Assembly (NCBI RefSeq): GCF_025370875.1
Contig: NZ_JAMXFD010000021.1
Coordinates: forward strand, 1 to 64,000
Length of the DNA: 64,000 bases
From: Laspinema palackyanum D2c
GTDB lineage: Bacteria > Cyanobacteriota > Cyanobacteriia > Cyanobacteriales > Laspinemataceae
Direction: 5' to 3'
Position numbers and translations under genes: made by a program. The notes under the pieces are model-generated. The model was not told where the DNA came from. It did no database searches and saw only the letters and a program-made list of their open reading frames with translations. Within the stretch, counting starts at the first letter, position 1; the number at the start of each line of letters is the position of its first letter. Of the stretch, positions 1 through 64,000 are shown piece after piece.

Positions 1-41
1 TCTTTTGTTTTTTTGTCATCAAAATCCAATTTAATTGCCAT
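1..41 (-). other. 5' end of a possible downstream reading frame, cut by window edge
   Basis: An ATG read leftwards from position 41 opens a frame that stays open to the window edge and begins MAIKLDFDDKKTK. The same frame is already open upstream, inside the end of the methyltransferase gene. It could be a separate downstream gene (for example a second methyltransferase subunit or a restriction enzyme), or the frame-shifted continuation of the methyltransferase. Only about 13 codons are visible, so no family can be named. Confidence 0.25.
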
Positions 42-54
42 CTTTTTTACTTTT

Positions 55-591
55 TTAAAAATGAGCGAACCGTAAGTAATCACTGGCAGTCAGAATTTCC
101 CATTCAACTTGGTAATCTAAGGCTTTTAAGCTGCTGATAATTTGTTCAAAATAGGCTTTGTTGCGAAATCGCATTCCTGGCACATTTTCAAAAATGGCGA
201 TCGCCGGTTGATGGCGTTCTACTGCATTGATAAAAATCGGAAATCCATCTCGACTGTCTTTAACACCCTGCTGATTTCCACCGACACTAAAAGGTTGACA
301 AGGAGGACCCCCAATAATGACCGATGCGCCTTCAACTAATTCACTCTCAGGGGTTAACAGAACCCTGTGACAAACAGAATTGAGATTTTTCCGATAAGTC
401 ATACAAGCATCGGAGTCCATTTCATATCCAATGGTTCTAAATCCGACGGCTTCAAATCCTAATGCAAATCCCCCACAACCGGCAAATAGGTCAATCACCA
501 ATGGTTGAACGCTGGAAGAGGAAATTGGTTTAAGTTCAGCATTCAGAAACTCAAGATAAGGGATTTTTGGGGGGTTTTGGTCACGGATCAT
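55..591 (-). CDS. C5 cytosine DNA methyltransferase, N-terminal catalytic half only (truncated or split)
   Basis: The protein transfers a methyl group from S-adenosylmethionine to C5 of cytosine in DNA, usually as part of a restriction-modification system. Visible family motifs in order are motif I (DLFAGCGGF, residues about 34-42, SAM binding), motif IV (GGPPCQPFS, about 95-103, with the catalytic Cys) and motif VI (ENVPG, about 136-140). It ends at ASDYLRFAHF, exactly where family members continue with the motif VIII region and then the target-recognition domain and motifs IX-X, which are missing. At 178 residues it is about half the usual 300-400. A +1 shift near position 70 would give DYG and an open frame through the window start. 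It may be a frameshifted pseudogene or a naturally split enzyme, as is known for M.AquI of a marine Synechococcus. Family assignment is secure; activity is doubtful. Confidence 0.8.
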   Translation of the reverse strand: MIRDQNPPKIPYLEFLNAELKPISSSSVQPLVIDLFAGCGGFALGFEAVGFRTIGYEMDSDACMTYRKNLNSVCHRVLLTPESELVEGASVIIGGPPCQPFSVGGNQQGVKDSRDGFPIFINAVERHQPAIAIFENVPGMRFRNKAYFEQIISSLKALDYQVEWEILTASDYLRFAHF

Positions 592-621
592 AATTTTTAG
601 ATGAAAAAATATTGAGAATAA

Positions 622-840
622 TCATTGGGTTGCTTCCCAAAGTTCATCAATAGGAGAAATGAGGTCATCTTCAAACAGCACGCTTCCTTTGAGGGGATTT
701 GTTTCAAGTTGTGGCGAAGTGCTTTCGATGTCTTCTAAAACGATGACGCGGATGATTTTACCTTCCCACTGCTGGGAGTATTCCGACGGAAGGCTAATGA
801 TTCCGTTTTGGAGAATGGTTTTAAATTCAAACGCTTGCAT
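622..840 (-). CDS. Small antitoxin-like protein (orphan)
   Basis: This 72-residue acidic protein begins MQAFEFKTILQNGIISLP and has a basic/hydrophobic N-terminal half that looks like a short beta-rich DNA-binding fold. The acidic tail, GSVLFEDDLISPIDELWEA, resembles toxin-binding tails of small VapB/AbrB-type antitoxins common in cyanobacteria. No PIN or RelE toxin lies directly downstream: the next gene on this strand is the methyltransferase fragment, 30 bases away. It could therefore be an orphan antitoxin, or could regulate the neighbouring accessory genes. The assignment rests on overall resemblance rather than on a diagnostic motif. Confidence 0.55.
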   Translation of the reverse strand: MQAFEFKTILQNGIISLPSEYSQQWEGKIIRVIVLEDIESTSPQLETNPLKGSVLFEDDLISPIDELWEATQ

Positions 841-911
841 GGGTTAAGGGGAGTAAGGGGTATTTTTATTCTAAGCAACCTGGTGGTTTTTTTTCTTCAA
901 AATTTTCAATA

Positions 912-1268
912 TCAATCAGGGATTCTATCTCGCGAGGCATAGATAACCTGTGCAGATTCCAGTATCTGTTGACGGCGTAGCCAGTTTTCGCTTTTGGCGA
1001 TCGCAGTTTTTACAATTAAGTCAACTTCCCGACCAAAAAGGGTTTCTAACTCCTGACGCATTTGAATCGTTTCGGATAAACCCCGCTGAAATTGCGGGTC
1101 AAACGTGACCAGCACATCAATGTCACTATCAGGGCGAAAATCATCGCGTAAAACCGAGCCAAATAGGGCAAATTCTGTGATGTGCCAGCGTTGGCAAAAC
1201 TCTTCAATTTGGGCGAATGGCAGTTCGAGATGGTGGTTAATTGCGTTCATCATTAACAGCGGAATCAT
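912..1268 (-). CDS. Minimal nucleotidyltransferase (MNT/MazE-like NTase-fold protein)
   Basis: This is a small nucleotidyltransferase-fold protein of the MNT group, which usually acts as the antitoxin of HEPN/MNT modules by AMP-ylating the HEPN RNase. The signature is clear: GSVLRDDFRPDSDIDVLV (about residues 37-54) gives the G-S motif and the Asp-x-Asp metal pair, and a third acidic position follows in REVDLIV (about 80-86). The start is uncertain because three ATGs lie close together at 1268, 1253 and 1250; the later ones give a more typical N terminus. A HEPN partner would be expected directly adjacent, but neither neighbour is one, so it appears orphaned. Biochemical role is inferred from the family. 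Confidence 0.8.
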   Translation of the reverse strand: MIPLLMMNAINHHLELPFAQIEEFCQRWHITEFALFGSVLRDDFRPDSDIDVLVTFDPQFQRGLSETIQMRQELETLFGREVDLIVKTAIAKSENWLRRQQILESAQVIYASRDRIPD

Positions 1269-1356
1269 TGACCCGGTGCAGGGGTTAGAGATCGCCTCTG
1301 ATTCCCCTGGCCAAATAGCAGGCGATCGCCTCCTTGATGATCATGGCCATGTCCTG

Positions 1357-2499
1357 TTAAATTAAAATCCTTTCGGGGAGGGTATTGTTTTTAACTCCCA
1401 TCTCCCTCGAATGAAAAGAGTCCTTTAAATCATTCATCCAATTGATGGGGATTTTACCCTCATCCTGTAAGCGACCTACGACAATTCCCGGATGAATGCC
1501 CAGATTTTTAGCCAAAATAATAATCTGCTCCTTAGAGCGCAATTGGGTTAATTCTACCTCAAACTCTGGCGGAATTAAAAATTTTCTTGCCCATTCATCA
1601 GATTCAGTTTCCTGTTTTGATAAAAGGCGGTTTTCTTCATCCCAGTTATCCAAAAAAATCTCCTTTTTTCCATGTAGGAGAATGTGGGCCGCTTCATGAA
1701 AAAAGCTAAACCAAAAGCGATCGCTCTGTTTCCCATCGAGAGAAAGCTGAATCAATGCCTTATGAGAATTCAGCCAGCGCGCTGCTCCACTCGTCTGCGA
1801 TCGGGACAATTTAGGAACAAGAAAGAATACCACTCCGGCATTCTGACACAACTGCTGCATCTGAGGTAAAAATTCTGCTGGAGACAGGACAGTGAGTTCC
1901 CGAATGGCTCGAAGCGATGTTTCAAATTTCCCTGAGTTGTACTTCTGAGTATTGAATTTTTCGGCTTCAATTTCGCCTAAGCGTAACCATGCCAAAATTG
2001 CTCCCACATCACGGGGCTGGGCTTGAATCGGACGAAAAGCCGCCTCTTTAATCCCATAGTAGTTTCGCCATTCTTGGGGTGAAGCTACCCTAAAAAAACG
2101 GAGCATTTCTTGAACAAGATTCGGCTGGTTTTTGGCATCGCTATCCTGTTTTGGAATGATTCCTTGAGCCATTAATTCCTCAACCGGCAACTCATCCAAC
2201 CAGGACACCCAGTTTCTCAAATCTTCGGCAGCGTCCTGGGGTACTAATTTGGCACGATACTGGGCTTCCCGAGTCAACCAAAACCTGGCACTACTGCCGA
2301 GGACAGTTTCTAATTTAAGTGCTGTTTGCTCAGTAATTGGCGCTTTACCGTTAATTAATAAGCTAATATGCTTCGTCGTGTATCCGAGACGTTTTGCTAA
2401 ATCCGTCTGGGTCCACTCCCGTTCCTCAAGGATGTCTGCGATCGTGTCACCCGGTGGTGAAATCCAGTCTGGGCAAAAAGTTTGTAGATCCTCAGTCAT
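1357..2499 (-). CDS. higA: HigA-type antitoxin fused to ImmA/IrrE zinc peptidase
   Basis: This two-domain antitoxin/regulator has an XRE helix-turn-helix at about residues 15-75 (LEEREWTQTDLAKRLGYT, then ITEQTALKLETVLG), typical of HigA/VapI antitoxins. The C-terminal half has an ImmA/IrrE metallopeptidase signature, FFHEAAHILLHG near residue 270, with a downstream acidic helix (ESDEWARKFLIPPE) expected to give the third zinc ligand. Plain HigA proteins are about 100 residues; this one has 380. The ATG overlaps the toxin stop by 8 bases, so the two genes are translationally coupled. The HTH domain probably binds the repeat-rich operator upstream of the toxin. The peptidase domain may tie antitoxin turnover or partner cleavage to stress, but this is inference. 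Confidence 0.88.
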   Translation of the reverse strand: MTEDLQTFCPDWISPPGDTIADILEEREWTQTDLAKRLGYTTKHISLLINGKAPITEQTALKLETVLGSSARFWLTREAQYRAKLVPQDAAEDLRNWVSWLDELPVEELMAQGIIPKQDSDAKNQPNLVQEMLRFFRVASPQEWRNYYGIKEAAFRPIQAQPRDVGAILAWLRLGEIEAEKFNTQKYNSGKFETSLRAIRELTVLSPAEFLPQMQQLCQNAGVVFFLVPKLSRSQTSGAARWLNSHKALIQLSLDGKQSDRFWFSFFHEAAHILLHGKKEIFLDNWDEENRLLSKQETESDEWARKFLIPPEFEVELTQLRSKEQIIILAKNLGIHPGIVVGRLQDEGKIPINWMNDLKDSFHSREMGVKNNTLPERILI

Positions 2500-2821
2500 G
2501 GTAATCCCCTATCCAAACAATACAAACCTGAGTGACTTGACTCCAGTCGATGCCACCATTCTCTAGTCGAGGCACGGTTTCATGGGCTGGTTCAAATACT
2601 AAACGCTGTGGATGGACTAGATCAAGCGCAAATTGTCCAGCCCGATCGCCTTCTAAAGGATGGGGACGACCCGCCTGAAGCGCTGTCACATTACTGACTG
2701 CTATTAAATCCTCCAAACGCGCTTTTAGCTTCCGTGCCATGTTATTTCCTAATTTGCGCTTGGCGACCTTTTCCTGCTGGCATAGCTCTTTTAATTTGTT
2801 ATCTCTAAAGCTAATTTCCAT
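2492..2821 (-). CDS. higB: HigB/RelE-family toxin
   Basis: This is a RelE/HigB-superfamily toxin, a family of ribosome-dependent mRNA endonucleases. At 109 residues it has the usual length. It shows the N-terminal helical pair (RDNKLKELCQQ, then KARLEDLIAVSN) and the typical beta core ending GDRAGQFALDLVHPQRLVFEP. It is the first gene of the operon and its stop overlaps the antitoxin-peptidase gene by 8 bases, the toxin-first order characteristic of higBA. Candidate operator repeats lie immediately upstream. Likely neutralised by the HigA-like HTH partner. Assignment is strong from sequence and context; the target specificity is unknown. Confidence 0.85.
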   Translation of the reverse strand: MEISFRDNKLKELCQQEKVAKRKLGNNMARKLKARLEDLIAVSNVTALQAGRPHPLEGDRAGQFALDLVHPQRLVFEPAHETVPRLENGGIDWSQVTQVCIVWIGDYHD

Positions 2822-2826
2822 TGGTT

Positions 2827-2876
2827 TTTACAAATATAGTTTACCATAATTGGAAAAAGTTTACCACATTTGTAAA
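2827..2876. promoter_or_regulatory. Candidate higBA operator: four TTTACMA units
   Basis: An inverted pair TTTACAAAT (2827-2835) and ATTTGTAAA (2868-2876) encloses two direct copies of AGTTTACCA (2838-2846 and 2858-2866) spaced exactly 20 bases, about two helical turns. The array begins 5 bases upstream of the toxin start. This fits autoregulatory operators of HTH antitoxins and is a direct sequence observation; binding is inferred. Confidence 0.6.
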
Positions 2877-2973
2877 GTATCGAAATGGGCTTTTGCGGGG
2901 TCATATTTCCACCGGACTCGATCTGGCCAGAGCGATCGCTCAACGTCTTGTTGTCGCCTCGATAGTAGTTAAG

Positions 2974-3019
2974 GCCCGATCGCTCTATCGCCTCGATGCC
3001 CGATCGCTCTATCGCCTCG
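2974..3019. repeat. 22-bp HIP1-containing direct repeat, two copies
   Basis: A 22-base unit starting GCCCGATCGCTCTATCGCC occurs at 2974-2995 and again at 2998-3019. A related CGATCGC block lies just before. The second copy overlaps the 3' end of the SGNH protein gene, so its last codons may have been reshaped by repeat expansion. Confidence 0.7.
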
Positions 3020-4301
3020 CTCTCCCCCAGGGAATGGTGGGGTCGGCGGCGAGTTCGACGGCGACGGAAAAAGCGCCGTAGCGGTTGAGGTGACTGGGGT
3101 CTGCAAAGTAATTATCTTGGGTGGGCCAGAGTTGTCCGAGGTCTCGGAAGATAAAGCCTCGTTGAGTCGCCATCCGTTGCATTTGAGTCCGGAATTGTTG
3201 TTCTGAAGAACTTCTCACAGCGTCGAGGTAATCGCTATTTAAGGGGAGATTAACGACAACGAGGGGGATTTGTTGGCTGTTGGTAAATTGCGCGATCGCC
3301 TCTAATGCGCGGGTCTGTGCTCCCTGCAAGCTAAATGCGGCATAATCTCCATCATATTGTCCCGATACTCGCGGATGTTTCTGATAGTAAGTCTCGGGAT
3401 TATAGCGATCGCTCACGGGAACGAACCCCCTGGGTTGCATTTGGTTGGGGGTCTGTTGGGCAGTCAGGGCTTCCATTGTCGGTAGGGGGGGTCTCCCAGT
3501 GCCGGGGGTGGGTGCGCTGGGTCTGGGGTTGTTGCGCCTCTCTCCCGGGTCCCCCCGTCGCATCCACATCGCCTGTTGTGCCTCCTCATTGTAGGTGGCG
3601 GCAATTTCTTCTCGGACCTGACTAAACCAGACATTCATCGCTTGATAGGTGGTGGCAAGGGCTTCTCGGGGGTCATCATGGGTGGTGAGTGGGGGGGGCG
3701 GGTCTATTTTAGGGAAGGCCCCCGGGACTGCACTTTGCCGTCTTCTAGTCGGTCCGGTTCTGGTGGGGGTGGATGACCCTTGGGTTTGCAGGGGGCGGAC
3801 GCCACTGGAGAGGCGGCGAAACCCTTCGGATTCGAGAATCGCTTGATAGGTGCGATCGGGACGACCATTGTTAAAAGCTCTTACGCCATCAGCCCAAATA
3901 ATTAGTTTGGGGAGTTGATCCGGAGTCAAAATTCTCCGTAATAGGAGCTCAATGACTTGGGCCGTGGCCCCATTGATGCTAAAGTTATAAATTCTCAGTC
4001 CCGGATGTCCATAATGGGCTAAGGCGAGTTCTAAGGCGAGGGGGTCTACGCCTTGTAAGGCGCGGGAACTGCCGACGATTAAGATATCTGGAGGTCCGGA
4101 TTGGTTCAACTGCTGCTGATAGCGGATCAGTTGTTCGTCGAGTCGCTGACTGTTAAAGGAGGGGAACGGCTGGGACTGGGATCCTCGGGCGTTGACGGCC
4201 CCCTGGGCGATCGCCGGAGGAATCCACAGGGTTTGAGTTACTGCTGGGAATGCGATCGCCAGGGATAACAGTCTCAAAGTCACAAACGCGCGTCTTTTCA
4301 T
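3009..4301 (-). CDS. Exported SGNH/GDSL-like hydrolase-fold protein
   Basis: This 430-residue protein has an N-terminal export signal (MKRRAFVTLRLLSLAIAF, cleavage probably after AIA near residue 32). The mature part opens an SGNH-type fold: block I is DILIVGSSRALQGVDP (about 73-88), with Ser in the GSSR context seen in DltD and alginate acetylation-related proteins. Near the C terminus DPSHLNRYGA supplies the block V Asp-x-x-His pair. A Pro/Arg-rich insert of low complexity (about 165-270) separates them. Probable role is esterase or acyl transferase on an envelope or exopolysaccharide substrate; this is inference. It stands alone, with an RNA-rich intergenic region on its upstream side. Confidence 0.65.
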   Translation of the reverse strand: MKRRAFVTLRLLSLAIAFPAVTQTLWIPPAIAQGAVNARGSQSQPFPSFNSQRLDEQLIRYQQQLNQSGPPDILIVGSSRALQGVDPLALELALAHYGHPGLRIYNFSINGATAQVIELLLRRILTPDQLPKLIIWADGVRAFNNGRPDRTYQAILESEGFRRLSSGVRPLQTQGSSTPTRTGPTRRRQSAVPGAFPKIDPPPPLTTHDDPREALATTYQAMNVWFSQVREEIAATYNEEAQQAMWMRRGDPGERRNNPRPSAPTPGTGRPPLPTMEALTAQQTPNQMQPRGFVPVSDRYNPETYYQKHPRVSGQYDGDYAAFSLQGAQTRALEAIAQFTNSQQIPLVVVNLPLNSDYLDAVRSSSEQQFRTQMQRMATQRGFIFRDLGQLWPTQDNYFADPSHLNRYGAFSVAVELAADPTIPWGRARR

Positions 4302-4640
4302 ATAGCTAATTTGTTATGGGGGCGAGTCATTACAGGAAGGCAATCCTCTTGAACAGTTTAGCCAGTTCCGGAGCGCTCCTTGCTTGTCTGCCTGGGACGG
4401 TTTTTTGCTCCGTTGAAGTTTCCGGGTCCATTAAGCGTAAGCGATCGCCCTTCTCCAACTTCGGCTGAGATCCGGGAAATCATTTTAGCTCAAATCAGGG
4501 GTTGATACTGTTACAATCCAAGCAGGCTCTCGGTCACCGGAACCCACAGAGGAAGTGGGGGGGAAGCGGATAATTCCCGGACTCCAGATGATGCAGGAGG
4601 GAGACTCGGTTTGGATCTAGCCCCGAAAATGGGGACCCCA
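4302..4640. other. Intergenic region without recognised gene
   Basis: This stretch separates the SGNH gene from the tandem RNA units. It has a HIP1 site near 4440 and a small hairpin (CCCC then GGGG, 4621-4634) just before RNA unit 1. I see no reading frame of credible composition. It should hold the SGNH-gene promoter on the minus strand, but I cannot place the hexamers with confidence. Confidence 0.5.
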
Positions 4641-4673
4641 AAATCCCTGTAAAAAAATTTGGAAAATTTTGCA

Positions 4674-4871
4674 AATCTTCACAAGATTTTCACACCCCTG
4701 GATTATCTTGATAATCAGCTAAGGTTCTAAACCTGTTCGTAACTTCTTTCAAAGCCCCTTTAAAAACCGCTGGCTGTAGAGATACCTTTGACAAACGTTT
4801 CTTGTTAAAGGGCTAAGCCAGTTTATAAAAATAACCAATAACCAGACCCACGAGGGTCTGGTTATATTTTT
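4674..4871 (+). ncRNA. Tandem structured RNA unit 1 (candidate sRNA)
   Basis: First of three related units. It opens with a conserved block, ATCTTCAcAAGATTTTCACA, followed 15 bases later by GATAAT (possible -35/-10 pair TTCACA and GATAAT). Then comes the shared TTCAAAGC...TTTAAAAACCGCTGGCTG segment. CTGGCT (4770-4775) pairs with AGCCAG (4816-4821), and CCTTT (4785-4789) with AAAGG (4807-4811). A perfect 12-bp terminator stem (4838-4849 with 4854-4865, loop ACGA) runs into ATTTTT. Open frames here are short and not conserved between units. Function unknown. Confidence 0.65.
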
Positions 4872-4977
4872 GGAGCTAATTTTGGTCCCTGGGTGCCATC
4901 GGAGGCAGAACGGGCAGAAATCAGAACCCCCCCTTTCGGGGGTCATACCCCTCAAAAAATTTTTAGAAAATTTCTCC

Positions 4978-5176
4978 CATCTTCATAAGATATTCACATT
5001 CCTTGAATATAGTGATAATTAATAAAGGTTTTAACTTCTTTTTAACTGATTTCAAAGCTCATTTAAACTCCACTGGCTGACATTTTGTCCCGGACCCTTC
5101 TTCTTATTGTATTGAATAACCGTCAGCCGGTCTATAACATTCTCCCAGATCCCTGCGGGTCTGGGTCTATTATTTT
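4978..5176 (+). ncRNA. Tandem structured RNA unit 2 (candidate sRNA)
   Basis: This unit aligns with unit 1 over the conserved block (ATCTTCATAAGATATTCACA, then GATAAT at the same 15-base spacing) and the pre-stem segment. Its main stem is longer: CTGGCTGAC (5073-5081) pairs with GTCAGCCGG (5122-5130), including one G-U pair. The terminator stem CCCAGA-CCC (5144-5153) pairs with GGGTCTGGG (5157-5165) and is followed by TCTATTATTTT. Loop sequences differ from unit 1 while stems are kept, the pattern expected of a structured RNA. Confidence 0.65.
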
Positions 5177-5317
5177 GGAGGGGCATCCAGGTAGGGGACC
5201 CTAAATCTGAGTCCCTTTTGGGATGGAACCCTTTCGGTCTAGGGGATTGCCGCCAGAGGCAGCGACTCCCCGATGGAACCCAGAACCCCCTCAAAAAAAT
5301 TTTTTCAAAGTCAGGAA

Positions 5318-5515
5318 AATCTTCATCAGATATTCACATTGGTTGCTTATCTTGAAAACCAGCAACGGTTATTACCTTTTTTTGACTGCTTTCAATAAAG
5401 TTTTAAAAACCGCTAACTGACTGCCGATGCCTAAAGCCCTCGATTGTTTTTTAATAACTGTCAGTTAGCTGATAAAAGAAGCCCAGACTCTTAAAGGTCT
5501 GGGCTTCTGATTTGG
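5318..5515 (+). ncRNA. Tandem structured RNA unit 3 (candidate sRNA)
   Basis: The conserved block is ATCTTCATCAGATATTCACA. The -10-like position is changed to GAAAAC, so this copy may be weaker or silent. The main stem GCTAACTGAC (5412-5421) pairs perfectly with GTCAGTTAGC (5460-5469). Relative to units 1 and 2, two adjacent G-C pairs have become A-T pairs on both arms, a compensatory double change. A 12-bp terminator stem (5477-5488 with 5497-5508) closes the unit. Its T-run is weak on the plus strand and stronger on the minus strand. Confidence 0.6.
5477..5508. terminator. Bidirectional intrinsic terminator
   Basis: The perfect 12-bp stem AGAAGCCCAGAC / GTCTGGGCTTCT has a 8-base loop. On the plus strand it ends RNA unit 3. 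On the minus strand it lies 16 bases after the fructosamine kinase stop and runs into TTCTTTTATC, a reasonable terminator tail. Confidence 0.7.
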
Positions 5516-5523
5516 GGGATAAG

Positions 5524-6390
5524 TTAATGTAATAGGGTGGCGATCGCCCGATTCGCTTGGGACCCATACCCGCCCCCAAATAAATTAAAATGATTGAGGA
5601 TGTGATAAAGGTTATAAAGGGTTTTGCGCTGTTCATATCCCCCAGGCAACGGCCAAACTTCGTTGTATCCTTGATAGAAAGCCGAAGAAAATCCCCCAAA
5701 CAATTCGGTCATGGCAATATCAACTTCCCGATCGCCATAATAAGTAGCAGGGTCATAAATAGTGGGTTCCCCCCCTTGAGTCACTCCGGCATTGCCACCC
5801 CATAAATCGCCGTGGACGAGGGAGGGTTCGGGGGTATGATTAGCTAATAATTTAGGAATTGCATCCAGGAGGCGATCGCCCTCGGGAAACTGCCCCCCTT
5901 TTCGCCGCGCCAGTTGCAGTTGAAACCCGATGCGATGTTCCACCCAAAACTCGGTCCAATCTCCGGTCCAAGTATTAATCTGCGGGGTGGAACCAATGGT
6001 ATTATTTCGACTCCAGCCAAATTTACCGCAACCGGAATGTTGATGTAAAGCCGCTAATTTCCGCCCCATTTCTCGGGAGACTTCAGTATCAGCACGAGAA
6101 GCCAACTCCAGCCACTCTAAAACAATATAGGCTGAATCATTGGCAATGCCGGTACAAATCGGTTGGGGGACCCGAATGGTCTGGGTGTCCCACATTTCCT
6201 GCAATCCCAACGCCTCCGCCTCAAACATCGGCAAATCCACGGCGCGATTCAGCTTGACAAAATAGGTGCGACTGCCGCCGGTGACGCGATACCCTTGATT
6301 GATGCAACCCCCGCCCACAGAACGGCGATCGCCCAGGGCAAATTTCTCTCCAGTTACCTCAGTAATCTGTTTCGCAATGTGATCCCACAT
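5524..6390 (-). CDS. Fructosamine kinase family protein
   Basis: This 288-residue protein belongs to the fructosamine-3-kinase (FN3K/YniA) family, cytosolic ATP-dependent kinases that phosphorylate ketoamine adducts on proteins or small molecules and so start deglycation. Visible hallmarks are a Gly-rich N-terminal segment (SVGGGCINQGYRV, about 25-37), TYFVKLN with the ATP-binding Lys, the catalytic loop HGDLWGGNAG (about 190-199), and the metal-binding YDPATYYGDREVDIAM with the second Asp. Length is normal. It is followed by a bidirectional terminator shared with RNA unit 3 and is separated from leuB by a palindromic repeat, so it is probably monocistronic. The physiological substrate in cyanobacteria is not established. 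Confidence 0.9.
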   Translation of the reverse strand: MWDHIAKQITEVTGEKFALGDRRSVGGGCINQGYRVTGGSRTYFVKLNRAVDLPMFEAEALGLQEMWDTQTIRVPQPICTGIANDSAYIVLEWLELASRADTEVSREMGRKLAALHQHSGCGKFGWSRNNTIGSTPQINTWTGDWTEFWVEHRIGFQLQLARRKGGQFPEGDRLLDAIPKLLANHTPEPSLVHGDLWGGNAGVTQGGEPTIYDPATYYGDREVDIAMTELFGGFSSAFYQGYNEVWPLPGGYEQRKTLYNLYHILNHFNLFGGGYGSQANRAIATLLH

Positions 6391-6461
6391 GATTCCTTCG
6401 TTGAGTATCCCTGAATGTTCTGAAATTTGGTTTTTTAAATCCTAGCCCTGTCAAGGTGTAT

Positions 6462-6492
6462 TTGTAGGGGCCTGCGCATTGCGCCCCTACAA
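6462..6492. repeat. Palindromic repeat TTGTAGGGGC...GCGCCCCTACAA
   Basis: This hairpin-forming palindrome belongs to a repeat type also present at 53568-53625. It lies downstream of leuB on the minus strand and could act as a transcription barrier, although it has no T-run. Confidence 0.7.
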
Positions 6493-6532
6493 GAAACTTC
6501 AATCTATCTATTTACAGTCGGCTGTGACGGGT

Positions 6533-7618
6533 TTATCCAGCTAAGGCTTGAAGTAATGCATCACCCATTTGGCGACATCCCACCAGTTTCATGCCTTCAG
6601 ACATGATATCTCCCGTGCGATATCCGGCATCGAGGACTTGGAGAACCGCTTGCTCAATTTTGGTTGATGCTTCCGGTTGATCTAACCCATAGCGCAACAT
6701 CATGGCTGCACTTAGAACTTGGGCGATCGGGTTGGCTTTATCCTGTCCGGCAATATCGGGCGCTGAACCGTGGACGGGTTCAAATAAACCGGGACCCGAC
6801 GACCCTAAACTCGCAGAAGGCAGCATTCCAATACTGCCTGTTAGCATGGCAGCAGCATCGGAGAGAATATCTCCAAACAGGTTGCCGGTAACAATGGTAT
6901 CGAATTGTTTGGGCCACCGGACTAATTGCATGGCGGCGTTATCGACATACAGGTGAGAGAGTTCCACATCGCTGTATTCTGCGGCGAGTTGAGTGATGCG
7001 ATCGCGCCAAAGTTGGGAGACATCCAGGACATTTGCCTTATCAACCGAACATAATTTACCCTGGCGTTTTCGGGCTGTTTCAAAGGCGACACGCCCAATG
7101 CGATCGATTTCTGATTCCGTATAGGCCATTGTATTGACCCCGCGTTTTTCTCCGGTTTCCGTCTCGAAAATGCCTTTCGGTTGACCGAAGTAAATGCCGC
7201 CAGTGAGTTCCCGGACGACCATGATATCGACGCCTTCGACGACTTCCCGCTTAAGACTGGAGGCATCTACCAGTTGGGGTAAGATGGTCGCCGGTCGTAA
7301 GTTGGCAAAGAGATTCAAACCTGCACGCAGTCCCAGTAAGCCGGTTTCCGGTCGTTGGTGGCGGGGGAGGTTATCCCATTTGTAGCCGCCGATCGCCGCG
7401 AGGAGGACAGCATCACTATCTTGGCATTGTTTGAGGGTTTCCGAGGGCAGGGGTTCTCCGGTGGCATCGATGGCGGATCCGCCGATCGCCGCTTCCGTGA
7501 AGGTAAAACTCAAGTCGAGTTGCTGTCCGACCAGGTTTAAGACGTCTACCGCGATCGCCATAATTTCAGGGCCGATGCCGTCGCCGGGAAGAAGAGTTAT
7601 GCGGTAGTTTTGGGTCAT
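6533..7618 (-). CDS. leuB: 3-isopropylmalate dehydrogenase
   Basis: This enzyme oxidises and decarboxylates 3-isopropylmalate to 2-oxoisocaproate with NAD+ in leucine biosynthesis. The 361-residue length and N terminus ([16 protein letters not shown]) are typical. [15 protein letters not shown] (substrate-binding loop), [13 protein letters not shown], and [20 protein letters not shown] (metal-binding Asp residues) are all present. [18 protein letters not shown] near residue 275 and the [14 protein letters not shown] segment complete the family pattern. The gene stands apart from other leu genes, as is common in cyanobacteria. Confidence 0.97.
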
Positions 7619-7808
7619 AGTATGTTCTCAACCAGTGCTTGCAAATGATTCATCATATCCAAAAACTGCACCCTTTGAGACTGGAGTGAGCACATCTGGA
7701 TCGGGGGCGATCGCAATTCATTCAGAACTCAAATTTCTACCGGAGTCTTTTCATCCTAAACTGAAGGGAGCATCTCGGGTTTGATTGAGTTCGATTAGTG
7801 GATTTAAG

Positions 7809-8543
7809 ATGACGATGTTCAGGTTTCGGCAAAAAGCAGCGCAGTTGGTTCGGTTTTGGCAGCAGCAATTTAATTCTCAATCATTGTTATCCCTTCACTC
7901 CCTGATGTTAATCAAGGGTATTTTGATATTTTTGCTGTCAATGGGAGTATTTTTGTATATTACCGATGGGGTCATAAACCAAAAAACTCAGGATTGGGAT
8001 TTAAAGATCATGCTGGCTATTCAAAAAACCCATAGTCCCATTCTGGATATCCTGATGACAACCTTTTCTAATATAGGTGGACCTGTGGTATTGATAGGTA
8101 TCTCTGTGGGATTAACGGTCAAATTTTGGCTCCGCAGACAGGGGATTGAATTGTTTGGATTGTTGTGGGCAGCTATAGGCGGGGCCCTAGTAAGTCTGTT
8201 GATTAAAGCCGGTTTCAATCGCGATCGACCCCAGATATGGGCGATGATCCATGATCACTTGAATACCTCCAGTTATCCCAGTGGTCATGTGATGAATGGG
8301 GTGGTGATTTATGGGTTTTGTGGTTATTTGTTAGGCCGGTCTTTTCCACGATGGCGAGGGTTGATTTATTTGGGAACTTTTTTACTGGTGTTGGGGATCG
8401 CCTGGAGTCGAATGTATGTGGGATTGCATTGGCCGACGGATGTTTTAGCTGGATATGCCACGGGTTTGGCTTGGTTGGATGTCTCAATCATCAGCTTTGA
8501 AATTCGCAAACGGCGAGAGGAAATGCGGCGGGGAAAAATTTAA
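7809..8543 (+). CDS. PAP2-family membrane phosphatase
   Basis: This is an integral-membrane acid phosphatase of the PAP2 superfamily, which dephosphorylates lipid phosphates such as phosphatidic acid or undecaprenyl diphosphate. The three signature motifs are in order: KAGFNRDRPQ, YPSGHVMN, and SRMYVGLHWPTDVLAG with the catalytic His and Asp. About five or six hydrophobic segments are visible. I prefer the ATG at 7809; an in-frame TTG at 7785 (eight residues upstream) has a purine-rich stretch before it and cannot be excluded. The C terminus is basic (RKRREEMRRGK), predicted cytoplasmic. No operon partner; substrate unknown. Confidence 0.9.
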   Translation: MTMFRFRQKAAQLVRFWQQQFNSQSLLSLHSLMLIKGILIFLLSMGVFLYITDGVINQKTQDWDLKIMLAIQKTHSPILDILMTTFSNIGGPVVLIGISVGLTVKFWLRRQGIELFGLLWAAIGGALVSLLIKAGFNRDRPQIWAMIHDHLNTSSYPSGHVMNGVVIYGFCGYLLGRSFPRWRGLIYLGTFLLVLGIAWSRMYVGLHWPTDVLAGYATGLAWLDVSIISFEIRKRREEMRRGKI

Positions 8544-8634
8544 AGTTTTTTCTATTTTATGAAGAATAAAGCGCTTAAATTGTTTTTTTATGCCAAGATA
8601 GAAACCAGCCAACTAATTGTTAAAGGAAGAATCA

Positions 8635-9441
8635 ATGATGAGTTCAGCCAATTACACCGCGCCGGTTAGCCAACTGTTGAATTATGGGGCAGTTTACAAG
8701 TATGACTTCAAACAAAGTACCGATTATATCGAAAAATTTGGATTCACATCAGAACACATTCCTGAATTAATTCGCATGGTAGGCGATGAGGAATTACACG
8801 ATGCAGATGCCGAGAGTTTGGAAGTTTGGGCACCGATTCATGCTTGGCGATCGCTAGGAGAACTCGGTAATGAAGCGGCGATTCAACCCTTACTCTCCTT
8901 AATTCCCCTATTATACGATAACGATTGGTTCATAGACGAATTGCCTCATGTTTTGGCTCAAATTGGCCCAGCCGCAATTCCAGCTTTGAGAGATTATTTA
9001 GCCAATCCTGATTATGACGCCTCCCCCCGATCCTCGGTGGTCGATTCTCTGGAAGTGATGGCGACTCAGCATCCCGAATTCCGGGACCAGTGTGTGAGCA
9101 TTTTAACGGAAAGGTTGGCCTATTCCGATCCAGAGTCCCAAATTTTAAACAGTTTTATTGTTTACAGTTTAGTCGAATTAAAAGCCGTAGAGGCAGCTTC
9201 GGAGATTGAGGCAGCATTTGTAGGCGATCGCATTAATAAAGATTGGTGCGACAATTGGGAACTCGTCCAGGTCGGATTAGGATTAAAAGAACCCAAGAAG
9301 AAACTGAAAGACCCCGCTGGGATTGCCGCCTTGTTTGAGAAACATTCCAAAAAACGTTCTCCAACCCAAATCACCTCTGGGTTTGGGTCCGCTAAAACTC
9401 AGCAAAAATCGGGAAATAAAAAGAAGAAAAAACGCAAATAA
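8635..9441 (+). CDS. HEAT-repeat protein, DUF1186-like
   Basis: This soluble alpha-helical protein has tandem HEAT-type repeats from about residue 50 to 200 (for example AWRSLGELGNEAAIQPLL and LPHVLAQIGPAAIPALRDYL). The N-terminal region (YTAPVSQLLNYG, then GFTSEHIPELIRM) resembles DUF1186 proteins. The C terminus is a Lys-rich tail ending KKKKKRK, which may contact nucleic acid or another polyanion. The ATG at 8635 is preceded by AAAGGAAGAA, a good ribosome-binding site; an in-frame TTG at 8617 is less likely. It is not obviously in an operon. Role unknown; probably a scaffold. Confidence 0.75.
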   Translation: MMSSANYTAPVSQLLNYGAVYKYDFKQSTDYIEKFGFTSEHIPELIRMVGDEELHDADAESLEVWAPIHAWRSLGELGNEAAIQPLLSLIPLLYDNDWFIDELPHVLAQIGPAAIPALRDYLANPDYDASPRSSVVDSLEVMATQHPEFRDQCVSILTERLAYSDPESQILNSFIVYSLVELKAVEAASEIEAAFVGDRINKDWCDNWELVQVGLGLKEPKKKLKDPAGIAALFEKHSKKRSPTQITSGFGSAKTQQKSGNKKKKKRK

Positions 9442-9665
9442 ACCAGAACAATCCCGTATCCTCTTGCGGTTCTTGGACTAAAATCTACACCCCACGGTGC
9501 CCGTTTTGGAAATGATTTTCCTTGACCATATCACCGGAGTAGGCAAAAGACTAAGGCAAAGGTTAGGATAGACAGAATAGAGGCAGATAACTTAGGGTTG
9601 GCAATCCATCCCTGAGTGTTCTGCCTGCCTGTTGCTTTTCCAAATTTTATCCTCAAAATAATTTT

Positions 9666-11117
9666 ATGAAACCCATAGAACGAATTTCTGATTATCTTTG
9701 GGAAATTCCCACCTCCTACAAACCCGGAATGCGCGTTCCCGCGCGAATTTATGCCACAGAACAGCTAATCCGCGATATGGACGAAGCGGTTGCGGACCAA
9801 ATCAGCAATGTGGCAACCCTGCCGGGAATTACCCAAAGTGCTTTATGTATGCCTGATGGTCACTTTGGCTATGGATTTCCCATTGGCGGTGTTGCCGCAA
9901 TGGATATTGCCGAAGGGGGAGTCATTTCTCCGGGAGGTATTGGTTTTGATATTAACTGTGGAATGCGTTTAGTCGTGACCAATCTCACGGAAAAAGAGGT
10001 CAAACCTAAGATTAAAAAATTAATCGATAAGCTGTATGAACGAGTTCCCGCAGGAGTAGGAAGTAAAGGCTTTGTAAAAGTCTCCCGCAATGAATTTCGC
10101 CAAGTGGTGGAAGAGGGGGCCAAGTGGTGCATTAACCAGGGTTATGGATGGGATGAGGATTTAGAACTAACCGAAGAAAATGGCTGTATTGCCGGGGCTT
10201 ATGCCTCTAAAATTAGCGACAAAGCCATCGATCGCGGTTGCAATCAAATCGGAACTTTGGGGTCGGGTAACCACTATTTAGAAATTCAAGTCGCCCGTCC
10301 TGAAAATATTGTGGACCCAGAATTAGCCGAAGCCTTTGGGATTACCATTCCTAATCAAGTGGTGGTGATGTTCCACTGTGGTAGTCGCGGATTTGGACAT
10401 CAGGTGGCGACGGACTATCTGCAAGTTTTTCTGAAAGTCATGGAATCCAAATATGGGATTAACATTTTAGACCGAGAATTGGCTTGTGCGCCATTTAATT
10501 CTCCCGAAGGACAGGATTATTTTGCAGCCATGAAATGTGGATTAAATATGTCCTTTGCCAACCGCCAGGTAATTTTGCACCGGATTCGTGAGGTGTTTTC
10601 TGATGTCTTTGGAAAGTCCGCTGAAGCATTAGGAATGCATCAAGTTTACGATGTGTCTCATAATACGGCCAAGTTAGAAGACCATATTGTAGATGGCAAA
10701 ATGCGATCGCTACTGGTCCATCGCAAAGGGTCTACTCGCGCCTTTGGTCCAGGAATGGAAGGCATTCCAGACCGCTATAAACCTTATGGTCAGCCGGTGA
10801 TTTTAGGCGGCAGTATGGAAACTGGATCTTATCTGTTAGCGGGGGTATCCACAGGTGCTCAAAGTTTCTTTAGTACCGCCCACGGTAGCGGACGAACCAT
10901 GAGTCGAACCAAGGCGCGAAAACAGTGGAATGGGGAACAATTACAAAAAGATATGCAGAAGCAAGGAATTTACATTAGAACCACCTCCTGGCGGGGTTTA
11001 GCTGAGGAAGCAGGGGGCGCTTATAAAGATGTGGATGCGGTGGTCAAAGCTACGGAATTAGCTGGATTAAGTAAGCGCGTAGTTCGCTTAGTTCCGATTG
11101 GAAATGTCAAGGGGTAA
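9666..11117 (+). CDS. rtcB: RNA-splicing ligase RtcB
   Basis: This GTP- and Mn2+-dependent ligase joins RNA 2',3'-cyclic phosphate (or 3'-phosphate) to 5'-OH ends, acting in RNA repair or tRNA healing. The 483-residue sequence has the family's metal and guanylate site segments: MPDGHFGYGFPIGG, GGIGFDINCGMR, LGSGNHYLEIQ, FHCGSRGFGHQ, and the STAHGSGRTMSR segment near residue 408 with the His that becomes guanylylated. Five bases separate its stop from the COG0523 GTPase gene, and archease follows that, so the three form one operon. The presence of archease implies multiple-turnover activation of this RtcB. Confidence 0.97.
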   Translation: MKPIERISDYLWEIPTSYKPGMRVPARIYATEQLIRDMDEAVADQISNVATLPGITQSALCMPDGHFGYGFPIGGVAAMDIAEGGVISPGGIGFDINCGMRLVVTNLTEKEVKPKIKKLIDKLYERVPAGVGSKGFVKVSRNEFRQVVEEGAKWCINQGYGWDEDLELTEENGCIAGAYASKISDKAIDRGCNQIGTLGSGNHYLEIQVARPENIVDPELAEAFGITIPNQVVVMFHCGSRGFGHQVATDYLQVFLKVMESKYGINILDRELACAPFNSPEGQDYFAAMKCGLNMSFANRQVILHRIREVFSDVFGKSAEALGMHQVYDVSHNTAKLEDHIVDGKMRSLLVHRKGSTRAFGPGMEGIPDRYKPYGQPVILGGSMETGSYLLAGVSTGAQSFFSTAHGSGRTMSRTKARKQWNGEQLQKDMQKQGIYIRTTSWRGLAEEAGGAYKDVDAVVKATELAGLSKRVVRLVPIGNVKG

Positions 11118-11122
11118 TCACC

Positions 11123-12007
11123 ATGAAAACACGGACGCCGATTACGGTGATTACGGGACCATTAGGCAGCGGAAAAACCACCTTACTGCGCTATATTTTG
11201 GAGACAGTTCCCCGCAAAATTGCCATTTTAATGAATGAATTTGGCGAAATTGCCATTGATAGCAAAGTTATTGAGGGGAAAAATATTCAAATTGCTGAAT
11301 TAGGCGGGGGTTGCGTGTGCTGTTCCCTGGCGGGGGAATTTGAGGCGGCAGTTGAAGAAATTCTCGAAACGATTCACCCGGAGGTAATTGTGGTGGAAAC
11401 CACTGGGGTTGCTGAACCCGATGCTTTAGTGTTTGACATTCAAGAGACTTTACCTCAAGTAATTTTGGATGGAGTAATTACCACCATTGATGCCGATGGA
11501 TTAGTCAAATATCCCAATATTGGGCATACCAGCCGACTGCAAATTGAAGGGGCGGATTTCATCCTGTTAAATAAGGTGGATTTGGTCAATGAGGAAGAAT
11601 TAAGGGCAATTGAGAAGAAGCTAACGGAGATTAATAGTATCGCCCCAATTGTCAAAACCGAACGCTGTCTAGTGGACCCGGAGTTGCTGTTTGGATTAAA
11701 TCGCGATCGCATTCAAAAACCACCCCATCACGTTCATCAACCGGAATTTGATTCCTTTAGCTATACCTCAGACCATCTCTTCCATCGTTCCCGGTTTGAA
11801 TCCTTCGCAGATAACTTAGAATCCGAGGTCTATCGCGCCAAAGGATTTATCCGCTTTGCTGAGGGTAATTATCTATTTAATTTCGTCGCTGGACGCTGGG
11901 AATTGGAACCTTTTGAATGGGCAAAAACCGAGTTAGTGTTTATTGGAAAACAAGTACAGACTCTCCAATCTGACATCATCCAGCGATTGCAATCTTGTGA
12001 GGAATAG
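11123..12007 (+). CDS. COG0523/CobW-family G3E GTPase (putative metallochaperone)
   Basis: This P-loop GTPase of the COG0523 subgroup delivers or inserts metals in characterised members. Walker A is GPLGSGKTTLL (about 12-22), the metal-binding CXCC motif is GGGCVCCSL (about 61-69), Walker B/switch segment follows in VVETTGVAEPDAL, and the guanine-specificity motif is NKVD (about 150). The C-terminal CobW domain is shortened to about 90 residues, making the total 294. It lies between rtcB (5-base gap) and archease (3-base gap). Since RtcB needs Mn2+ and is inhibited by mismetalation, a role in loading RtcB is an attractive inference, not a demonstrated one. Confidence 0.9.
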   Translation: MKTRTPITVITGPLGSGKTTLLRYILETVPRKIAILMNEFGEIAIDSKVIEGKNIQIAELGGGCVCCSLAGEFEAAVEEILETIHPEVIVVETTGVAEPDALVFDIQETLPQVILDGVITTIDADGLVKYPNIGHTSRLQIEGADFILLNKVDLVNEEELRAIEKKLTEINSIAPIVKTERCLVDPELLFGLNRDRIQKPPHHVHQPEFDSFSYTSDHLFHRSRFESFADNLESEVYRAKGFIRFAEGNYLFNFVAGRWELEPFEWAKTELVFIGKQVQTLQSDIIQRLQSCEE

Positions 12008-12010
12008 CCC

Positions 12011-12442
12011 ATGCCTTATGAATTTTTAGAAGAGGTGGCAACAGCAGATATCGCCTTTGTTGCCCAAGGGAAAGATTTAGAAGCGGTATTTATTGCCGCA
12101 GGGAATGCCACGGTTAATGCGATGATTTTTGAGTTAGAAAGTATTGCCCTAACCGAACAGCGTCAGTTTACCTTAGAGAACGATGAATTGGATATGTTGC
12201 TGTTTAATTATTTACAGGAATTCCTGTATTATAAAGACAGTGAACAGTTGTTGTTGCTGGGACAACAGGTGACGATCGCCCAGAAGAATGGACTGTATCA
12301 ATTAGAGGCGATCGCCAAAGGAGAAACCCTCGACCCGGATCGCCATGAACAACGAGTTGATGTCAAAGCAGTCACCTTACATCAATTTAAACTTGAATCC
12401 ACCCCAGAGGGATGGATAGCAATGGTTATCCTGGATATTTAA
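12011..12442 (+). CDS. Archease (RtcB activator)
   Basis: Archease is a small SHS2-domain protein that accelerates RtcB guanylylation and allows multiple turnovers. The 143-residue sequence matches in length and pattern: MPYEFLEEVATADIAFVAQG at the N terminus (with the acidic metal-binding residues), ALTEQRQFTLENDELDMLLFNYLQEF in pieces across the middle, and a C-terminal beta strand ending AMVILDI in which the penultimate Asp is the conserved metal ligand. It is the last gene of the rtcB operon, only 3 bases after the GTPase gene. The canonical start HTADI is replaced by ATADI here, so one possible ligand is altered. Confidence 0.9.
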   Translation: MPYEFLEEVATADIAFVAQGKDLEAVFIAAGNATVNAMIFELESIALTEQRQFTLENDELDMLLFNYLQEFLYYKDSEQLLLLGQQVTIAQKNGLYQLEAIAKGETLDPDRHEQRVDVKAVTLHQFKLESTPEGWIAMVILDI

Positions 12443-12607
12443 CAAGGGGTTTGAGGGACTAAAGTTCTGAACTGCATTTAATTTCAGCCCGATAAAATTA
12501 TCAGGGTTCCCTGGATATCGGAGGAAATTTCCTGATTTTTCAGTCATCTTCTCGTAATAAGGGAAAGTCAAAAAACAGACTAACCTAGACGATAACCAGG
12601 GACAAAA

Positions 12608-13174
12608 ATGCCTCAAACTCAACCGAACCCAACCCCGATAGAACGAGTTTTATCTATGGGGTGGATGTCTAATCCTGCCGAGAGTGGGACGTTTGATTTC
12701 ACCCCATCGGTTACTCGGTCAGAACTGGCCCAAGTTCTGGGAAAAGCCTTTAAATTAGACCAACGCAATACAGCGGAAAACCCCAAAATTTCCGTTCAAG
12801 ATATGACCAGCGATCGCCCGGATTATGCCGCCATTCAAACCGCATTAAAAACTGGCACAATGACCGTCGATAGTCAAGGCCGCTTCTTCCCAGATCGCCC
12901 CGTAACTCGCGCCGAAGGATTGGCAATTTTTGCCCAAGCTTATGGGGTATTTCAGCTATCAGAAGATGCCGTTACCGACCTGTTAAAAGAGTATCCTGAT
13001 GCCGTCGATATCCCTGATTGGGCCCAGCAAGCAATGGCCACAGCGTTACAAGAAGGGTTTGTCAATACCGATCGCCATCAAGCAATTCGTCCCTTAGAAC
13101 CCATGACTAGGGCAGACCTTGCTCATGCCTTAATTCAATATCTGGAAAAACAACAAAATCCCGCCTTTGGCTAG
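12608..13174 (+). CDS. SLH-domain protein without an obvious signal peptide
   Basis: This 188-residue protein is built from S-layer-homology-type modules: FDFTPSVTRSELAQVLGKAF (about 26-45), RFFPDRPVTRAEGLAIFAQAY (split around 92-112) and IRPLEPMTRADLAHALIQYL (about 158-177). The TRSE/TRAE/TRAD motifs mark the start of each module. No hydrophobic export signal is seen at the N terminus, which is polar (MPQTQPNPTPIERVL). SLH domains normally bind peptidoglycan-linked polymers outside the cell, so this one is either exported by another route or has an intracellular scaffolding role. It is followed by a likely intrinsic terminator. Confidence 0.8.
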   Translation: MPQTQPNPTPIERVLSMGWMSNPAESGTFDFTPSVTRSELAQVLGKAFKLDQRNTAENPKISVQDMTSDRPDYAAIQTALKTGTMTVDSQGRFFPDRPVTRAEGLAIFAQAYGVFQLSEDAVTDLLKEYPDAVDIPDWAQQAMATALQEGFVNTDRHQAIRPLEPMTRADLAHALIQYLEKQQNPAFG

Positions 13175-13296
13175 AATTATCTCTAAATAATTCCCCGGAT
13201 TAAACCGGATTGAACCGGAGTTTCATGAGTTGGTTTTAACCTAAAGCATCCCAGTTTTGCGGTTTCCTTGAATTCATCACGCTTAATTAATCCCAA

Positions 13297-13323
13297 GGGG
13301 TGTAGTTTTTACTGCACCCCTTT
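13297..13323 (+). terminator. Intrinsic terminator after the SLH gene
   Basis: GGGGTGTAGT (13297-13306) pairs with ACTGCACCCC (13311-13320), with one wobble pair, followed by TTT. Confidence 0.6.
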
Positions 13324-13345
13324 CCCATTGGGCCGACAGTCATGA

Positions 13346-13351
13346 TATAAT
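13346..13351 (+). promoter_or_regulatory. Possible -10 element for the TPR-glycosyltransferase cluster
   Basis: A consensus TATAAT lies 78 bases before the first TPR-glycosyltransferase start. No good -35 hexamer sits at the expected distance, so it may be activator-dependent or fortuitous. Confidence 0.35.
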
Positions 13352-13428
13352 ACCCCCGTACTTTTAACTGTTTCCGTGGGTCATCACTGTATAGGGATAA
13401 CCAGACAAGCGAGAAAAGTGGAACCGTG

Positions 13429-15804
13429 ATGCATATCGATGAGGCGACTGCAACCAATCAACAAGCTGAACGCTATTATCAGGAGGGTAAGTGGACCGAG
13501 GCAGTGGCCCTCTGCCATAAACTGATTCAAATTCAGCCAAATTTTGCTCCAATTTATAAAACTTTGGGTAATAGTTTGCAAGCTCAAGGTAAACTAGAGG
13601 CAGCAATGCGGGCGTACCATCGCGCATTGGTTCTCAATCCAGAATTTGCCGAAGTTCATGCCAATCAGGGGACAATTTTTTATCAAATCGGTGAGTTAGA
13701 CTCAGCAGTTCTTTGTTATCAAAAAGCCTTAACAATTCAGCCAAATTGGGCCGGTGTTTATTGGAATTTAGGTAAAGTTGTTAAGGACCAAGGACGAGTC
13801 GATGATGGGATAGAGTATCAGAAAACCGCTTTAAATCTCAATCCGAGTCAGTTTCCCCCGGACCTACACAATCAAGTGGGATTAGAGTTAAGTAAACGCG
13901 CATCCCTTGAGGAAACCACGGCATTTTATCAGCAGTTTATTGAGACCTACCCTGACTGGGGTCCCGCCTACTTAAATTTAGGCATATTTCTGGAATCTCA
14001 GGGGAAGATAGAAGAGGCGATCGCCTGTTTTCAGAAAGCGATAACCCTGCAACCGCATCTCGCTGCTGCTCACTTTAAACTGGGCTATCTGCTGCAACAA
14101 AAAAATGAACTTGAATCAGCGATTGATTGCTTTCAATCTACCCTAAAACTGCAACCGGATTGGATTGAGGCTTACAATAATTTAGGAATAATTTTAAGAA
14201 AGGTCAAGCGCGAAGAAGAAGCGATCGACTGTTTTAAAAAAGCTATTGAAATTAACCCAAATTTTGCCGAAGGCTACCGCAACTGGGGAACCACTTTACA
14301 GCAACAAGGCAAGCTAGAATCTGCCGCTGCTTGTTTGCGAGACTGTATTAAAATTCAGCCCAATTTTGCCCTCGCCCACGGCAATTTAGGCTACGTTCTG
14401 GAACAACAAGGCAAACTTGATGAAGCCAAAGCCTCTTTGCGTCATGCGATCGCCTTGGAACCGGATTTAGCAATGGCCTATGGCAATTTAGGCAATATTT
14501 TACACCGGGAAGGGTCACTGGAAGAGTCCATCTCCTGTTTCCAAAACGCGATAAAATATGATGCAACTTTTGGGAAGCTCTACTTCCGAGGTCAACCTAG
14601 TTTGGAAACTCTCCCTAACCATTTATTGCTGGATCTTCCTGTCACCCAGCCTAAAAAAGTTTGTCGATGGACTCGGGATTTATCCACTCCCTTTCAAGGC
14701 AACTTGAACAGTTCGGAAATTACGATTCGAGACATCAGTCCCTCCACCTCCGTACATCTTTTTGCCGGGAAAACCATTTCGGACCTAGATGATTCCAATC
14801 CCACCTATTTTTCAGAAACTTCTGGACAATCTCCCTCTAACTATTTAGTGACAGTTTCTCATGGACGGGCTTGGGGTGATTTGTACACCAGTGCCATTTG
14901 GACGGAAGATAATCACTTATTAGCCGATATTTCTAACGGAAATGTTCCTTTCCTATTTTCGTTAAATAAATTGCCTCAGATTCATTACTTTGATGAAACA
15001 GTGGCATTTTTGTCCACCCTAGGAGGCGCTACATATTATCATTGGTGGGTGGATATTCTGCCTCGATTTGAACTTTTAAATCAGGCTGGAATTGATTTAG
15101 ATAGCATTGATAAATTTGTCATCAATGATTATAATCAAGGATTTCATAAAGAAGTCATCCAATTCCTGGGTATTCCCGAACATAAACTCATAACCAGCGT
15201 GGAATACCCTCACTTACAAGCCCGTCAGTTGATTGTTCCTTCCGCCACCAGTAGTACAGAAAAATGGTTAGGTTCTTTTATTGAAGGTCCGCCTCAATGG
15301 GTCTGTAAATTTTTGCAGCAGAAATTTCTCCCCCTTGCCGATTCTCAGCAGTCAGACCCTATTGATAAAATTTATATTAGCCGAAGAGGTACAAGAATTC
15401 GCCGTTTTGTGAATGAACATGAAGTCAGTACCTTATTAGAATCCTATGGATTTAAAACGGTTATTTTAGAATCTCTCTCTGTTCAAGAGCAAATTACCTT
15501 ATTAGCAGGGGCAAAAATGATTGTGGCTCCTCATGGGGCCGGATTAACGAATACTATTTTTTGTCAACCTGGGACGCAGTTGATTGAAATTTTTTCTCCA
15601 AGATATGTACCCGATTGTTATTGGATTATTAGCAATCAAGTCGGGATAGACTATTATTATCTGATTGGGGAAGAAGTAGAAGGGTACTATTTAAAACATC
15701 CAGACCCCTCTTATAAACCCCTCAACTGCCCACCCCGGGCTGAACATATTTATGTTAATATAGACTCGCTCTTTCAACTGATGAAGTTGGCGGGATTTAT
15801 TTAA
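13429..15804 (+). CDS. TPR protein with GT61-family (DUF563) glycosyltransferase domain, copy A
   Basis: This 791-residue protein has about ten tetratricopeptide repeats (residues about 10-385; for example NLGIFLESQGKIEEAIACF) followed by a GT61/DUF563-type glycosyltransferase domain (about 450-770). The latter carries TYYHWWVDILPRFE near residue 532 and APHGAGLTNTIFCQPGTQ near residue 700, the usual DUF563 landmarks. GT61 enzymes transfer pentoses or GlcNAc in the cell envelope or on proteins. The start is ATG 13429 or the preceding GTG. It is first of three consecutive, co-directional genes with nearly the same N-terminal TPRs. Likely role: glycan or protein glycosylation, substrate unknown. 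Confidence 0.85.
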   Translation: MHIDEATATNQQAERYYQEGKWTEAVALCHKLIQIQPNFAPIYKTLGNSLQAQGKLEAAMRAYHRALVLNPEFAEVHANQGTIFYQIGELDSAVLCYQKALTIQPNWAGVYWNLGKVVKDQGRVDDGIEYQKTALNLNPSQFPPDLHNQVGLELSKRASLEETTAFYQQFIETYPDWGPAYLNLGIFLESQGKIEEAIACFQKAITLQPHLAAAHFKLGYLLQQKNELESAIDCFQSTLKLQPDWIEAYNNLGIILRKVKREEEAIDCFKKAIEINPNFAEGYRNWGTTLQQQGKLESAAACLRDCIKIQPNFALAHGNLGYVLEQQGKLDEAKASLRHAIALEPDLAMAYGNLGNILHREGSLEESISCFQNAIKYDATFGKLYFRGQPSLETLPNHLLLDLPVTQPKKVCRWTRDLSTPFQGNLNSSEITIRDISPSTSVHLFAGKTISDLDDSNPTYFSETSGQSPSNYLVTVSHGRAWGDLYTSAIWTEDNHLLADISNGNVPFLFSLNKLPQIHYFDETVAFLSTLGGATYYHWWVDILPRFELLNQAGIDLDSIDKFVINDYNQGFHKEVIQFLGIPEHKLITSVEYPHLQARQLIVPSATSSTEKWLGSFIEGPPQWVCKFLQQKFLPLADSQQSDPIDKIYISRRGTRIRRFVNEHEVSTLLESYGFKTVILESLSVQEQITLLAGAKMIVAPHGAGLTNTIFCQPGTQLIEIFSPRYVPDCYWIISNQVGIDYYYLIGEEVEGYYLKHPDPSYKPLNCPPRAEHIYVNIDSLFQLMKLAGFI

Positions 15805-15866
15805 AGGCAGCAATTAGAGTGAACTTGCAGTTCTGACTATGAATTACCCCAATTCAGCACAAAAAA

Positions 15867-17945
15867 ATGGATAAGCGAGTTGAATCCTTAATTCAGGAAG
15901 CAGAGGCATATTACCGACAGGGAAAATTCGAGGCTGCCCGGAGTATTTGTTATCAATTGATTCAGGTCCAGCCTGATTTTGCTCCGAGTTACAAACTCCT
16001 GGGTAATATATTGCAATTATCAGGAAAACTGGAGGCGGCAATCCGCGCTTACCAATCGGGAATAGATTTATTTGAAAAAACCTCTAAGGGTTCTATCCAG
16101 TTAGGCGAATGTTATGCAGATTTAGGAGATAGTTTAATCAAAATTGGGGCGATAGAAAAAGCGATCGCCTGTTTAGAGAAACAAATTATTCTGCAACCCA
16201 ACTCAGCCGAGGCTTATTGCACTTTGGGAATTTTATTACATGAGGTGGAAGACCGAAAACGGGCATTTGATTGTTTTACCACAGCAATTCAGATTAAACC
16301 CAATTTAGCTGAGGCTTATGGAAATTTAGCTAACCTCTTGGCCGAACTCAATCAAGTCAGTGAGGCGGTTAACTGTTTGAGAAAAGCAATTATTTTAAAG
16401 CCTGATTTAGCAGAACTCTCTGGAAATTTAGGAGCTTTATTATTTGAGCAAGGTAAATTTAAAGAATCTATTTTTTATTTAAAGAAGGCTATTGAAATCA
16501 AACCTGATTATGCGAATGCTTACCATAAGCTAGGACAGGTTTTTCAACAAAGCAATCAACTGGAAGAAGCCGTCGCTTGCTTGCAAAAAGCAAGTGAACT
16601 GCAACCCGATTTTGCCGCTGCCTACGGAAACTTAGGGATGTCCTTGCAACTCCAGGGAAAATTATGTGAGGCGATCGCAGCTTTTCACAAAGCCTTTCAA
16701 CTCCAACCGGATTTATCTTTGCTATTTTTTAAAGGACAAAAGCATTTAGAAGACACTCTTGAGCAGTTAGTCGCGTTTCCCAATACTCCTCCTAAAACGG
16801 TCTGCTTATCAATAGCAAATATTGCTGTTGATTTGGATACAAATAAACCCGATTTAACCTATATTAAAATTAACTTCGGTCAATCCGTGTATCTGCGAGC
16901 TCCCAAAAATTCTTCAGGTAACTTCCCTCAAGTCCCTCCTAATCTCCAAGAAAGGTGGGGAGAGTTTCCAGAAAGGTATCTGGCAATTCTGCCCAATGGG
17001 CGGGCTTGGGGAGATTTAATTACCACCGCTATTTTGACCGAACAAAATCAACTCCTGGCGGAACTTTCTACAGGGAATGTTGCTCATTTTACGCAAGTCA
17101 ATAAGCTCCCTACAATTAAAAAATTTGATGGAACTATAGCATTTTTATCGACTATAGGGGGTGATACTTATTACCATTGGATGATGGACATTTTGCCCCG
17201 ATTTAAGTCACTTCAATTTCAGGGTATTGACTGGGATGCTATTGATAAATTTGTGGTCAATAATTACACCCGCGCGTTTCAAAGAGAAACTTTGAAAGTG
17301 TTGGGGATACCTCAAGAAAAAATCATCACCAGTGTAGAATATCCCCATATTCAAGCTTCTCAATTAATCGTCCCATCCGTTCCTAGCAGCATACCGAAAT
17401 GGTTTGGCAATTATATTCAGGGAGTACCTCCCTGGGTTTGTAAATTTCTGCGTCAAGAATTGATGCCTCTAGCGGGACCCAACCCATTGAAGGGATATGA
17501 ACGGATATATATTAGCCGTCAACGCTCACAGTTTCGGCGATTTGTAAATGAAGAGGAAATATTAGACTGTTTGGGGAAATTTGGATTTAAAATGGTTATA
17601 TTAGAATCTTTCTCCGTATCTGAGCAGATTGCAATTATGGCAGCGGCAAAAGCGATAGTTGCCCCTCATGGTGCCGGACTCAGTAATGCCGTATTTTGTC
17701 AACCCGGGACGAAACTGATTGAAATCTTTGCGCCCCGCTATGTCGAAAACTGTTATTGGATTTTAAGCAATCATATCAATTTAGACTATTATTATTTAAT
17801 TGGAGAAAGTCTGGAAAAATACTACGCTACCCGACCCCAGATTCGTCCCCTTAAGCGACTTTATAAGGATGCAAGAACCGACGATATTTATGTCAAAATT
17901 GACTCTCTCCTGAAATTAATAAATTTTGCGAATTTGGCTTATTAA
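15867..17945 (+). CDS. TPR protein with GT61-family (DUF563) glycosyltransferase domain, copy B
   Basis: This 692-residue paralogue of the preceding gene has fewer TPRs (about residues 5-285) and the same GT61/DUF563 domain: TYYHWMMDILPRFKSL near residue 430 and APHGAGLSNAVFCQPGTK near residue 598. The first TPR (AEAYYRQGKFEAARSICYQL) is close to that of the next gene. The ATG at 15867 begins 62 bases after copy A; the downstream gene starts 25 bases after this stop, so the three are probably cotranscribed. The difference in repeat number between copies A and B suggests TPR gain or loss after duplication. Substrate unknown. Confidence 0.85.
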   Translation: MDKRVESLIQEAEAYYRQGKFEAARSICYQLIQVQPDFAPSYKLLGNILQLSGKLEAAIRAYQSGIDLFEKTSKGSIQLGECYADLGDSLIKIGAIEKAIACLEKQIILQPNSAEAYCTLGILLHEVEDRKRAFDCFTTAIQIKPNLAEAYGNLANLLAELNQVSEAVNCLRKAIILKPDLAELSGNLGALLFEQGKFKESIFYLKKAIEIKPDYANAYHKLGQVFQQSNQLEEAVACLQKASELQPDFAAAYGNLGMSLQLQGKLCEAIAAFHKAFQLQPDLSLLFFKGQKHLEDTLEQLVAFPNTPPKTVCLSIANIAVDLDTNKPDLTYIKINFGQSVYLRAPKNSSGNFPQVPPNLQERWGEFPERYLAILPNGRAWGDLITTAILTEQNQLLAELSTGNVAHFTQVNKLPTIKKFDGTIAFLSTIGGDTYYHWMMDILPRFKSLQFQGIDWDAIDKFVVNNYTRAFQRETLKVLGIPQEKIITSVEYPHIQASQLIVPSVPSSIPKWFGNYIQGVPPWVCKFLRQELMPLAGPNPLKGYERIYISRQRSQFRRFVNEEEILDCLGKFGFKMVILESFSVSEQIAIMAAAKAIVAPHGAGLSNAVFCQPGTKLIEIFAPRYVENCYWILSNHINLDYYYLIGESLEKYYATRPQIRPLKRLYKDARTDDIYVKIDSLLKLINFANLAY

Positions 17946-17970
17946 ATCACCTATTTTTATAAGATTAATT

Positions 17971-20151
17971 ATGAATCAGCCCCACCTCATCCAAAAAGAG
18001 GATAACCCCGTTGAAGCATTAATTGAGCAAGCGGAGGCATATTACCGTCAGGGAGAATTACAGTCAGCCCTGACGATTTGCCATCAATTGATTCAGATAC
18101 AGCCCGATTTTGCCCCCAGTTACAAACTCCTGGGTAATCTGTTACAAGCATCGGGGAAACTTGAGGCGGCAATTCGGGCTTATCAGAGGGCGATCGCCCT
18201 CTGTCCTGAGTTTGCAGAAGCCCACGGAAACCTCGGGACCCTTTACTATCAGCAAGGAGATTTTACACAGGCGATCGCCGCCTATCAAACCGCCCTAGAG
18301 TTTAACCCCAATTTAGCGGGACTCTACTGGAACTTAGGGAAAGTCTTCAAAGAAACCGGAGAGCTCAATCAAGGGATATTTTATCAAAAAGAAGCCCTTA
18401 ATATGAATCCCAAATTAGTCGGCGCTTCCGGTTATTTTACCTTGGGTACAGACTTGCTAAATCAAGGCGAGTTAGAAGAAGCGCGGTCCCTGTTTCAAAC
18501 AACTTTAGAACTTGAACCTACCTCAGCGGAAGCTCATGTTCATTTAGGCATCATTTACCGGCAACAAGGGTGGATGGAAGAAGCCATTAATAGCTATAAA
18601 ACAGCGATATCCCTTCAACCGGATTTAGTAGAAGCGCATTGGAATTTATATGAATTATTCAGCAGTTCTGACAATTTTGCCGCTGCGCGTAAATCTGCCG
18701 ACTGCTATATAGAACACTGTCAAGGGGAAGGGCAATCAATGGCAGCGATCGCCTGGATTAGTGCCTATCTCAAAGCAGGCAGCGCTCAAAATGCCTACCA
18801 GCATTTTTTAACTTTAGAGTCGCAAGTCCTGAAAAATTTAGACAACCTTTGCGATCGGGATATCCAACGTCTGTATTACAACAGCTTTTATATCCTCACC
18901 AATATCCGCGATAATATCCGCCAAAATTCTCACTTTTATCGCCAAATTTCTCAACGCTTTCTTCCCACCATACCGCGCTTCAAGACTCCCCCTCCATCCC
19001 GTAATCTCTGCCCTCGCCTTGCCTCAACCCCGTTAAAAATTGGCATCATTTCTCCCCATTACAAGCGACATTCCGTGGGTTGGTGCAGTGCAGATATCCT
19101 TCGCGAGTTATCTCTACTCACGCCGGATTTATATCTGTATGTCACAGGTCCTCTCCAACCGGACGATCGCACGACTATTTTTGAAAACTTAGCCGCTAAA
19201 TTCTATCATCCCTCTGAAGGAGTCAGTCGTCAAACTATTTTTGAAGAAATCCAGAATGATAACTTAGATATTTTAATTGATTTAGACTCGTTAACTATTG
19301 ATACGAATATTGAAATTCTAGCCTCTCGTCCCGCCCCTATTTGTATTTCTTGGTTGGGCTTTGAGGCCCCGTTTATTTCCTCAAAAAACTACTTTCTTGG
19401 GGATTGGCAGACTCACCCCCAGGGAACTGAATCCTACTATCAAGAACAATTAATCCGAATGCCGGATTCCTTTGTGGCGAGTTCGGGATTTGAGCGAATG
19501 AAAGCTGACAGCGATACTTTGAGACATTCTTTGGGAATTAATTCAAACCAGGTGGTTTATCTTTGTGTGGCCCCCGGACGTAAATTTAATGGGGATTTAG
19601 TCCGCGCTCAAGTTGCCATCCTCAACCAAGTTCCTGAGAGTGTTTTACTCTACAAAGGAAAAGGCGATCGCGCTGTCATTTCTGCCACTTATCAACAAGA
19701 ATGCCAGCTCCAAAATGTCAGTTTTTCGCGCCTTCATTTTTTACCCCGAACTCGCACTGAAGAAGAACATCGAACCCTCTATTTATTAGCCGATGTTTTA
19801 CTCGATTCCTATCCCTATAATGGCGGAACCCATACCTTAGAAGCGTTATGGTTTAACCTCCCCCTGGTGACCCGCAGTGGGGAACAATTTCTCTCTCGAA
19901 TGGGCTATTCTTTCTTACAAGCTTTGGGAATCCAAGCGGGAGTGGCATGGAGTTGGGAGGAGTATGTGGAGTGGGGGGTCCGCTTCGGATGCGATCAACG
20001 CTTCCATCAGCAAATTAAACAGCAGTTAATCCAATCCAAAACAGCGGAAACTCTCGCCCCCTTGTGGAATCCTAAAAAGTTTGCTCAGGATATGTATCGT
20101 CTCTTTGAACAGTTGCGTCAGTTGGAGGATGAGAAATTAGGTTTTTATTAG
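17971..20151 (+). CDS. TPR protein with GT41/OGT-like (SPINDLY-type) glycosyltransferase domain
   Basis: N-terminal TPRs (about residues 15-230) closely match the preceding gene (EQAEAYYRQGELQSALTICH), but the C-terminal catalytic region is of the O-GlcNAc-transferase/SPINDLY type: KIGIISPHYKRHSVGW (about 350), PAPICISWLGFEAPF, and LLDSYPYNGGTHTLEALWF followed by LVTRSGEQFLSRMGYSFL, which form the sugar-nucleotide site. Such enzymes add a single sugar to Ser/Thr or Asn of proteins. I chose ATG 17971; an upstream in-frame start at 17926 would overlap the previous gene and has no better ribosome-binding site. Same operon as the GT61 genes. Confidence 0.87.
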   Translation: MNQPHLIQKEDNPVEALIEQAEAYYRQGELQSALTICHQLIQIQPDFAPSYKLLGNLLQASGKLEAAIRAYQRAIALCPEFAEAHGNLGTLYYQQGDFTQAIAAYQTALEFNPNLAGLYWNLGKVFKETGELNQGIFYQKEALNMNPKLVGASGYFTLGTDLLNQGELEEARSLFQTTLELEPTSAEAHVHLGIIYRQQGWMEEAINSYKTAISLQPDLVEAHWNLYELFSSSDNFAAARKSADCYIEHCQGEGQSMAAIAWISAYLKAGSAQNAYQHFLTLESQVLKNLDNLCDRDIQRLYYNSFYILTNIRDNIRQNSHFYRQISQRFLPTIPRFKTPPPSRNLCPRLASTPLKIGIISPHYKRHSVGWCSADILRELSLLTPDLYLYVTGPLQPDDRTTIFENLAAKFYHPSEGVSRQTIFEEIQNDNLDILIDLDSLTIDTNIEILASRPAPICISWLGFEAPFISSKNYFLGDWQTHPQGTESYYQEQLIRMPDSFVASSGFERMKADSDTLRHSLGINSNQVVYLCVAPGRKFNGDLVRAQVAILNQVPESVLLYKGKGDRAVISATYQQECQLQNVSFSRLHFLPRTRTEEEHRTLYLLADVLLDSYPYNGGTHTLEALWFNLPLVTRSGEQFLSRMGYSFLQALGIQAGVAWSWEEYVEWGVRFGCDQRFHQQIKQQLIQSKTAETLAPLWNPKKFAQDMYRLFEQLRQLEDEKLGFY

Positions 20152-20218
20152 GGTTATTGTTCCCTATCAAAAAAATGTTTAAAATTCCGTTGTTTCAATC
20201 CTCTCCTGTACTAAATTC

Positions 20219-21511
20219 CTAAAATTCCGGCTTATTAATGGTGAGAATTGTCACGGGATTCAAGGGAAAAAATTGGGTTAGATGAGCAATGGGAACGGAA
20301 CGGGATAAATTCGCCTGCAAGATGCGATAATCCCACTGGCGTTCATTGACCCAATTTAATGCTTCATTCAAATGTTCGAGGGTTGCTAAGGCGATCGCCA
20401 TTGTTCCTCCTTTTGCCAATTGTCCCCCACAAAACCCCAGAATTGTCCGCAATTGTCCCCCGGTTCCCCCAATAAAAATTCGCTGGGGAACCGGAAGTCG
20501 GTCTAAAATATCCGGGGCGATCCCATGAATTGAAATCACATTTCGTACATGAAGGCGTTGACAATTTTGCTCAATTAAAGAAATCCCCGCGCCGGTTTTT
20601 TCAATGGCATAAATTTGAGATTTGGGAAATAATCGCCCAATTTCAATGGAAACTGAACCCGTTCCCGCCCCAATATCCCAGACAATTTGACCCGATTGGA
20701 GTCCTAACTCCCCTAGGATGAGAATTCTAATTTCTCGCTTCGTCATCAAACCGGGGCGATCGCTAAAGGTTAAAAAGGTACTATCCGGTAATCCAAACGT
20801 AGGTAAATTCTGAATCTCTAATCTTTCAGGGAGATGACCCAACTGCCGCACCAACACCACCACATTTAAGGAGGAAAAGTTTTGGGATTCTAAGGCGATA
20901 ATATCATCACTTTGCTGAACTGGAAAAATCTGGATACGCTCATCGGAACCGCCGAGGTTTTCACATACCCAAAAGTCATAACGGCTGGGTAAATCCAATG
21001 ATAGCAGCAGACGCGCAATTGTACTGGGACTATTTTGGCCATTGGTGAGAATGGCAACTTTTGATACACCTTCCCGCAATACGGTTAATAATTCATCTAA
21101 GGTGCGTCCATGTGCAGTGACAATTCGGGCATCTTGCCAAGGGACTTTAATGCGACTGAAGGCTAATTGGATGCAGCTTAAATGGGGATGAAAATCAATC
21201 TGGTCCGCAGGCAGTTCTGCTAACAGTAACTGTCCCAATCCAAAAAATAACGGGTCACCACTGGTGAGAACCACCAGGGTTGGGGTTGCGGGACTTTCTA
21301 ATGAACTGGAATTCCAGCGAATTAACTGACGGCAGAGGGTTTTAAAGGTAAGACCAATGTCTTCGATAACCAGGCGTTCGGCTGGATGTAGGGGAAAATA
21401 ACTCAACTGGCGATCGCTTCCCACCAGAAGATTCGCCGATTCAATAATGTGGCGCACGGGTTCCGTCAGTCCCGCTACCCCATCCAACCCAATTCCTATT
21501 ACATGAATCAT
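20219..21511 (-). CDS. cobL: Precorrin-6Y C5,15-methyltransferase (decarboxylating)
   Basis: This fused CbiE-CbiT enzyme of cobalamin biosynthesis methylates the precorrin ring at C5 and C15 and decarboxylates the C12 acetate. Residues 1-210 are the CbiE tetrapyrrole methylase (MIHVIGIGLDGVAGL, then VVLTSGDPLFFGLG). Residues about 240-430 are CbiT, with a Rossmann SAM site (VWDIGAGTGSVSIEIGRLFP) and FIGGTGGQLRTIL. The 430-residue length is typical of CobL. No other cob gene is adjacent and I saw no cobalamin riboswitch upstream. Confidence 0.95.
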   Translation of the reverse strand: MIHVIGIGLDGVAGLTEPVRHIIESANLLVGSDRQLSYFPLHPAERLVIEDIGLTFKTLCRQLIRWNSSSLESPATPTLVVLTSGDPLFFGLGQLLLAELPADQIDFHPHLSCIQLAFSRIKVPWQDARIVTAHGRTLDELLTVLREGVSKVAILTNGQNSPSTIARLLLSLDLPSRYDFWVCENLGGSDERIQIFPVQQSDDIIALESQNFSSLNVVVLVRQLGHLPERLEIQNLPTFGLPDSTFLTFSDRPGLMTKREIRILILGELGLQSGQIVWDIGAGTGSVSIEIGRLFPKSQIYAIEKTGAGISLIEQNCQRLHVRNVISIHGIAPDILDRLPVPQRIFIGGTGGQLRTILGFCGGQLAKGGTMAIALATLEHLNEALNWVNERQWDYRILQANLSRSVPIAHLTQFFPLNPVTILTINKPEF

Positions 21512-21660
21512 CCGTTTATTTTCGTTGCGATCGCCACTGAGTTTATCCCATTAAAATTCACAATATTTGTCGGGGTCATTGGTTTTTTGTCCTTTGTCCT
21601 TTGATTTTTTGAATACTCAGGACCAACAACCAATGACCAATGACTCTTATAGTCTCCTGC

Positions 21661-22443
21661 TCAAAATTGAAACACCGGCCAATCTTCTTCGCGATAGTAG
21701 CGGGTCATATCGTCAAATTTGCGAATTTCGGCTCTTTGAATGACGATTTCTTGGGGACTATCCAGCCATTTATCATTAAAGTCAGCTAAGACGCTGCTGA
21801 GATGCTCCCGGTCCAAACTGGAGGGAATCTCTGCAAAATAGCCTAAGGTAATATGGCCAGTAAAATGATACTGCTGCTCGATTCCTAACCCCATTAACTG
21901 TTGATTTTGATAAATTGATCGCCGCAATTGGACGATTTGCTCGTAGGATTTCTCATTTTTCGGCGCTAAACAAATCCCGATCGCCCGAGTCCGCAACATC
22001 ACCCCCAGGGCCTGCCAGCGAATCGGGGGACCGCCAGCAAGGGACTGGCATTGCTGGAAACTTTGGCCGATCGCCGATCTCAGTTGCTCATCATAGTTGG
22101 GATTTTCTGCCGACGCATCGAGGTAACTGCGGTCCCAAATTAAATCCGCGAGGGTGACATGAAAGCTATCCCCAGGGACCGGCACCATTAAACCCGGTGC
22201 CAGCATCTCCAGAAGTTGTTGCTGACAACTCTCGATATTGTTATAAAACTCTTGATTTTCAACATCTTCTCTCATCGGTGGGGTAATCACCGTGTACCCT
22301 GGAAAAGACACCGGCTTTCTGGCCCCACCCTCAGTCGCCTGAAATTTAGGAGAAGTCTGAATATGCTGGAGTCCCGACTGATAGGCGTCTTTTAGGGTCA
22401 TCCGCGCCACTCGATTCAAATAGGTTTGTAAAGTATCGTCCAA
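21661..22443 (-). CDS. DUF1868-like 2H phosphoesterase-superfamily protein
   Basis: This 260-residue protein has the two short His-x-Thr-type motifs of the 2H phosphoesterase fold: SFHVTLADLIWD (about 115-126) and HFTGHITLGYF (about 205-215). It opens with a helical region and PVSFPGYTVITPP, consistent with the cyanobacterial DUF1868 group. Family members cleave 2',3'-cyclic phosphates or 2',5'-linked oligonucleotides, so RNA metabolism is the likely area, although the substrate is unknown. It is transcribed away from holA, with about 190 bases between the two starts. Confidence 0.75.
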   Translation of the reverse strand: MDDTLQTYLNRVARMTLKDAYQSGLQHIQTSPKFQATEGGARKPVSFPGYTVITPPMREDVENQEFYNNIESCQQQLLEMLAPGLMVPVPGDSFHVTLADLIWDRSYLDASAENPNYDEQLRSAIGQSFQQCQSLAGGPPIRWQALGVMLRTRAIGICLAPKNEKSYEQIVQLRRSIYQNQQLMGLGIEQQYHFTGHITLGYFAEIPSSLDREHLSSVLADFNDKWLDSPQEIVIQRAEIRKFDDMTRYYREEDWPVFQF

Positions 22444-22636
22444 TTCTTATTGCCTCGCTTGTCTATATCTATAAAGGGTTTCGCGTTCGTCTTAGATGCG
22501 GTGAGAATGACTCCATTCTGAGCCTTTCGCCCTGAACGGGGATCAGTGGTATGACCATTGCCAATCTCTTTTATCCTAAAGGAAGGGTTAACCCTCCTGT
22601 GTTTTTGACCCGGGGATCTTATCCATAGTCTTCTAT

Positions 22637-23635
22637 ATGACAATTTACCTCTATTGGGGATCAGATGACTTTGCAATGGCAAAAGCAGTCAATGCGTTGC
22701 GCGATCGCACCCTGGATCCCGCTTGGGCCACCTTTAACGCCGACAAAATTTCCCCCGAACAGTCCGATGCCGTGATTCAGGGCCTTAATCAATCTGTCAC
22801 CCCGCCCTTTGGCAGTGGGGGACGCTTTGTGTGGTTGGTGGATACCAACGTTTGTCAACAGGCATCCGGCGAAGTCTTAGCGGAAATGGAACGCACCCTG
22901 CCGGTGATCCCCGAAACCAACGTCCTGCTACTGACAACCCCCAATAAACCCGATGGCAGACTCAAAACCACCAAACTGTTACAAAAGTACGCCAAAGTCG
23001 AGGAATTTTCGCCCTTACCCCCCTGGAAGCATGATGAAATCGTCTCATCCGTCCGCAAAGTCGCCCAGGAAGTGGGAGTCAAACTCACCCCGGATGCCGT
23101 GGACCTGTTGGCCGAATCCGTCGGCAATGATACGCGATCGCTGTATAATGCCCTGGAAAAGTTGCACCTGTATTCCCTGAGTGCCGGACCCCAACCCCTG
23201 AGCGCGGCGACAGTGGATCAACTCGTCACTGCAACGACTCAAAACAGCTTACAACTTGCCAGTGCCATTCGCCAAGGAGATGTAGGAACCGCTTTAGAAT
23301 TAGTCGCAGATTTGATTAACCGGAACGAACCCGCCCTAAAAATTTCTGCCACCCTCACCGGGCAATTTAGAACCTGGTTCTGGGTTAAGCTGATGATAGA
23401 AAGTGGTGAGCGCGACGAAAAGGCGATCGCTGCTGCTGCGGAAATCGGCAACTTTAAACGAATCTACTTCTTAAGAAAAGAAGTCAGCAGCCTTTCCCTC
23501 GGTCAATTAGAGCAAATCTTAGCCCTTCTCCTCGAACTAGAAGTCAGCCTCAAACGCGGGACAGAAGAACTCTCCACCCTCCAAACCAAAACCATAGAAC
23601 TCTGTCAACTCTGTAGTCAAAGTTCATTTCGGTAA
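22637..23635 (+). CDS. holA: DNA polymerase III subunit delta
   Basis: The delta subunit is part of the clamp-loader complex that opens and places the beta clamp on DNA. The N-terminal YLYWGSDDFAMAKAVNALRD resembles the HolA start (FxGxexxLxxxa), the middle contains LLLTTPNKPDGRLKTTKLL, and the C-terminal region (LASAIRQGDVGTALELVADL, then LKISATLTGQFRTW) is the helical HolA collar domain. At 332 residues it is the usual length. Start ATG 22637. Monocistronic by spacing. The assignment is strong by overall architecture. Confidence 0.92.
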   Translation: MTIYLYWGSDDFAMAKAVNALRDRTLDPAWATFNADKISPEQSDAVIQGLNQSVTPPFGSGGRFVWLVDTNVCQQASGEVLAEMERTLPVIPETNVLLLTTPNKPDGRLKTTKLLQKYAKVEEFSPLPPWKHDEIVSSVRKVAQEVGVKLTPDAVDLLAESVGNDTRSLYNALEKLHLYSLSAGPQPLSAATVDQLVTATTQNSLQLASAIRQGDVGTALELVADLINRNEPALKISATLTGQFRTWFWVKLMIESGERDEKAIAAAAEIGNFKRIYFLRKEVSSLSLGQLEQILALLLELEVSLKRGTEELSTLQTKTIELCQLCSQSSFR

Positions 23636-23799
23636 AATTTTTGTAAAGCAGCAGTATCAACCCACTAAACCGGAACTAAACCCGGTAGAGTAGAATCATA
23701 AAAAGCAACTCCAGGGGGTTAACGATTGCCATCAAAAAAAGCTTGGGGTCCCCAATCAAATAGAGATTATTCTTAGTAAATCTATCACCTGTGGATGTT

Positions 23800-24270
23800 A
23801 TGATGATGAAAAAATTGTCCGGTTTTCATGTTAAGGGAATCCGAGCAAAACTCCTTTGCGTCGGTGCGCTTTCCGCCTTGGGAATCCTCACAGGTTCTGT
23901 TCCCCATCTCACCCTGGAATCTGCCAACTGGATTGGAACGCATTCCGCTTCGGCGCAAAGCATTACCCCGGAAGAAATAGAGAACTACGCCCGGTCCATC
24001 TTGGCGATCGAACAACAGCGATCGCAAGCTTACCAAGAAGTTGAAACAATCCTCAATTACGTCCCCGCCATTGACTGCCGAAATACCGATTCAGTCAACC
24101 AACTCGATCGCGAAGTCAAGGCGATCGTTGTCAACTATTGCGAAGGCTCAAAAAACTTAGTCACCAGTAACGGATTAACCGTCCAACGCTTTAACGAAAT
24201 CACCGAAATCGTCAAAACCAATCCCCAATCCGAACAACAACTCCGAGAAGCCCTCACTCGTCTCCAATAA
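23800..24270 (+). CDS. Secreted DUF4168 protein
   Basis: After a basic start and a hydrophobic export segment (LLCVGALSALGILTGSV) the mature region begins near ASAQSITPEEIENYARSI. The remainder (YARSILAIEQQRSQAYQEVE, and FNEITEIVKTNPQSEQQLRE) matches the short helical DUF4168 pattern found in cyanobacterial periplasmic proteins. Two Cys residues are present in the mature part (DCRNT and YCEGS), possibly a disulfide. I chose the ATG at 23800 within an ATG triplet; a GTG start at 23791 is possible. Function unknown. Confidence 0.75.
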   Translation: MMMKKLSGFHVKGIRAKLLCVGALSALGILTGSVPHLTLESANWIGTHSASAQSITPEEIENYARSILAIEQQRSQAYQEVETILNYVPAIDCRNTDSVNQLDREVKAIVVNYCEGSKNLVTSNGLTVQRFNEITEIVKTNPQSEQQLREALTRLQ

Positions 24271-24310
24271 TCATCCATTGTTATTCCCTAGGGGAGTTCG
24301 GGAAAATCAC

Positions 24311-24337
24311 TGTTCGTAGTAACGACTTCAGTCGTTT
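24311..24337. repeat. Dispersed repeat with AACGACTTcAGTCGTT palindrome
   Basis: This is one of four copies in the window of a short palindromic element of the form GTAGTAACGACTTnAGTCGTT (others at 39131, 39238 and 45457). It lies between convergent genes. Confidence 0.7.
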
Positions 24338-24438
24338 CCCTCTCCCCCTTTACTGAAGAATTATAAAAGACCCAGAAACCTAGTTTGTTGGTCTTTTGAT
24401 GTAATCCCTACCCTGCCGTTTAGCTCTCTTAGAACATC

Positions 24439-25071
24439 CTACGGTAGGGGAAAGGAGCCGAGGATATTATCCACCAATGTTCCGTTACCATTCTCGCCAT
24501 CGGATACGCCATCGTCATCGGTATCCACTAAAGTGACGCCAGCAGAAAAGACGCATTGAATGTCAACTGTTTGCCGAGCTTCAGAGACTACTAGCTGTAA
24601 CTCTCCCCCGAATCGGCCACATTGTATTTCATGGTTTCGCGTTTCCTCCGGATAGGTTTCTTGTAAAGCACTGACCCGTTCTTCGCAGAGGGGATTATTG
24701 TAACAACCCCAAGAACTGCCAAAGCTCTCTTCTTCTCCGGGAAGTGGAAACTGACCCAAGGGTACACCTTCTCGATATTCACCATCATTATCTCTTTCTG
24801 CGTTCCAGCAATTCAAGCTAACTCGGCGACTGTCATTCTGTTCCCAGACATCCATGCCAATAAATTGAGGCTCACTACATTGGGATGTAGCTTGAGTGAT
24901 TTCCTCGGGGAAACTCTCTTCTAATTGATTCAAAAGTTCGGGACAGTCAAATTCGGCACAATTTCCCACAATGGCGGTTGTTTCTCCCATTGCGCGGAAG
25001 GATAATCCGATACAACCAGCAGCGATCGCCATCCCCAGAATCACAAATGAGCCTTTAGTTTTGATGTTCAT
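24439..25071 (-). CDS. Secreted Cys-rich protein with an internal duplication
   Basis: I do not recognise a family. The first 30 residues form an export signal. The mature protein consists of two diverged copies of a module with four Cys: C38, C43, C65, C88 and C123, C129, C151, C173. The spacings (4-21-22 and 5-21-21 residues between) and the surrounding pattern (FPEE/YPEE, IQC at the end) match, so an internal tandem duplication is clear. Each module is followed by a Gly/Pro segment (GQFPLPG, GSFPLP). The C-terminal linker DTDDDGVSDGENGNG looks like a calcium-binding Asp-rich loop. Disulfide-stabilised extracellular protein is likely; role unknown. Confidence 0.75.
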   Translation of the reverse strand: MNIKTKGSFVILGMAIAAGCIGLSFRAMGETTAIVGNCAEFDCPELLNQLEESFPEEITQATSQCSEPQFIGMDVWEQNDSRRVSLNCWNAERDNDGEYREGVPLGQFPLPGEEESFGSSWGCYNNPLCEERVSALQETYPEETRNHEIQCGRFGGELQLVVSEARQTVDIQCVFSAGVTLVDTDDDGVSDGENGNGTLVDNILGSFPLP

Positions 25072-25165
25072 AGCGGTTAGCCAAAAAAGGGAATAATTTA
25101 GAGTTTAGCCCAGCCTTTGTCTGAAAGTGAGGCGATCGCCACCGTCTTTAATAACCCAGGGTGAA

Positions 25166-25193
25166 AGAAAAAAACGCCCACTTTGAAGGGCGT
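25166..25193 (-). terminator. Intrinsic terminator of the small membrane protein gene
   Basis: On the minus strand ACGCCC (25193-25188) pairs with GGGCGT (25179-25174), followed by a run of T residues to 25166. It lies about 60 bases after the stop at 25255. Confidence 0.75.
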
Positions 25194-25254
25194 AAGCTTC
25201 CATTCTTTTAAACAACATTATATAGAGAGGTTGGGTCAGTCCTGAGCAGGCGGT

Positions 25255-25440
25255 TTAGGGTCTAAACAGGCGATTGGGGCCGATCGCCGTGCGATCGGAA
25301 CGAGCTAACCAATCCGACCTAGAAAAAATACTCACTCCCGAGGCGATCGCGCCCGTAACCAGGGCCAAGAGCAACAAATAGTCCAGGGTTCGTACCCATA
25401 GCGATCCGGGCTGATGTTTTGGAGATGGCGACTTAGACAT
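25255..25440 (-). CDS. Small single-pass membrane protein
   Basis: This 61-residue protein has a basic/Pro-rich N terminus (MSKSPSPKHQPGS), one hydrophobic segment (TLDYLLLLALVTGAIASGVS, about residues 18-37) and a polar tail. An intrinsic terminator follows, supporting a real transcription unit. I do not recognise the family, but the composition (small, one TM, near psbB) is like many unnamed thylakoid or membrane proteins of cyanobacteria. No clear ribosome-binding site is seen at the ATG. Confidence 0.6.
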   Translation of the reverse strand: MSKSPSPKHQPGSLWVRTLDYLLLLALVTGAIASGVSIFSRSDWLARSDRTAIGPNRLFRP

Positions 25441-25649
25441 CGGTTAAAGCACAAAAATCCAGAACAAAATCGATAACATTTGTGTTCAACCCGGTGGGAG
25501 AGGAACCCGGATCTGGAAGAACCGGAAATCCCAGAACCCAAGTATCTGGATTTAGCAACCCTGGAGTTCGTGCGGGATAAATTCAAACAGTGGGTATTTT
25601 TGCGATATCTTAAAACAGCAGATTCTTCGTCTGATGGCAAGGGGAGTGC

Positions 25650-25991
25650 GTGAAATATTTTTTTCTAACAGAAGGCTGGACCGTGGGTCGCGTTTGGGGC
25701 GTTGAAGGACTGTGGAATGCAGTCGCATGGAGACGCGAACCTGAAATCGAGAAAATAAATTTTTGCATTGTGGAGAATAATGACGAAAAATTATGGCTCT
25801 ATCGGGTGGAAGACTCCGTAATCATGGTAGAAGTCAAACCAATTTCCCCCTCATCTAGTGGGGCCTCTACCATTGGGCAAGTCGTGCTGCGGCGTCTGAT
25901 GAGTGGGGATCAAGTTATCGAGCGCTTATCCGCCTCAGAAGCTACCTGCCAGATTAATCGGCCCAATTTTGCGAATCTGGGTGCAACCTAA
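25650..25991 (+). CDS. Conserved-looking hypothetical protein upstream of psbB
   Basis: This 113-residue protein has no signal peptide or TM segment. Its N terminus is MKYFFLTEGWTVGRVWGVEG, and it contains a Trp-rich first third. The start is a GTG at 25650, supported by AAGGGGAG (25640-25646) at proper spacing; no ATG is available in frame near it. I do not recognise a family. It is separated from psbB by about 400 bases, so cotranscription is not implied. Confidence 0.65.
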   Translation: MKYFFLTEGWTVGRVWGVEGLWNAVAWRREPEIEKINFCIVENNDEKLWLYRVEDSVIMVEVKPISPSSSGASTIGQVVLRRLMSGDQVIERLSASEATCQINRPNFANLGAT

Positions 25992-26393
25992 ACCCCCAAC
26001 TCCCAAGGTCCTTGCCTGAAGGAGTCACCTCGGCTGAGGTACCGATTCTCTGGGGATTTGTCAGATTACAGGCTTTAACCAGTCACTCTAGGGGAACACA
26101 ACCCTGAGAGACTGGGGAATCCGGATGCAGCCGGTTTTCAGAAATCAGCAGCCGCCATTGGAATCAGGCGATCGCTTTTCTTGACATCAATAACCAAAAC
26201 TCTTGCATTCGATTCCATCAATAGTTACACTTCTTTAAATACTGTCTCATTTTTGAGATGCGATAGTCATCGCGCAGCCACTGTCAAGCCCCCAGTTTTA
26301 AGGCTTGGCCCCCAGTGAAAACGCTTTGACTTTATAAAAGGCTCAAAGATAGCGTCCAAATAGATAACTCAAACTGAGGAGGAAGCGTAGTCA
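25992..26393 (+). other. psbB upstream region
   Basis: This 402-base region should hold the psbB promoter and 5' leader. A TTGACA at 26181-26186 has only a poor -10 (TGCATT) at 17 bases, and TTGACT at 26326 lacks a good -10. Two direct copies of GCCCCCAGT (26288-26296 and 26308-26316) interleave with an inverted CAAGCC/GGCTTG pair (26285-26290, 26302-26307), forming a small hairpin that could matter in the leader. No gene seen. Confidence 0.45.
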
Positions 26394-27920
26394 ATGGGAC
26401 TACCCTGGTATCGAGTACACACAGTCGTTTTGAACGATCCGGGTCGGTTGATTGCCGTTCACCTAATGCACACGGCTCTGGTGGCAGGTTGGGCCGGTTC
26501 AATGGCCCTTTATGAACTGGCGATTTTTGATCCGAGTGATCCCGTCCTGAACCCCATGTGGCGTCAGGGGATGTTCGTCATGCCCTTCATGGCTCGCCTC
26601 GGCGTGACCGATTCTTGGAGAGGCTGGAGCATTACCGGCGAAAGCGCCGCCGACGTTGGGTTCTGGTCATTTGAAGGGGTGGCTACCGCCCATATTGTCC
26701 TGTCCGGATTGCTGTTCCTAGCAGCTTGCTGGCACTGGGTTTATTGGGATTTGGAACTGTTCACCGATCCGCGCACCGGCGAACCCGCCCTGGACTTGCC
26801 TAAAATGTTTGGCATCCACTTATTCCTGTCGGGTCTGCTCTGCTTCGGATTTGGAGCATTTCACCTCACAGGGTTATTCGGACCGGGGATGTGGATTTCT
26901 GACCCCTATGGCTTAACGGGACATATCCAGCCCGTTGCGCCGGAGTGGGGACCCGATGGCTTTAACCCCTTTAACCCGGGTGGTATCGTGGCTCACCACA
27001 TTGCCGCAGGGATTGTCGGCATTATTGCTGGCATTTTCCACTTATCTGTACGTCCGCCTGAGCGGTTGTACCGAGCCCTGCGGATGGGGAACATTGAAAC
27101 CGTGCTCTCTAGCAGTATCGCTGCCGTCTTTTTCGCCGCTTTCGTGGTCGCCGGTACCATGTGGTACGGTTCCGCCACCACTCCGATTGAACTGTTTGGT
27201 CCAACCCGCTATCAGTGGGATAGCAATTACTTCCAGCAGGAAATTGATCGGCGCGTGCAAACCTCCCTGGCTCAAGGGGATAACCTAGAACAAGCCTGGT
27301 CCCAAATTCCTGAGAAACTGGCGTTCTATGATTACGTCGGCAACAACCCCGCCAAAGGCGGTCTGTTCCGCGTAGGCCCCATGAACACTGGTGATGGACT
27401 CGCCCAAGGTTGGTTGGGTCATCCCGTGTTTAAAGATGGTGAAGGTCGCGTACTCTCGGTGCGTCGTCTTCCCAACTTCTTTGAAACTTTCCCAGTGGTC
27501 TTGACTGACGCTGATGGTATTGTGCGGGCGGATATTCCCTTCCGTCGTGCTGAATCTAAATACAGCTTTGAGCAAACCGGCGTAACGGTGAGCTTCTATG
27601 GTGGAGAACTTAACGGAAAAACCGTGAGCGAACCCACTTTAGTCAAGCAGTATGCTCGGAAAGCTCAGTTAGGCGAACCGTTTGCGTTCGATCGCGAAAC
27701 CCTCAACTCTGATGGGGTGTTCCGCACGAGCACTCGCGGTTGGTTTACTTATGGCCATGCCTGCTTTGCTTTGCTGTTCTTCTTCGGTCATATCTGGCAC
27801 GGATCTCGGACGATTTTCCGCGATGTGTTTGCCGGGATCGACCCAGATCTCGAAGAGCAGGTCGAGTTTGGTCTGTTCCAAAAAGTCGGGGACGTTTCCA
27901 CCCGCAAACAAGAAGTTTAG
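26394..27920 (+). CDS. psbB: Photosystem II CP47 chlorophyll apoprotein
   Basis: CP47 is the inner antenna protein of photosystem II, with six transmembrane helices that bind chlorophyll a and pass excitation to the D1/D2 core in the thylakoid. The 508-residue sequence starts [20 protein letters not shown] and contains the conserved His-bearing helices ([80 protein letters not shown]). The large lumenal loop (about 260-450) and the final helix ([19 protein letters not shown]) are intact. A GGAGGAAG ribosome-binding site precedes the ATG. psbT follows, but an intrinsic terminator lies between. Confidence 0.99.
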
Positions 27921-27946
27921 AGTGGTTTACCTCTAACTCTCAAGTC

Positions 27947-28002
27947 AGGTCTAACAACTGGACTGGTCCTAAAAGACAAGTGCATTTTGTTAGACCTTTT
28001 TT
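27947..28002 (+). terminator. Intrinsic terminator/attenuator between psbB and psbT
   Basis: AGGTCTAACA (27947-27956) pairs perfectly with TGTTAGACCT (27988-27997) and runs into a T tract (to about 28002). It lies 50 bases upstream of psbT, so some psbB transcripts should end here and psbT expression could depend on read-through or on its own promoter. Confidence 0.75.
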
Positions 28003-28052
28003 CTATTGCTTGGTAGACTGGTGTTACCTTTGATTAGCAGGAATTTATTATC

Positions 28053-28148
28053 ATGCAGAGTGTCGCTTACATCTTAATTCTGACTTTAGCCATCGGTGTG
28101 CTGTTCTTTGCGATCGCCTTCCGTGAACCCCCTCGCATTGGCAAGTAA
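28053..28148 (+). CDS. psbT: Photosystem II reaction-centre protein T
   Basis: PsbT is a single-helix subunit at the photosystem II dimer interface. The 31-residue protein reads MQSVAYILILTLAIGVLFF and then AIAFREPPRIGK, the classic PsbT pattern: a 20-residue hydrophobic helix and a short basic C-terminal stroma-exposed tail. Its position right after psbB is the standard cyanobacterial and chloroplast arrangement. A modest GCAGGAA ribosome-binding site precedes the ATG. It is too short for most gene finders, but the identification is firm. Confidence 0.96.
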   Translation: MQSVAYILILTLAIGVLFFAIAFREPPRIGK

Positions 28149-28464
28149 CAATCCGGGGGTAATTTCTGAGTCAATTGATTCCTCTATCTGAATTATTCCA
28201 TTGGGAAAAGAAGGCATTGAAGGCTTGGCAGTCCTTGCGATCGCATTCAACCTTCAAAGATAGGATATAGATAGACTCAGATTTTTCCCCCAGACTTTGG
28301 ACCCCAGTCCTCAAGCCAGCCTCAATCTGCGCTTTAAACCGAGTTTAGGCAGGAAGATTTAAGAGCGGGAACTCCCATGATTAAAACAGACCGTGCGTCT
28401 GAATAACTGCCCGATTTCTTTCTGCCTTCCCCTCGGAGTTCCTCTCGCTCACAGGACAAAAATC
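28149..28464 (+). other. Intergenic region psbT-nrdR
   Basis: About 316 bases with one HIP1-like GCGATCGC near 28237 and no reading frame or hairpin that I can support. It presumably holds the nrdR promoter; I could not place it. Confidence 0.4.
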
Positions 28465-29058
28465 ATGCGATGTCCATTTTGCCAGCATACTGACAGTCGG
28501 GTACTAGAATCTCGCTCCGCTGAAGCCGGTCAAAGCGTCCGCCGTCGCCGGGAGTGTCTCCTGTGCAACCGTCGCTTTACCACTTATGAACGGATTGAAT
28601 ATGTCCCGATCACAGTGATTAAACGAGATGGCTCCCGCGAATCGTTTGATCGCTCTAAATTACTGCGCGGAATTGTTCGGGCTTGCGAAAAAACTGGTGT
28701 TGAGTCTGGACAAATTGAAAATTTAGTCGATGAAATCGAAGCTCAATTGCAGCAACAGCGATTTAGACGAGAAGTCACGAGCAATGATATCGGAGAATTG
28801 GTCCTGGCTCAATTGCAAGAGGTCAGTGAAGTGGCTTATATCCGCTTTGCCTCGGTTTATCGACAATTCCAAGGGATTCGTGATTTTGTGGATACTTTAA
28901 AGGACCTGCAAAATCAAAGCGATCGCCCTCTAAGTGACCGCTCCCCCACCCCGGAAGAAGACCCGTCCTCTGGGAAGTCTACCGATGATCCCGGGCAGTT
29001 AACTCTCAATGATGCTCACCAGGATTCTCCCCCTGTCTCTTCTCTAGCTCAAGCCTAG
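28465..29058 (+). CDS. nrdR: Transcriptional repressor NrdR
   Basis: NrdR represses ribonucleotide reductase genes by sensing ATP/dATP. The start is ATG 28465, which gives the canonical [17 protein letters not shown] with the N-terminal zinc ribbon: Cys pairs at 3/6 and in [16 protein letters not shown] (about 31-34). The ATP-cone domain follows ([20 protein letters not shown], then [15 protein letters not shown]). The usual ~150-residue protein is extended here by an acidic, Ser/Pro-rich tail of about 45 residues of unknown role. A longer in-frame start at 28393 would add an unrelated leader and is unlikely. Confidence 0.97.
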
Positions 29059-29778
29059 AGCAAATTTAGGACTCATAAGCAGGGGAATCAAGGGTCAGTG
29101 AACTCCGAGGTAACCGTTAACCTATCCTTAAAATAAATTCTCTTCAACGACAGCGATCGCCCTTGATCATGAATTGATCGGTCCCCTCTTCACAGGCGGC
29201 CAGAGGTTCCTCTTCGCGGGTCTTAACGAGAGATTGTACAGAAATTGTTTGAAAAATTTCCCAAGCTCAGTGTTCAAAAAGGAGCATTCAAGCTATAATA
29301 GTTTTTCTAGGCTTAAAATTTTCCAAAGGAAAGCGTCTAAAATAGTACGGAAGCGTCTTTTTGACGTCATCTGAATGCTTGCAAGCCAAACCGGAACTTG
29401 AATCGAACCAGCCCTCAAAAACAACGGCTGAATCTTTGACAGGAAACTGCTCGAAGTCTATTCTTTCCCTTTTGCCTGTGAGCGGGGAAGCAGAACCCCT
29501 AGGAGCAGTCTAAACGCGCTAGTCCGTGGCACAGACTCCCTCCCTCTAGTGTGTTCTGGCCCCAAACTAAACTCTAACTTTTTTGTTTAACCTTGGACGC
29601 CCAACCGAGGCGACCAAGGGAAAAGGAGTGTGATGGTGCACTGATAATGTCCAGGTTAGCCTAGACTCACAGTTGCTCAAGATTTGTAGCCGTTTTGCGG
29701 CTTCAACATCAACATCGACAACATCTTTTCAAAAAATACACGACTACGAACGGAGAACAGTTCCAGGAATCAAATCGC
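29059..29778 (+). other. Long rpsA leader region
   Basis: This 720-base region has no credible gene; a 66-codon open frame at 29174-29374 has poor composition and crosses the promoter. A good promoter lies at 29271-29299, implying a leader of about 470 bases before S1. Long leaders are common for ribosomal protein S1, which regulates its own translation in bacteria. Some purine-rich blocks (for example AAGGGAAAAGGAG near 29617) may be ribosome-binding or S1-binding sites. Confidence 0.5.
29271..29299 (+). promoter_or_regulatory. Sigma-70-type promoter for rpsA
   Basis: TGTTCA (29271-29276) and TATAAT (29294-29299) are separated by 17 bases. The -10 is a perfect consensus; the -35 is partial. 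Predicted start of transcription is near 29306. Confidence 0.6.
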
Positions 29779-30867
29779 ATGGTCAATCAGAACACAGTCG
29801 CCAAAGATGTAGGCTTTACTCACGAGGATTTTGCAGCTCTTCTCGATAAATATGACTATCACTTTAGCCCCGGCGATGTCGTCGCCGGTACAGTATTCAG
29901 TCTAGAGCCGAGGGGCGCTCTGATTGACATTGGTGCAAAAACAGCGGCATATATCCCCATTCAGGAAATGTCAATCAACCGGGTTGACGCTCCTGATGAA
30001 GTCTTGCAATCGAACGAAACTCGCGAGTTCTTTATCCTAACTGATGAGAACGAAGATGGGCAGCTCACCCTAAGCATCCGCCGCATTGAATATATGCGCG
30101 CTTGGGAACGAGTTCGCCAGTTGCAAACTGAAGATGCCACAGTGCGCTCTCAGGTCTTTGCAACCAATCGCGGGGGAGCACTGGTTCGCATTGAAGGGTT
30201 GCGTGGCTTCATTCCAGGGTCCCATATTAGCACCCGCAAACCCAAAGAAGAACTCGTCGGAGAAGAACTCCCCTTAAAATTCTTGGAAGTAGACGAAGAC
30301 CGCAATCGTCTAGTTCTATCCCATCGTCGAGCGTTGGTTGAGCGCAAGATGAACCGCTTGGAAGTGGGCGAAGTCGTCATCGGTACAGTTCGCGGCATCA
30401 AACCCTACGGGGCCTTTATCGATATCGGCGGAGTCAGCGGTTTGCTGCACATTTCGGAAATTTCCCACGATCACATCGATACGCCCCACAGCGTGTTCAA
30501 TGTCAATGACGAGCTGAAGGTAATGATCATTGACTTGGATGCAGAACGGGGTCGCATCTCCCTCTCTACCAAGCAACTCGAACCGGAACCCGGGGATATG
30601 GTGAAGAACCGGCAGTCGGTGTTCGATCGCGCTGAAGAAATGGCTCAAAAATTCCGCGAACAAATGCGGGCCAAGCAGCAAGGACAACAAGAGCAGCCAG
30701 CAGTTCCGGTGACTCCCGTGGAGGAACCCGTGGCTGACGCAATTGAAGTGCCTGCTGCTGTAGAAGACGCAATTGAAGTGCCTGCTGCTGTAGAAGACGC
30801 AATTGAAGTGCCTGCTGCTGTAACGGAGGTTGCTCAAGAGGAAGTCTCTGCGGTTAGCGAAGACTAG
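29779..30867 (+). CDS. rpsA: 30S ribosomal protein S1
   Basis: S1 binds mRNA and helps load it on the 30S subunit. With 362 residues this is the short cyanobacterial/plastid form with three S1 domains: about 30-100 (GDVVAGTVFSLEPRGALIDI), about 118-182, and about 196-270 (GEVVIGTVRGIKPYGAFIDI, the most canonical). I chose ATG 29779 (MVNQNTVAKDVGFTHEDF), as expected for the family; the longer frame from 29695 begins with low-complexity sequence. The C-terminal tail contains three in-frame 30-base repeats encoding DAIEVPAAVE, an unusual feature. Confidence 0.96.
   Translation: MVNQNTVAKDVGFTHEDFAALLDKYDYHFSPGDVVAGTVFSLEPRGALIDIGAKTAAYIPIQEMSINRVDAPDEVLQSNETREFFILTDENEDGQLTLSIRRIEYMRAWERVRQLQTEDATVRSQVFATNRGGALVRIEGLRGFIPGSHISTRKPKEELVGEELPLKFLEVDEDRNRLVLSHRRALVERKMNRLEVGEVVIGTVRGIKPYGAFIDIGGVSGLLHISEISHDHIDTPHSVFNVNDELKVMIIDLDAERGRISLSTKQLEPEPGDMVKNRQSVFDRAEEMAQKFREQMRAKQQGQQEQPAVPVTPVEEPVADAIEVPAAVEDAIEVPAAVEDAIEVPAAVTEVAQEEVSAVSED
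30736..30822 (+). repeat. 30-bp tandem repeat in the rpsA 3' end (three copies)
   Basis: Units start at 30736, 30766 and 30796; the first two are identical and the third diverges after 27 bases. Each encodes the decapeptide DAIEVPAAVE (ends changed in the last). Perfect identity suggests recent slippage expansion that keeps frame. Confidence 0.9.
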
Positions 30868-31237
30868 GACCGTACCGACTTGGGCGATCGCCGGATCTTC
30901 GTAATCGGTGAGACTGGGTGCGGGGAATAACGGATTAGACTTCTAACTGGATTCAGAAGCAATCCCCCCGTCCCTGGTTCACTCACCCTTGCTCCCTCAT
31001 CACCGCTCCCTCCTTTGTCATCCGTCGGCACAAGAATTACCCTTGAGGTGCCCTGACGGAGGCCATCTATCAAGGGGGGAGTTTTGAACGGAGGCCAGGG
31101 ATGCATTCACTCCAGTCAGTACAAGGGCATCAAAGAACCCCAAATTCTTTCCTTCTTTCCTCCCTTCGGGGAAAATAGGCTGGCTTGCGGTCCCGAAATC
31201 GCCCGTTAATCATCACCGTCACAGGAGACAAAAGACA
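30868..31237 (+). other. Intergenic region rpsA-HAD hydrolase
   Basis: About 370 bases. I see an imperfect hairpin around 30939-30962 (GACTTCT with AGAAGC) that lacks a T-run, and no credible gene. The region should include the HAD-gene promoter, which I could not identify. Confidence 0.4.
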
Positions 31238-31978
31238 TTGACCACCATTCAGTGTCGAGATATTAAATTCGAGCGCATTGAAGCAGTCATCTTTGATAAA
31301 GACGGAACCTTAGAAGACTCAGAAGATTTTTTAAGACTCTTGGGACACAAGCGATCGCGCATCATCGACGCTCGGGTTCCCGGCACCGGAGACCCTCTCC
31401 TCATGGCCTTTGGCCTCATGGATAACACCCTCGACCCCACGGGCTTGCTTGCCGTCGGCAGCCGAGGCGAAACCGAAATTGCTGCTGCCGCTTACATTGC
31501 TGAAACCGGACGCGGTTGGCTGGATTCCCTAGAAATTGCTCGGGCCGCATTTGATGAAGCCGATGAGTTCTTCAAGAAAAATGCCACCCCTTCCCCCTTA
31601 TTTGTCGGCTGCTTAGAGGCGATCGTCAATCTTTCCCAGGCCGGACTCAAACTTGGCATTCTCTCCGCAGCCAGTACCGAACGAGTCCAAGCCTTCGCGC
31701 AACATTATCAGCTCGACACCTATCTTCAACTTCAAATGGGAGTGGATTCGGGACCCAGTAAACCTGACCCCGCTCTTTTTTTACAAGCTTGCCAGTCCCT
31801 CGGTGTCGAACCCGGGGTCACTCTGATGGTGGGGGACTCCCCTGCCGATTTTCAGATGGCAAAACGCGCTGGTGCTGCCGGTTGTATCGGGATTAGCTGG
31901 CGTCCGGCATCTTCTGATCGCCTTGCTGGTGCGGATGTGGCGATCGCCTCTTTAGACGAAATCCTCATTCAATCTTGA
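31238..31978 (+). CDS. HAD-superfamily hydrolase (phosphatase)
   Basis: A cytosolic haloacid dehalogenase-fold phosphatase of 246 residues. Motif I is VIFDKDGTLEDSED (about 17-30) with the nucleophile Asp and the acid/base Asp. Motif II is LGILSAAS (about 144-151), the conserved Lys lies in SGPSKPDP (about 172-179), and motif III/IV is LMVGDSPADFQMAKRAGAAG. The helical cap (about 35-125) is of C1 type, resembling phosphoglycolate-phosphatase relatives. The start is TTG 31238, placed 10 bases after AGGAG (31223-31227); no ATG lies suitably upstream. The next gene, metK, begins 70 bases later. Substrate unknown. Confidence 0.85.
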   Translation: MTTIQCRDIKFERIEAVIFDKDGTLEDSEDFLRLLGHKRSRIIDARVPGTGDPLLMAFGLMDNTLDPTGLLAVGSRGETEIAAAAYIAETGRGWLDSLEIARAAFDEADEFFKKNATPSPLFVGCLEAIVNLSQAGLKLGILSAASTERVQAFAQHYQLDTYLQLQMGVDSGPSKPDPALFLQACQSLGVEPGVTLMVGDSPADFQMAKRAGAAGCIGISWRPASSDRLAGADVAIASLDEILIQS

Positions 31979-32048
31979 AACTTCCTGTTGCCAGCCTCAG
32001 ACTAAGATAGTTTAACGATCGTTATCCAGATCCCAGGAGGACTTAACG

Positions 32049-33305
32049 TTGACTCGTCGCTACTTATTTACCTCAGAGTCCGTCACTGAAGGACACCCCG
32101 ATAAAATCTGCGATCAGATTTCTGACACGATTCTCGATGCCTTGCTTACCCAAGACCCCAAAAGTCGTGTCGCCGCAGAAGTCGTGGTCAATACTGGCTT
32201 AGTGTTGATTACCGGGGAAATCACCTCCCAAGCGCAAGTGAACTTTGTCGAAGTCGCCCGCAAAAAAATTGCAGAAATTGGTTACACCCATGCCGAAAAT
32301 GGCTTTTCTGCCAATAGCTGCTCGGTACTGGTGGCCCTCGACGAACAATCCGTTGATATCGCCCAAGGGGTTGACCAAGCGCAAGAAACCCGCGAACAGA
32401 TCAGCGAAGAAGAACTCGATGCGATCGGTGCCGGTGACCAAGGGTTAATGTTTGGCTTTGCCTGCAACGAAACCCCTGAACTGATGCCGATGCCGATTTC
32501 CCTGGCGCATCGGATGTCTCGCCGATTGGCAATGGTCCGCAAAAATGGTGAACTGCCTTATCTGCGTCCCGATGGCAAAACCCAAGTCACGGTGATTTAC
32601 GAAAACGGCGTTCCCGTGGGCATTGATACCATTTTAATTTCCACTCAGCACACCCCAGGGATTGGAGACATTACCGACAACCTGGCAGTGCAAGCCAAAA
32701 TCAAAGAAGATGTTTGGGAACGGGTGGTTCAACCTTGTTTTGCTGACCTCCAGGTGAAACCCGACGACAACACCCGCTTTTTGGTGAATCCCACAGGTAA
32801 ATTTGTCATTGGTGGACCCCAAGGCGATTCCGGCTTAACCGGACGCAAAATTATCGTGGATACTTATGGCGGCTATTCCCGTCATGGGGGGGGTGCATTC
32901 TCTGGGAAGGACCCCACAAAGGTAGACCGCAGTGCGGCCTATGCTTGCCGGTATGTGGCAAAAAATATTGTAGCGGCTGGTTTGGCCGAGAAGTGTGAAG
33001 TACAAATTAGTTATGCGATCGGGGTCGCCCGCCCGGTGAGTCTGACGATTGAAACTTTTGGTACGGGTAAGGTTGACGAAGATAAATTGCTAGAAGTGGT
33101 TCAGAAGAATTTTGAACTGCGTCCGGCAGGGATTATCCAAACCTTTAATTTGCAGCGTCTGCCTGGAGAACGAGGCGGTCGTTTTTACCAGGATGTTGCC
33201 GCTTATGGTCATCTGGGACGCACGGACCTTGACTTACCTTGGGAAGCCACGGATAAGGTCCAATTGCTCAAAGATGCGTTGCTCCCCGCTGTGGCCTCGG
33301 TTTGA
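32049..33305 (+). CDS. metK: S-adenosylmethionine synthetase
   Basis: MetK makes S-adenosylmethionine from methionine and ATP, the main cellular methyl donor. The sequence begins [20 protein letters not shown] and has [40 protein letters not shown], and [19 protein letters not shown], all active-site loops of the family. The 418-residue length is typical. The initiation codon is TTG at 32049, supported by AGGAGG (32036-32041) 7 bases upstream; there is no ATG nearby. It is followed by a strong palindrome at 33365-33393. Confidence 0.98.
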
Positions 33306-33364
33306 GGCAGAGGTTAGCCGAAATGTTCACTCGGTAAATGTGAGACAACATCTGTAAGCTCGTA

Positions 33365-33393
33365 AGAAACCCGGTTTTTTAAACCGGGTTTCT
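33365..33393. terminator. AGAAACCCGGTTT palindrome after metK (terminator-like)
   Basis: AGAAACCCGGTTT and AAACCGGGTTTCT flank a short T-rich loop, forming a stem of about 12 pairs 60 bases after metK. The same AGAAACCCGGTTTCT core is repeated at 45983, 46034, 61837, 61883 and 61933, so it is a dispersed repeat recruited here as a likely terminator. Confidence 0.65.
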
Positions 33394-33456
33394 GAATTAA
33401 GGGCTGCTCACACAACGAGCCGCGCAAAAAAGTAGGGGTGAGGGGGTTGCTTTTTT

Positions 33457-33485
33457 TTGACTCGGTACAGTATTATATTTATAAT
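33457..33485 (+). promoter_or_regulatory. Near-consensus sigma-70 promoter flanked by an inverted repeat
   Basis: TTGACT (33457-33462) and TATAAT (33480-33485) are exactly 17 bases apart. The arms ACTCGG (33460-33465) and CCGAGT (33486-33491) form an inverted pair bracketing the spacer and -10, a plausible repressor site. Confidence 0.75.
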
Positions 33486-33738
33486 CCGAGTGGTGACTTT
33501 AATAATATTTTGGCAAAGCCTCCCATTATAAGATAAATTTTAACAGAGTCAATCCCCCATGTCTAGTCTTTAATCCCTTTTTTTAGGGAAACCTCCTCAC
33601 CGGAGAGATTGGGACTCAAAATCGGACTCAAAAAAGGAACGCCTGACTGTTTTCCTCCTTTAGGGGCAGATCGGAAATTGCGAAACTCTCTTCAATAGGG
33701 TACGCTTGCTGTGGATCGCAAAAGGGAGAAATGGCTCA

Positions 33739-35607
33739 GTGCTTAAGCGCGTCACCTTACCAGTGCTTTCTGTTTTAGTCCTGACAACGGGTTCACAACT
33801 GCAAGCCCAACCTGTACCGGCGGGGGTTGCACCAACATCGCCTCCGGCAGTTACCACGGTGTTACCTGGGGATATCAGCGGGGTGTTGCTGATTGATACC
33901 CGCGCTAATGCCTGGAATGGCTTAAATCGGTTTATTGACCTCCCGCCTGGGTTTTCTGGGCCGGGATTTTTGCCCTACATTCCGGCAGAGGTGAATTTTG
34001 CCCGGGATATCCAACCCTGGTTGGGAGATTGGGCAGCGATCGCCGTGATGCCAGGAGCAGGAGGGACCGTCCGGGCCTCTCTCCAGGAGAATGCGGTGAT
34101 GGTGGCTCCCATTGAAGACCCGAACCGGATCCCTAATTTTGTGGCCCAATTGAGTGCGATTCAGGGACAGCCTCGGGAACGTCAGTTTCAGGGAGTGACC
34201 CTGTTAGAATGGCCGGGGCCTATGGCGAGGGAACAGCGGAAGGCTCCCGGGTCCCTAAAAAGCGGGCCGATCGCCTTAAATCCCCTCTTGGCTTTCAAAC
34301 AGAGCAAATGGCTCAAAGGGTTGCCTGGATTGGCACAGACGAGGCCAATTCTGCCCGATGCTACCCCGACAGTCCCAGCCCAACCCGTTCCCAGGCCCCC
34401 CGGAGTCCCCGCCCCAGAAGTCCCGGGAACCGCCGGTTTGGCGATCGCCATTGTTCCGGGATATGTGGCAGCGGCCCAGAGTAGCGCCCCCTTGGAACGG
34501 TGGATTGCAACTAAAGACAAGAGCAATAGTTTAGCCACAGATCCCCAGTTTCAGCGCACGTTAGGGCATCCTGAATCGGGCCGATCGCTGGTGATGGGTT
34601 ATGGCAATTTTCCCCAATTGGCGCAACTTTCAAGCGTCTCTCCCCTGTTGAATCGCTTGGTTCCTCTACCCGCTTCCGGGGATATCAATCGCGCAGGGGG
34701 TGAGGTGACGACTCCCTACAGTGCGATCGATTTGATGGTGTGGATCGAACCCCAAGGGATCCGTGCTCAGTCTCGGGGGTTTGGTAAAACCCCCGAGACT
34801 GAACCCCGGGTGTCACCGACCCCAAACCCAATGGCGGCAAGACTTCCGGCATCCACCTACTTCACCTGTGGGGGCAGTCTGAATTTGTGGCAGGCGATCG
34901 GGCCGATTTTGGGTCAAACCTTCCTCACTTTGCCCGGGTTGGAGCAAATCCCTGAGTTCACTCAATCCACTCTGGGTTTAGATGTGACTGAAGATATCCT
35001 CCCCTGGATGGATGGCGAAATTACCACTTTTGTTTTTCCCACCAATCGGGGCTTTTTCCCCACCGTGGATGAAACAATGAAATTAGGAATGGGCTCGATG
35101 ATTGAAACCAGCGATCGCCAGAGTGCGGAACGCCTCTTAACTCAACTCGATGAACGGATTGCCAATCAGTTGTCCGGGGCGATTACCATTACTCGTCATC
35201 AAATTAATGAAAACTCTGTCACCAGTTGGGAGGTAATCAACCCGAATGGGAGGACAGAAAGTGTATTGGCTCATGGGTGGATTTCTGAGAATACCCTAAT
35301 GATGACCACGGGACTAGGACCGTTCCAAGAACTTTATCCGCAACCGGCTCAGAGTCTCGCCAATGCTTTTAATTTCCAAGCGGCTTTGGAACCGTTACCT
35401 CAAGCTAACCTCGGCTCTTGCTATCTGAATATGGGGTCTTTCTTAGCCTGGGTGAATACGTTTGTACCCCCGGAAATTAATGCCTCACCGGAAGGTCAAA
35501 TTGTTCTGAATAGTTTGGGTAAAATCAGGAGTATAAGTGGAACGGGTATTTCTCAGAACACTCATGTTCAATGGGATTTATTTATGCTTTTATCTCCCCG
35601 TTCCTAG
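33739..35607 (+). CDS. Secreted DUF3352 protein
   Basis: This 622-residue protein has an N-terminal export signal: with the GTG at 33739 it reads MLKRVTLPVLSVLVLTTG, followed by an AQA-type cleavage region. The GTG is preceded by AGGGAG (33724-33729); an in-frame TTG at 33706 is less likely. The rest matches DUF3352, large cyanobacterial periplasmic or cell-surface proteins of unknown role: VLPGDISGVLLIDTRANAWN, DIQPWLGDWAAIAVMPGAG, ITEDILPWMDGEITTFVFPT-like segments (actually VTEDILPWMDGEI), and a C-terminal NLGSCYLNMGSFL. A Pro-rich segment (about residues 200-235) interrupts it. Confidence 0.8.
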   Translation: MLKRVTLPVLSVLVLTTGSQLQAQPVPAGVAPTSPPAVTTVLPGDISGVLLIDTRANAWNGLNRFIDLPPGFSGPGFLPYIPAEVNFARDIQPWLGDWAAIAVMPGAGGTVRASLQENAVMVAPIEDPNRIPNFVAQLSAIQGQPRERQFQGVTLLEWPGPMAREQRKAPGSLKSGPIALNPLLAFKQSKWLKGLPGLAQTRPILPDATPTVPAQPVPRPPGVPAPEVPGTAGLAIAIVPGYVAAAQSSAPLERWIATKDKSNSLATDPQFQRTLGHPESGRSLVMGYGNFPQLAQLSSVSPLLNRLVPLPASGDINRAGGEVTTPYSAIDLMVWIEPQGIRAQSRGFGKTPETEPRVSPTPNPMAARLPASTYFTCGGSLNLWQAIGPILGQTFLTLPGLEQIPEFTQSTLGLDVTEDILPWMDGEITTFVFPTNRGFFPTVDETMKLGMGSMIETSDRQSAERLLTQLDERIANQLSGAITITRHQINENSVTSWEVINPNGRTESVLAHGWISENTLMMTTGLGPFQELYPQPAQSLANAFNFQAALEPLPQANLGSCYLNMGSFLAWVNTFVPPEINASPEGQIVLNSLGKIRSISGTGISQNTHVQWDLFMLLSPRS

Positions 35608-36254
35608 CCGGACAAAGGATGTAAAGTGAAGCGGAAGGTAGTAGAAGTGAAGGGGTAAGATTTAATTTCCTATAGGGCGATCGCAATTCCATTGGTAGGA
35701 ACTCAATCTCCTAGTTACTCCCTAAACCTCGTTTATAACTTTTTTTAGAAATCTGAAAAGCTCAATGAAAGAGAGGAATCCGTGAGGAGGGAGAATTTAT
35801 AAAAAAGTGTAGGAGAATTGTCCGTGAGCAGTAAAGCTTATCGGGCAACGAACCCAGACCGGCGATTTTCTCTTCCCCTTTGTTATCGGATTCCCATAAA
35901 CTATAAACTCATTGGGAGTAAATTTCGCTGAAAAAACCCAGAATAAAGGGTTACAGATTCAAGAAGTTATTGGTTTTAAAAAAACCGCCAGTTTTTTGTC
36001 AAGGAAATAATATAACTTTGCACAAATAACTATCCCTAATCTGATTATTTTATTAGTTTAAAAATATCTAACTTTAGAATGAGCAAAAATACGGGAAAAA
36101 ATGTAGTAACATAAGATTGACCTGTTTTCACAGAGATTGTCGATTTTCTGGAATCTTTCCAGGAACAAAAAACTGGTAGAGAAAATCCTCTAACATCAAT
36201 ATAGTCAACGTTGCAAAACAGACAAGTCTGAAGTGTTGTATCAGGAGTACGTGG
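35608..36254 (+). other. Intergenic region of about 650 bases, no gene found
   Basis: AT-rich stretches (for example 36000-36110), a TATAAA at 35902-35907 with only a weak -35, and a HIP1 site near 35680. No open frame has convincing composition and I see no strong terminator after the DUF3352 gene. It may hold an unrecognised small RNA or a long leader for the DUF1400 gene. Confidence 0.4.
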
Positions 36255-36971
36255 ATGAACATAACCTCTGGGTTCGATATTAATCAAAGATTCTCCTTTG
36301 TGGTGAAACAGTTTCATGGGATCTGGAAAAGAGCTTTATCCCTAGGACTGGCAATGGTTTTAGCAGTCACTGCTGCGGTTACCATAAATTGTGACAATGC
36401 GATGGCTGTAGAGAGAATCATCCTAATGTACGGGGATTCCCGCGAGACCATCTCGATCGGCGACTTGCGCCGGTTTGTGAGCGAAGGTGCGGAGCCCGCA
36501 GAATTTCGCACCCGGTTGGGTATCATCGAGCGCGATATTGAGGCATTACGGTTTGCCTTGGGTCAGGAAATTCCAGTTTCCCAGGAATTCTTGAGACGAA
36601 TTCTCAACAGCACCATCGGTCAATTTATCCTCACCCGTCTTGAACCTGTTCTGGGTATTGCAGTAGAGGAAAATGTTACTCAAGTCGTTGATGCCTTCGT
36701 TTCTGCAGCAGCCAACGATAGCTTTACCCTCTTGGAATTGCTAGAAAACTATCCAGAACAACAGTTGAGCGTCAGTGGTCCCCTGTTAGAAGAAGGCTAT
36801 AACCGAATTAGTTTCTTGGCGACGGATGTTTTGGCGATCGCCCAAGTAGTTCAAACCTATTTAGCGGACGTGGTTTGTGAAGATGGATTGTTGGGCTCGG
36901 ATTTTAACACCAAACCAGTCCCCGAACTTTTAACCGGCTCTAAGTCGAATAACTTAGGGTGGTCTAAATAA
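36255..36971 (+). CDS. Secreted stand-alone DUF1400 protein, copy 1
   Basis: This 238-residue protein has a long basic N-terminal region followed by a hydrophobic export segment (ALSLGLAMVLAVTAAVTINC). The mature part, AVERIILMYGDSRETISIGDLRRF and then ILNSTIGQFILTRLEPVLG, matches DUF1400, which in other cyanobacterial proteins precedes an alpha/beta-hydrolase domain. Here the hydrolase is absent. FTLLELLENYPEQQLSVSG is also typical of this domain. It ends with a polar tail of 30 residues after a final VVCEDG. A terminator hairpin follows, then a paralogue, so this is a tandem pair. Confidence 0.8.
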   Translation: MNITSGFDINQRFSFVVKQFHGIWKRALSLGLAMVLAVTAAVTINCDNAMAVERIILMYGDSRETISIGDLRRFVSEGAEPAEFRTRLGIIERDIEALRFALGQEIPVSQEFLRRILNSTIGQFILTRLEPVLGIAVEENVTQVVDAFVSAAANDSFTLLELLENYPEQQLSVSGPLLEEGYNRISFLATDVLAIAQVVQTYLADVVCEDGLLGSDFNTKPVPELLTGSKSNNLGWSK

Positions 36972-36986
36972 ACTCAATTCAATTTA

Positions 36987-37012
36987 TAGAGGCAGAATGA
37001 CTGCCTCTATTT
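36987..37012 (+). terminator. Intrinsic terminator between the DUF1400 genes
   Basis: TAGAGGCAG (36987-36995) pairs with CTGCCTCTA (37001-37009), loop of five, then TTT. The short T-run suggests partial termination. Confidence 0.6.
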
Positions 37013-37086
37013 CATGCTTCATGAGCCGATAATTTGGGTCGGGTGAAGCCAGCAACAAGGGTGAAAAATCCTTCAGGAGCGATGCC

Positions 37087-37704
37087 ATGAAAATAAAAAT
37101 CAAAACCTTTGTCACCAGTCTGAGCCAGCTACCCAAAAAGTGGGTGAAATTTATAGCCCTCAGCCTCGTTGTTTTTCTGACCAGTCTTTCATTCGTGGTG
37201 TTTACACCCTCCCCGGCGACGGCCTCTCAAGTGGTGGTCCTGACCTATGGTCCCCAGCGAATTGCCATTCCCATGCAGGAACTACAGGAATTTGGGCAAA
37301 CCGGAGAAGCATCTCGGGTGATCCGATTTTTGACAGGAATTGCTGATGTTGATCGGGATCTATTTCGGACGGTTTTAACCCAAGAAATTCCGGCCAGCGT
37401 CCGAATTTTAGACCGTTCCCTCAACTTTATTGTCGGAGAATTATTCCTCTACGAGATCAGTCAAGCCATTTATCCGCCCTCGGGTCGTAAAGGGATTGAA
37501 GGTTTGCGATCGAGTTTGGTTCTTTCTGCTGCGGATGATGGCAGACTTTCTTTGCTAGAACTTCTGCAAAAATATCCGTCTCAACGGGTTGAAATTGATG
37601 CGAGAAAGATCAATCAAACTTATGGGCAGGTCCAATTTTTGGTAGAAGGAGCAGAGAAAGCAGCCCAATTTGTTCGAGAAACGTTTGGGGATATTATTTG
37701 TTAA
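37087..37704 (+). CDS. Secreted stand-alone DUF1400 protein, copy 2
   Basis: This 205-residue paralogue of the preceding gene has an export signal (WVKFIALSLVVFLTSLSFVV, ending PATASQ). The DUF1400 domain follows: VVVLTYGPQRIAIPMQELQE, then FRTVLTQEIPASVRILDRSL and RLSLLELLQKYPSQRVEIDA. The end VRETFGDIIC parallels LADVVCEDG of copy 1, so the terminal Cys is a shared feature. No hydrolase domain. The ATG lies shortly after CAGGAGCG. Co-directional with copy 1, 115 bases apart; partly co-transcribed at best. Function unknown. Confidence 0.8.
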   Translation: MKIKIKTFVTSLSQLPKKWVKFIALSLVVFLTSLSFVVFTPSPATASQVVVLTYGPQRIAIPMQELQEFGQTGEASRVIRFLTGIADVDRDLFRTVLTQEIPASVRILDRSLNFIVGELFLYEISQAIYPPSGRKGIEGLRSSLVLSAADDGRLSLLELLQKYPSQRVEIDARKINQTYGQVQFLVEGAEKAAQFVRETFGDIIC

Positions 37705-37794
37705 GCACTCGCTGCTGTCTTGCCGATGAAGGTTACCCACTCGGAGAATCAAAACCTTAGAGGGGTAAAATTTTAAAAAATTGAATTCCTTCTC

Positions 37795-37836
37795 AAAAGC
37801 CGACTGTTTCTTAGGTTTAAGAAATAGTCGGCTTTT
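37795..37836. terminator. Strong bidirectional hairpin after the DUF1400 pair
   Basis: AAAAGCCGACTGTTTCTTA (37795-37813) pairs with TAAGAAATAGTCGGCTTTT (37818-37836), with one mismatched pair and a four-base loop. T-runs are present at the ends on both strands. Confidence 0.8.
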
Positions 37837-37921
37837 GGCGATCGCCCCTCAATCCGTCCGCACAGGGTTCCCACAGCCACCAACTCTATAATAAAAATTG
37901 TACGCTCACCCTGGGACCCCT

Positions 37922-39094
37922 ATGCTCACTGACATTAAAAACATTGCTGCTAAACTCGCACCTCGCCTGATCGAGATTCGGCGACATATTCACAGTCATC
38001 CCGAACTTAGTGGTCAAGAGTATCAAACCGCTGCTTATGTGGCGGGGGTGCTTTCTTCCTGTGGAGTCCATGTGCGAGAGGGGGTGGGTAAAACCGGGGT
38101 CATGGGAGAACTTTCCGGTCAAATCACCGATGAGAGAGTCTTGGCAATTCGCACCGATATGGATGCGCTGCCGATCGCCGAACGCACTGGGTTAGACTAT
38201 GCTTCCCAGCAGGCAGGAGTGATGCACGCTTGTGGTCATGATGTCCATACCACCGTCGGATTAGGAACAGCGATGATCCTCTCGGAACTGGTGGATAATT
38301 TACCCGGAACCGTGCGTTTTTTATTCCAACCCGCAGAGGAAATTGCTCAAGGTGCCGGTTGGATGATTGCTGATGGTGCAATGCAACAGGTCAGCAATAT
38401 TTTAAGCTTGCACGTTTTTCCGTCGATTCCGGGGGGGTCCGTCGGGATTCGACGGGGAGCATTAACCGCCGCCGCCGATGACCTAGAAATCACAATTATT
38501 GGGGAATCCGGACATGGTGCCCGTCCCCATGAGGCAGTCGATGCGATTTGGATTGCCTCTCAGGTGATTACCACCCTCCAGCAGGCCATTTCCCGAACTC
38601 AGAACCCTTTACGTCCGGTAGTTTTGACCATTGGTCAACTGAATGGAGGACGGGCTCCGAATGTGATTGCGGACTCCGTGAAAATGCTGGGAACTGTGCG
38701 ATCGCTGCATCCCGAAACCCATGCCGACTTACCCGCTTGGATTGAGAAGATTGTGGCAAATGTCTGTCAGATGCATGGCGGCAACTATGAAATGAACTAC
38801 CGACGCGGAGTCCCTTCCGTGCAAAATGATACCGGGATGACGCAGTTAGTCGAATCAGCAGCATTAGAAGCCTGGGGAAGCGATCGCGTCATCTATATTC
38901 CCGAACCCTCCCTCGGTGCCGAAGATTTTTCCCTCTACCTCGAATACGCACCGGGAATGATGTTTCGTCTCGGTGTCGGACATCCCGACAAACCCAATTA
39001 TCCCCTCCATCATCCTCAATTCGAGGTGGATGAATCAGCGATCGTCACCGGCATTGTCACCCTCGCTTATGCGGCTTGCAAGTATTGGGAATGA
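37922..39094 (+). CDS. M20-family metal-dependent amidohydrolase
   Basis: This is a cytosolic peptidase-M20/amidohydrolase related to hippurate hydrolases, IAA-amino acid hydrolases and AbgB. Landmarks are RRHIHSHPELSGQEYQTA (about 25-42), IRTDMDALPIAERTGL, MHACGHDVHTTVGLGTAM with the metal-binding Cys/His residues, FQPAEEIAQGAGWM with the catalytic Glu pair, and SLGAEDFSLYLEYAPGMMF near the end. The internal lid/dimerisation domain (about 185-295) is present. I chose ATG 37922; an in-frame TTG at 37898 would add eight unlikely residues. Probable role: hydrolysis of N-acyl amino acids; exact substrate unknown. Confidence 0.92.
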   Translation: MLTDIKNIAAKLAPRLIEIRRHIHSHPELSGQEYQTAAYVAGVLSSCGVHVREGVGKTGVMGELSGQITDERVLAIRTDMDALPIAERTGLDYASQQAGVMHACGHDVHTTVGLGTAMILSELVDNLPGTVRFLFQPAEEIAQGAGWMIADGAMQQVSNILSLHVFPSIPGGSVGIRRGALTAAADDLEITIIGESGHGARPHEAVDAIWIASQVITTLQQAISRTQNPLRPVVLTIGQLNGGRAPNVIADSVKMLGTVRSLHPETHADLPAWIEKIVANVCQMHGGNYEMNYRRGVPSVQNDTGMTQLVESAALEAWGSDRVIYIPEPSLGAEDFSLYLEYAPGMMFRLGVGHPDKPNYPLHHPQFEVDESAIVTGIVTLAYAACKYWE

Positions 39095-39095
39095 G

Positions 39096-39265
39096 GGTCA
39101 TGGGTCATGGGTCATGGGTCATTGGGAGACTGTTTGTAGTAACGACTTTAGTCGTTATCCTCGTGACGTGGCTTAAGCCACGTCACGAGGATTGGTCATG
39201 GGTCATGGGTCCTGGATTGATGGGAGAGATAGAAGATTGTTTGTAGTAACGACTTTAGTCGTTAT
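39096..39265. repeat. Composite repeat block: heptamer repeats and palindromes
   Basis: A GGTCATG-type heptamer is repeated in tandem at 39096-39123 and again around 39194-39213. Between and after them lie two copies of the GTAGTAACGACTTtAGTCGTTA element (39131-39158 and 39238-39265) and a perfect 32-base palindrome at 39161-39192 centred on GGCTTAAGCC. Short heptamer repeats of this kind are known from filamentous cyanobacteria. Confidence 0.8.
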
Positions 39266-39355
39266 CTTCTTCTTCATCCTTTCGGGGGATGAATTTAGAC
39301 TAGGTTCTTGTTAGGGTAATTGAATAATCTGAATGAGTGAAATAGGGCTAACCTT

Positions 39356-39610
39356 ATGGCAGCAAGTAAACAACTCCAAGGACTAGAACTGATTGACTGT
39401 GCTAAGGCGAATGCTGAACAGGGTTTAGCAACAGCAGCGGCACAGAGTGGTTATGGGCAGAATACGAGCTTATTTTCCCAAGAACTCAAAGCAGCTTGCC
39501 AGGACATTGGGGTTGAAATTAGTGAACTCAGCGATTTGATTACCCCTCAGCATGAAATGAAACAAGGACGAGGGATTGATATTGCGCCGGAAACTCCTGG
39601 AAATTTATAA
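39356..39610 (+). CDS. Small hypothetical protein
   Basis: This 84-residue protein is soluble and helical: MAASKQLQGLELIDCAKANA, then a Gly/Asn-containing linker (SGYGQNTSLF) and another helix (ELKAACQDIGVEISELSDL). The C terminus is polar. Two Cys occur (C15 and C47 approximately). I do not recognise the family. The ATG is preceded by no strong ribosome-binding site, but the composition looks like a real protein and it sits in a gap between unrelated genes. Confidence 0.6.
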   Translation: MAASKQLQGLELIDCAKANAEQGLATAAAQSGYGQNTSLFSQELKAACQDIGVEISELSDLITPQHEMKQGRGIDIAPETPGNL

Positions 39611-39788
39611 TGCTCAATGACCCATCAAAGCGGGTTTAAAATTAATATTTTTTATGCCGATGGAGGGATGCGCTTCGGCTGGGGATAGGGTATAAGGTAG
39701 AATCTGGGTTTCTTGACAAGATTTCTACATCCTGTCCCAAATTGTTGACCGTGAGAAATGTCGGGTGGGACATACCCACCCAACGTAA

Positions 39789-40922
39789 CTAAAAATGTTC
39801 GTATTCTCGGTGCTCACGGTGTGGCAAGGTTTCTAGGCGGTTGCTCAAATCGGTGACGGAATGATAGAGGCGATCGTATCCATCTTGTAAGGAGGCGATC
39901 GCGGTTGCCTGAAAATCAATCTCTTGATGGAGGCGTTCCACTTCTTCCTTTTCTAAACAATTCAGCCGTCTTTGCATCTGTGTATTAAGGGTTGAGACTT
40001 TCTCAAATAACTCTGCAATTGCTGCTTCAATGCTGCCAAGTTGTTCTAGGTTACTCAAGAGAGGCAAGGCTTCAACCCGCTGTTGTAGCTGTGCTAATCC
40101 CTCGCTGATTCGGGTCATTTCGCCTTGAAGTGCGCTAATTTCCTCGGATTCGGGATGCTGCTGTTTAAATTCCGCCCGTAATCGGTCTAAGTTGCGTTTT
40201 AAGGCAGTTAAAGAACCCGTCTGTTCCAACTTTTTAACCGCTTGGGTGAGACGTTGCAAATAGGGCTTGACAATTTGTTTGTTTTGTTGTTCTAATGTTT
40301 TGACTCGTCTGGTCAAGGGTTCCATTTCGGTTTGAATTTGGAACTGGAATTCAGCCAAATTCACAGAGGAGGGGAGGGTTTCCTCGGTCCTTGAAGAGTT
40401 GGCGAATTCTAATTCTGCCTGGGGTGGCGTAGCGAGTTGGTCTAACTGTTCCTGCATTAATAATAAGCGAACGTTCACTGTCTCCCAGTCATCTTCGCGG
40501 ACGGCAGTTTTTTGGAGGCGTTGGGTGATGGTTTGTAACTGAGAAATCGCCTCATGTAAAGGATGCAGATTCACCTTTTCCACGGGGGGTTGTTGGCGGA
40601 TGGCAGTTTGGAGAGAATCCACCATTTGCCGGACATCGGCGATCGCCGAGGTGGTTTGTTGTGCCGTTTCCTGTTGCGATCGCATTCGATTCGACAAATT
40701 TAGACTTAACGCCAAGGTGAGAGGCACTGCCGCATAGACGACTTGTCCGGAAAGAGCTGCCACGACGGTTCCCACGGCGGCTCCGGCTACACAAGTGCCT
40801 TCAACTATGGTTTGCCAGGGATATGGGTTGAGATTGCCCCTAAAACTTTGACTGGAAGGTTTTATCGTTTGCATGGTTGGTGGTAGGCTGCCCGGTTTTG
40901 CACCAATTATAGTCACTTCCAC
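39789..40922 (-). CDS. Membrane-anchored coiled-coil protein, paralogous N terminus to the PLD-TPR protein
   Basis: This 377-residue protein has an N-terminal pair of hydrophobic segments (GTCVAGAAVGTVVAALSGQV, then YAAVPLTLALSLNLSNRMR; about residues 38-80) followed by about 290 residues of heptad-type coiled coil (for example LRQRLTQAVKKLEQ-like helices and QRLQKTAVREDDWETVN). The hydrophobic pair and the NLSNR/NLANR end match the N terminus of the large protein at 41176-44628, so they are paralogues in this domain. It lacks PLD and TPR regions. The two genes lie 250 bases apart with a compound palindromic repeat between them. Function unknown; possibly a partner or shortened copy. Confidence 0.75.
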   Translation of the reverse strand: MEVTIIGAKPGSLPPTMQTIKPSSQSFRGNLNPYPWQTIVEGTCVAGAAVGTVVAALSGQVVYAAVPLTLALSLNLSNRMRSQQETAQQTTSAIADVRQMVDSLQTAIRQQPPVEKVNLHPLHEAISQLQTITQRLQKTAVREDDWETVNVRLLLMQEQLDQLATPPQAELEFANSSRTEETLPSSVNLAEFQFQIQTEMEPLTRRVKTLEQQNKQIVKPYLQRLTQAVKKLEQTGSLTALKRNLDRLRAEFKQQHPESEEISALQGEMTRISEGLAQLQQRVEALPLLSNLEQLGSIEAAIAELFEKVSTLNTQMQRRLNCLEKEEVERLHQEIDFQATAIASLQDGYDRLYHSVTDLSNRLETLPHREHREYEHF

Positions 40923-41018
40923 AACAAAGGGGGAATTTTTTATTCGGGCTAGGATGCTGGTACCAGATTAGAAAAAAAATTGGGTTTCTTCACAAATAGG
41001 ATTTACGCAATCTCAGTA

Positions 41019-41160
41019 GCAACAACGGGCGGGGGATCAATCCCCCGCCTCATAGAATCAAGTCGTCTAAAGACGACTGTTCGTCTTATTCCGTGGTGTT
41101 TTTAGTCGGTTTTCAACCGACTTGAGCTGTTAGGCCGCCAATCGTTTGAACCCCCGCCGT
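41019..41160. repeat. Compound palindromic element, copy 1 (MITE-like)
   Basis: Nested palindromes in a block of about 140 bases: GGCGGGGG/CCCCCGCC around 41034-41058, AAGTCGTC/GACGACT near 41063-41081, and AGTCGGTTTT/AACCGACTT near 41105-41124. The block ends in another GC-rich arm. Copy 2, at 58016-58144, is approximately its reverse complement, including the central ...CCACGGAATAA... segment. No coding capacity. Confidence 0.8.
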
Positions 41161-41175
41161 TTGTTGCTTGTTGAT

Positions 41176-44100
41176 TCACTCTGCACTCGCCAACGCAGTT
41201 AGGGCCGCGATCGCCTGTTGGTGATGGATGGTATCTCCTTGGCGAGAAAACAAATTCGCCGCCGTTTGTAAATCCCCGATCGCCCCTTGGCGATCGCCCA
41301 TTTCTGCCCTCGCCCGACCCCGATAGTTATAGGCACTAGCATACTTCTCATTCAGACTCAGGGCTTGGGTAAAGTCCTCGATCGCCCCATGATAATCAGC
41401 CCCTGCGGACCGGGCAACCCCCCGATTCAAGTAGGCGACGGCATCATCAGGTTTCAAGCGCAAGGTTTCTGTATAATCCGCGATCGCCCCCGCATAGTCC
41501 GCTTGGTTATACCGGGCTAATCCTCGGTTGTTATACGCCACCGCATCTTGGGGGTTCAGTTGAATCGCACGAGTGTAATCCTCTGCCGCTTGTGGATAAT
41601 TCCCCAAGCGTCCGTAGGCTTCCCCGCGATAGAAATAAGCCCCTGTCTGTTCCGGCGCTTTCAGGATTGACTCAGTATAATCGCCAATGGCTCCAGTATA
41701 ATCTCCCTGATTAAACCGGGCAAATCCTCGGTTAAAATACACCACCGCTTCATTGTCATTCAGTTCCAGCGATCGCGTATAGTCGGAAATTGCCCCGGCA
41801 AAATCACCGATTTGGAACTTCGCCAATCCGCGATTATTATACGCCGTCGGCTGATTGCCATCAATCTGCAACGCCCGAGTATAATCATCAACCGCCCCTT
41901 CATAATCCCCAATATCCAACCGCTCAAATCCGCGATTGTAATAAGCGCTGGCATTGGCGGGATTCAGCAACGGTTCACTAAAGCGCTCAATCAACCCGTG
42001 AATAATCTTCGGATCTGTCGTGCGTAATCCCACTTCCCGTTCCGGTATGGCATCACTGCTACTCAGGAAATGATGGGTGGCTAACATCGCCCACTTGTCA
42101 TCGCACACCAAAAAGTTTTCATGGGTGCCGAGGACTTTTAATTGCAGGCGATCGCCATATTGAGTCCGCAGATGTTCCAAATCATTCAAGGCATCATATA
42201 ACCCGCGTTTTGCCATCGGGTCCAGTTGCCAATGTTCATTAATCCGAATCGGGAATTCTCCGGCTTCAATATCCCGCAGATGTCCCCAACCGATTTCGAT
42301 TTGCACACCCTGTTGCAGCAGTCCTTCCAGCTTTTGCAACAGGTTACCATCCAATCCTGCCCGACTGACCCAAGGACAGACTAAAATCAGGCGATGTTGA
42401 GCGTTATCGATCGCCTCCTCCAGTTGGGCTCTAATCGAGGGTCGGTCAAACACCAACTCATACTGATGAGCTTTAATCCCTTCCAGTAAGGATTCGATTT
42501 GATAGAGTTGCTGGGCGATCGCCGGAGAAATCAGGGATTGCAGATGACCGCTTTCCGGGTTAGTGTGAGGCACTTCCGGATGGGTTGCCAGGGCTTTGAG
42601 TTGCTGACTCAGTTGCTCAATCTGTGGTTGCACTGAGACTTGTGCAGGGCGATTCCGCCACTGTTCCAGTTGCCCTTCCAGTTGTCCTAAAGCCGCCTCT
42701 AACCGTTCAATTCGCTCCGGGGTCACATCGGATAAGTGACCGATGGATTCGCTCACTTGCGCCAGGGCCGATCGCAACTCAGAAATTTCCAGTCGCAGCA
42801 CATCAATCACTTCGGCATCCCGTTCCTCTGTCGGAGATTGGCTAGAATTCGGCAGTTGTTCCAATCGCCGATCCAGTTCGCTGACACTGGCCGTGAGATT
42901 TTCGATTTGCTCCAATTCTGGACGAGAGTTGAACTGTTCCAGCAGTTGGTGAATTTGGTGAGTCACCTCACTGGACACCGCATTAGGAACGCCACTCCCT
43001 TGCCATTCCAGTTGTTCCCGCAGACTCTGCACCTCTTGGCGCAATTGCTCCCGTTCTTGCGGCAGGGTTTCGTCAATGCGTGCACTCAGTTCGCTGACCA
43101 TGCTATCCAGTTGACTGAGGCGACTGCTCACTTCACTTTGGTTTTCCAGGGAGGTAGTGAGTTGTCGCACTTGTGCCAGGTTCGCGGTAACTTCCAGCAG
43201 CGCTTGATTCAGTTTGTGCACATCAGATTGTGAGGCGATCGCTTCGGGTAAGTTATTGACGCGATCGGCTAATTGTTCAATCTGGTCCTGTAGTTCAGGA
43301 ATGGGAAATTCCGCCAGGAGGTCCACCCGTTTTTTGAGGGTTGTGAGGGCAGTTTCCAACGGTTCTAACGCTTCCGGGGCGACAAATTGGGGTAATCCCT
43401 CAATTTTCTCCTGTAATCCAACGAGGGCAGTTTTCCAGGACGCCTGCTCTTGTTGCAGGGTTGCTAATCCAGTGGTTAACTGTTCTAACTCCCGGGTTTG
43501 CAGGGCCAAATCCTCTTGAATCCGGCGCAAATTCACCGCTTCTAAGGGGGCTAACCGCGTATCAATTTCCGTGATCGCCTCGCTGACGGATTCGGCAATT
43601 TTCCGGAGTGCTTCATCGACTCCAGTTAAATCCACCGCTGACTCGTTGCCACGGGCGGAAACCCCGAGGCGTTCTAAATCTAACTGCTGTTCCAGTTGAG
43701 GAATCAAGGCGATCGCCAGGGATAAAGCATTTCTCAAGCGTTCCACTTGCTCAATATCCGGTTGCGCTGCCACCTTCTGATTCAGTTGTTCCAGTTGCAT
43801 CCGCAACTCGCTCACCGGGGCGATCGCCTGTTCTAATGCTTGCTGCCGTTCCTGCAATTTAGCAATTTCTGAACTGAGGGAACTCACCTGTTCCGCGCCA
43901 AATTCTAGGGGATTTCCGGCACTCACTCGCGCTTCGAGATCCGCGCGCAACCCCGCAATTTCCTGCTCAATCGCTTGACTCACACTGGCGCGAACCGTTT
44001 CCAGTCGCTGTTCAATTTGAGCAATTTCTGACAACACCGGGTTTAAATCCGGAGTCCCACTGCCGGTTTCCAATTTCGAGAGTTTGTTTTGAAATTGGGC

Positions 44101-44628
44101 AATTTTGCTATTAATCTGGGCGATCGCACTCTCCAACCGCTCAACCCCATGTCCACTCTTCGGGGATTCTGCACCATTGAGTTGGGCACTCAGGGCCGCT
44201 AAAGTTTCCTGGACCCCCGCATAATTCTCCCGAAGCACGGAAACATCTTGACGTAAGGGATTCAACTCCAACCCTTGCGCCAGGGACAGGGTTTTTTCTA
44301 ACTGTCGCTTAACCTCTTCAAATTCTTCCGAATGTTTCGATACTGCCGACTGGACATGATTAAATTCAGAATCCGTCGGCAATCCCTGCACTTGTTCGCG
44401 CAAAATCCCTAACTCGCGGGCGAGTTTCTCCCGGAGTTCGATGTCATTTCCCCCGAGGGACGGTTCTTGGGCTAATCGACGGCGATTAGCCAAATTGAGG
44501 ACCACCGACAGGGATAGCGGCGTTGCAGCATAAACAATCTGCTGCGTCGCGATCGCTGCCACGGAACCCGCAACGGAACCCGCCACGGATAAATATTCCA
44601 GAATTTCTAGCCAACTTCGCTTAGTCAT
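41176..44628 (-). CDS. Large membrane protein: TM pair, long coiled coil, degenerate PLD domain and TPRs
   Basis: The 1150-residue protein begins with two hydrophobic segments (LSVAGSVAGSVAAIA, then YAATPLSLSVVLNLANRRR; about residues 12-50), followed by about 650 residues of coiled coil rich in Glu/Gln/Leu. Residues about 728-885 resemble a phospholipase D-type fold: RPSIRAQLEEAIDNAQHRL, then LILVCPWVSRAGLDG, and the HENFLVCDDKWAML segment near residue 835. The latter is an HxK(x4)D-like motif with Asn in place of Lys, so activity is doubtful. About eight TPRs follow (about 888-1130; for example YYNRGFERLDIGDYEGAVDD). I do not know a matching named system. Its N terminus is shared with the gene at 39789-40922. 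Confidence 0.75.
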   Translation of the reverse strand: MTKRSWLEILEYLSVAGSVAGSVAAIATQQIVYAATPLSLSVVLNLANRRRLAQEPSLGGNDIELREKLARELGILREQVQGLPTDSEFNHVQSAVSKHSEEFEEVKRQLEKTLSLAQGLELNPLRQDVSVLRENYAGVQETLAALSAQLNGAESPKSGHGVERLESAIAQINSKIAQFQNKLSKLETGSGTPDLNPVLSEIAQIEQRLETVRASVSQAIEQEIAGLRADLEARVSAGNPLEFGAEQVSSLSSEIAKLQERQQALEQAIAPVSELRMQLEQLNQKVAAQPDIEQVERLRNALSLAIALIPQLEQQLDLERLGVSARGNESAVDLTGVDEALRKIAESVSEAITEIDTRLAPLEAVNLRRIQEDLALQTRELEQLTTGLATLQQEQASWKTALVGLQEKIEGLPQFVAPEALEPLETALTTLKKRVDLLAEFPIPELQDQIEQLADRVNNLPEAIASQSDVHKLNQALLEVTANLAQVRQLTTSLENQSEVSSRLSQLDSMVSELSARIDETLPQEREQLRQEVQSLREQLEWQGSGVPNAVSSEVTHQIHQLLEQFNSRPELEQIENLTASVSELDRRLEQLPNSSQSPTEERDAEVIDVLRLEISELRSALAQVSESIGHLSDVTPERIERLEAALGQLEGQLEQWRNRPAQVSVQPQIEQLSQQLKALATHPEVPHTNPESGHLQSLISPAIAQQLYQIESLLEGIKAHQYELVFDRPSIRAQLEEAIDNAQHRLILVCPWVSRAGLDGNLLQKLEGLLQQGVQIEIGWGHLRDIEAGEFPIRINEHWQLDPMAKRGLYDALNDLEHLRTQYGDRLQLKVLGTHENFLVCDDKWAMLATHHFLSSSDAIPEREVGLRTTDPKIIHGLIERFSEPLLNPANASAYYNRGFERLDIGDYEGAVDDYTRALQIDGNQPTAYNNRGLAKFQIGDFAGAISDYTRSLELNDNEAVVYFNRGFARFNQGDYTGAIGDYTESILKAPEQTGAYFYRGEAYGRLGNYPQAAEDYTRAIQLNPQDAVAYNNRGLARYNQADYAGAIADYTETLRLKPDDAVAYLNRGVARSAGADYHGAIEDFTQALSLNEKYASAYNYRGRARAEMGDRQGAIGDLQTAANLFSRQGDTIHHQQAIAALTALASAE

Positions 44629-44842
44629 TTTAATGGAGAGGCCAATTTTGGGTTTGTATGAGGATTTTTCTGATATATGCGGTCAATTTTACCCTGGGAG
44701 TTATCCTCCTGGGGCGATCGAATTTCAATTCGTTGCCCAGGAGTCAATGTAACGTAACGGCGGTTCGTCTCCCAATCCGGACCCATCCCAACGAATCCCT
44801 AAGACTCAGAGGAGATTGCCCTAAATTCCCCGAGGAATTGCC

Positions 44843-45235
44843 TTAATCACTGCCCAGGGGCGGCACTTCAATCGTCGCTTCTCCTGTGGCAATATCCAGC
44901 AAACTTTCTAAACTCATCTTATCCATCGACTTCGGATGCACGGGTTCGAGCACATCCATCAGCAACATCAACTGATCAATCGCCAGACGAGTAATCTTAC
45001 CCCCCTCAATCCGATTAATCTGGGGCCCCGATATCCCCGGGACCAGTTCCGGATCGATATAGAGGTCCTTCCCTCGCTCTTTCAGCAACATCGACTCTTG
45101 GGTGGCAATGTACTGCCCCAGATCATGGACTGACGTCCAACCCCGATAATGTCTAAGCCACCGCAGGTATCGGCCTAAATGTAGCAATCCCACCTGAGTT
45201 AACCGGCGATTTTTCGTAAGCGTGTTTTGGGGCAT
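44843..45235 (-). CDS. HTH-domain (XRE-like) regulatory protein
   Basis: This 130-residue protein has an HTH-like arrangement: LGRYLRWLRHYRGWTSVHDL then a spacer, and PGISGPQINRIEGGKITRLA, which looks like the recognition and stabilising helices of an XRE/lambda-repressor fold. The linker between helices is longer than usual (about 25 residues), so the fold call is moderate. It ends with a short acidic tail. A 13-base palindrome (TGTTATCTTAACA, 45284-45296) lies about 50 bases upstream and could be its operator. It is about 200 bases upstream of the large PLD-TPR gene and on the same strand, so it may control it. Confidence 0.6.
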   Translation of the reverse strand: MPQNTLTKNRRLTQVGLLHLGRYLRWLRHYRGWTSVHDLGQYIATQESMLLKERGKDLYIDPELVPGISGPQINRIEGGKITRLAIDQLMLLMDVLEPVHPKSMDKMSLESLLDIATGEATIEVPPLGSD

Positions 45236-45610
45236 ATTAATTTAGCTGCGATCCGTTGTTTTTCTTGCAGACAACCAGTATGATGTTATCTTAACATAGC
45301 GAATTACTGATGAAGAATTAAAATTTATATTATTTCAGGTTCTTAATATGTTATTCTTTAACTTTAAAAAAATCCCTGACTTTGGGGGACCCACCCCATC
45401 TTTTTGACTTAAGGGGTCCCTCGGGGTTCCGTCGGGCGTCCAAACTCATATCTTCAAGTTCGTAGTAACGACTTCAGTCGTTTCTTCTATTCGTAGTCCG
45501 TTGAAAATTATACAACAAGTGTAATGGTGTGGGTGGGGGTGGTCCATCGCCCTTACATTTTATGTTAAAATAGCCCAAAAAAGCCGCAAACCTAAGCAAT
45601 CCTTAAAATC
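45236..45610. other. Divergent intergenic region between the HTH gene and the DUF433 antitoxin
   Basis: 375 bases between divergent genes. It holds the palindrome above, an AT-rich core (45300-45370), a GACCCACC/GGGGTCCC block, one copy of the GTAGTAACGACTTcAGTCGTT repeat (45457-45485) and a possible TTAAAAT -10 near 45565 for the DUF433 gene. No gene seen. Confidence 0.5.
45284..45296 (-). promoter_or_regulatory. Palindrome upstream of the HTH gene, possible operator
   Basis: TGTTA-TCT-TAACA is a perfect 5+5 inverted repeat about 50 bases upstream of the HTH-gene start and overlapping a TAAGAT-like -10 on the minus strand. Confidence 0.35.
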
Positions 45611-45925
45611 ATGGAAAAGGTAATTTCAGAACATATTGAAATCACTCCCGGCGTTTGTGGAGGTAAACCGCGAATTGCTGGACATCGGATTAAAGTGCAA
45701 GATATTGTAATTTGGTCGGAAGAAATGGGAATGTCTCCCGATGAAATCCTCTATCATTACCCCTCTATTACCTTATCAGATGTCTATGCCGCCTTAGCCT
45801 ATTATCACGACAATCGAGAAGAAATCAGACACCAAATTAGAGAAGATGAAGCATTTGCCACAGAAATGGCATCCAAAACCCCGTCACTCCTTCAAGAAAA
45901 ACTAAAGTCCCGAAGAAATGCCTAA
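45611..45925 (+). CDS. DUF433 (VapB45-like) antitoxin
   Basis: This 104-residue DUF433 protein matches the antitoxin of VapBC45-like modules, where it inhibits a DUF5615 PIN-like toxin. Residues about 8-75 hold the hallmark ITPGVCGGKPRIAGHRIKVQ and MSPDEILYHYPSITLSDVYA. The C-terminal helix AALAYYHDNREEIRHQIRED is the usual toxin-binding end. The toxin start overlaps this stop by 8 bases, as in intact modules, but the toxin is destroyed (next entry), so this antitoxin is an orphan. Likely autoregulated in the past. Confidence 0.9.
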   Translation: MEKVISEHIEITPGVCGGKPRIAGHRIKVQDIVIWSEEMGMSPDEILYHYPSITLSDVYAALAYYHDNREEIRHQIREDEAFATEMASKTPSLLQEKLKSRRNA

Positions 45926-45974
45926 AACCATCTGCTTTCATTGAGATGAAGTCAAAAATTTTTCTAACTTTTGG
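45918..45974 (+). pseudogene. Remnant of a VapC45/DUF5615 toxin
   Basis: From ATG 45918 the frame reads MPKTICFH, a stop (TGA, 45942-45944), then DEVKNFSNFW before a second stop. Intact DUF5615 toxins begin MPKTI-FH-LDE, so a single TTA-to-TGA type change would create the premature stop. Sequence after the second stop is replaced by the AGAAACCGGGTTTCT repeat. The 8-base overlap with the DUF433 gene is the normal toxin start. Confidence 0.7.
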
Positions 45975-45982
45975 TGAGGACC

Positions 45983-46048
45983 AGAAACCGGGTTTCTTGC
46001 CTGAATTTATAGCAATTAGCCGAGAGTTTGTTCAGAAACCCGGTTTCT
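45983..46048. repeat. Two AGAAACCnGGTTTCT palindromes
   Basis: Copies lie at 45983-45997 and 46034-46048, directly after the dead toxin remnant. They belong to the dispersed family also seen after metK and near 61840-61946. Confidence 0.75.
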
Positions 46049-46132
46049 AACCTTTGCGGGGAACTAGAAACCAGGGGGATTGCTTCAATTTAGGGATTTC
46101 AACCGCTGATTGTTAATCGGGTTATTTTCCTA

Positions 46133-46262
46133 TAAAAAAGTTCCGGCGCGATCGCTGGCGAGACGAAAACTGATGATATTTGAGGCAGAATAGCCGGTAA
46201 TGGTAGGCGCTTCGCTGTCATTTGCTGGCGATCGCCTCCCTTTGTTGTACCTCTGGGAATAG
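46133..46262 (-). pseudogene. Fragment of a SIMPL-domain gene
   Basis: On the minus strand 46220-46137 encodes NDSEAPTITGYSASNIISFR and then LASDRAGTFL before a stop, which aligns with DNAAPTITGYAASNIVSFR and LPTDRAGTLL of the intact SIMPL gene at 46734-47468. A second segment (46265-46228) matches its VQQEVARRSQA region, but the roughly 100 bases between them in the intact gene are missing and the frames do not connect. It is a degraded duplicate or remnant. Confidence 0.75.
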
Positions 46263-46325
46263 GTAAACTAATCTCGGGAGGGCGATCGCAGATATAATAC
46301 GAAGAACCCATCCAACCCTCAACCT

Positions 46326-46709
46326 ATGCAGTCCTTAAAACAGTTTGCCCGTAAACTTAAAACCGAAACCTACGCCATTTATTTAGCCAGTAAAGACCCC
46401 CGAGTTCCCTGGTATGCTAGAGTGCTGGCTGCTGCGGTTGTCGCCTATCTTTTTAGTCCCATTGACTTGATTCCTGATGCCATTCCAATTCTGGGTTATT
46501 TAGATGATTTAATTTTGGTCCCCCTGGGAATTTGGATTGTGCTAAAAATGATTCCCCCCCAGGTGATTGCTGAATGTCGAGAACAGGCAGAAGCAGCTAA
46601 CCAGCAGGGAGTTCCTACAAATTGGGTAGCTGCTACAATTATTGTTCTCCTCTGGATATTTTTGGGAATGTTAGTCTTCCACTGGATTGGTAGCCTTTTA
46701 ACCTCGTAA
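46326..46709 (+). CDS. YkvA-family (DUF1232) membrane protein
   Basis: This 127-residue membrane protein has a DUF1232 core: VPWYARVLAAAVVAYLFSPI and DLIPDAIPILGYLDDLILVP (about 30-68), the characteristic SPIDLIPD motif, then a second hydrophobic stretch and a C-terminal TM segment (ATIIVLLWIFLGMLVFHWIG). Three hydrophobic segments are visible. The function of the family is unknown. The ATG follows a short leader; the preceding 400 bases hold pseudogene fragments and repeats. Confidence 0.88.
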   Translation: MQSLKQFARKLKTETYAIYLASKDPRVPWYARVLAAAVVAYLFSPIDLIPDAIPILGYLDDLILVPLGIWIVLKMIPPQVIAECREQAEAANQQGVPTNWVAATIIVLLWIFLGMLVFHWIGSLLTS

Positions 46710-46733
46710 AGAAGGAAGCTATGCTATTATATT

Positions 46734-47468
46734 TTAATAGCTAATGTCCAAAGTGACAGAAGCAGAAACCTCCCGATCGCCTCCAATAACTGGGGTGGAA
46801 AAATCGGCTGCCCCTTCCATGCGTGAGAACATCGGTTGTGGATAGGGCATGGCGGAATTAACTTGAATTTTGACAATTTCTCGCCGAGTGAGATTGAGTT
46901 CAGATAAGATGGTATCCGCTTGGGTAAGGGCGTCTTGGGTGGCGGCGCGAATTGCTTGCTGGCGGGCGGTTTCCATTACTGCATCGGCAGCGGTGAAAGT
47001 CACCCCATCAATGCGAGTTGCACCGGCATTGACTGCTTCATCCAACAAAGTTCCGGCGCGATCGGTGGGGAGACGAAAGCTGACGATATTTGAGGCAGCA
47101 TAGCCCGTAATTGTAGGTGCTGCGTTGTCATTACTGCGATATACCGGGTTGAGTTGTATGCCGGTGGTTTGGAGTTTCTCCACATTGCGCGATCGCAACA
47201 GTTCCACCAAAGCTTGCGATCGCCTTGCTACCTCTTGTTGTACCTCTTGGGCGGTTTTTCCCTGCACTTCCACCCCTAACCTCACCTCGGTTAAAGAGGT
47301 GGGAATGCTGACAGTTCCCTGTCCCGTGACGGTGAGGTTGCGAGAGGGTTGTTCCTGGGCAGAAGCTACATCCATATTAGGGGTAATCCCAAACATCCCC
47401 AAGGCGAGGGCAACAGCGGCGATCGGACTGAAAACGTTGAGTTGGGTTGGCATGAATCGATTGATCAT
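46734..47468 (-). CDS. Periplasmic SIMPL-domain (DUF541) protein
   Basis: The 244-residue protein has an N-terminal export signal (VFSPIAAVALALGMFGI, ending VASAQ). The mature part is the SIMPL/DUF541 domain, related to BP26 and YggE: LTVTGQGTVSIPTSLTEVRL (about 45-64), ARRSQALVELLRSRNVEKLQ, GYAASNIVSFRLPTDRAGTL, and VIGGDREVSASVTLDISY at the end. Family members form ring-shaped multimers in the periplasm and are linked to oxidative stress. A fragment of a related gene lies about 500 bases away (46133-46262). No operon partner. Confidence 0.88.
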   Translation of the reverse strand: MINRFMPTQLNVFSPIAAVALALGMFGITPNMDVASAQEQPSRNLTVTGQGTVSIPTSLTEVRLGVEVQGKTAQEVQQEVARRSQALVELLRSRNVEKLQTTGIQLNPVYRSNDNAAPTITGYAASNIVSFRLPTDRAGTLLDEAVNAGATRIDGVTFTAADAVMETARQQAIRAATQDALTQADTILSELNLTRREIVKIQVNSAMPYPQPMFSRMEGAADFSTPVIGGDREVSASVTLDISY

Positions 47469-47600
47469 GATAGGCGTTCCGGTTAGACTTCTTGATAAGA
47501 ACAGTCTGACACTTTTGCGATGAGTGCGATCGCCCGGTTACAGTTTTGGAAACTCATTTTTGTTTAAAACCCTCCTACTGGGGATTAAATCCCCTAAATT

Positions 47601-48773
47601 TTAACGTAAACCGGCATTGGTCTGAGCATAATTCAAATTATTTTGATATTCTCCCACCTTTTGTTGAGCGGTTGCATAATTGGCGTTATTTTCTGGAACG
47701 ACTTGCAGGAATGCGATCGCCTCTTGCCATTGCTTGGCGACTTGTAACCACTGTTCGGGAGTTTTAGCAGTTTGGGTGAGGGTTGCTGCACTGGTTGCCT
47801 TCTTCATTGCTTCCCCAAAGGAGTCGGAATTGGGCGGAATTTCCACAGTCCGAGTTTCAGTTTGAATGGTAAATTCAACCCGCCGATTTTTTTCTCGTCC
47901 TTGGGGATTATCAGAACCATCGGGATTGGTATTCGGGGCGATCGGTTTACTTTTTCCTAACCCTTGAGTTTGGATGCGGGTTGGTTCTGCTTGAAAATTA
48001 TTGACAAAATAATATTTCACTGCCGCTGCTCGTTTTTGCGACAAGTCTATATTATACTCGTCGGTTCCTTTGCTGTCTGTATGTCCATTAATCAAGACCC
48101 GGGCATCCTTAAAATGGGTCAGCACTTGATTAACTTTTTCCAAGGTGGGTTTAGCTGCCGCCCGAACGGCATATTTATCAAATTCAAATAAAATATTGTC
48201 GGAGAGATTAAATTTAATCCCTTCTATGGTGGTTTCCGCATTTAATTCGGTGAGGGTTTGTTCCACCTCCGTTGGCGTCGGTAACACCGTTTCCACCATA
48301 ATTCGAGTTGAATCCGTCGGGTCTTGTTCCGCAGGACCTACAGGCGGTTTCGGTGGCGGTTCTACTTGGACTGAGGTCGCCGGGGGAAGAGTTTCTGTTG
48401 TTGTTGAACTCGGTTGTGGTGCTGTTTCTACAGAAGTAGAACTCGGAGGGGTTGCCGTTTCTACAGAAGTAGAACTCGAAATGGTTGTCGATTCTACGGA
48501 AGTAGAACTCGAAGGCGTTGCCGATTCTTCGGTTTGAGTTTCACTGACAATGGATGGATCAACGGTGGTGGTTGTGGTGGTAGGTGATTCCAGGTCAAAT
48601 GTGCTGGGAGGAACCTGTTCAATGGGTTCTATTTCTAATTGGGTGACGGGAACTGGAACGATTTCAAATGTGGTAACTTTCGGTAAGTTTTGAAAGCGAT
48701 TTTGGCAAGCGGTGCCAATCAACAGCAAGCTAGAGGCGATCGCCAGTTGTAGCCGTTTAATTTCTAGGTGCAT
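47601..48773 (-). CDS. OmpA-family lipoprotein with Ser/Thr-rich linker
   Basis: This 390-residue protein has a lipobox-like signal (ASSLLLIGTACQ, Cys near residue 23), a long Pro/Ser/Thr/Glu linker with repeats such as SSSTSVETATPP (about 75-160), and an OmpA-type peptidoglycan-binding domain (about 190-310). The latter contains LFEFDKYAVRAAAKPTLEKV, LINGHTDSKGTDEYNIDLSQ, and GREKNRRVEFTI. A C-terminal helical region of about 70 residues (TPEQWLQVAKQWQEAIAFLQ) follows. Likely an outer-membrane-to-peptidoglycan anchor. Its start overlaps the upstream lipoprotein gene by 17 bases, so the two are translationally coupled. Confidence 0.87.
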   Translation of the reverse strand: MHLEIKRLQLAIASSLLLIGTACQNRFQNLPKVTTFEIVPVPVTQLEIEPIEQVPPSTFDLESPTTTTTTVDPSIVSETQTEESATPSSSTSVESTTISSSTSVETATPPSSTSVETAPQPSSTTTETLPPATSVQVEPPPKPPVGPAEQDPTDSTRIMVETVLPTPTEVEQTLTELNAETTIEGIKFNLSDNILFEFDKYAVRAAAKPTLEKVNQVLTHFKDARVLINGHTDSKGTDEYNIDLSQKRAAAVKYYFVNNFQAEPTRIQTQGLGKSKPIAPNTNPDGSDNPQGREKNRRVEFTIQTETRTVEIPPNSDSFGEAMKKATSAATLTQTAKTPEQWLQVAKQWQEAIAFLQVVPENNANYATAQQKVGEYQNNLNYAQTNAGLR

Positions 48774-49299
48774 TTTGCCCCTCCCGAGGAACTCTAACGT
48801 TTTTTATTTCTAATGTTATGAGCCTTGTGCGAGAATAGCCTCTTTGTGTTTCGTAATAAGTTACTGTTTTGAGTCCGATATAAGCAGCTTCGGGGGATAA
48901 TCGACCAATAAACACAAATTTGCCGTTAAGAGTCGTACCCGGTTGAATTTGAATGAGTGGATTATCTGGAGGGATGGCTAGACGATATGTATTTCCTTCG
49001 TCATCATAGAGAATAATATTCTCTTTTTTTGTATCAATATTGATAACTTCCCGGCGACCATTAGTGATGGATACCGTCGCGATGGTGCTATCTTCAGCTA
49101 GGGTAATTTCTGTCAAGCGCATTACCAATTCGCTTGCATTCACTTGTAAATCATAACTTTCGCTCAGGATGCGGGGACGGCGAGGGGATTGAGTGGTTGC
49201 GGGTGCGCCTCCGGGGAGTTTTTGTGCCAAGGGGTTAGAATCACACCCCACACAGACCAAGGAGAGGAAGGCGATCGCGGCGAACAGGCGAAGGTTCAT
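48757..49299 (-). CDS. Hypothetical lipoprotein
   Basis: This 180-residue protein has a signal with a lipobox-like Cys (FLSLVCVGCDSN, Cys near residue 19). The mature part is beta-rich: EITLAEDSTIATVSITNGRR, then ILYDDEGNTYRLAIPPDNPL and PGTTLNGKFVFIGRLSPEAA. This looks like the immunoglobulin-like fold of DUF4352-type lipoproteins, although I cannot assign the family firmly. It overlaps the OmpA-lipoprotein gene by 17 bases, so they form an operon and probably act together in the envelope. Confidence 0.65.
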   Translation of the reverse strand: MNLRLFAAIAFLSLVCVGCDSNPLAQKLPGGAPATTQSPRRPRILSESYDLQVNASELVMRLTEITLAEDSTIATVSITNGRREVINIDTKKENIILYDDEGNTYRLAIPPDNPLIQIQPGTTLNGKFVFIGRLSPEAAYIGLKTVTYYETQRGYSRTRLITLEIKNVRVPREGQNAPRN

Positions 49300-49550
49300 A
49301 GATGCGCGGTTTTTAAGATTAATTGATTATTGTACTTGATATGAGTGAATAGGTTAATTAATGAATATTAAAGATTTATTAAGTTATGGGGTCTTGCACT
49401 TCAAAACAGAAAATTAGAAGGATAAATGCCCAAACCCTTAGAATGGGTGACTCTCTTGCCTCTATTCGTTCCAAAGGTCCCCAAATTTGGTAAAATTGAA
49501 GGGCAGATCTAACCTAGACTCAGCCCTTACCGCTTTTGCTTCGTTCAACC

Positions 49551-51884
49551 ATGACCTCAACCCTTGACTTTCTGGCCCATCTGAACCCGAACCAACGTCG
49601 CGCTGCGGAACATTTCTGTGGCCCCTTGTTAGTCGTTGCTGGGGCGGGTTCGGGCAAAACTCGGGCGCTGACTTATCGAATTGCTAATTTAATTCGCAGT
49701 AATCAAGTCCATCCGGACGATATCCTGGCGGTCACTTTTACGAATAAGGCGGCCCGGGAAATGAAGGAACGAATTGAGAAGATTTTTGCCGATAGTTTGG
49801 CGGAACAAAAGTATGATAAGCCGTTTTCTGCCTTAGAACCCGCCGAACAAACTCAGGTGCGATCGCAGGTTTGGAGAAATAGTATTAAACCCCTGTGGAT
49901 TGGCACGTTTCATTCCCTTTGTTCCCGAATTTTGCGCTACGATATTGAAAAATTCAAAGATGAAAATGGTCGCCAATGGAACCGCAAGTTCTCTATCCTA
50001 GATGAGTCAGATGTTCAAACGGCCATTAAGGATATTGTCCTCAAGCAGATGAATTTGGATAGCAAAAAATTTGAGCCTCGCAAAATTCGGTATGAAATTA
50101 GTGGGGCGAAAAATAAGGGTTGGTCGGCGCGGGATTTAGAGGCGAATGACCCGACCAATTACCGCAATCGCAAGGTGGCGGAGATTTATAGTCGGTATCA
50201 GGATACTTTGGCGGCGAATAATGCCCTAGATTTTGATGATTTGATTCGGATTCCTGTGGAACTGTTCCGGCAGGATGCTCAAGTTTTGGATTATTGGCAT
50301 CGCAAGTTTCATCATATTTTGGTGGATGAATATCAAGATACCAACCGCACTCAATATGATTTTATTCGGATGTTGGTGACGAATGGAAAAGCGGCGAAGT
50401 CATTTGATAAATGGGAGAATCGGTCGGTTTTTGTGGTGGGGGATGTAGACCAATCGATTTATTCCTTTCGGATGGCGGATTATACCATTTTGTTGGAGTT
50501 TCAGGAAGATTTTGGGGATGGGTTAGAGGATGACGAGACCCAAACTTTGGTGAAGTTGGAGGAGAACTATCGATCGCGAGAAAATATCCTCGAAGTTGCG
50601 AATAAGCTGATTGAGAATAATACAGAACGCATTGAGAAGGTATTGCGTCCGACTCGGGGGGAAGGGGAATCGATTATCTGTTATCGAACCGAAAATGATT
50701 TAGATGAAGCACAATATGTAGTGAATCAAATTCGGATGTTGCAAAATCAGCATCCGGAGTTAGATTGGGGTTCGTTTGCGATTTTGTATCGGACCAATGC
50801 TCAATCGCGATCGTTTGAGGATGTGTTAGTTAAATTGAATGTGCCCTATCGAGTGGTGGGCGGTTTGAAGTTTTACGATCGCAAAGAAGTCAAGGATGCC
50901 GTCGCCTATTTACGCGCCGTTGCTAACCCCTCGGATTCGATTAGTTTGCGCCGGATTATTAATACGCCGAAACGCAGTATTGGCAAAACTACTTTAGAAC
51001 GTCTCGATGAGGCAGCAAAACAGTTAGGCGTCCCCCTGTGGGAAATTCTCAGTGATGAGACTTCGGTAAAAACCCTGGCAGGGCGATCGGTGAAACAAGT
51101 GCTACAATTCTCTGAATTGATATCCCGATGGCAGGCGCAAGTGGAAACTTTACCGGCGATCGATATCCTCAAAGGGATGATGGAAGAATCCGGTTATATG
51201 GAATTCCTGAAACTGGAAAACACCGATGAAGCGTTGAACCGGATGGCGAACATTGAACAGTTGTATAGCGCGACGATGCAATATGCCGAAGAAAACGAAG
51301 ATAATTCTTTAACAGGATTTCTCTCTAGTGCCTCCCTTGCTTCGGAGTTAGATAATTTAGAAGAAGGGGAACAAGCGGTATCTTTATTAACCATTCATTC
51401 TGCCAAAGGGTTGGAATTTCCCGTGGTCTTTTTGGTGGGAATGGAAGAGGGATTATTCCCGAATTTCCGCAGTATTAATGACCCGCGCAGTTTGGAAGAA
51501 GAACGGCGACTCTGTTATGTCGGGATTACTCGCGCCCAGGAACGACTATTTTTAACTCATGCCTTAGAACGGCGCTTGTGGGGGTCTTATGAACGCGCTC
51601 AACCCTCGCGATTTCTAGCAGAATTACCCCGGGATTTACTGCAAGGAAATTCAGTACCCAAAGAACGAACTCGCCGCAGTTCTGGGGCGGCAAAAACGCC
51701 CAAGGGGGCATCGGCAATGGTGGATTGGCAGGTGGGGGATATGGTGGTTCATGATACGTTTGGTCCTGGGGAAGTGTCTCACGTTTTCGGTTCTGCTACT
51801 AAGATGTCGTTAGCGGTTAAATTTATGCGAGGAGGGCAAAAAATTATCGACCCGCAAACGGCACCGATGCAAAAAATAAATTAA
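49551..51884 (+). CDS. pcrA: ATP-dependent DNA helicase PcrA/UvrD
   Basis: This superfamily-1A 3'-to-5' helicase for repair and replication has 777 residues from the ATG at 49551; an in-frame TTG at 49536 would add five unlikely residues. Motifs are in order: Q-motif region LNPNQRRAA, Walker A VVAGAGSGKTRALTYRI (about 30-46), Ia AVTFTNKAAREMKERI, II LVDEYQDTNRTQYDF, III VGDVDQSIYSFRMAD, IV LEENYRSRENILEVANKLIE, V LLTIHSAKGLEFPVVFLVGM, VI EERRLCYVGITRAQERLFLT. The C-terminal Tudor-like tail (VGDMVVHDTFGPGEV) contacts RNA polymerase in PcrA proteins. Confidence 0.96.
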   Translation: MTSTLDFLAHLNPNQRRAAEHFCGPLLVVAGAGSGKTRALTYRIANLIRSNQVHPDDILAVTFTNKAAREMKERIEKIFADSLAEQKYDKPFSALEPAEQTQVRSQVWRNSIKPLWIGTFHSLCSRILRYDIEKFKDENGRQWNRKFSILDESDVQTAIKDIVLKQMNLDSKKFEPRKIRYEISGAKNKGWSARDLEANDPTNYRNRKVAEIYSRYQDTLAANNALDFDDLIRIPVELFRQDAQVLDYWHRKFHHILVDEYQDTNRTQYDFIRMLVTNGKAAKSFDKWENRSVFVVGDVDQSIYSFRMADYTILLEFQEDFGDGLEDDETQTLVKLEENYRSRENILEVANKLIENNTERIEKVLRPTRGEGESIICYRTENDLDEAQYVVNQIRMLQNQHPELDWGSFAILYRTNAQSRSFEDVLVKLNVPYRVVGGLKFYDRKEVKDAVAYLRAVANPSDSISLRRIINTPKRSIGKTTLERLDEAAKQLGVPLWEILSDETSVKTLAGRSVKQVLQFSELISRWQAQVETLPAIDILKGMMEESGYMEFLKLENTDEALNRMANIEQLYSATMQYAEENEDNSLTGFLSSASLASELDNLEEGEQAVSLLTIHSAKGLEFPVVFLVGMEEGLFPNFRSINDPRSLEEERRLCYVGITRAQERLFLTHALERRLWGSYERAQPSRFLAELPRDLLQGNSVPKERTRRSSGAAKTPKGASAMVDWQVGDMVVHDTFGPGEVSHVFGSATKMSLAVKFMRGGQKIIDPQTAPMQKIN

Positions 51885-51908
51885 TTCCCGGAACTAAAAA
51901 TCCGGGAA
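51885..51908. terminator. Hairpin after pcrA
   Basis: TTCCCGGA (51885-51892) pairs with TCCGGGAA (51901-51908). No clear T-run follows, so terminator function is uncertain. Confidence 0.45.
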
Positions 51909-52001
51909 AGCGTCTGGAAACGGCCTGGATTGTAGACCGTGGAAGCGTGACTCAAACAACAGACCCTAATTGCGATCGCACAGATTAAACAGATTAAACA
52001 G

Positions 52002-52442
52002 ATGGAAAGAGGACTGATGTGGTTACCCTTGCTGGCCCTATTTATAGGACTCGCTTGGGCGGGATGGAACGAATATCAAAAGGTAGAAGCTTATCGGATT
52101 TGGGCGCAGGGGTTCGATCGCACCAAGTATGATATTTATGCGGTATTGGGAGAGAAGGGCGACTCCCTGACTTGGGGAAAACCCACCCGCAAAGGTCCGG
52201 TGAATCAACAAACCTTTTCCTTAAAAGAGGTACAGTCATTACAGTTGCTTGTCAATCAGCAACCCGTGGCGGTTGATTCTGTGCCGGAAAATCTCAAAGC
52301 TAAAACGATCGCTTTAGAATTTGTGTTTCCATCCCCCAAAAATTCAGTGCAGATTCCCTTTACCGAAGTAGCGATCGCCGTGGAATGGACAAAGTATTTA
52401 CAACAACAGTGGCAAAAGTGGCAGGAGGGGACGGTGGATTAA
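52002..52442 (+). CDS. Hypothetical membrane-anchored protein
   Basis: This 146-residue protein has one N-terminal hydrophobic segment (MWLPLLALFIGLAWAGW, about residues 6-22) and a soluble domain with a mix of strands and helices (YRIWAQGFDRTKYDIYAVLG, then IALEFVFPSPKNSVQIPFTE). I do not recognise the family. A short direct repeat, ATTAAACAGATTAAACAGAT, lies just before the ATG and contains no good ribosome-binding site, but the ATG region GAAAGAGG downstream is purine-rich. It is separated from pcrA by about 115 bases. Confidence 0.65.
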   Translation: MERGLMWLPLLALFIGLAWAGWNEYQKVEAYRIWAQGFDRTKYDIYAVLGEKGDSLTWGKPTRKGPVNQQTFSLKEVQSLQLLVNQQPVAVDSVPENLKAKTIALEFVFPSPKNSVQIPFTEVAIAVEWTKYLQQQWQKWQEGTVD

Positions 52443-52530
52443 GTCAACTCTTTCCTCAAAACTCCGTGAATCTAAACTCTAAAATAGTGTTAGATCCTAG
52501 GTGAACACTTAATTTTCTAATGAAGCCAAT

Positions 52531-53547
52531 ATGACCTTAAAACCATCGTCCTGGAAAAAATTTAGTGCTTTAGTCGTAGCTGGAATCGCAACCCTCGGGG
52601 CGATCGACCTGCATTTTCTAACCAGTGTCCCCCCAGTATTGGCACAGCAGCGTAGCGCAAACTCCCAACTGTTAAGAACCATTGGCGATCGCGCGTTCCC
52701 GATTTTTGCCGTTGCCTATAGTCCCATTGCCCCAGTTGTCGTCAGTGGCAGCAATGAAGATACCATCAAATTTTGGAATGCCGACACCGGAGAACTGAAT
52801 TATACTGCTGCGGTTCATTTAGATGACGTGAGGGCCTTGGATATCTCTCCCAACGGTCAAATCCTAGCCAGTGGTAGCGATGACAACACCGCCAACCTGT
52901 GGAACATGGAAACAGGACAGTTGATTTATACTCTTTATGGTCATACAAAAGGGGTAAAAACCGTGGCATTTAGTCCCGATGGCCGGACTCTCGCCACCGG
53001 CAGTTGGGATAACACGGTTAAACTCTGGAACGTCGAGAATGGGCAAATCATTCGCACGTTGAGTGCCCATGAGGACGGAGTGGAGGCGGTTGCCTTCAGT
53101 CCCAATGGTGCAACCCTGGCATCCGGGGGACTGGATAACAATGTCAAACTCTGGAACCTGAATACTGGAGAGTTAATTACTACAATTCCCGCCCATGATG
53201 ATTGGGTGAGTTCCGTTGCATTTACCCCCGATGGACAAACCCTTGTTACGGGCAGTTATGATAATACTGTCAAGGTTTGGGATGTGAATCGCGGCCAATT
53301 GTTGCGGACCCTAACTGGTCACTCCTTCCCGGTGTATCAGATTGCAATTACCCCCGATGGGCGCACGGTTGCCTCCGTTAGTGACGATCGCACCGTCCGA
53401 CTCTGGGATATCGCCAGTGGCAGATTAGTGGAAACCCTTACGGGACATGAGAAATCCATCTTTTCTGTTTCAATGGGACCCGAGGGCAGACGATTCGCGA
53501 CTGGGGGGAATGACAATACGATTAATATCTGGGAATTAGGTCGGTAA
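52531..53547 (+). CDS. Exported WD40-repeat protein
   Basis: This 338-residue protein has an export signal (LVVAGIATLGAIDLHFLT, ending VLAQQ near residue 38) and seven WD40 repeats forming a complete propeller (about 55-336). Repeat ends are clear: IKFWNADTGELN, ANLWNMETGQLI, VKLWNVENGQII, VKLWNLNTGELI, VKVWDVNRGQLL, VRLWDIASGRLV, INIWELG. GH dipeptides and FSPDGRTLATGS-type strands precede each. As a periplasmic or lumenal propeller it is probably a protein-interaction platform; the partner is unknown. A 90-base gap precedes it. Confidence 0.9.
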   Translation: MTLKPSSWKKFSALVVAGIATLGAIDLHFLTSVPPVLAQQRSANSQLLRTIGDRAFPIFAVAYSPIAPVVVSGSNEDTIKFWNADTGELNYTAAVHLDDVRALDISPNGQILASGSDDNTANLWNMETGQLIYTLYGHTKGVKTVAFSPDGRTLATGSWDNTVKLWNVENGQIIRTLSAHEDGVEAVAFSPNGATLASGGLDNNVKLWNLNTGELITTIPAHDDWVSSVAFTPDGQTLVTGSYDNTVKVWDVNRGQLLRTLTGHSFPVYQIAITPDGRTVASVSDDRTVRLWDIASGRLVETLTGHEKSIFSVSMGPEGRRFATGGNDNTINIWELGR

Positions 53548-53567
53548 TTGACGACAAATCGAGGTTG

Positions 53568-53625
53568 TTGTAGGGGCGCAATGCTTGCGCCCCGAGTAAA
53601 GGGCGCAAGCATTGCGCCCCTACAA
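53568..53625. repeat. Long inverted repeat of GTAGGGGCGCAATGCTTGCGCCC type
   Basis: TTGTAGGGGCGCAATGCTTG... (53568-53593) is complementary to the arm at 53601-53625, separated by a short loop. It lies between convergent genes (WD40 gene and FGGY kinase) and could end both transcripts. A shorter relative lies at 6462-6492. Confidence 0.8.
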
Positions 53626-53634
53626 AACAGGGCT

Positions 53635-54924
53635 TTATCCCCGGTCCTGCATTCGGGCCAATAATGCGGCACCATAGGCCGCTTCGGTGTGAGTTGGGGT
53701 CATTACGGGAACATTCAGCCGACGTTGACGAATGGCAGTCCAGATGGGGTTTTTGGCCCCGCCACCAGCGGTGTAAACTCGCTTGATTCTGGTGGCCCCA
53801 AATTCTTGTAACAGTTCATATCCCCGCGCTTCAATCCGGGCCATGCTTTCTAATAATCCATGCAAAAATTCCACATCAGAGTTAGGACGGGGTTCTAATC
53901 GTGGGGGGAGTTCGGGATTATTTAACGGAAACCGTTCCCCGGGTTTGAGGAGGGGATAATATTTCAGAGGACTTTCGAGGTTTGGGTCAATGCTTTCGCT
54001 GAATTCTGTCAGTTGCCGATCACTGAAAAACTGACGCAGAACCGCCCCTCCAGTATTCGATGCACCCCCCGTCAGCCATAAATTGCCGAGACGATGACTA
54101 TAAATCCCGTAGCGCGCATCATCGACGCGATCGCGACTTAACAGCTTGAGCACCACGGTTGAACCCAGGGACGTTACTGCTTCTCCTGGTTCCCGGGCAC
54201 CGGAGGCTAAAAATGCGGCAATACTGTCTGTAGTTCCGGCGCAAATTACGCAATCCGCAGGCAATCCAAAGCGATCGCCTATTTCTGCCGTGACTGGGGC
54301 GATTGGGGTTCCCGGTTTGACCACATGAGGCAAATAGGGAATGAACTTGGTAAACAGTTGCGGCAAGGCCAGTCGCAACCATTCGGGATAAAATAAATGC
54401 TCAGGGTCATATCCCAATTTCAGGGCATTGTGATAGTCGCTGATGCCCATTTGGCCGTGAAGTTGAAAACTCAGCCAATCTGCTTGATGCAGGAAGAACA
54501 GCCCGGTAGTCGCCACCCGATGAAGGGCATCGGGATACAATTTGGGATGACGGGCATACCATAACAGCTTTGCCAAACTGGAAGTCGCGCCAATTGCCGG
54601 ATGATTCGGTGGGGCAATTTCCCGTAATGTCTCCATCACCGTGATTCCCCGGGCATCATTGTAGAGAATTGGTTCCGCCACGGGAGTGCCACTGCGATCG
54701 CACAGCAACACCGTAGAGGATGTCCCATCAATGGCGATCGCACCGATGGACTGCCTTACCGTAATCGGGATTTGGTCCAGTAACGCAAATAATCCCTCCT
54801 GCCACAGTTCCGGAGTTTGTCGGTCCAGGGGAAACTCCGCCTGTGCCTGAATCCCTGCATGGTCATCGATCGCCACTGCACGAGCACCCGAAGTCCCGAA
54901 GTCTATGCCGAGATAGAGGGTCAT
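53635..54924 (-). CDS. FGGY-family carbohydrate kinase
   Basis: This 429-residue sugar kinase has the FGGY/actin-like ATPase fold: phosphate-1 motif YLGIDFGTSGARAVAIDD (about 4-21), IAIDGTSSTVLLCDRSG, phosphate-2 region CAGTTDSIAAFLASGAREPG, adenosine motif VYTAGGGAKNPIW (about 390-402) and AAYGAALLARM. It resembles xylulokinase-like kinases; a group from Synechococcus and plants has been reported to phosphorylate D-ribulose, and this may be its counterpart, though I cannot settle the substrate by sequence. Convergent with the WD40 gene across an inverted repeat. Confidence 0.85.
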   Translation of the reverse strand: MTLYLGIDFGTSGARAVAIDDHAGIQAQAEFPLDRQTPELWQEGLFALLDQIPITVRQSIGAIAIDGTSSTVLLCDRSGTPVAEPILYNDARGITVMETLREIAPPNHPAIGATSSLAKLLWYARHPKLYPDALHRVATTGLFFLHQADWLSFQLHGQMGISDYHNALKLGYDPEHLFYPEWLRLALPQLFTKFIPYLPHVVKPGTPIAPVTAEIGDRFGLPADCVICAGTTDSIAAFLASGAREPGEAVTSLGSTVVLKLLSRDRVDDARYGIYSHRLGNLWLTGGASNTGGAVLRQFFSDRQLTEFSESIDPNLESPLKYYPLLKPGERFPLNNPELPPRLEPRPNSDVEFLHGLLESMARIEARGYELLQEFGATRIKRVYTAGGGAKNPIWTAIRQRRLNVPVMTPTHTEAAYGAALLARMQDRG

Positions 54925-55092
54925 AGGAATACCCCTTAACGCTTACCATCCTCTAGTTTAGGGGATGTTGTTGGTCGTTTGTTGTTTGGGGTTGGGTTTC
55001 GGTGAGTCCCCGCTTAAAAAATCTCAAGGTTTGAAGTGGCCTTCTGGATCAAAAATAATTAAGGAAGCGCAAACCTAGAGACTGTAACAACA

Positions 55093-57060
55093 ATGTCCCA
55101 ACCCACCATTGAATCGATTCTTAACGAAAAACGGCAGTTTCCGCCATCAGCGGAATTCTCCAAAAATGCTCGAATCAAGAGTTTAGAAGAGTATCAGGCG
55201 CTTTATGACCAAGCTGCCGCCAATCCGGAACAGTTCTGGGAACAGCTTGCGGAGAAAGAACTGCACTGGTTTAAAAAATGGGATAAAGTCCTCGACTGGC
55301 AACCCCCCAATGCCAAATGGTTTGTCGGGGGTCAGATGAATATTTCCTACAACTGCCTCGATCGCCACCTCACCACCCACCGCAAAAATAAAGCGGCCCT
55401 GATTTGGGAAGGAGAACCGGGAGACTCCCGCACCCTCACCTACGCCCAATTGCACCGAGAAGTCTGCCAAATGGCCAACGTCATCAAAGACATGGGGGTG
55501 AAAAAAGGCGATCGCGTCGGTATCTATATGCCAATGATTCCCGAAGCAGCAGTCGCCATGCTGGCCTGTGCGCGGATTGGGGCCGCCCATACGGTGATTT
55601 TTGGCGGATTTAGCGCCGAATCCCTCAAGGACCGCCTGGTGGATGCCCAAGCTAAACTGGTGATTACTGCCGATGGCGGGTGGCGCAAAGAATCTATTGT
55701 CGCCCTGAAAGAGCAAGTGGATAAATCCCTAGAACTAGGGGCCAACAGTGTTGAAAACGTTCTGGTGGTCAAACGCACTGGACAAGAAATTGCCATGACA
55801 CCGGACCGCGATTATTGGTGGCATGAACTGCAATCCACCGCCTCCGCCAACTGTCCGGCAGAACCAATGGACAGCGAAGACTTACTCTTTATCCTGTACA
55901 CTTCCGGAACCACCGGCAAACCCAAAGGCGTTGTCCATACCACTGCCGGGTACAACCTTTATACCCATGTCACCCTGCAATGGACGTTTGACCTGCAAGA
56001 AACCGACGTCTATTGGTGTACTGCTGATGTGGGTTGGATTACCGGCCATAGTTACATCGTCTATGGACCCTTGTCCAATGGTGCAACTACCGTCATGTAT
56101 GAAGGTGCCCCGCGACCCTCAAACCCCGGTTGTTTCTGGGATGTCATCGAAAAATATGGCGTCACCATCTTCTACACGGCACCCACGGCGATTCGGTCCT
56201 TTATTAAAATGGGGGACCAACATCCCAACGCCCGGGATTTGTCCTCTCTAAGATTATTGGGAACCGTCGGGGAACCGATTAACCCAGAAGCCTGGATTTG
56301 GTATTCTCATGTGATTGGCGGCGATCGCTGTCCAATTGTCGATACCTGGTGGCAAACCGAAACCGGCGGATTTATGATTACCCCCCTACCCGGTGCGATC
56401 GCCACCAAACCCGGTTCTGCCACTCGTCCGTTTCCCGGTATCTTGGCCGAAATTGTAGACCTAGACGGCAGTCCCGTCCCCGCCAACGAAGGGGGATATC
56501 TAGTAATCAAGCACCCTTGGCCAGGAATGATGCGAACCGTCTACGGAGACCCGGACCGCTTCCGGCGCACCTATTGGGAACATATCGCCCCCAAAGACGG
56601 CAATTACCTCTACTTTGCGGGAGATGGCGCACGTTGCGACGAAGATGGCTATTTCTGGGTGATGGGTCGCGTGGATGACGTGATTAATGTTTCTGGACAC
56701 CGTTTAGGGACAATGGAAATTGAGTCCGCCTTGGTGTCTCATGAGTCCGTCGCCGAAGCAGCGGTGGTGGGTAAACCGGATGAAGTACGCGGCGAGGCGA
56801 TCGTTGCCTTCTTGTCCTTAGAAAATGGATATGAACCCAGTCCGGAACTGGAAAAAGCCCTCAAACAGCACGTTGTCAATGAAATTGGGGCATTAGCGCG
56901 ACCCACGGAAATCCGATTTACCGAGGATTTACCCAAAACGCGATCGGGCAAAATCATGCGCCGCATCCTCCGCAATCTCGCCGCTGGGGAAGAAATTGCC
57001 GGGGATACCTCAACCCTACAAGACCGCAGTGTACTAGACAAACTCAGAAGCGGAGGCTAA
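55093..57060 (+). CDS. acs: Acetyl-CoA synthetase
   Basis: This AMP-forming enzyme activates acetate to acetyl-CoA. With 655 residues it has the usual length. Motifs: [20 protein letters not shown], the P-loop [15 protein letters not shown] (about 272-286), [17 protein letters not shown] (adenine/acetate pocket), [20 protein letters not shown] with the hinge Asp, and the C-terminal [15 protein letters not shown], whose Lys is the acetylation site that silences the enzyme in many bacteria. The ATG at 55093 follows a short AACAACA stretch. A cluster of palindromic repeats follows, then the ferredoxin gene. Confidence 0.97.
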
Positions 57061-57067
57061 ATCCAGT

Positions 57068-57348
57068 CCCCTCCCCTTGGCAAGGGGAGGGCTAGGGTGG
57101 GGTCCTCCATTTCTGGGAAGAAAACAAGAATTAATTCCTTCTCCAGTCCCCTCCCCTTGGCAAGGGGAGGGTTAGGGTGGGGTTCCCCATGTCCCCGAAG
57201 AAAACAAGAATTAATTCTTTCTCTAGTCAGGGTTTCAGCCCTAGAAATTCTGGGTTTCTCATCAACGAATGGACCCCACCCAACCCTCCCCTTGCCAAGG
57301 GGAGGGCTCCGCAGACCCCACCCAACCCTCCCCTTGCCAAGGGGAGGG
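57068..57348. repeat. Four copies of a CCCTCCCCTTGsCAAGGGGAGGG palindrome
   Basis: Copies lie at 57068-57091, 57148-57171, 57284-57306 and 57326-57348. The first two are part of a longer direct repeat of about 79 bases that includes GAAGAAAACAAGAATTAATT (57117-57136 and 57196-57215). The last two are in the inverted orientation of the flanking GACCCCACCCAAC. REP-like, between acs and the ferredoxin gene, filling the 382-base gap; any could form hairpins in the acs 3' UTR. Confidence 0.85.
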
Positions 57349-57442
57349 CTATTATTCTTGAGGCTAGTAAAACACCTCAATCGGTGATAAGCTCAGAAAT
57401 TGGGCAAAATCGCACTGCAAGTCATTTCCTGGAACTGAGACG

Positions 57443-57763
57443 ATGGGCAAAACTTATACCGTTGAAATTATCCACCAAGGCACTTCCCACAAGATTGAAG
57501 TGCCAGAAGATAAACAGATTCTTCGCGCTGCTTATGATGCGGGAATTTTAGATCTACCCAGTTCCTGCAATGCGGGAGTCTGTACCACCTGTGCGGCGAA
57601 AATTATCGGCGAAGGGACGGTGGATCAATCCGATGGCATGGGTGTGGGTACAGATATGCAGGCGCAGGGATATGTCCTCTTATGTGTTGCTTATCCGCGA
57701 TCGGACCTCAAAATTGAGACTGAAAAAGAAGATGAAGTCTATGAAGCTCAATTCGGTCACTAA
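57443..57763 (+). CDS. [2Fe-2S] ferredoxin, plant type
   Basis: This one-electron carrier has 106 residues and the plant-type cluster ligands at C42, C47, C50 and C81 (SSCNAGVCTTCAAKI and YVLLCVAYP). The N terminus TYTVEIIHQGTSHKIEVPED and C terminus KEDEVYEAQFGH are typical of alternative cyanobacterial ferredoxins rather than the main photosynthetic PetF, which is about 97 residues. A small open reading frame follows 39 bases downstream and may be cotranscribed. Partner enzymes cannot be named from the sequence. Confidence 0.92.
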   Translation: MGKTYTVEIIHQGTSHKIEVPEDKQILRAAYDAGILDLPSSCNAGVCTTCAAKIIGEGTVDQSDGMGVGTDMQAQGYVLLCVAYPRSDLKIETEKEDEVYEAQFGH

Positions 57764-57802
57764 TCACTATTCTGACCATAAATTACAAGGGAATTCTTAA
57801 CC

Positions 57803-57982
57803 ATGACAACTCATTTTATCTCGGCTGAAATCGACTTACAAGCCTCTCCGGTTGAATTACAACAAGCCATTGAAACCGAACTGGAAAAGCGCGGAGAACC
57901 CCTGCGGTGGGCGGTGACTTCGGTGGATGAAGAAACTCAAAAAGTTGCAGTAGAAGCGGTGGTGACGGTAGAGGAGGGATGA
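57803..57982 (+). CDS. Small acidic protein downstream of ferredoxin
   Basis: This 59-residue reading frame begins MTTHFISAEIDLQASPVELQ and ends AVEAVVTVEEG. It is acidic and has no TM segment. It starts 39 bases after the ferredoxin stop and is preceded by a modest AAGGGAATTC site. Balanced composition and a clean helix-strand pattern (LQQAIETELEKRGEPLRWAV) suggest a real protein. I do not recognise the family; tight linkage suggests a role with the ferredoxin. Confidence 0.65.
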   Translation: MTTHFISAEIDLQASPVELQQAIETELEKRGEPLRWAVTSVDEETQKVAVEAVVTVEEG

Positions 57983-58015
57983 AGGATGAGGGATGAGGGG
58001 GTGAGTTGCAACAAC

Positions 58016-58144
58016 CGGCGGGGGATCAATCCCCCGCCTCATAACTCAAGTCGGTTAAAAACCGACTAAAAACCCCACGGAATAAAGACTTGCAGTCGTC
58101 TTTAGACGACTTTAGCTATGAGGCGGGGGATTAATCCCCCGCCG
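58016..58144. repeat. Compound palindromic element, copy 2 (MITE-like)
   Basis: Reverse-complement counterpart of 41019-41160: GGCGGGGGATcaATCCCCCGCC, AAGTCGGTT/AACCGACT, CCCCACGGAATAAAG, AGTCGTCTTTAGACGACT, then a second GGCGGGGGATtaATCCCCCGCC as the closing arm. Length about 130 bases and no coding capacity. The matching ends suggest a mobile or mobilised unit. Confidence 0.8.
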
Positions 58145-58179
58145 GAGTTGAGAATAGTGCAAGAGGTCAATAATACAAA

Positions 58180-58238
58180 CATCTCCCCCATCTCCCCCAT
58201 CCTCCCCATCTCCCCTATCCTCCCCATCCTCCCCATTC
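58180..58238. repeat. Pyrimidine-rich tandem repeat (ATCTCCCC-type)
   Basis: About six imperfect units of the form ATCyyCCCC lie just before the DUF3326 gene start. The strand bias is extreme and the gene's ribosome-binding region is inside or next to it. Confidence 0.8.
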
Positions 58239-58240
58239 CT

Positions 58241-59308
58241 ATGATGATCCAACGTGCTTATACTGTTATGCTAATCGTCCCTACGGGAGTAGGGGCGGCA
58301 ATTGGCGGGTATGCGGGAGATGCGTTGCCAGTGGCGAGGGCGATCGCCCAAGTTTGCGATCGCCTGATTACTCACCCCAATGTCCTCAATGGTGCACAAT
58401 TATATTGGCCGATTTCTAATGCGTTCTATGTGGAAGGATATGCCCTCGACTGCTTTGCTAAGGGCGATTGGGGATTGCAACCTGTCCATCAAAATCGCAT
58501 CGGTTTAATTCTCGACTGTGCGATCGAACCGGAACTGAGAACTCGTCAATTACAAGCTGCCGATGCCACTAGAGCAACTTTAGGCTTAAATCTAACTGAA
58601 TATGTCATCACCGATGCACCATTAAACGTCGAATTGCGGACCTCGGCTGCTGGTGCAAGTTGGGGAACCATTGGGAATCCCGATACCTTACTCAGGGCCG
58701 CTGAACGGTTAATTAAGGACGCCAAAGCGGAGGCAGTCGCCGTGGTTGCCCGATTTCCCGATGATATGGAAAGCGAAGCCCTCCACAACTATCGCCACGG
58801 GACCGGCGTCGATCCCCTCGCTGGTGCAGAAGCGGTGATCAGTCATCTAATTGTTCGTACCTTCAAAATTCCCTGTGCTCACGCCCCCGCCTTGTTACCC
58901 CTTCCCCTCGACCCGGATATCTCTCCCCGTTCCGCTGCCGAAGAAATTGGCTATACTTTCTTACCCTGTGTTCTGGCTGGGTTGAGTCGCGCTCCCCAAT
59001 TTATTAGCACAAAAACCCCCCATTGTCAACCCTCGGATATTTGGGTTGAACAAGTCGATGCCCTCGTCATACCGGCTACAGCAGCCGGAGGCAGTGCTGT
59101 GTTAAGTTTAAGTCACCAATCTGCCCAAATTATTGCCGTCCGAGAGAATCAAACTCAGATGCAAGTCCCCCCAGCAAGTCTGGGAGTACCTGCCATCGAG
59201 GTTAATTCTTACTTAGAGGCCCTGGGGTGGTTAGTGGCGCATCGGGGAGGAATTGCCCCAACTGCCCTAAGTCCAAGTCTCTCGTCTCTCCAATGCCTTG
59301 CGGATTAA
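58241..59308 (+). CDS. DUF3326 family protein
   Basis: This 355-residue soluble protein matches the cyanobacterial/plant DUF3326 pattern: YTVMLIVPTGVGAAIGGYAG (about 8-27), NAFYVEGYALDCFAKGDWGL, IGLILDCAIEPELRTRQLQA, HNYRHGTGVDPLAGAEAVIS, and VDALVIPATAAGGSAVLSLS. The family's function is not known; its Gly-rich N terminus and repeated Rossmann-like elements suggest a nucleotide-binding fold. I chose ATG 58241; the longer frame from 58118 begins inside the compound repeat and the pyrimidine tract and is not credible. The start is preceded by no clear ribosome-binding site because of that tract. Confidence 0.85.
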   Translation: MMIQRAYTVMLIVPTGVGAAIGGYAGDALPVARAIAQVCDRLITHPNVLNGAQLYWPISNAFYVEGYALDCFAKGDWGLQPVHQNRIGLILDCAIEPELRTRQLQAADATRATLGLNLTEYVITDAPLNVELRTSAAGASWGTIGNPDTLLRAAERLIKDAKAEAVAVVARFPDDMESEALHNYRHGTGVDPLAGAEAVISHLIVRTFKIPCAHAPALLPLPLDPDISPRSAAEEIGYTFLPCVLAGLSRAPQFISTKTPHCQPSDIWVEQVDALVIPATAAGGSAVLSLSHQSAQIIAVRENQTQMQVPPASLGVPAIEVNSYLEALGWLVAHRGGIAPTALSPSLSSLQCLAD

Positions 59309-59389
59309 CGGCGATCGCCCAGTCCGAAGTTGCATGGGAAGGTGAGGCACTGGGGGTCAATCTATCTACATCGTAAACCGAGAACAGCC

Positions 59390-59995
59390 GTGACAGAACA
59401 GATTCCGAACGATCCACAACTGGAAACCTTTAGCCGCACTCAAATTCTCATGGGGATGGGAGTAACGGCGATCGTCTTGTTTGGGATAGCCAAACTCTGG
59501 CTATACTTTGGGAATGTCACGAGACTGGGTTGGGATTGGGATGGAGTGGCGATCGCCGGTGGGGTGGGGTTAGGACTTGCCATCAGCGCCACCAGTTCCC
59601 TGGTTTATCGCTTGTGGCCGGGATATCGACGCTGTGCGGACTTCTATCTACAAATTGTTTTAGAACCCCTTGTCTGGCCGGATTTAGTCTGGTTGGGACT
59701 CTTGCCGGGACTGAGTGAGGAACTGTTATTTCGCGGGGTGATGCTTCCGGCAGTCGGATTAAATGCCGTGGGGTTAATCCTCTCCAGTTTATGCTTTGGC
59801 GTCTTGCACCTGAGTGGACTGCAACAATGGCCCTACATGGTTTGGGCAACGGTAGTCGGACTCATTTTAGGCGGCAGTGCGCTGGTAACCGGGAATTTGT
59901 TTGTTCCCATCACAGCGCACATTGTGACCAATTTGATTTCCAGTGTGTTGTGGAAACTTGGTAAACCTGGCAACGAAGGGCGATCGCTGGATTAA
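59390..59995 (+). CDS. CPBP-family intramembrane metalloprotease
   Basis: This is a CAAX-protease/bacteriocin-processing (Abi) intramembrane protease of 201 residues. The first motif is LSEELLFRGVML (EExxxR, about 109-120), the second is CFGVLHLSG (FxxxH, about 143) and the third is PITAHIVTNL (HxxxN/D, about 177-186). Five or six hydrophobic segments are visible. The start is a GTG at 59390; a longer frame from 59330 would begin in the intergenic region without a better site. Role may be protein processing in the membrane; substrate unknown. It is separated by about 80 bases from the DUF3326 gene. Confidence 0.85.
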   Translation: MTEQIPNDPQLETFSRTQILMGMGVTAIVLFGIAKLWLYFGNVTRLGWDWDGVAIAGGVGLGLAISATSSLVYRLWPGYRRCADFYLQIVLEPLVWPDLVWLGLLPGLSEELLFRGVMLPAVGLNAVGLILSSLCFGVLHLSGLQQWPYMVWATVVGLILGGSALVTGNLFVPITAHIVTNLISSVLWKLGKPGNEGRSLD

Positions 59996-60026
59996 TCACA
60001 GCCTGAAAACCCGCCTTTACCGGCCT

Positions 60027-60713
60027 TTAGCGGCCCGATCGCCGATGAATGCCAGCGGCAGCAACAGCGATCGCCAGGGGATAAATGCGATGTTCCTGGA
60101 CCTGAATTCGAGCGTGTAAACTCTCTGGCGTATCATGAGGAAACACCGGAACTGCTGCTTGCATTAAAATCTTCCCACTATCCACTTCCGCCGAGACCAA
60201 ATGCACCGTACATCCGCTAATTTTCACCCCAGCGGCGATCGCATCTTCCACCGCATGACCCCCTTTAAAACTGGGTAATAAACTCGGGTGCAAGTTCAAA
60301 ATTCGGTCAGGAAACGCATCAATCAAAACCGGCGTTACAATCCGCATCCAACCGGCCATCACCACTAATTCTACATCATGGTCATGCAAAGTTTCAATAA
60401 TTTTTGCATCTAAATCTTCTCGACGTTTATAGTCGCGATGATTATGGAAAACCGCCGGAACCTGCCATCGATTCGCCCGTTCTAAAACCTTGGCTTGGGG
60501 ATTATTGTAAATCAGAACTTGAATTTTGGCATGAAGTTGTCCGCTAGAAATTGCAGCGGCGATCGCCTCAAAATTGCTCCCACTCCCCGATGCCATAATC
60601 CCCAACCGAATCGGGCGATCGGCAGGAGGATTTTCCGCCATAAAACTAGGCGGCAACGCAGGAGAAATAAAGCTAGGGCTAGACTCGGAGTTCAGTCGTT
60701 GGTCGTTGGTCAT
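60027..60713 (-). CDS. purN: Phosphoribosylglycinamide formyltransferase
   Basis: PurN transfers a formyl group from 10-formyltetrahydrofolate to GAR in purine synthesis. Landmarks: IRLGIMASGSGSNFEAIAAA (about 35-54), VFHNHRDYKRREDLDAKII, VVMAGWMRIVTPVLIDAFPD (with the catalytic region), LNLHPSLLPSFKGGHAVEDA with the catalytic His, and GCTVHLVSAEVDSGKILMQA with the catalytic Asp. The 228-residue length includes about 30 extra N-terminal residues, possibly not translated; an ATG at residue 25 (MAENPPADRP) is a good alternative start. Confidence 0.94.
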   Translation of the reverse strand: MTNDQRLNSESSPSFISPALPPSFMAENPPADRPIRLGIMASGSGSNFEAIAAAISSGQLHAKIQVLIYNNPQAKVLERANRWQVPAVFHNHRDYKRREDLDAKIIETLHDHDVELVVMAGWMRIVTPVLIDAFPDRILNLHPSLLPSFKGGHAVEDAIAAGVKISGCTVHLVSAEVDSGKILMQAAVPVFPHDTPESLHARIQVQEHRIYPLAIAVAAAGIHRRSGR

Positions 60714-60783
60714 TGGTCGTTGAGCGTTAGTCGTTGGTCATGGGTCATGGGTCAGTTGTCCTTGGTTATTGGTGTTTGGTCGT
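60696..60783. repeat. Heptamer repeats (GTTGGTC / GGTCATG type)
   Basis: Imperfect tandem copies of GTTGGTC, TTGGTCG and GGTCATGG run through the purN upstream region. They match the short heptamer repeats at 39096-39213 and a weaker block at 21575-21640. Confidence 0.7.
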
Positions 60784-61107
60784 TCATTTTTCGTCCTTCC
60801 CTATTCCCTAAAGCTGATTTTACCAGAACTTATCCCATTTCTGAACAGTGAAAAGTTCCGTCAGCTAATTATCTAGGGGCCTTCAACTGTCCAGGTAGAT
60901 GGAATCGCGAGACACATAAAAAAACTGTATTCAAACCTCAAGAGGCAAAAGGTCAAAGTGACCTTAATCAGGTACGCCAATGATTGGCTGGTCATTTCAC
61001 CCAACCCGGCAATCAGTGAACAATGCCCGCAAAAATGACATTAAAACCAACAGGACCACTAATGGGAAATAAGGTCTATCTTGTTGGGGTTTTTTGTTCC
61101 TGGAAAA
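60784..61107. other. Intergenic region with several small hairpins, possible ncRNA
   Basis: Within the gap there are consecutive hairpins: AAGGTCA/TGACCTT (60949-60955 with 60959-60965), GCCAA/TTGGC (60976-60980 with 60984-60988), and the terminator stem at 61047-61087. No credible gene. The tight run of hairpins ending in a terminator on the plus strand could be a small RNA, but the same terminator serves the Uma2 gene on the minus strand, so the evidence is weak. Confidence 0.35.
61047..61095. terminator. Bidirectional terminator next to the Uma2 gene
   Basis: CCAACA (61047-61052) pairs with TGTTGG (61082-61087), with an inner GACC/GGTC (61054-61057 with 61073-61076). On the plus strand a T-run (61090-61095) follows; on the minus strand TTTTAATG follows. 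It lies about 20 bases after the Uma2 stop. Confidence 0.55.
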
Positions 61108-61719
61108 TTAGGCTTGAAAAATTTGTGCTGCTGTTAATTGTAATTCCGGGAAAGCCAAAGACTCAACTCTGTCATCATCTCGGAATTGCCGGACTTCATA
61201 CTCGCCATCCACTATGCTATAAACCGAAATAGTCGGAGATTTAGGATGACCAATGAAGCGCCGCCCCCCTAAAGCAAGATAGTCTACAACCCAGTATTCG
61301 GGGATAACCAGTGATTCATAATCTCCCGACTTTATTAGATAATCGTTTTTCCAATTGGTACTCACTACTTCTACCACTAACCGCACTGAATTCCCTAGGG
61401 TAATAATTGACTCTTTTTGCCAACGGGGTTCGTTGCTTAATTGCTCTTTATCTAGGACAATAATATCAGGCTGATAACCTGATTCATCCTCCAAAGGTTT
61501 CAGCAAGCAATCACCGGGAATAGAGTAAGGTAATTCGTGACGTTCAATTTGCACGCCTAGTTTTAAGCTGATAAAACCCGTAATATTAGAGTGTGCACCC
61601 GTTCCTAAAGGCATTTCTACAATTGATCCATTGTGTAATTCATATTTACAGGCGGCATTTTCTGGATACCAGGCTACAAATTCATCAAAGGAGATGGGTT
61701 TGGTAAGGGTCTGAGTCAT
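61108..61719 (-). CDS. Uma2-family (DUF820) putative endonuclease
   Basis: This 203-residue protein belongs to the Uma2 group, PD-(D/E)XK-fold proteins hugely expanded in cyanobacteria. The N terminus is SFDEFVAWYPENAACKYELHNG, and the nuclease-like core is seen in SGYQPDIIVLDKEQLSNEPRW (in pieces) and VRLVVEVVSTNWKNDYLIKS, with the Asp and the Glu-x-Val pair in place, then IPEYWVVDYLALGGRRF. Molecular function is unknown; many copies sit near mobile or accessory genes, as here. The start is preceded by AGGAGTAAACAAACC. Probably monocistronic. Confidence 0.88.
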   Translation of the reverse strand: MTQTLTKPISFDEFVAWYPENAACKYELHNGSIVEMPLGTGAHSNITGFISLKLGVQIERHELPYSIPGDCLLKPLEDESGYQPDIIVLDKEQLSNEPRWQKESIITLGNSVRLVVEVVSTNWKNDYLIKSGDYESLVIPEYWVVDYLALGGRRFIGHPKSPTISVYSIVDGEYEVRQFRDDDRVESLAFPELQLTAAQIFQA

Positions 61720-62000
61720 GGTTTGTTTACTCCTGGGTAATTTAGAGATTGAATTTGAGCGAGGCGATCGCCCCTCTCAAACCTCCATCAGGCGATAGGT
61801 TACAGATGGATTCACCGTCTCATTTTAGCAAAATTCAGGAAACCCGGTTTCTCAAAGTGCGAGACAGGAACCTGGGAGGACAAGAAACCGGGTTTCTAGC
61901 AGCATCTGTGATTTTTCTCCAAGATTTAAGCCAGAAACCCGGTTTCGGAGACTGGGGCATGGGTTAAAATAGATAAGCTATCTCTGCTGAGTATGTCACG
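61720..62000. other. Gap with three AGAAACCnGGTTTCT-type repeats
   Basis: Repeats lie at 61837-61852, 61883-61897 and 61933-61946. The segment from about 61957 to 62000 is homologous to the sequence just upstream of the TPR/CHAT-type gene start at 63340 (shared GGTTAAAATAGA...TCTGCTGA). No gene here. Confidence 0.6.
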
Positions 62001-62120
62001 ATGGATAAACAACCTGTGCAAGCATATCTCTCCCTGATTCAACAACTCCTTATCTGTCCGAGTGGGGAGAACAAAACCTCAACCTGTCGATTTGGTGGAT
62101 GAGGGCTTTGTCCTGGGGTG
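62001..62120 (+). pseudogene. Fragment of the 5' end of a TPR/CHAT-type gene
   Basis: ATG 62001 opens MDKQPVQAYLSLIQQLLICP and then SGEN, matching MDEQRVQAYLSVVQQLLTCP of the gene at 63340. A frameshift follows; the next frame continues PQPVDLVDEGFVLG, matching LELVDKGLVQV. Homology then stops and the VapB/PIN pair begins on the other strand. It is a broken duplicate of that gene's start including about 40 bases of upstream DNA. Confidence 0.75.
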
Positions 62121-62132
62121 GTATGAGATGAA

Positions 62133-62522
62133 CTACCAAAGTATTTCCACGTCATACTGCTCAAACATACGATCTTCTGATACTAAGGTTAAAGGTTCAG
62201 ATTTGGCTTGGGAAATCAACAATCTATCAAAAGGATCTCGATGATGGAAGGGTAAAGTTTGTAAGTACAATAAGTGCGGAAGATGAATGGGTAGAATTTC
62301 AATACCGCTGGGAAGGATAAAATTGATGACAATTTGTTCGAGTGGGATTGCAAGTTCGAGTTTGCCGAGGCTGGTTTTAATGGTTATTTCCCATAAGCTA
62401 ACAATACTTAGATGCAAAGTGTTGTTTTCATCTTCAATGGCTTGCCTTACCGTTTGGCTAAGATTTGGGCTGCCGTCTATTAGCCAAATGAAGATGTGTG
62501 TATCTAATAATAAGCGCATCAC
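62133..62522 (-). CDS. PIN-domain toxin (VapC-type)
   Basis: This is a PIN-domain RNase toxin of 129 residues. The first acidic site is RLLLDTHIFIWLIDG (about 3-17), Glu lies in SLWEITIKTSLGKLELAIP (about 42-60) and the last Asp pair is in HHRDPFDRLLISQAKSE (about 93-109). This pattern is the type seen in cyanobacterial PIN toxins of the SLGKL subgroup. The gene follows the antitoxin with a 4-base ATGA overlap, so the pair is translationally coupled. It lies between two copies of the 5' end of a TPR/CHAT-type gene. Confidence 0.92.
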   Translation of the reverse strand: MMRLLLDTHIFIWLIDGSPNLSQTVRQAIEDENNTLHLSIVSLWEITIKTSLGKLELAIPLEQIVINFILPSGIEILPIHLPHLLYLQTLPFHHRDPFDRLLISQAKSEPLTLVSEDRMFEQYDVEILW

Positions 62523-62743
62523 ATATACTCAGCAAAATCATTAAGGGGTGCGTTAAAGTCTTCTGCCATCTTGATTTGGCCCTGCATACAACCAAATAAA
62601 TTTTTACGGCTGATTTTTTTCTCTACAACTAGGTTGGGCTGTTGTTGCCAACGGGTAATTAAGTAGGAAACGAGTTGCAACTGCTCTTGGCGATCGAGTT
62701 GGGTGACTTCTGCTAAGACTTTTTCTAGGAGGGGACTCATCAT
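62519..62743 (-). CDS. DUF2281-like antitoxin of the PIN pair
   Basis: This 74-residue protein has an N-terminal helical region (LLEKVLAEVTQLDRQEQLQL, then VSYLITRWQQQPN) and an acidic C-terminal tail (MAEDFNAPLNDFAEYM) of the kind that wraps around PIN toxins. It precedes the toxin with a 4-base overlap, the normal order. A GTAAATGATG context gives a good start with two ATGs. Likely binds its own promoter; no operator is apparent to me. Family name is tentative, pairing is firm. Confidence 0.8.
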   Translation of the reverse strand: MMSPLLEKVLAEVTQLDRQEQLQLVSYLITRWQQQPNLVVEKKISRKNLFGCMQGQIKMAEDFNAPLNDFAEYM

Positions 62744-62811
62744 TTACCTCAACTTTTGGATTTCTTTGATTGTACTACTTGGGGAGGGTCAGGGGAAAAA
62801 ACGAGGGGATG

Positions 62812-63069
62812 AACGTAAGTCTTTTGGCGTTAGCAACCCAGAGGCAAGAAATTAATCAGGCGGTGGAGGAACGTTCACAACAATTAGAAGGGTTAGGGTT
62901 TGGGCTGTTCGATTCTTTTCATCTAGCTTGTGCGATCGCGACGGGGGCGGATATTTTTCTTTCTACAGATGATCGCCTGCTCAAAACCGCTCGCCGCTAT
63001 GAGTCCCAATTAAAAGTTACTATCAGTAATCCAGTGATTTGGCTGATACAGGTTTTAGAGGAGCAATAA
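62812..63069 (+). pseudogene. C-terminal part of a PIN-domain toxin (N-terminally truncated)
   Basis: From ATG 62812 this encodes MNVSLLALATQRQEINQAVE and continues to LFDSFHLACAIATGADIFLS with TDDRLLKTARR, the C-terminal half of a PIN toxin in which D and the TDDRL pair are two of the acidic sites. The N-terminal half with the first Asp and the Glu is absent; upstream in-frame sequence from 62770 (LYYLGRVRGKNEG) is unrelated. Length 85 residues versus 140-170 expected. It is probably inactive. The antitoxin follows 14 bases later. Confidence 0.8.
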
Positions 63070-63083
63070 ATCAGGAGTTGGGG

Positions 63084-63278
63084 ATGATGAATGCACTAGA
63101 GTTAAGAGAAAAGGGCTATCAGATTTTAGTCAATCATTTGGGACAGTCTGATGCAATTCGCTTTTTGCAACAAATGGGTTGGGGTCAGGGAGATTATACC
63201 CAGGAACGGCGTGATGTTTTAGGGTCGGTGACGCGGGAGGAGTTTTTGCAGGAGTTACGGAAAATCAGAGGTCTTTAG
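63084..63278 (+). CDS. Antitoxin-like partner of the truncated PIN protein
   Basis: This 64-residue protein starts MMNALELREKGYQILVNHLG and continues with SDAIRFLQQMGWGQGDYTQE. It matches the small antitoxins paired with PIN toxins in cyanobacteria. The gene follows the truncated PIN gene by 14 bases, with CAGGAGTTGGGG as a good ribosome-binding site before ATG 63084. Because the toxin is broken, it is probably an orphan antitoxin now. Confidence 0.75.
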   Translation: MMNALELREKGYQILVNHLGQSDAIRFLQQMGWGQGDYTQERRDVLGSVTREEFLQELRKIRGL

Positions 63279-63339
63279 TAACCGGATTTCTGGGTTGTGG
63301 GGTTAAAATAGAGGGGCTGTATCTGCTGACTGTGTGGCG

Positions 63340-64000
63340 ATGGATGAACAACGAGTCCAGGCTTATCTCTCTGTGGTTCAACAACTCCTCACCTGTCCGA
63401 GTGGGGAAGAACCGCAAATCCTCAACCAATCCCTGGAGTTGGTGGATAAAGGGTTGGTGCAGGTGTGTGAGTTAGTGGCGGCGCAGTTGCAGGAACAGGG
63501 AGAGGAGAATCAGGCGGCGTTTCTGCGGAATCTGGCGCAACAGTTGGGGGAATTTTTAGGGCTGGAGGCAGCGCAGCCATCCCAAAGCGAGACAATACCC
63601 GCAGAATACGAAGCCTTTTTGCAAGAAGCCCTACGCTTAACCAGAGAAAGCGATGTTAATCCCTCCGTTGTTTATCCTTTCCTCGCCAGTCAGCAAGCCA
63701 AACTGAATGAGGATCTGATTGCCCTCATCCCCGCCTTTGCCACAATCAATAACATTGTTACTCTGTTAAATTTTGCCAATTTAGTGCAGCAATTTCCCCT
63801 CGGTCAACGGGCGGTTAATCTAGAAATTGCGATTGCTATCTACACCAAAGCCCTCGATTTTTTTGACAGCCAGAATCATGCAACGACCTGGGCAACCATT
63901 CAAAATAACTTGGCTTCTGCCTACCGTAACCGCATCCGGGGAAAGCGAGGGGAGAACCTAGAGCGGGCGATCGCCTGCTGCGAAGCCGCTTTAAAAGTCT
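63340..64000 (+). CDS. TPR protein of the CHAT-associated type, 5' part, cut by window edge
   Basis: The reading frame opens at ATG 63340 and stays open to the window end (220 codons). It begins MDEQRVQAYLSVVQQLLTCP and continues PQILNQSLELVDKGLVQVCE and FLRNLAQQLGEFLGLEAAQ, a leader typical of large cyanobacterial TPR proteins that often end in a CHAT caspase-like protease. The later part (INNIVTLLNFANLVQQFPLG, then ATTWATIQNNLASAYRNRIR) is the first TPR-like unit with the NLASAYRNR motif. Catalytic domain lies beyond the window, so the CHAT assignment is inference. The 5' end is duplicated at 62001. Confidence 0.75.
   Translation, partial: MDEQRVQAYLSVVQQLLTCPSGEEPQILNQSLELVDKGLVQVCELVAAQLQEQGEENQAAFLRNLAQQLGEFLGLEAAQPSQSETIPAEYEAFLQEALRLTRESDVNPSVVYPFLASQQAKLNEDLIALIPAFATINNIVTLLNFANLVQQFPLGQRAVNLEIAIAIYTKALDFFDSQNHATTWATIQNNLASAYRNRIRGKRGENLERAIACCEAALKV

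Follow-up and report, generated by a model that had tools for sequence, protein, structure and literature searches.

Three tandem copies of a candidate small RNA family behind a direct-repeat promoter box in Laspinema and related cyanobacteria

Three paralogous genes on the plus strand of the Laspinema palackyanum D2c genome (7.03 Mb in 81 contigs) are likely members of a new family of small RNAs (sRNAs) that would be controlled by a response regulator and would probably act in trans. The window, meaning the whole stretch of 64,000 nt that was analysed, covers positions 1-64000 of contig C21 of this genome (G000). The three units lie between a DUF1574-like (SGNH-type) gene, which is located upstream in divergent orientation (3009-4301, minus strand; PF07611, E 3.8e-9), and a convergent fructosamine kinase gene (5524-6390, minus strand; PF03881, E 4.6e-119). 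The original prediction had proposed undescribed tandem, structured sRNA-like units at this place, and our results support it: no Rfam 15 family reached its gathering threshold in the window or in the related loci that were scanned, and searches of the open-licence literature for small RNAs of Oscillatoria acuminata, PCC 6304 and Laspinema, as well as for covariance-model sRNAs, returned no description of the element. At the sequence level the units are intergenic, each with its own predicted promoter and intrinsic terminator (the tail of unit 3 is weak), and their secondary structure is conserved with compensatory change in alignment tests of related rows. To our knowledge, few cyanobacterial sRNAs have assigned functions and tandem sRNA families are fewer still; a defined promoter box, a constant neighbour and the existence of single- and three-copy relatives make the regulator, redundancy and targets of this family directly testable, and the box also exposes the probable regulon of a response regulator.

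Each unit is composed of an A-run/T-run tract, a promoter box, a spacer of 9 nt, a -10-like hexamer, a U-rich leader of about 53 nt and a main stem (7-10 bp), and it closes with a terminator-like hairpin. The box follows the pattern CTTCA(C/T)-N6-TTCACA and starts at 4677, 4981 and 5321, giving a spacing of 304 and 340 that agrees with the period predicted earlier. The predicted shared 5′ block with fixed spacing to a -10-like element also holds, as in all three units the box is followed by exactly 9 nt and then by TATCTT, TATAGT and TATCTT (units 1, 2 and 3). Independent repeat detection returned a 57-nt repeat, of which copies 2 and 3 are 74% and 65% identical to copy 1.

In unit 1, the tract at 4651-4669 (an A-run followed by T in all aligned rows, with differing lengths) may be a UP-element-like sequence, and the box CTTCACAAGATTTTCACA at 4677-4694 has half-sites 11 bp apart and is identical in 18/18 columns among eight genomes. 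The -10-like TATCTT at 4704-4709, recognised by consensus match only and located 9 nt past the box, would place the transcription start near 4716 and thus define a predicted sRNA of about 155 nt at 4716-4870, both ends being estimates, with its leader at 4716-4768, main stem at 4769-4775/4816-4822 and terminator hairpin at 4838-4865. Unit 2 carries the tract at 4953-4973 (seen in the aligned genus rows), the box CTTCATAAGATATTCACA at 4981-4998 (18/18 columns identical within the genus) and TATAGT at 5008-5013; its predicted sRNA, with ends estimated in the same way, spans 5020-5175 and consists of a leader at 5020-5071, a main stem at 5072-5081/5122-5131 and a terminator hairpin at 5144-5165. 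In unit 3 the tract is found at 5292-5309, again in the aligned genus rows, the box CTTCATCAGATATTCACA at 5321-5338 (18/18 columns identical within the genus) and TATCTT at 5348-5353, followed by a predicted sRNA at 5360-5512, its ends likewise estimated, with a leader at 5360-5411, a main stem at 5412-5421/5460-5469 and a terminator hairpin at 5477-5508. All these features lie on the plus strand. The -10 elements are only moderate matches and the U-tracts are imperfect, being broken into ATATTTTT in unit 1, TCTATTATTTT in unit 2 and GATTT in unit 3. That of unit 3 is the weakest on the plus strand, and the minus strand has TTTATC after the hairpin; this terminator is probably bidirectional and common to the convergent fructosamine kinase gene. 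The terminator stem, predicted to be of the 12-bp class throughout, is indeed 12 bp in unit 1 and 12-13 bp in unit 3, but only 9 bp in unit 2.

A DNA search with unit 2 in 59 related genomes found the array at the same place in all eight genomes of the genus, our own included (Laspinema/Oscillatoria group), and because of this conservation the array is more than a chance arrangement. By eye, neither box nor hairpin was present in L010 and L011, two short DNA matches from other families, which were judged to be chance. In G003 the contig ends within unit 3, and this copy was excluded from the unit 3 identities and from the alignment of complete units (A2). The 18-bp box does not vary within a unit type and is the best-conserved part, with a mean pairwise identity among the genus genomes of 100, 100 and 100% for units 1, 2 and 3, followed by 98.3, 94.1 and 92.9% for the stem arms, 94.8, 92.6 and 86.8% for the leader and 84.1, 69.6 and 81.3% for the apical part, while the 60 nt upstream reach 87.3, 74.0 and 76.3%. 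The leader of unit 1 (94.8%) is barely above its terminator (93.7%), and in unit 3 the leader (86.8%) does not surpass the linker (90.5%) or the spacer between box and start (88.7%). Sequence 3′ of unit 3 is 92.7% identical, but it extends into the kinase gene. A tree built on five of the eight genus genomes sorts the units by type into three groups, with support values of 100/99, 99/99 and 100/99 for units 1, 2 and 3. The triplication is therefore older than those species at least; going by this five-genome tree, it probably arose by duplication before the genus radiated.

The predicted RNAs of units 1, 2 and 3 fold with z-scores of -4.39, -2.43 and -5.43 against shuffled sequence, and 0/200, 6/200 and 0/200 shuffles folded equally well. 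Two adjacent main-stem G-C pairs are A-U in unit 3 with both arms changed, precisely the swap that had been predicted, and the hairpin alignments bear out that terminator pairing is kept despite changes in the loop. A structure test was performed on A4, an alignment of 23 related rows made with MAFFT independently of the structure. Covariation of the stem, which the original prediction had proposed as a check, was present: standard pairs occupy 92.3% of the cells compared with a shuffled mean of 82.6% (0/500 shuffles as high), and at most 47.6% of the cells pair with slid partners. Two-sided changes occur in 47 cells against a shuffle mean of 16.4 (0/500 as high) and affect seven of the ten main-stem pairs. 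Two of the five covariation measures showed no clear excess, namely the number of pairs changed on both sides (30/500) and further pair types (467/500). A second alignment, A6, is made up of 11 related sequences from two more distant families (f48 and f56), all picked by the covariance model R3 and three of them being rows on which R3 was trained; 95.8% of its cells are paired against 87.2% in shuffles, with two-sided change at 8/15 pairs (0/500 shuffles as high) and further pair types at 19/500. As the rows are kin, this covariation is weaker than an R-scape test, and it supports the fold.

Homologues outside the genus were found by covariance-model scanning, as had been suggested at the outset. 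The first model (R1, built on the 23 complete units of A2) matched 13 of the 14 genomes of the window's family at E<=0.1, with three copies in each genus genome, one each in G008 and G009, two each in G011-G013 and none in G010. Among 388 genomes of the order it matched 15 at E<=0.01, adding G075 and G152 from another family, so that the relatives represent three other genera of the window's family and one genus of another. The seven matched genomes that do not belong to the genus (G008, G009, G011-G013, G075 and G152) come from four other genera, and each has a copy convergent with fructosamine kinase; within the window's family the kinase gene is the constant partner of the RNA wherever the contig reaches; a similar DUF1574-like gene lies on the other side in G008 and G009, as judged by eye. 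Model R2, the second one, takes in the box as well. It recovered the same 15 strong genomes and, in addition, an extra copy of promoter, leader and main stem in G013 (C34; L103), ahead of an ORF for a CsbD-like stress protein; in G008 (C168; L104) it found a fragment with promoter and leader before a pentapeptide-repeat ORF. Both look as if promoter and leader copies had been recruited as mRNA leaders. At the kinase locus of the g5 genomes (G011-G013), the first copy has a box without a terminator and the second a terminator without a box; with the two elements split between the copies, a single longer fused RNA is likelier there.

At E<=0.05, R2 matched 41 of the 388 order genomes, 15 of them strongly and the other 26 with a best E of 0.0012-0.046. 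Fifteen of these weak matches were inspected and rechecked with R3, a model retrained with three class-level genomes added (G561, G542 and G642), and they comprise one clear relative (G248, L087, family f19; 47.4 bits), one possible relative (G121, L080, family f9; 29.2 bits), 12 cases of the box alone and one chance-like match (L092). The training genomes came from an R2 search of 388 genomes of the class, which beyond our own genome returned G561, G542, G642 and G581 at E<=1e-3; G581 matched only in its promoter, which stands before a small ORF, and was left uncounted. With R3, 12 of the 388 class genomes matched at E<=0.01, consisting of our own, the three training genomes and eight untrained ones, all eight within f48 and f56, the home of G561, G542 and G642. 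The f48/f56 RNAs are shorter (107-133 nt) and adjoin genes other than fructosamine kinase; they keep the order AAAA-NCGC, stem, YATAA and CCCAG-hairpin-CTGGG, with an altered terminator in G561 and two other sequences. We regard these shorter RNAs and those of f19 and f9 as probable homologues, and judged from its distribution the RNA family is older than this array. The high matrix score of another locus, L115, falls in sequence that looks protein-coding, and it was rejected. Since the fold is kept across several cyanobacterial families, the RNA is probably a real regulator.

CRP recognises an inverted repeat, and it was dismissed as a candidate regulator because the repeats here are direct. 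Read as an 8+3+8 direct repeat, the box is CTTCACAA-gat-TTTCACAC, a layout suggestive of the PhoB/OmpR-type class of regulators, and because it ends 9 nt before the -10-like element it overlies the -35 region, the position expected of an activator box. The Pho box of PhoB and of cyanobacterial SphR is described as 8-bp direct repeats with a 3-bp linker and the consensus CTTAACCT, with SphR said to use at least three repeats (PMC1906773). The box here shares the repeat length and linker with the Pho box so described; however, CTTAACCT and CTTCACAA are mismatched at three of eight positions (5/8 match). The HLR1 motif of RpaB was weighed for its similar half-site; as published, it consists of two (G/T)TTACA(T/A)(T/A) repeats 2 nt apart (PMC9241938), and this 8+2+8 spacing differs from the 8+3+8 of the present box, in which TTCAC-type half-sites stand 11 bp apart.

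The box is not limited to the RNA genes. A scan of the 14 family genomes returned 42 matches against one for a reversed-pattern control; 30 of the 42 are the RNA genes themselves; of the other 12, eight precede a second hairpin element, and the rest a membrane-like ORF of 72-76 aa (in G008, G009 and G010) or a pentapeptide ORF (in G008). Small two-helix membrane-like ORFs were found behind a box at G000:C5:162630-162659 (L228), on G008 C184, at G009 C1:3190195 and on G010 C103. Among the weak box-only matches, L081, L083 and L089 come from another family and stand before a small, membrane-like ORF similar to these, and L082 and L093 stand before a pentapeptide-like ORF, all judged by eye; box-bearing small two-helix membrane ORFs thus occur in two families. 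In the window's family the 72-76-aa ORF is followed by one that carries CPCC...CPHCW motifs. Searched with their first 70 residues, the membrane-like ORF of our own genome matched nothing in Pfam or NCBIfam, and the CPCC ORF nothing in NCBIfam.

The exact box pattern occurs at 46 loci of named genomes, several of them from Spirulina-like genomes. We observed the form CTTCAC(A/G)AG(T/A)T(T/A)TTCACA, in Spirulina-like and other genomes, before many kinases of the sensor and Ser/Thr types and before a phosphonate-binding protein, the loci being L145, L146, L163, L172, L173, L190 (MAG SBLK), L189, L164 and L183. Domain scans of ten ORFs behind the box in such loci found kinase, receiver or sensor (PAS/GAF/HAMP) domains in seven; the remaining three are the phosphonate-binding protein, a solute-binding protein and one ORF lacking a Pfam match. 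Taken by its placement, the box before kinases looks like the probable regulon of one response regulator. Directly behind the box at L160 (2197-2436), and also at L181 and L190, are small ORFs (about 80-90 aa) that end alike, in an R-RIFY/RRVFYAI-type sequence; the one scanned, that of L160, had no Pfam match. In three genomes of Pelosinus (L147, L158 and L167) a similar box, followed after 9 nt by an AT-rich -10-like hexamer, was noticed before an ORF that by eye resembles an OmpR-type response regulator, and this placement suggests autoregulation in Pelosinus. Several other non-cyanobacterial box loci lie inside coding sequence and are chance-like.

On the reading that we prefer, each gene would have its own promoter in which a direct repeat typical of OmpR/PhoB-family response regulators replaces the -35 region, and binding of the phosphorylated regulator to this repeat would turn on all three genes together. 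Transcription, as we infer it, would begin some 7 nt past the -10 element and yield a transcript of about 155 nt, in which the conserved U-rich 5′ leader stays exposed as the probable base-pairing region, the main stem of 7-10 bp folds, and synthesis stops at the intrinsic terminator; main stem and terminator would supply stability and a defined end. The RNA would then act in trans on mRNAs, with the copies partly redundant and co-regulated. A crude duplex scan against 52 roughly defined gene starts in the window brought out neither of the two neighbours nor a convincing target. The three copies would have arisen by duplication before the genus radiated, and relatives keep one to three. A further reading, which we offer as tentative and rather doubtful, takes the sRNA family as the RNA arm of one PhoB/OmpR-type two-component system whose box also drives the hairpin element, the membrane and pentapeptide proteins and the sensor kinases of Spirulina-like genomes. 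If true, it would reveal a hidden cyanobacterial signalling regulon with redundant, Qrr-like sRNAs.

Among known systems, Qrr of Vibrio and OmrA/OmrB of enterics are multi-copy sRNAs driven by response regulators. They resemble the present array in having several near-redundant sRNAs turned on together by one response regulator, but belong to other hosts and have other binding sites. PsrR1 is controlled by RpaB, an OmpR-type regulator, and is likewise a stand-alone sRNA with a terminator under OmpR-family control (such control being presumed here); going by the description of its promoter, it differs in the 8+2 spacing of HLR1 from the 8+3 here. NsiR1 is similar as a multi-copy tandem sRNA of heterocyst-forming cyanobacteria, while the group to which the window belongs presumably does not form heterocysts. 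NsiR1 of heterocystous strains is described as dependent on HetR (PMC4734099), in contrast to the PhoB/OmpR-type box here, and it is by this description that it is set apart. The array is of an ordinary kind, a bacterial sRNA, and the family with this promoter appears to be new as far as PsrR1 and NsiR1 are set apart by their descriptions.

A different origin of the same features would be a purely cis-acting array, in which the hairpins terminate transcription in both directions or form the 3′ UTR of the fructosamine kinase transcript (minus strand) and nothing acts in trans. The convergent copy in every RNA-bearing genome of the window's family, contig permitting, and TTTATC 3′ of the unit 3 hairpin on the minus strand both fit it, yet one terminator would be enough where three units with boxes are found, and it is the box that is best conserved. 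Other genes also flank the more distant relatives and the extra copy of G013, and the idea that every fructosamine kinase gene carries the RNA was discarded when 0/40 downstream regions, sampled from 182 genomes with the gene, had such an element; we consider the cis-acting array unlikely. That the units are diverged homologues of a known cyanobacterial sRNA (PsrR1, Yfr-type, NsiR-type or others) beyond the reach of Rfam is quite unlikely too. One relative does lie downstream of psaF- and psaJ-like genes, as judged by eye, and the best cyanobacterial sub-threshold match was Yfr10, on the 3′ arm and terminator of unit 3, with 25.1 bits against a cut-off of 43 (E 0.36). Against such homology stand the complete lack of matches at gathering score in the window, related loci that gave only microRNA or ribosomal-leader noise, the box spacing of 8+3 versus 8+2 for HLR1, and a detected distribution that is patchy.

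Clustered sites could in principle act as a DNA-level decoy that titrates the response regulator, with the RNA as a by-product, and a box that is the most conserved part, at 18/18 columns per unit, would suit this. A decoy would leave the covarying stem, the conserved terminators and the single-copy loci of other genera unexplained, which makes it very improbable. We give hardly any credence to three short protein-coding genes or a mobile repeat. Several unit 1 copies do contain a frame that opens with an MP-T-VSC-like sequence and reaches about 20 codons at most, but this frame is absent from G000 and G004, the units have no frame in common, and a frame comparison of the genus units found none of at least 10 codons conserved across the genus. 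The promoter-plus-leader copies elsewhere in G013 and G008 would agree with mobility, but the same placement recurs in eight genomes, and in our own genome the covariance model finds three copies only (DNA match alone finds two), which does not fit the scattered mobile repeat against which the original prediction was to be checked.

Lastly, the genus has a second structured element, found in our own genome at G000:C16:122234-122340 (L227) and also at L221-L226, which had no Rfam match at the element. It consists of the box GTTCACAAGATTTTCACA (ATTCACA... in our own genome) followed by an imperfect hairpin of about 77 nt, GAGTTAGCTA...TAGCTAACTC, and six of the seven copies examined, those with a correctly placed fold window, fold at about -43 to -52 kcal/mol. 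In total the element occupies eight sites in seven genus genomes, with two copies in G005 and a site in G006 identified by pattern only.
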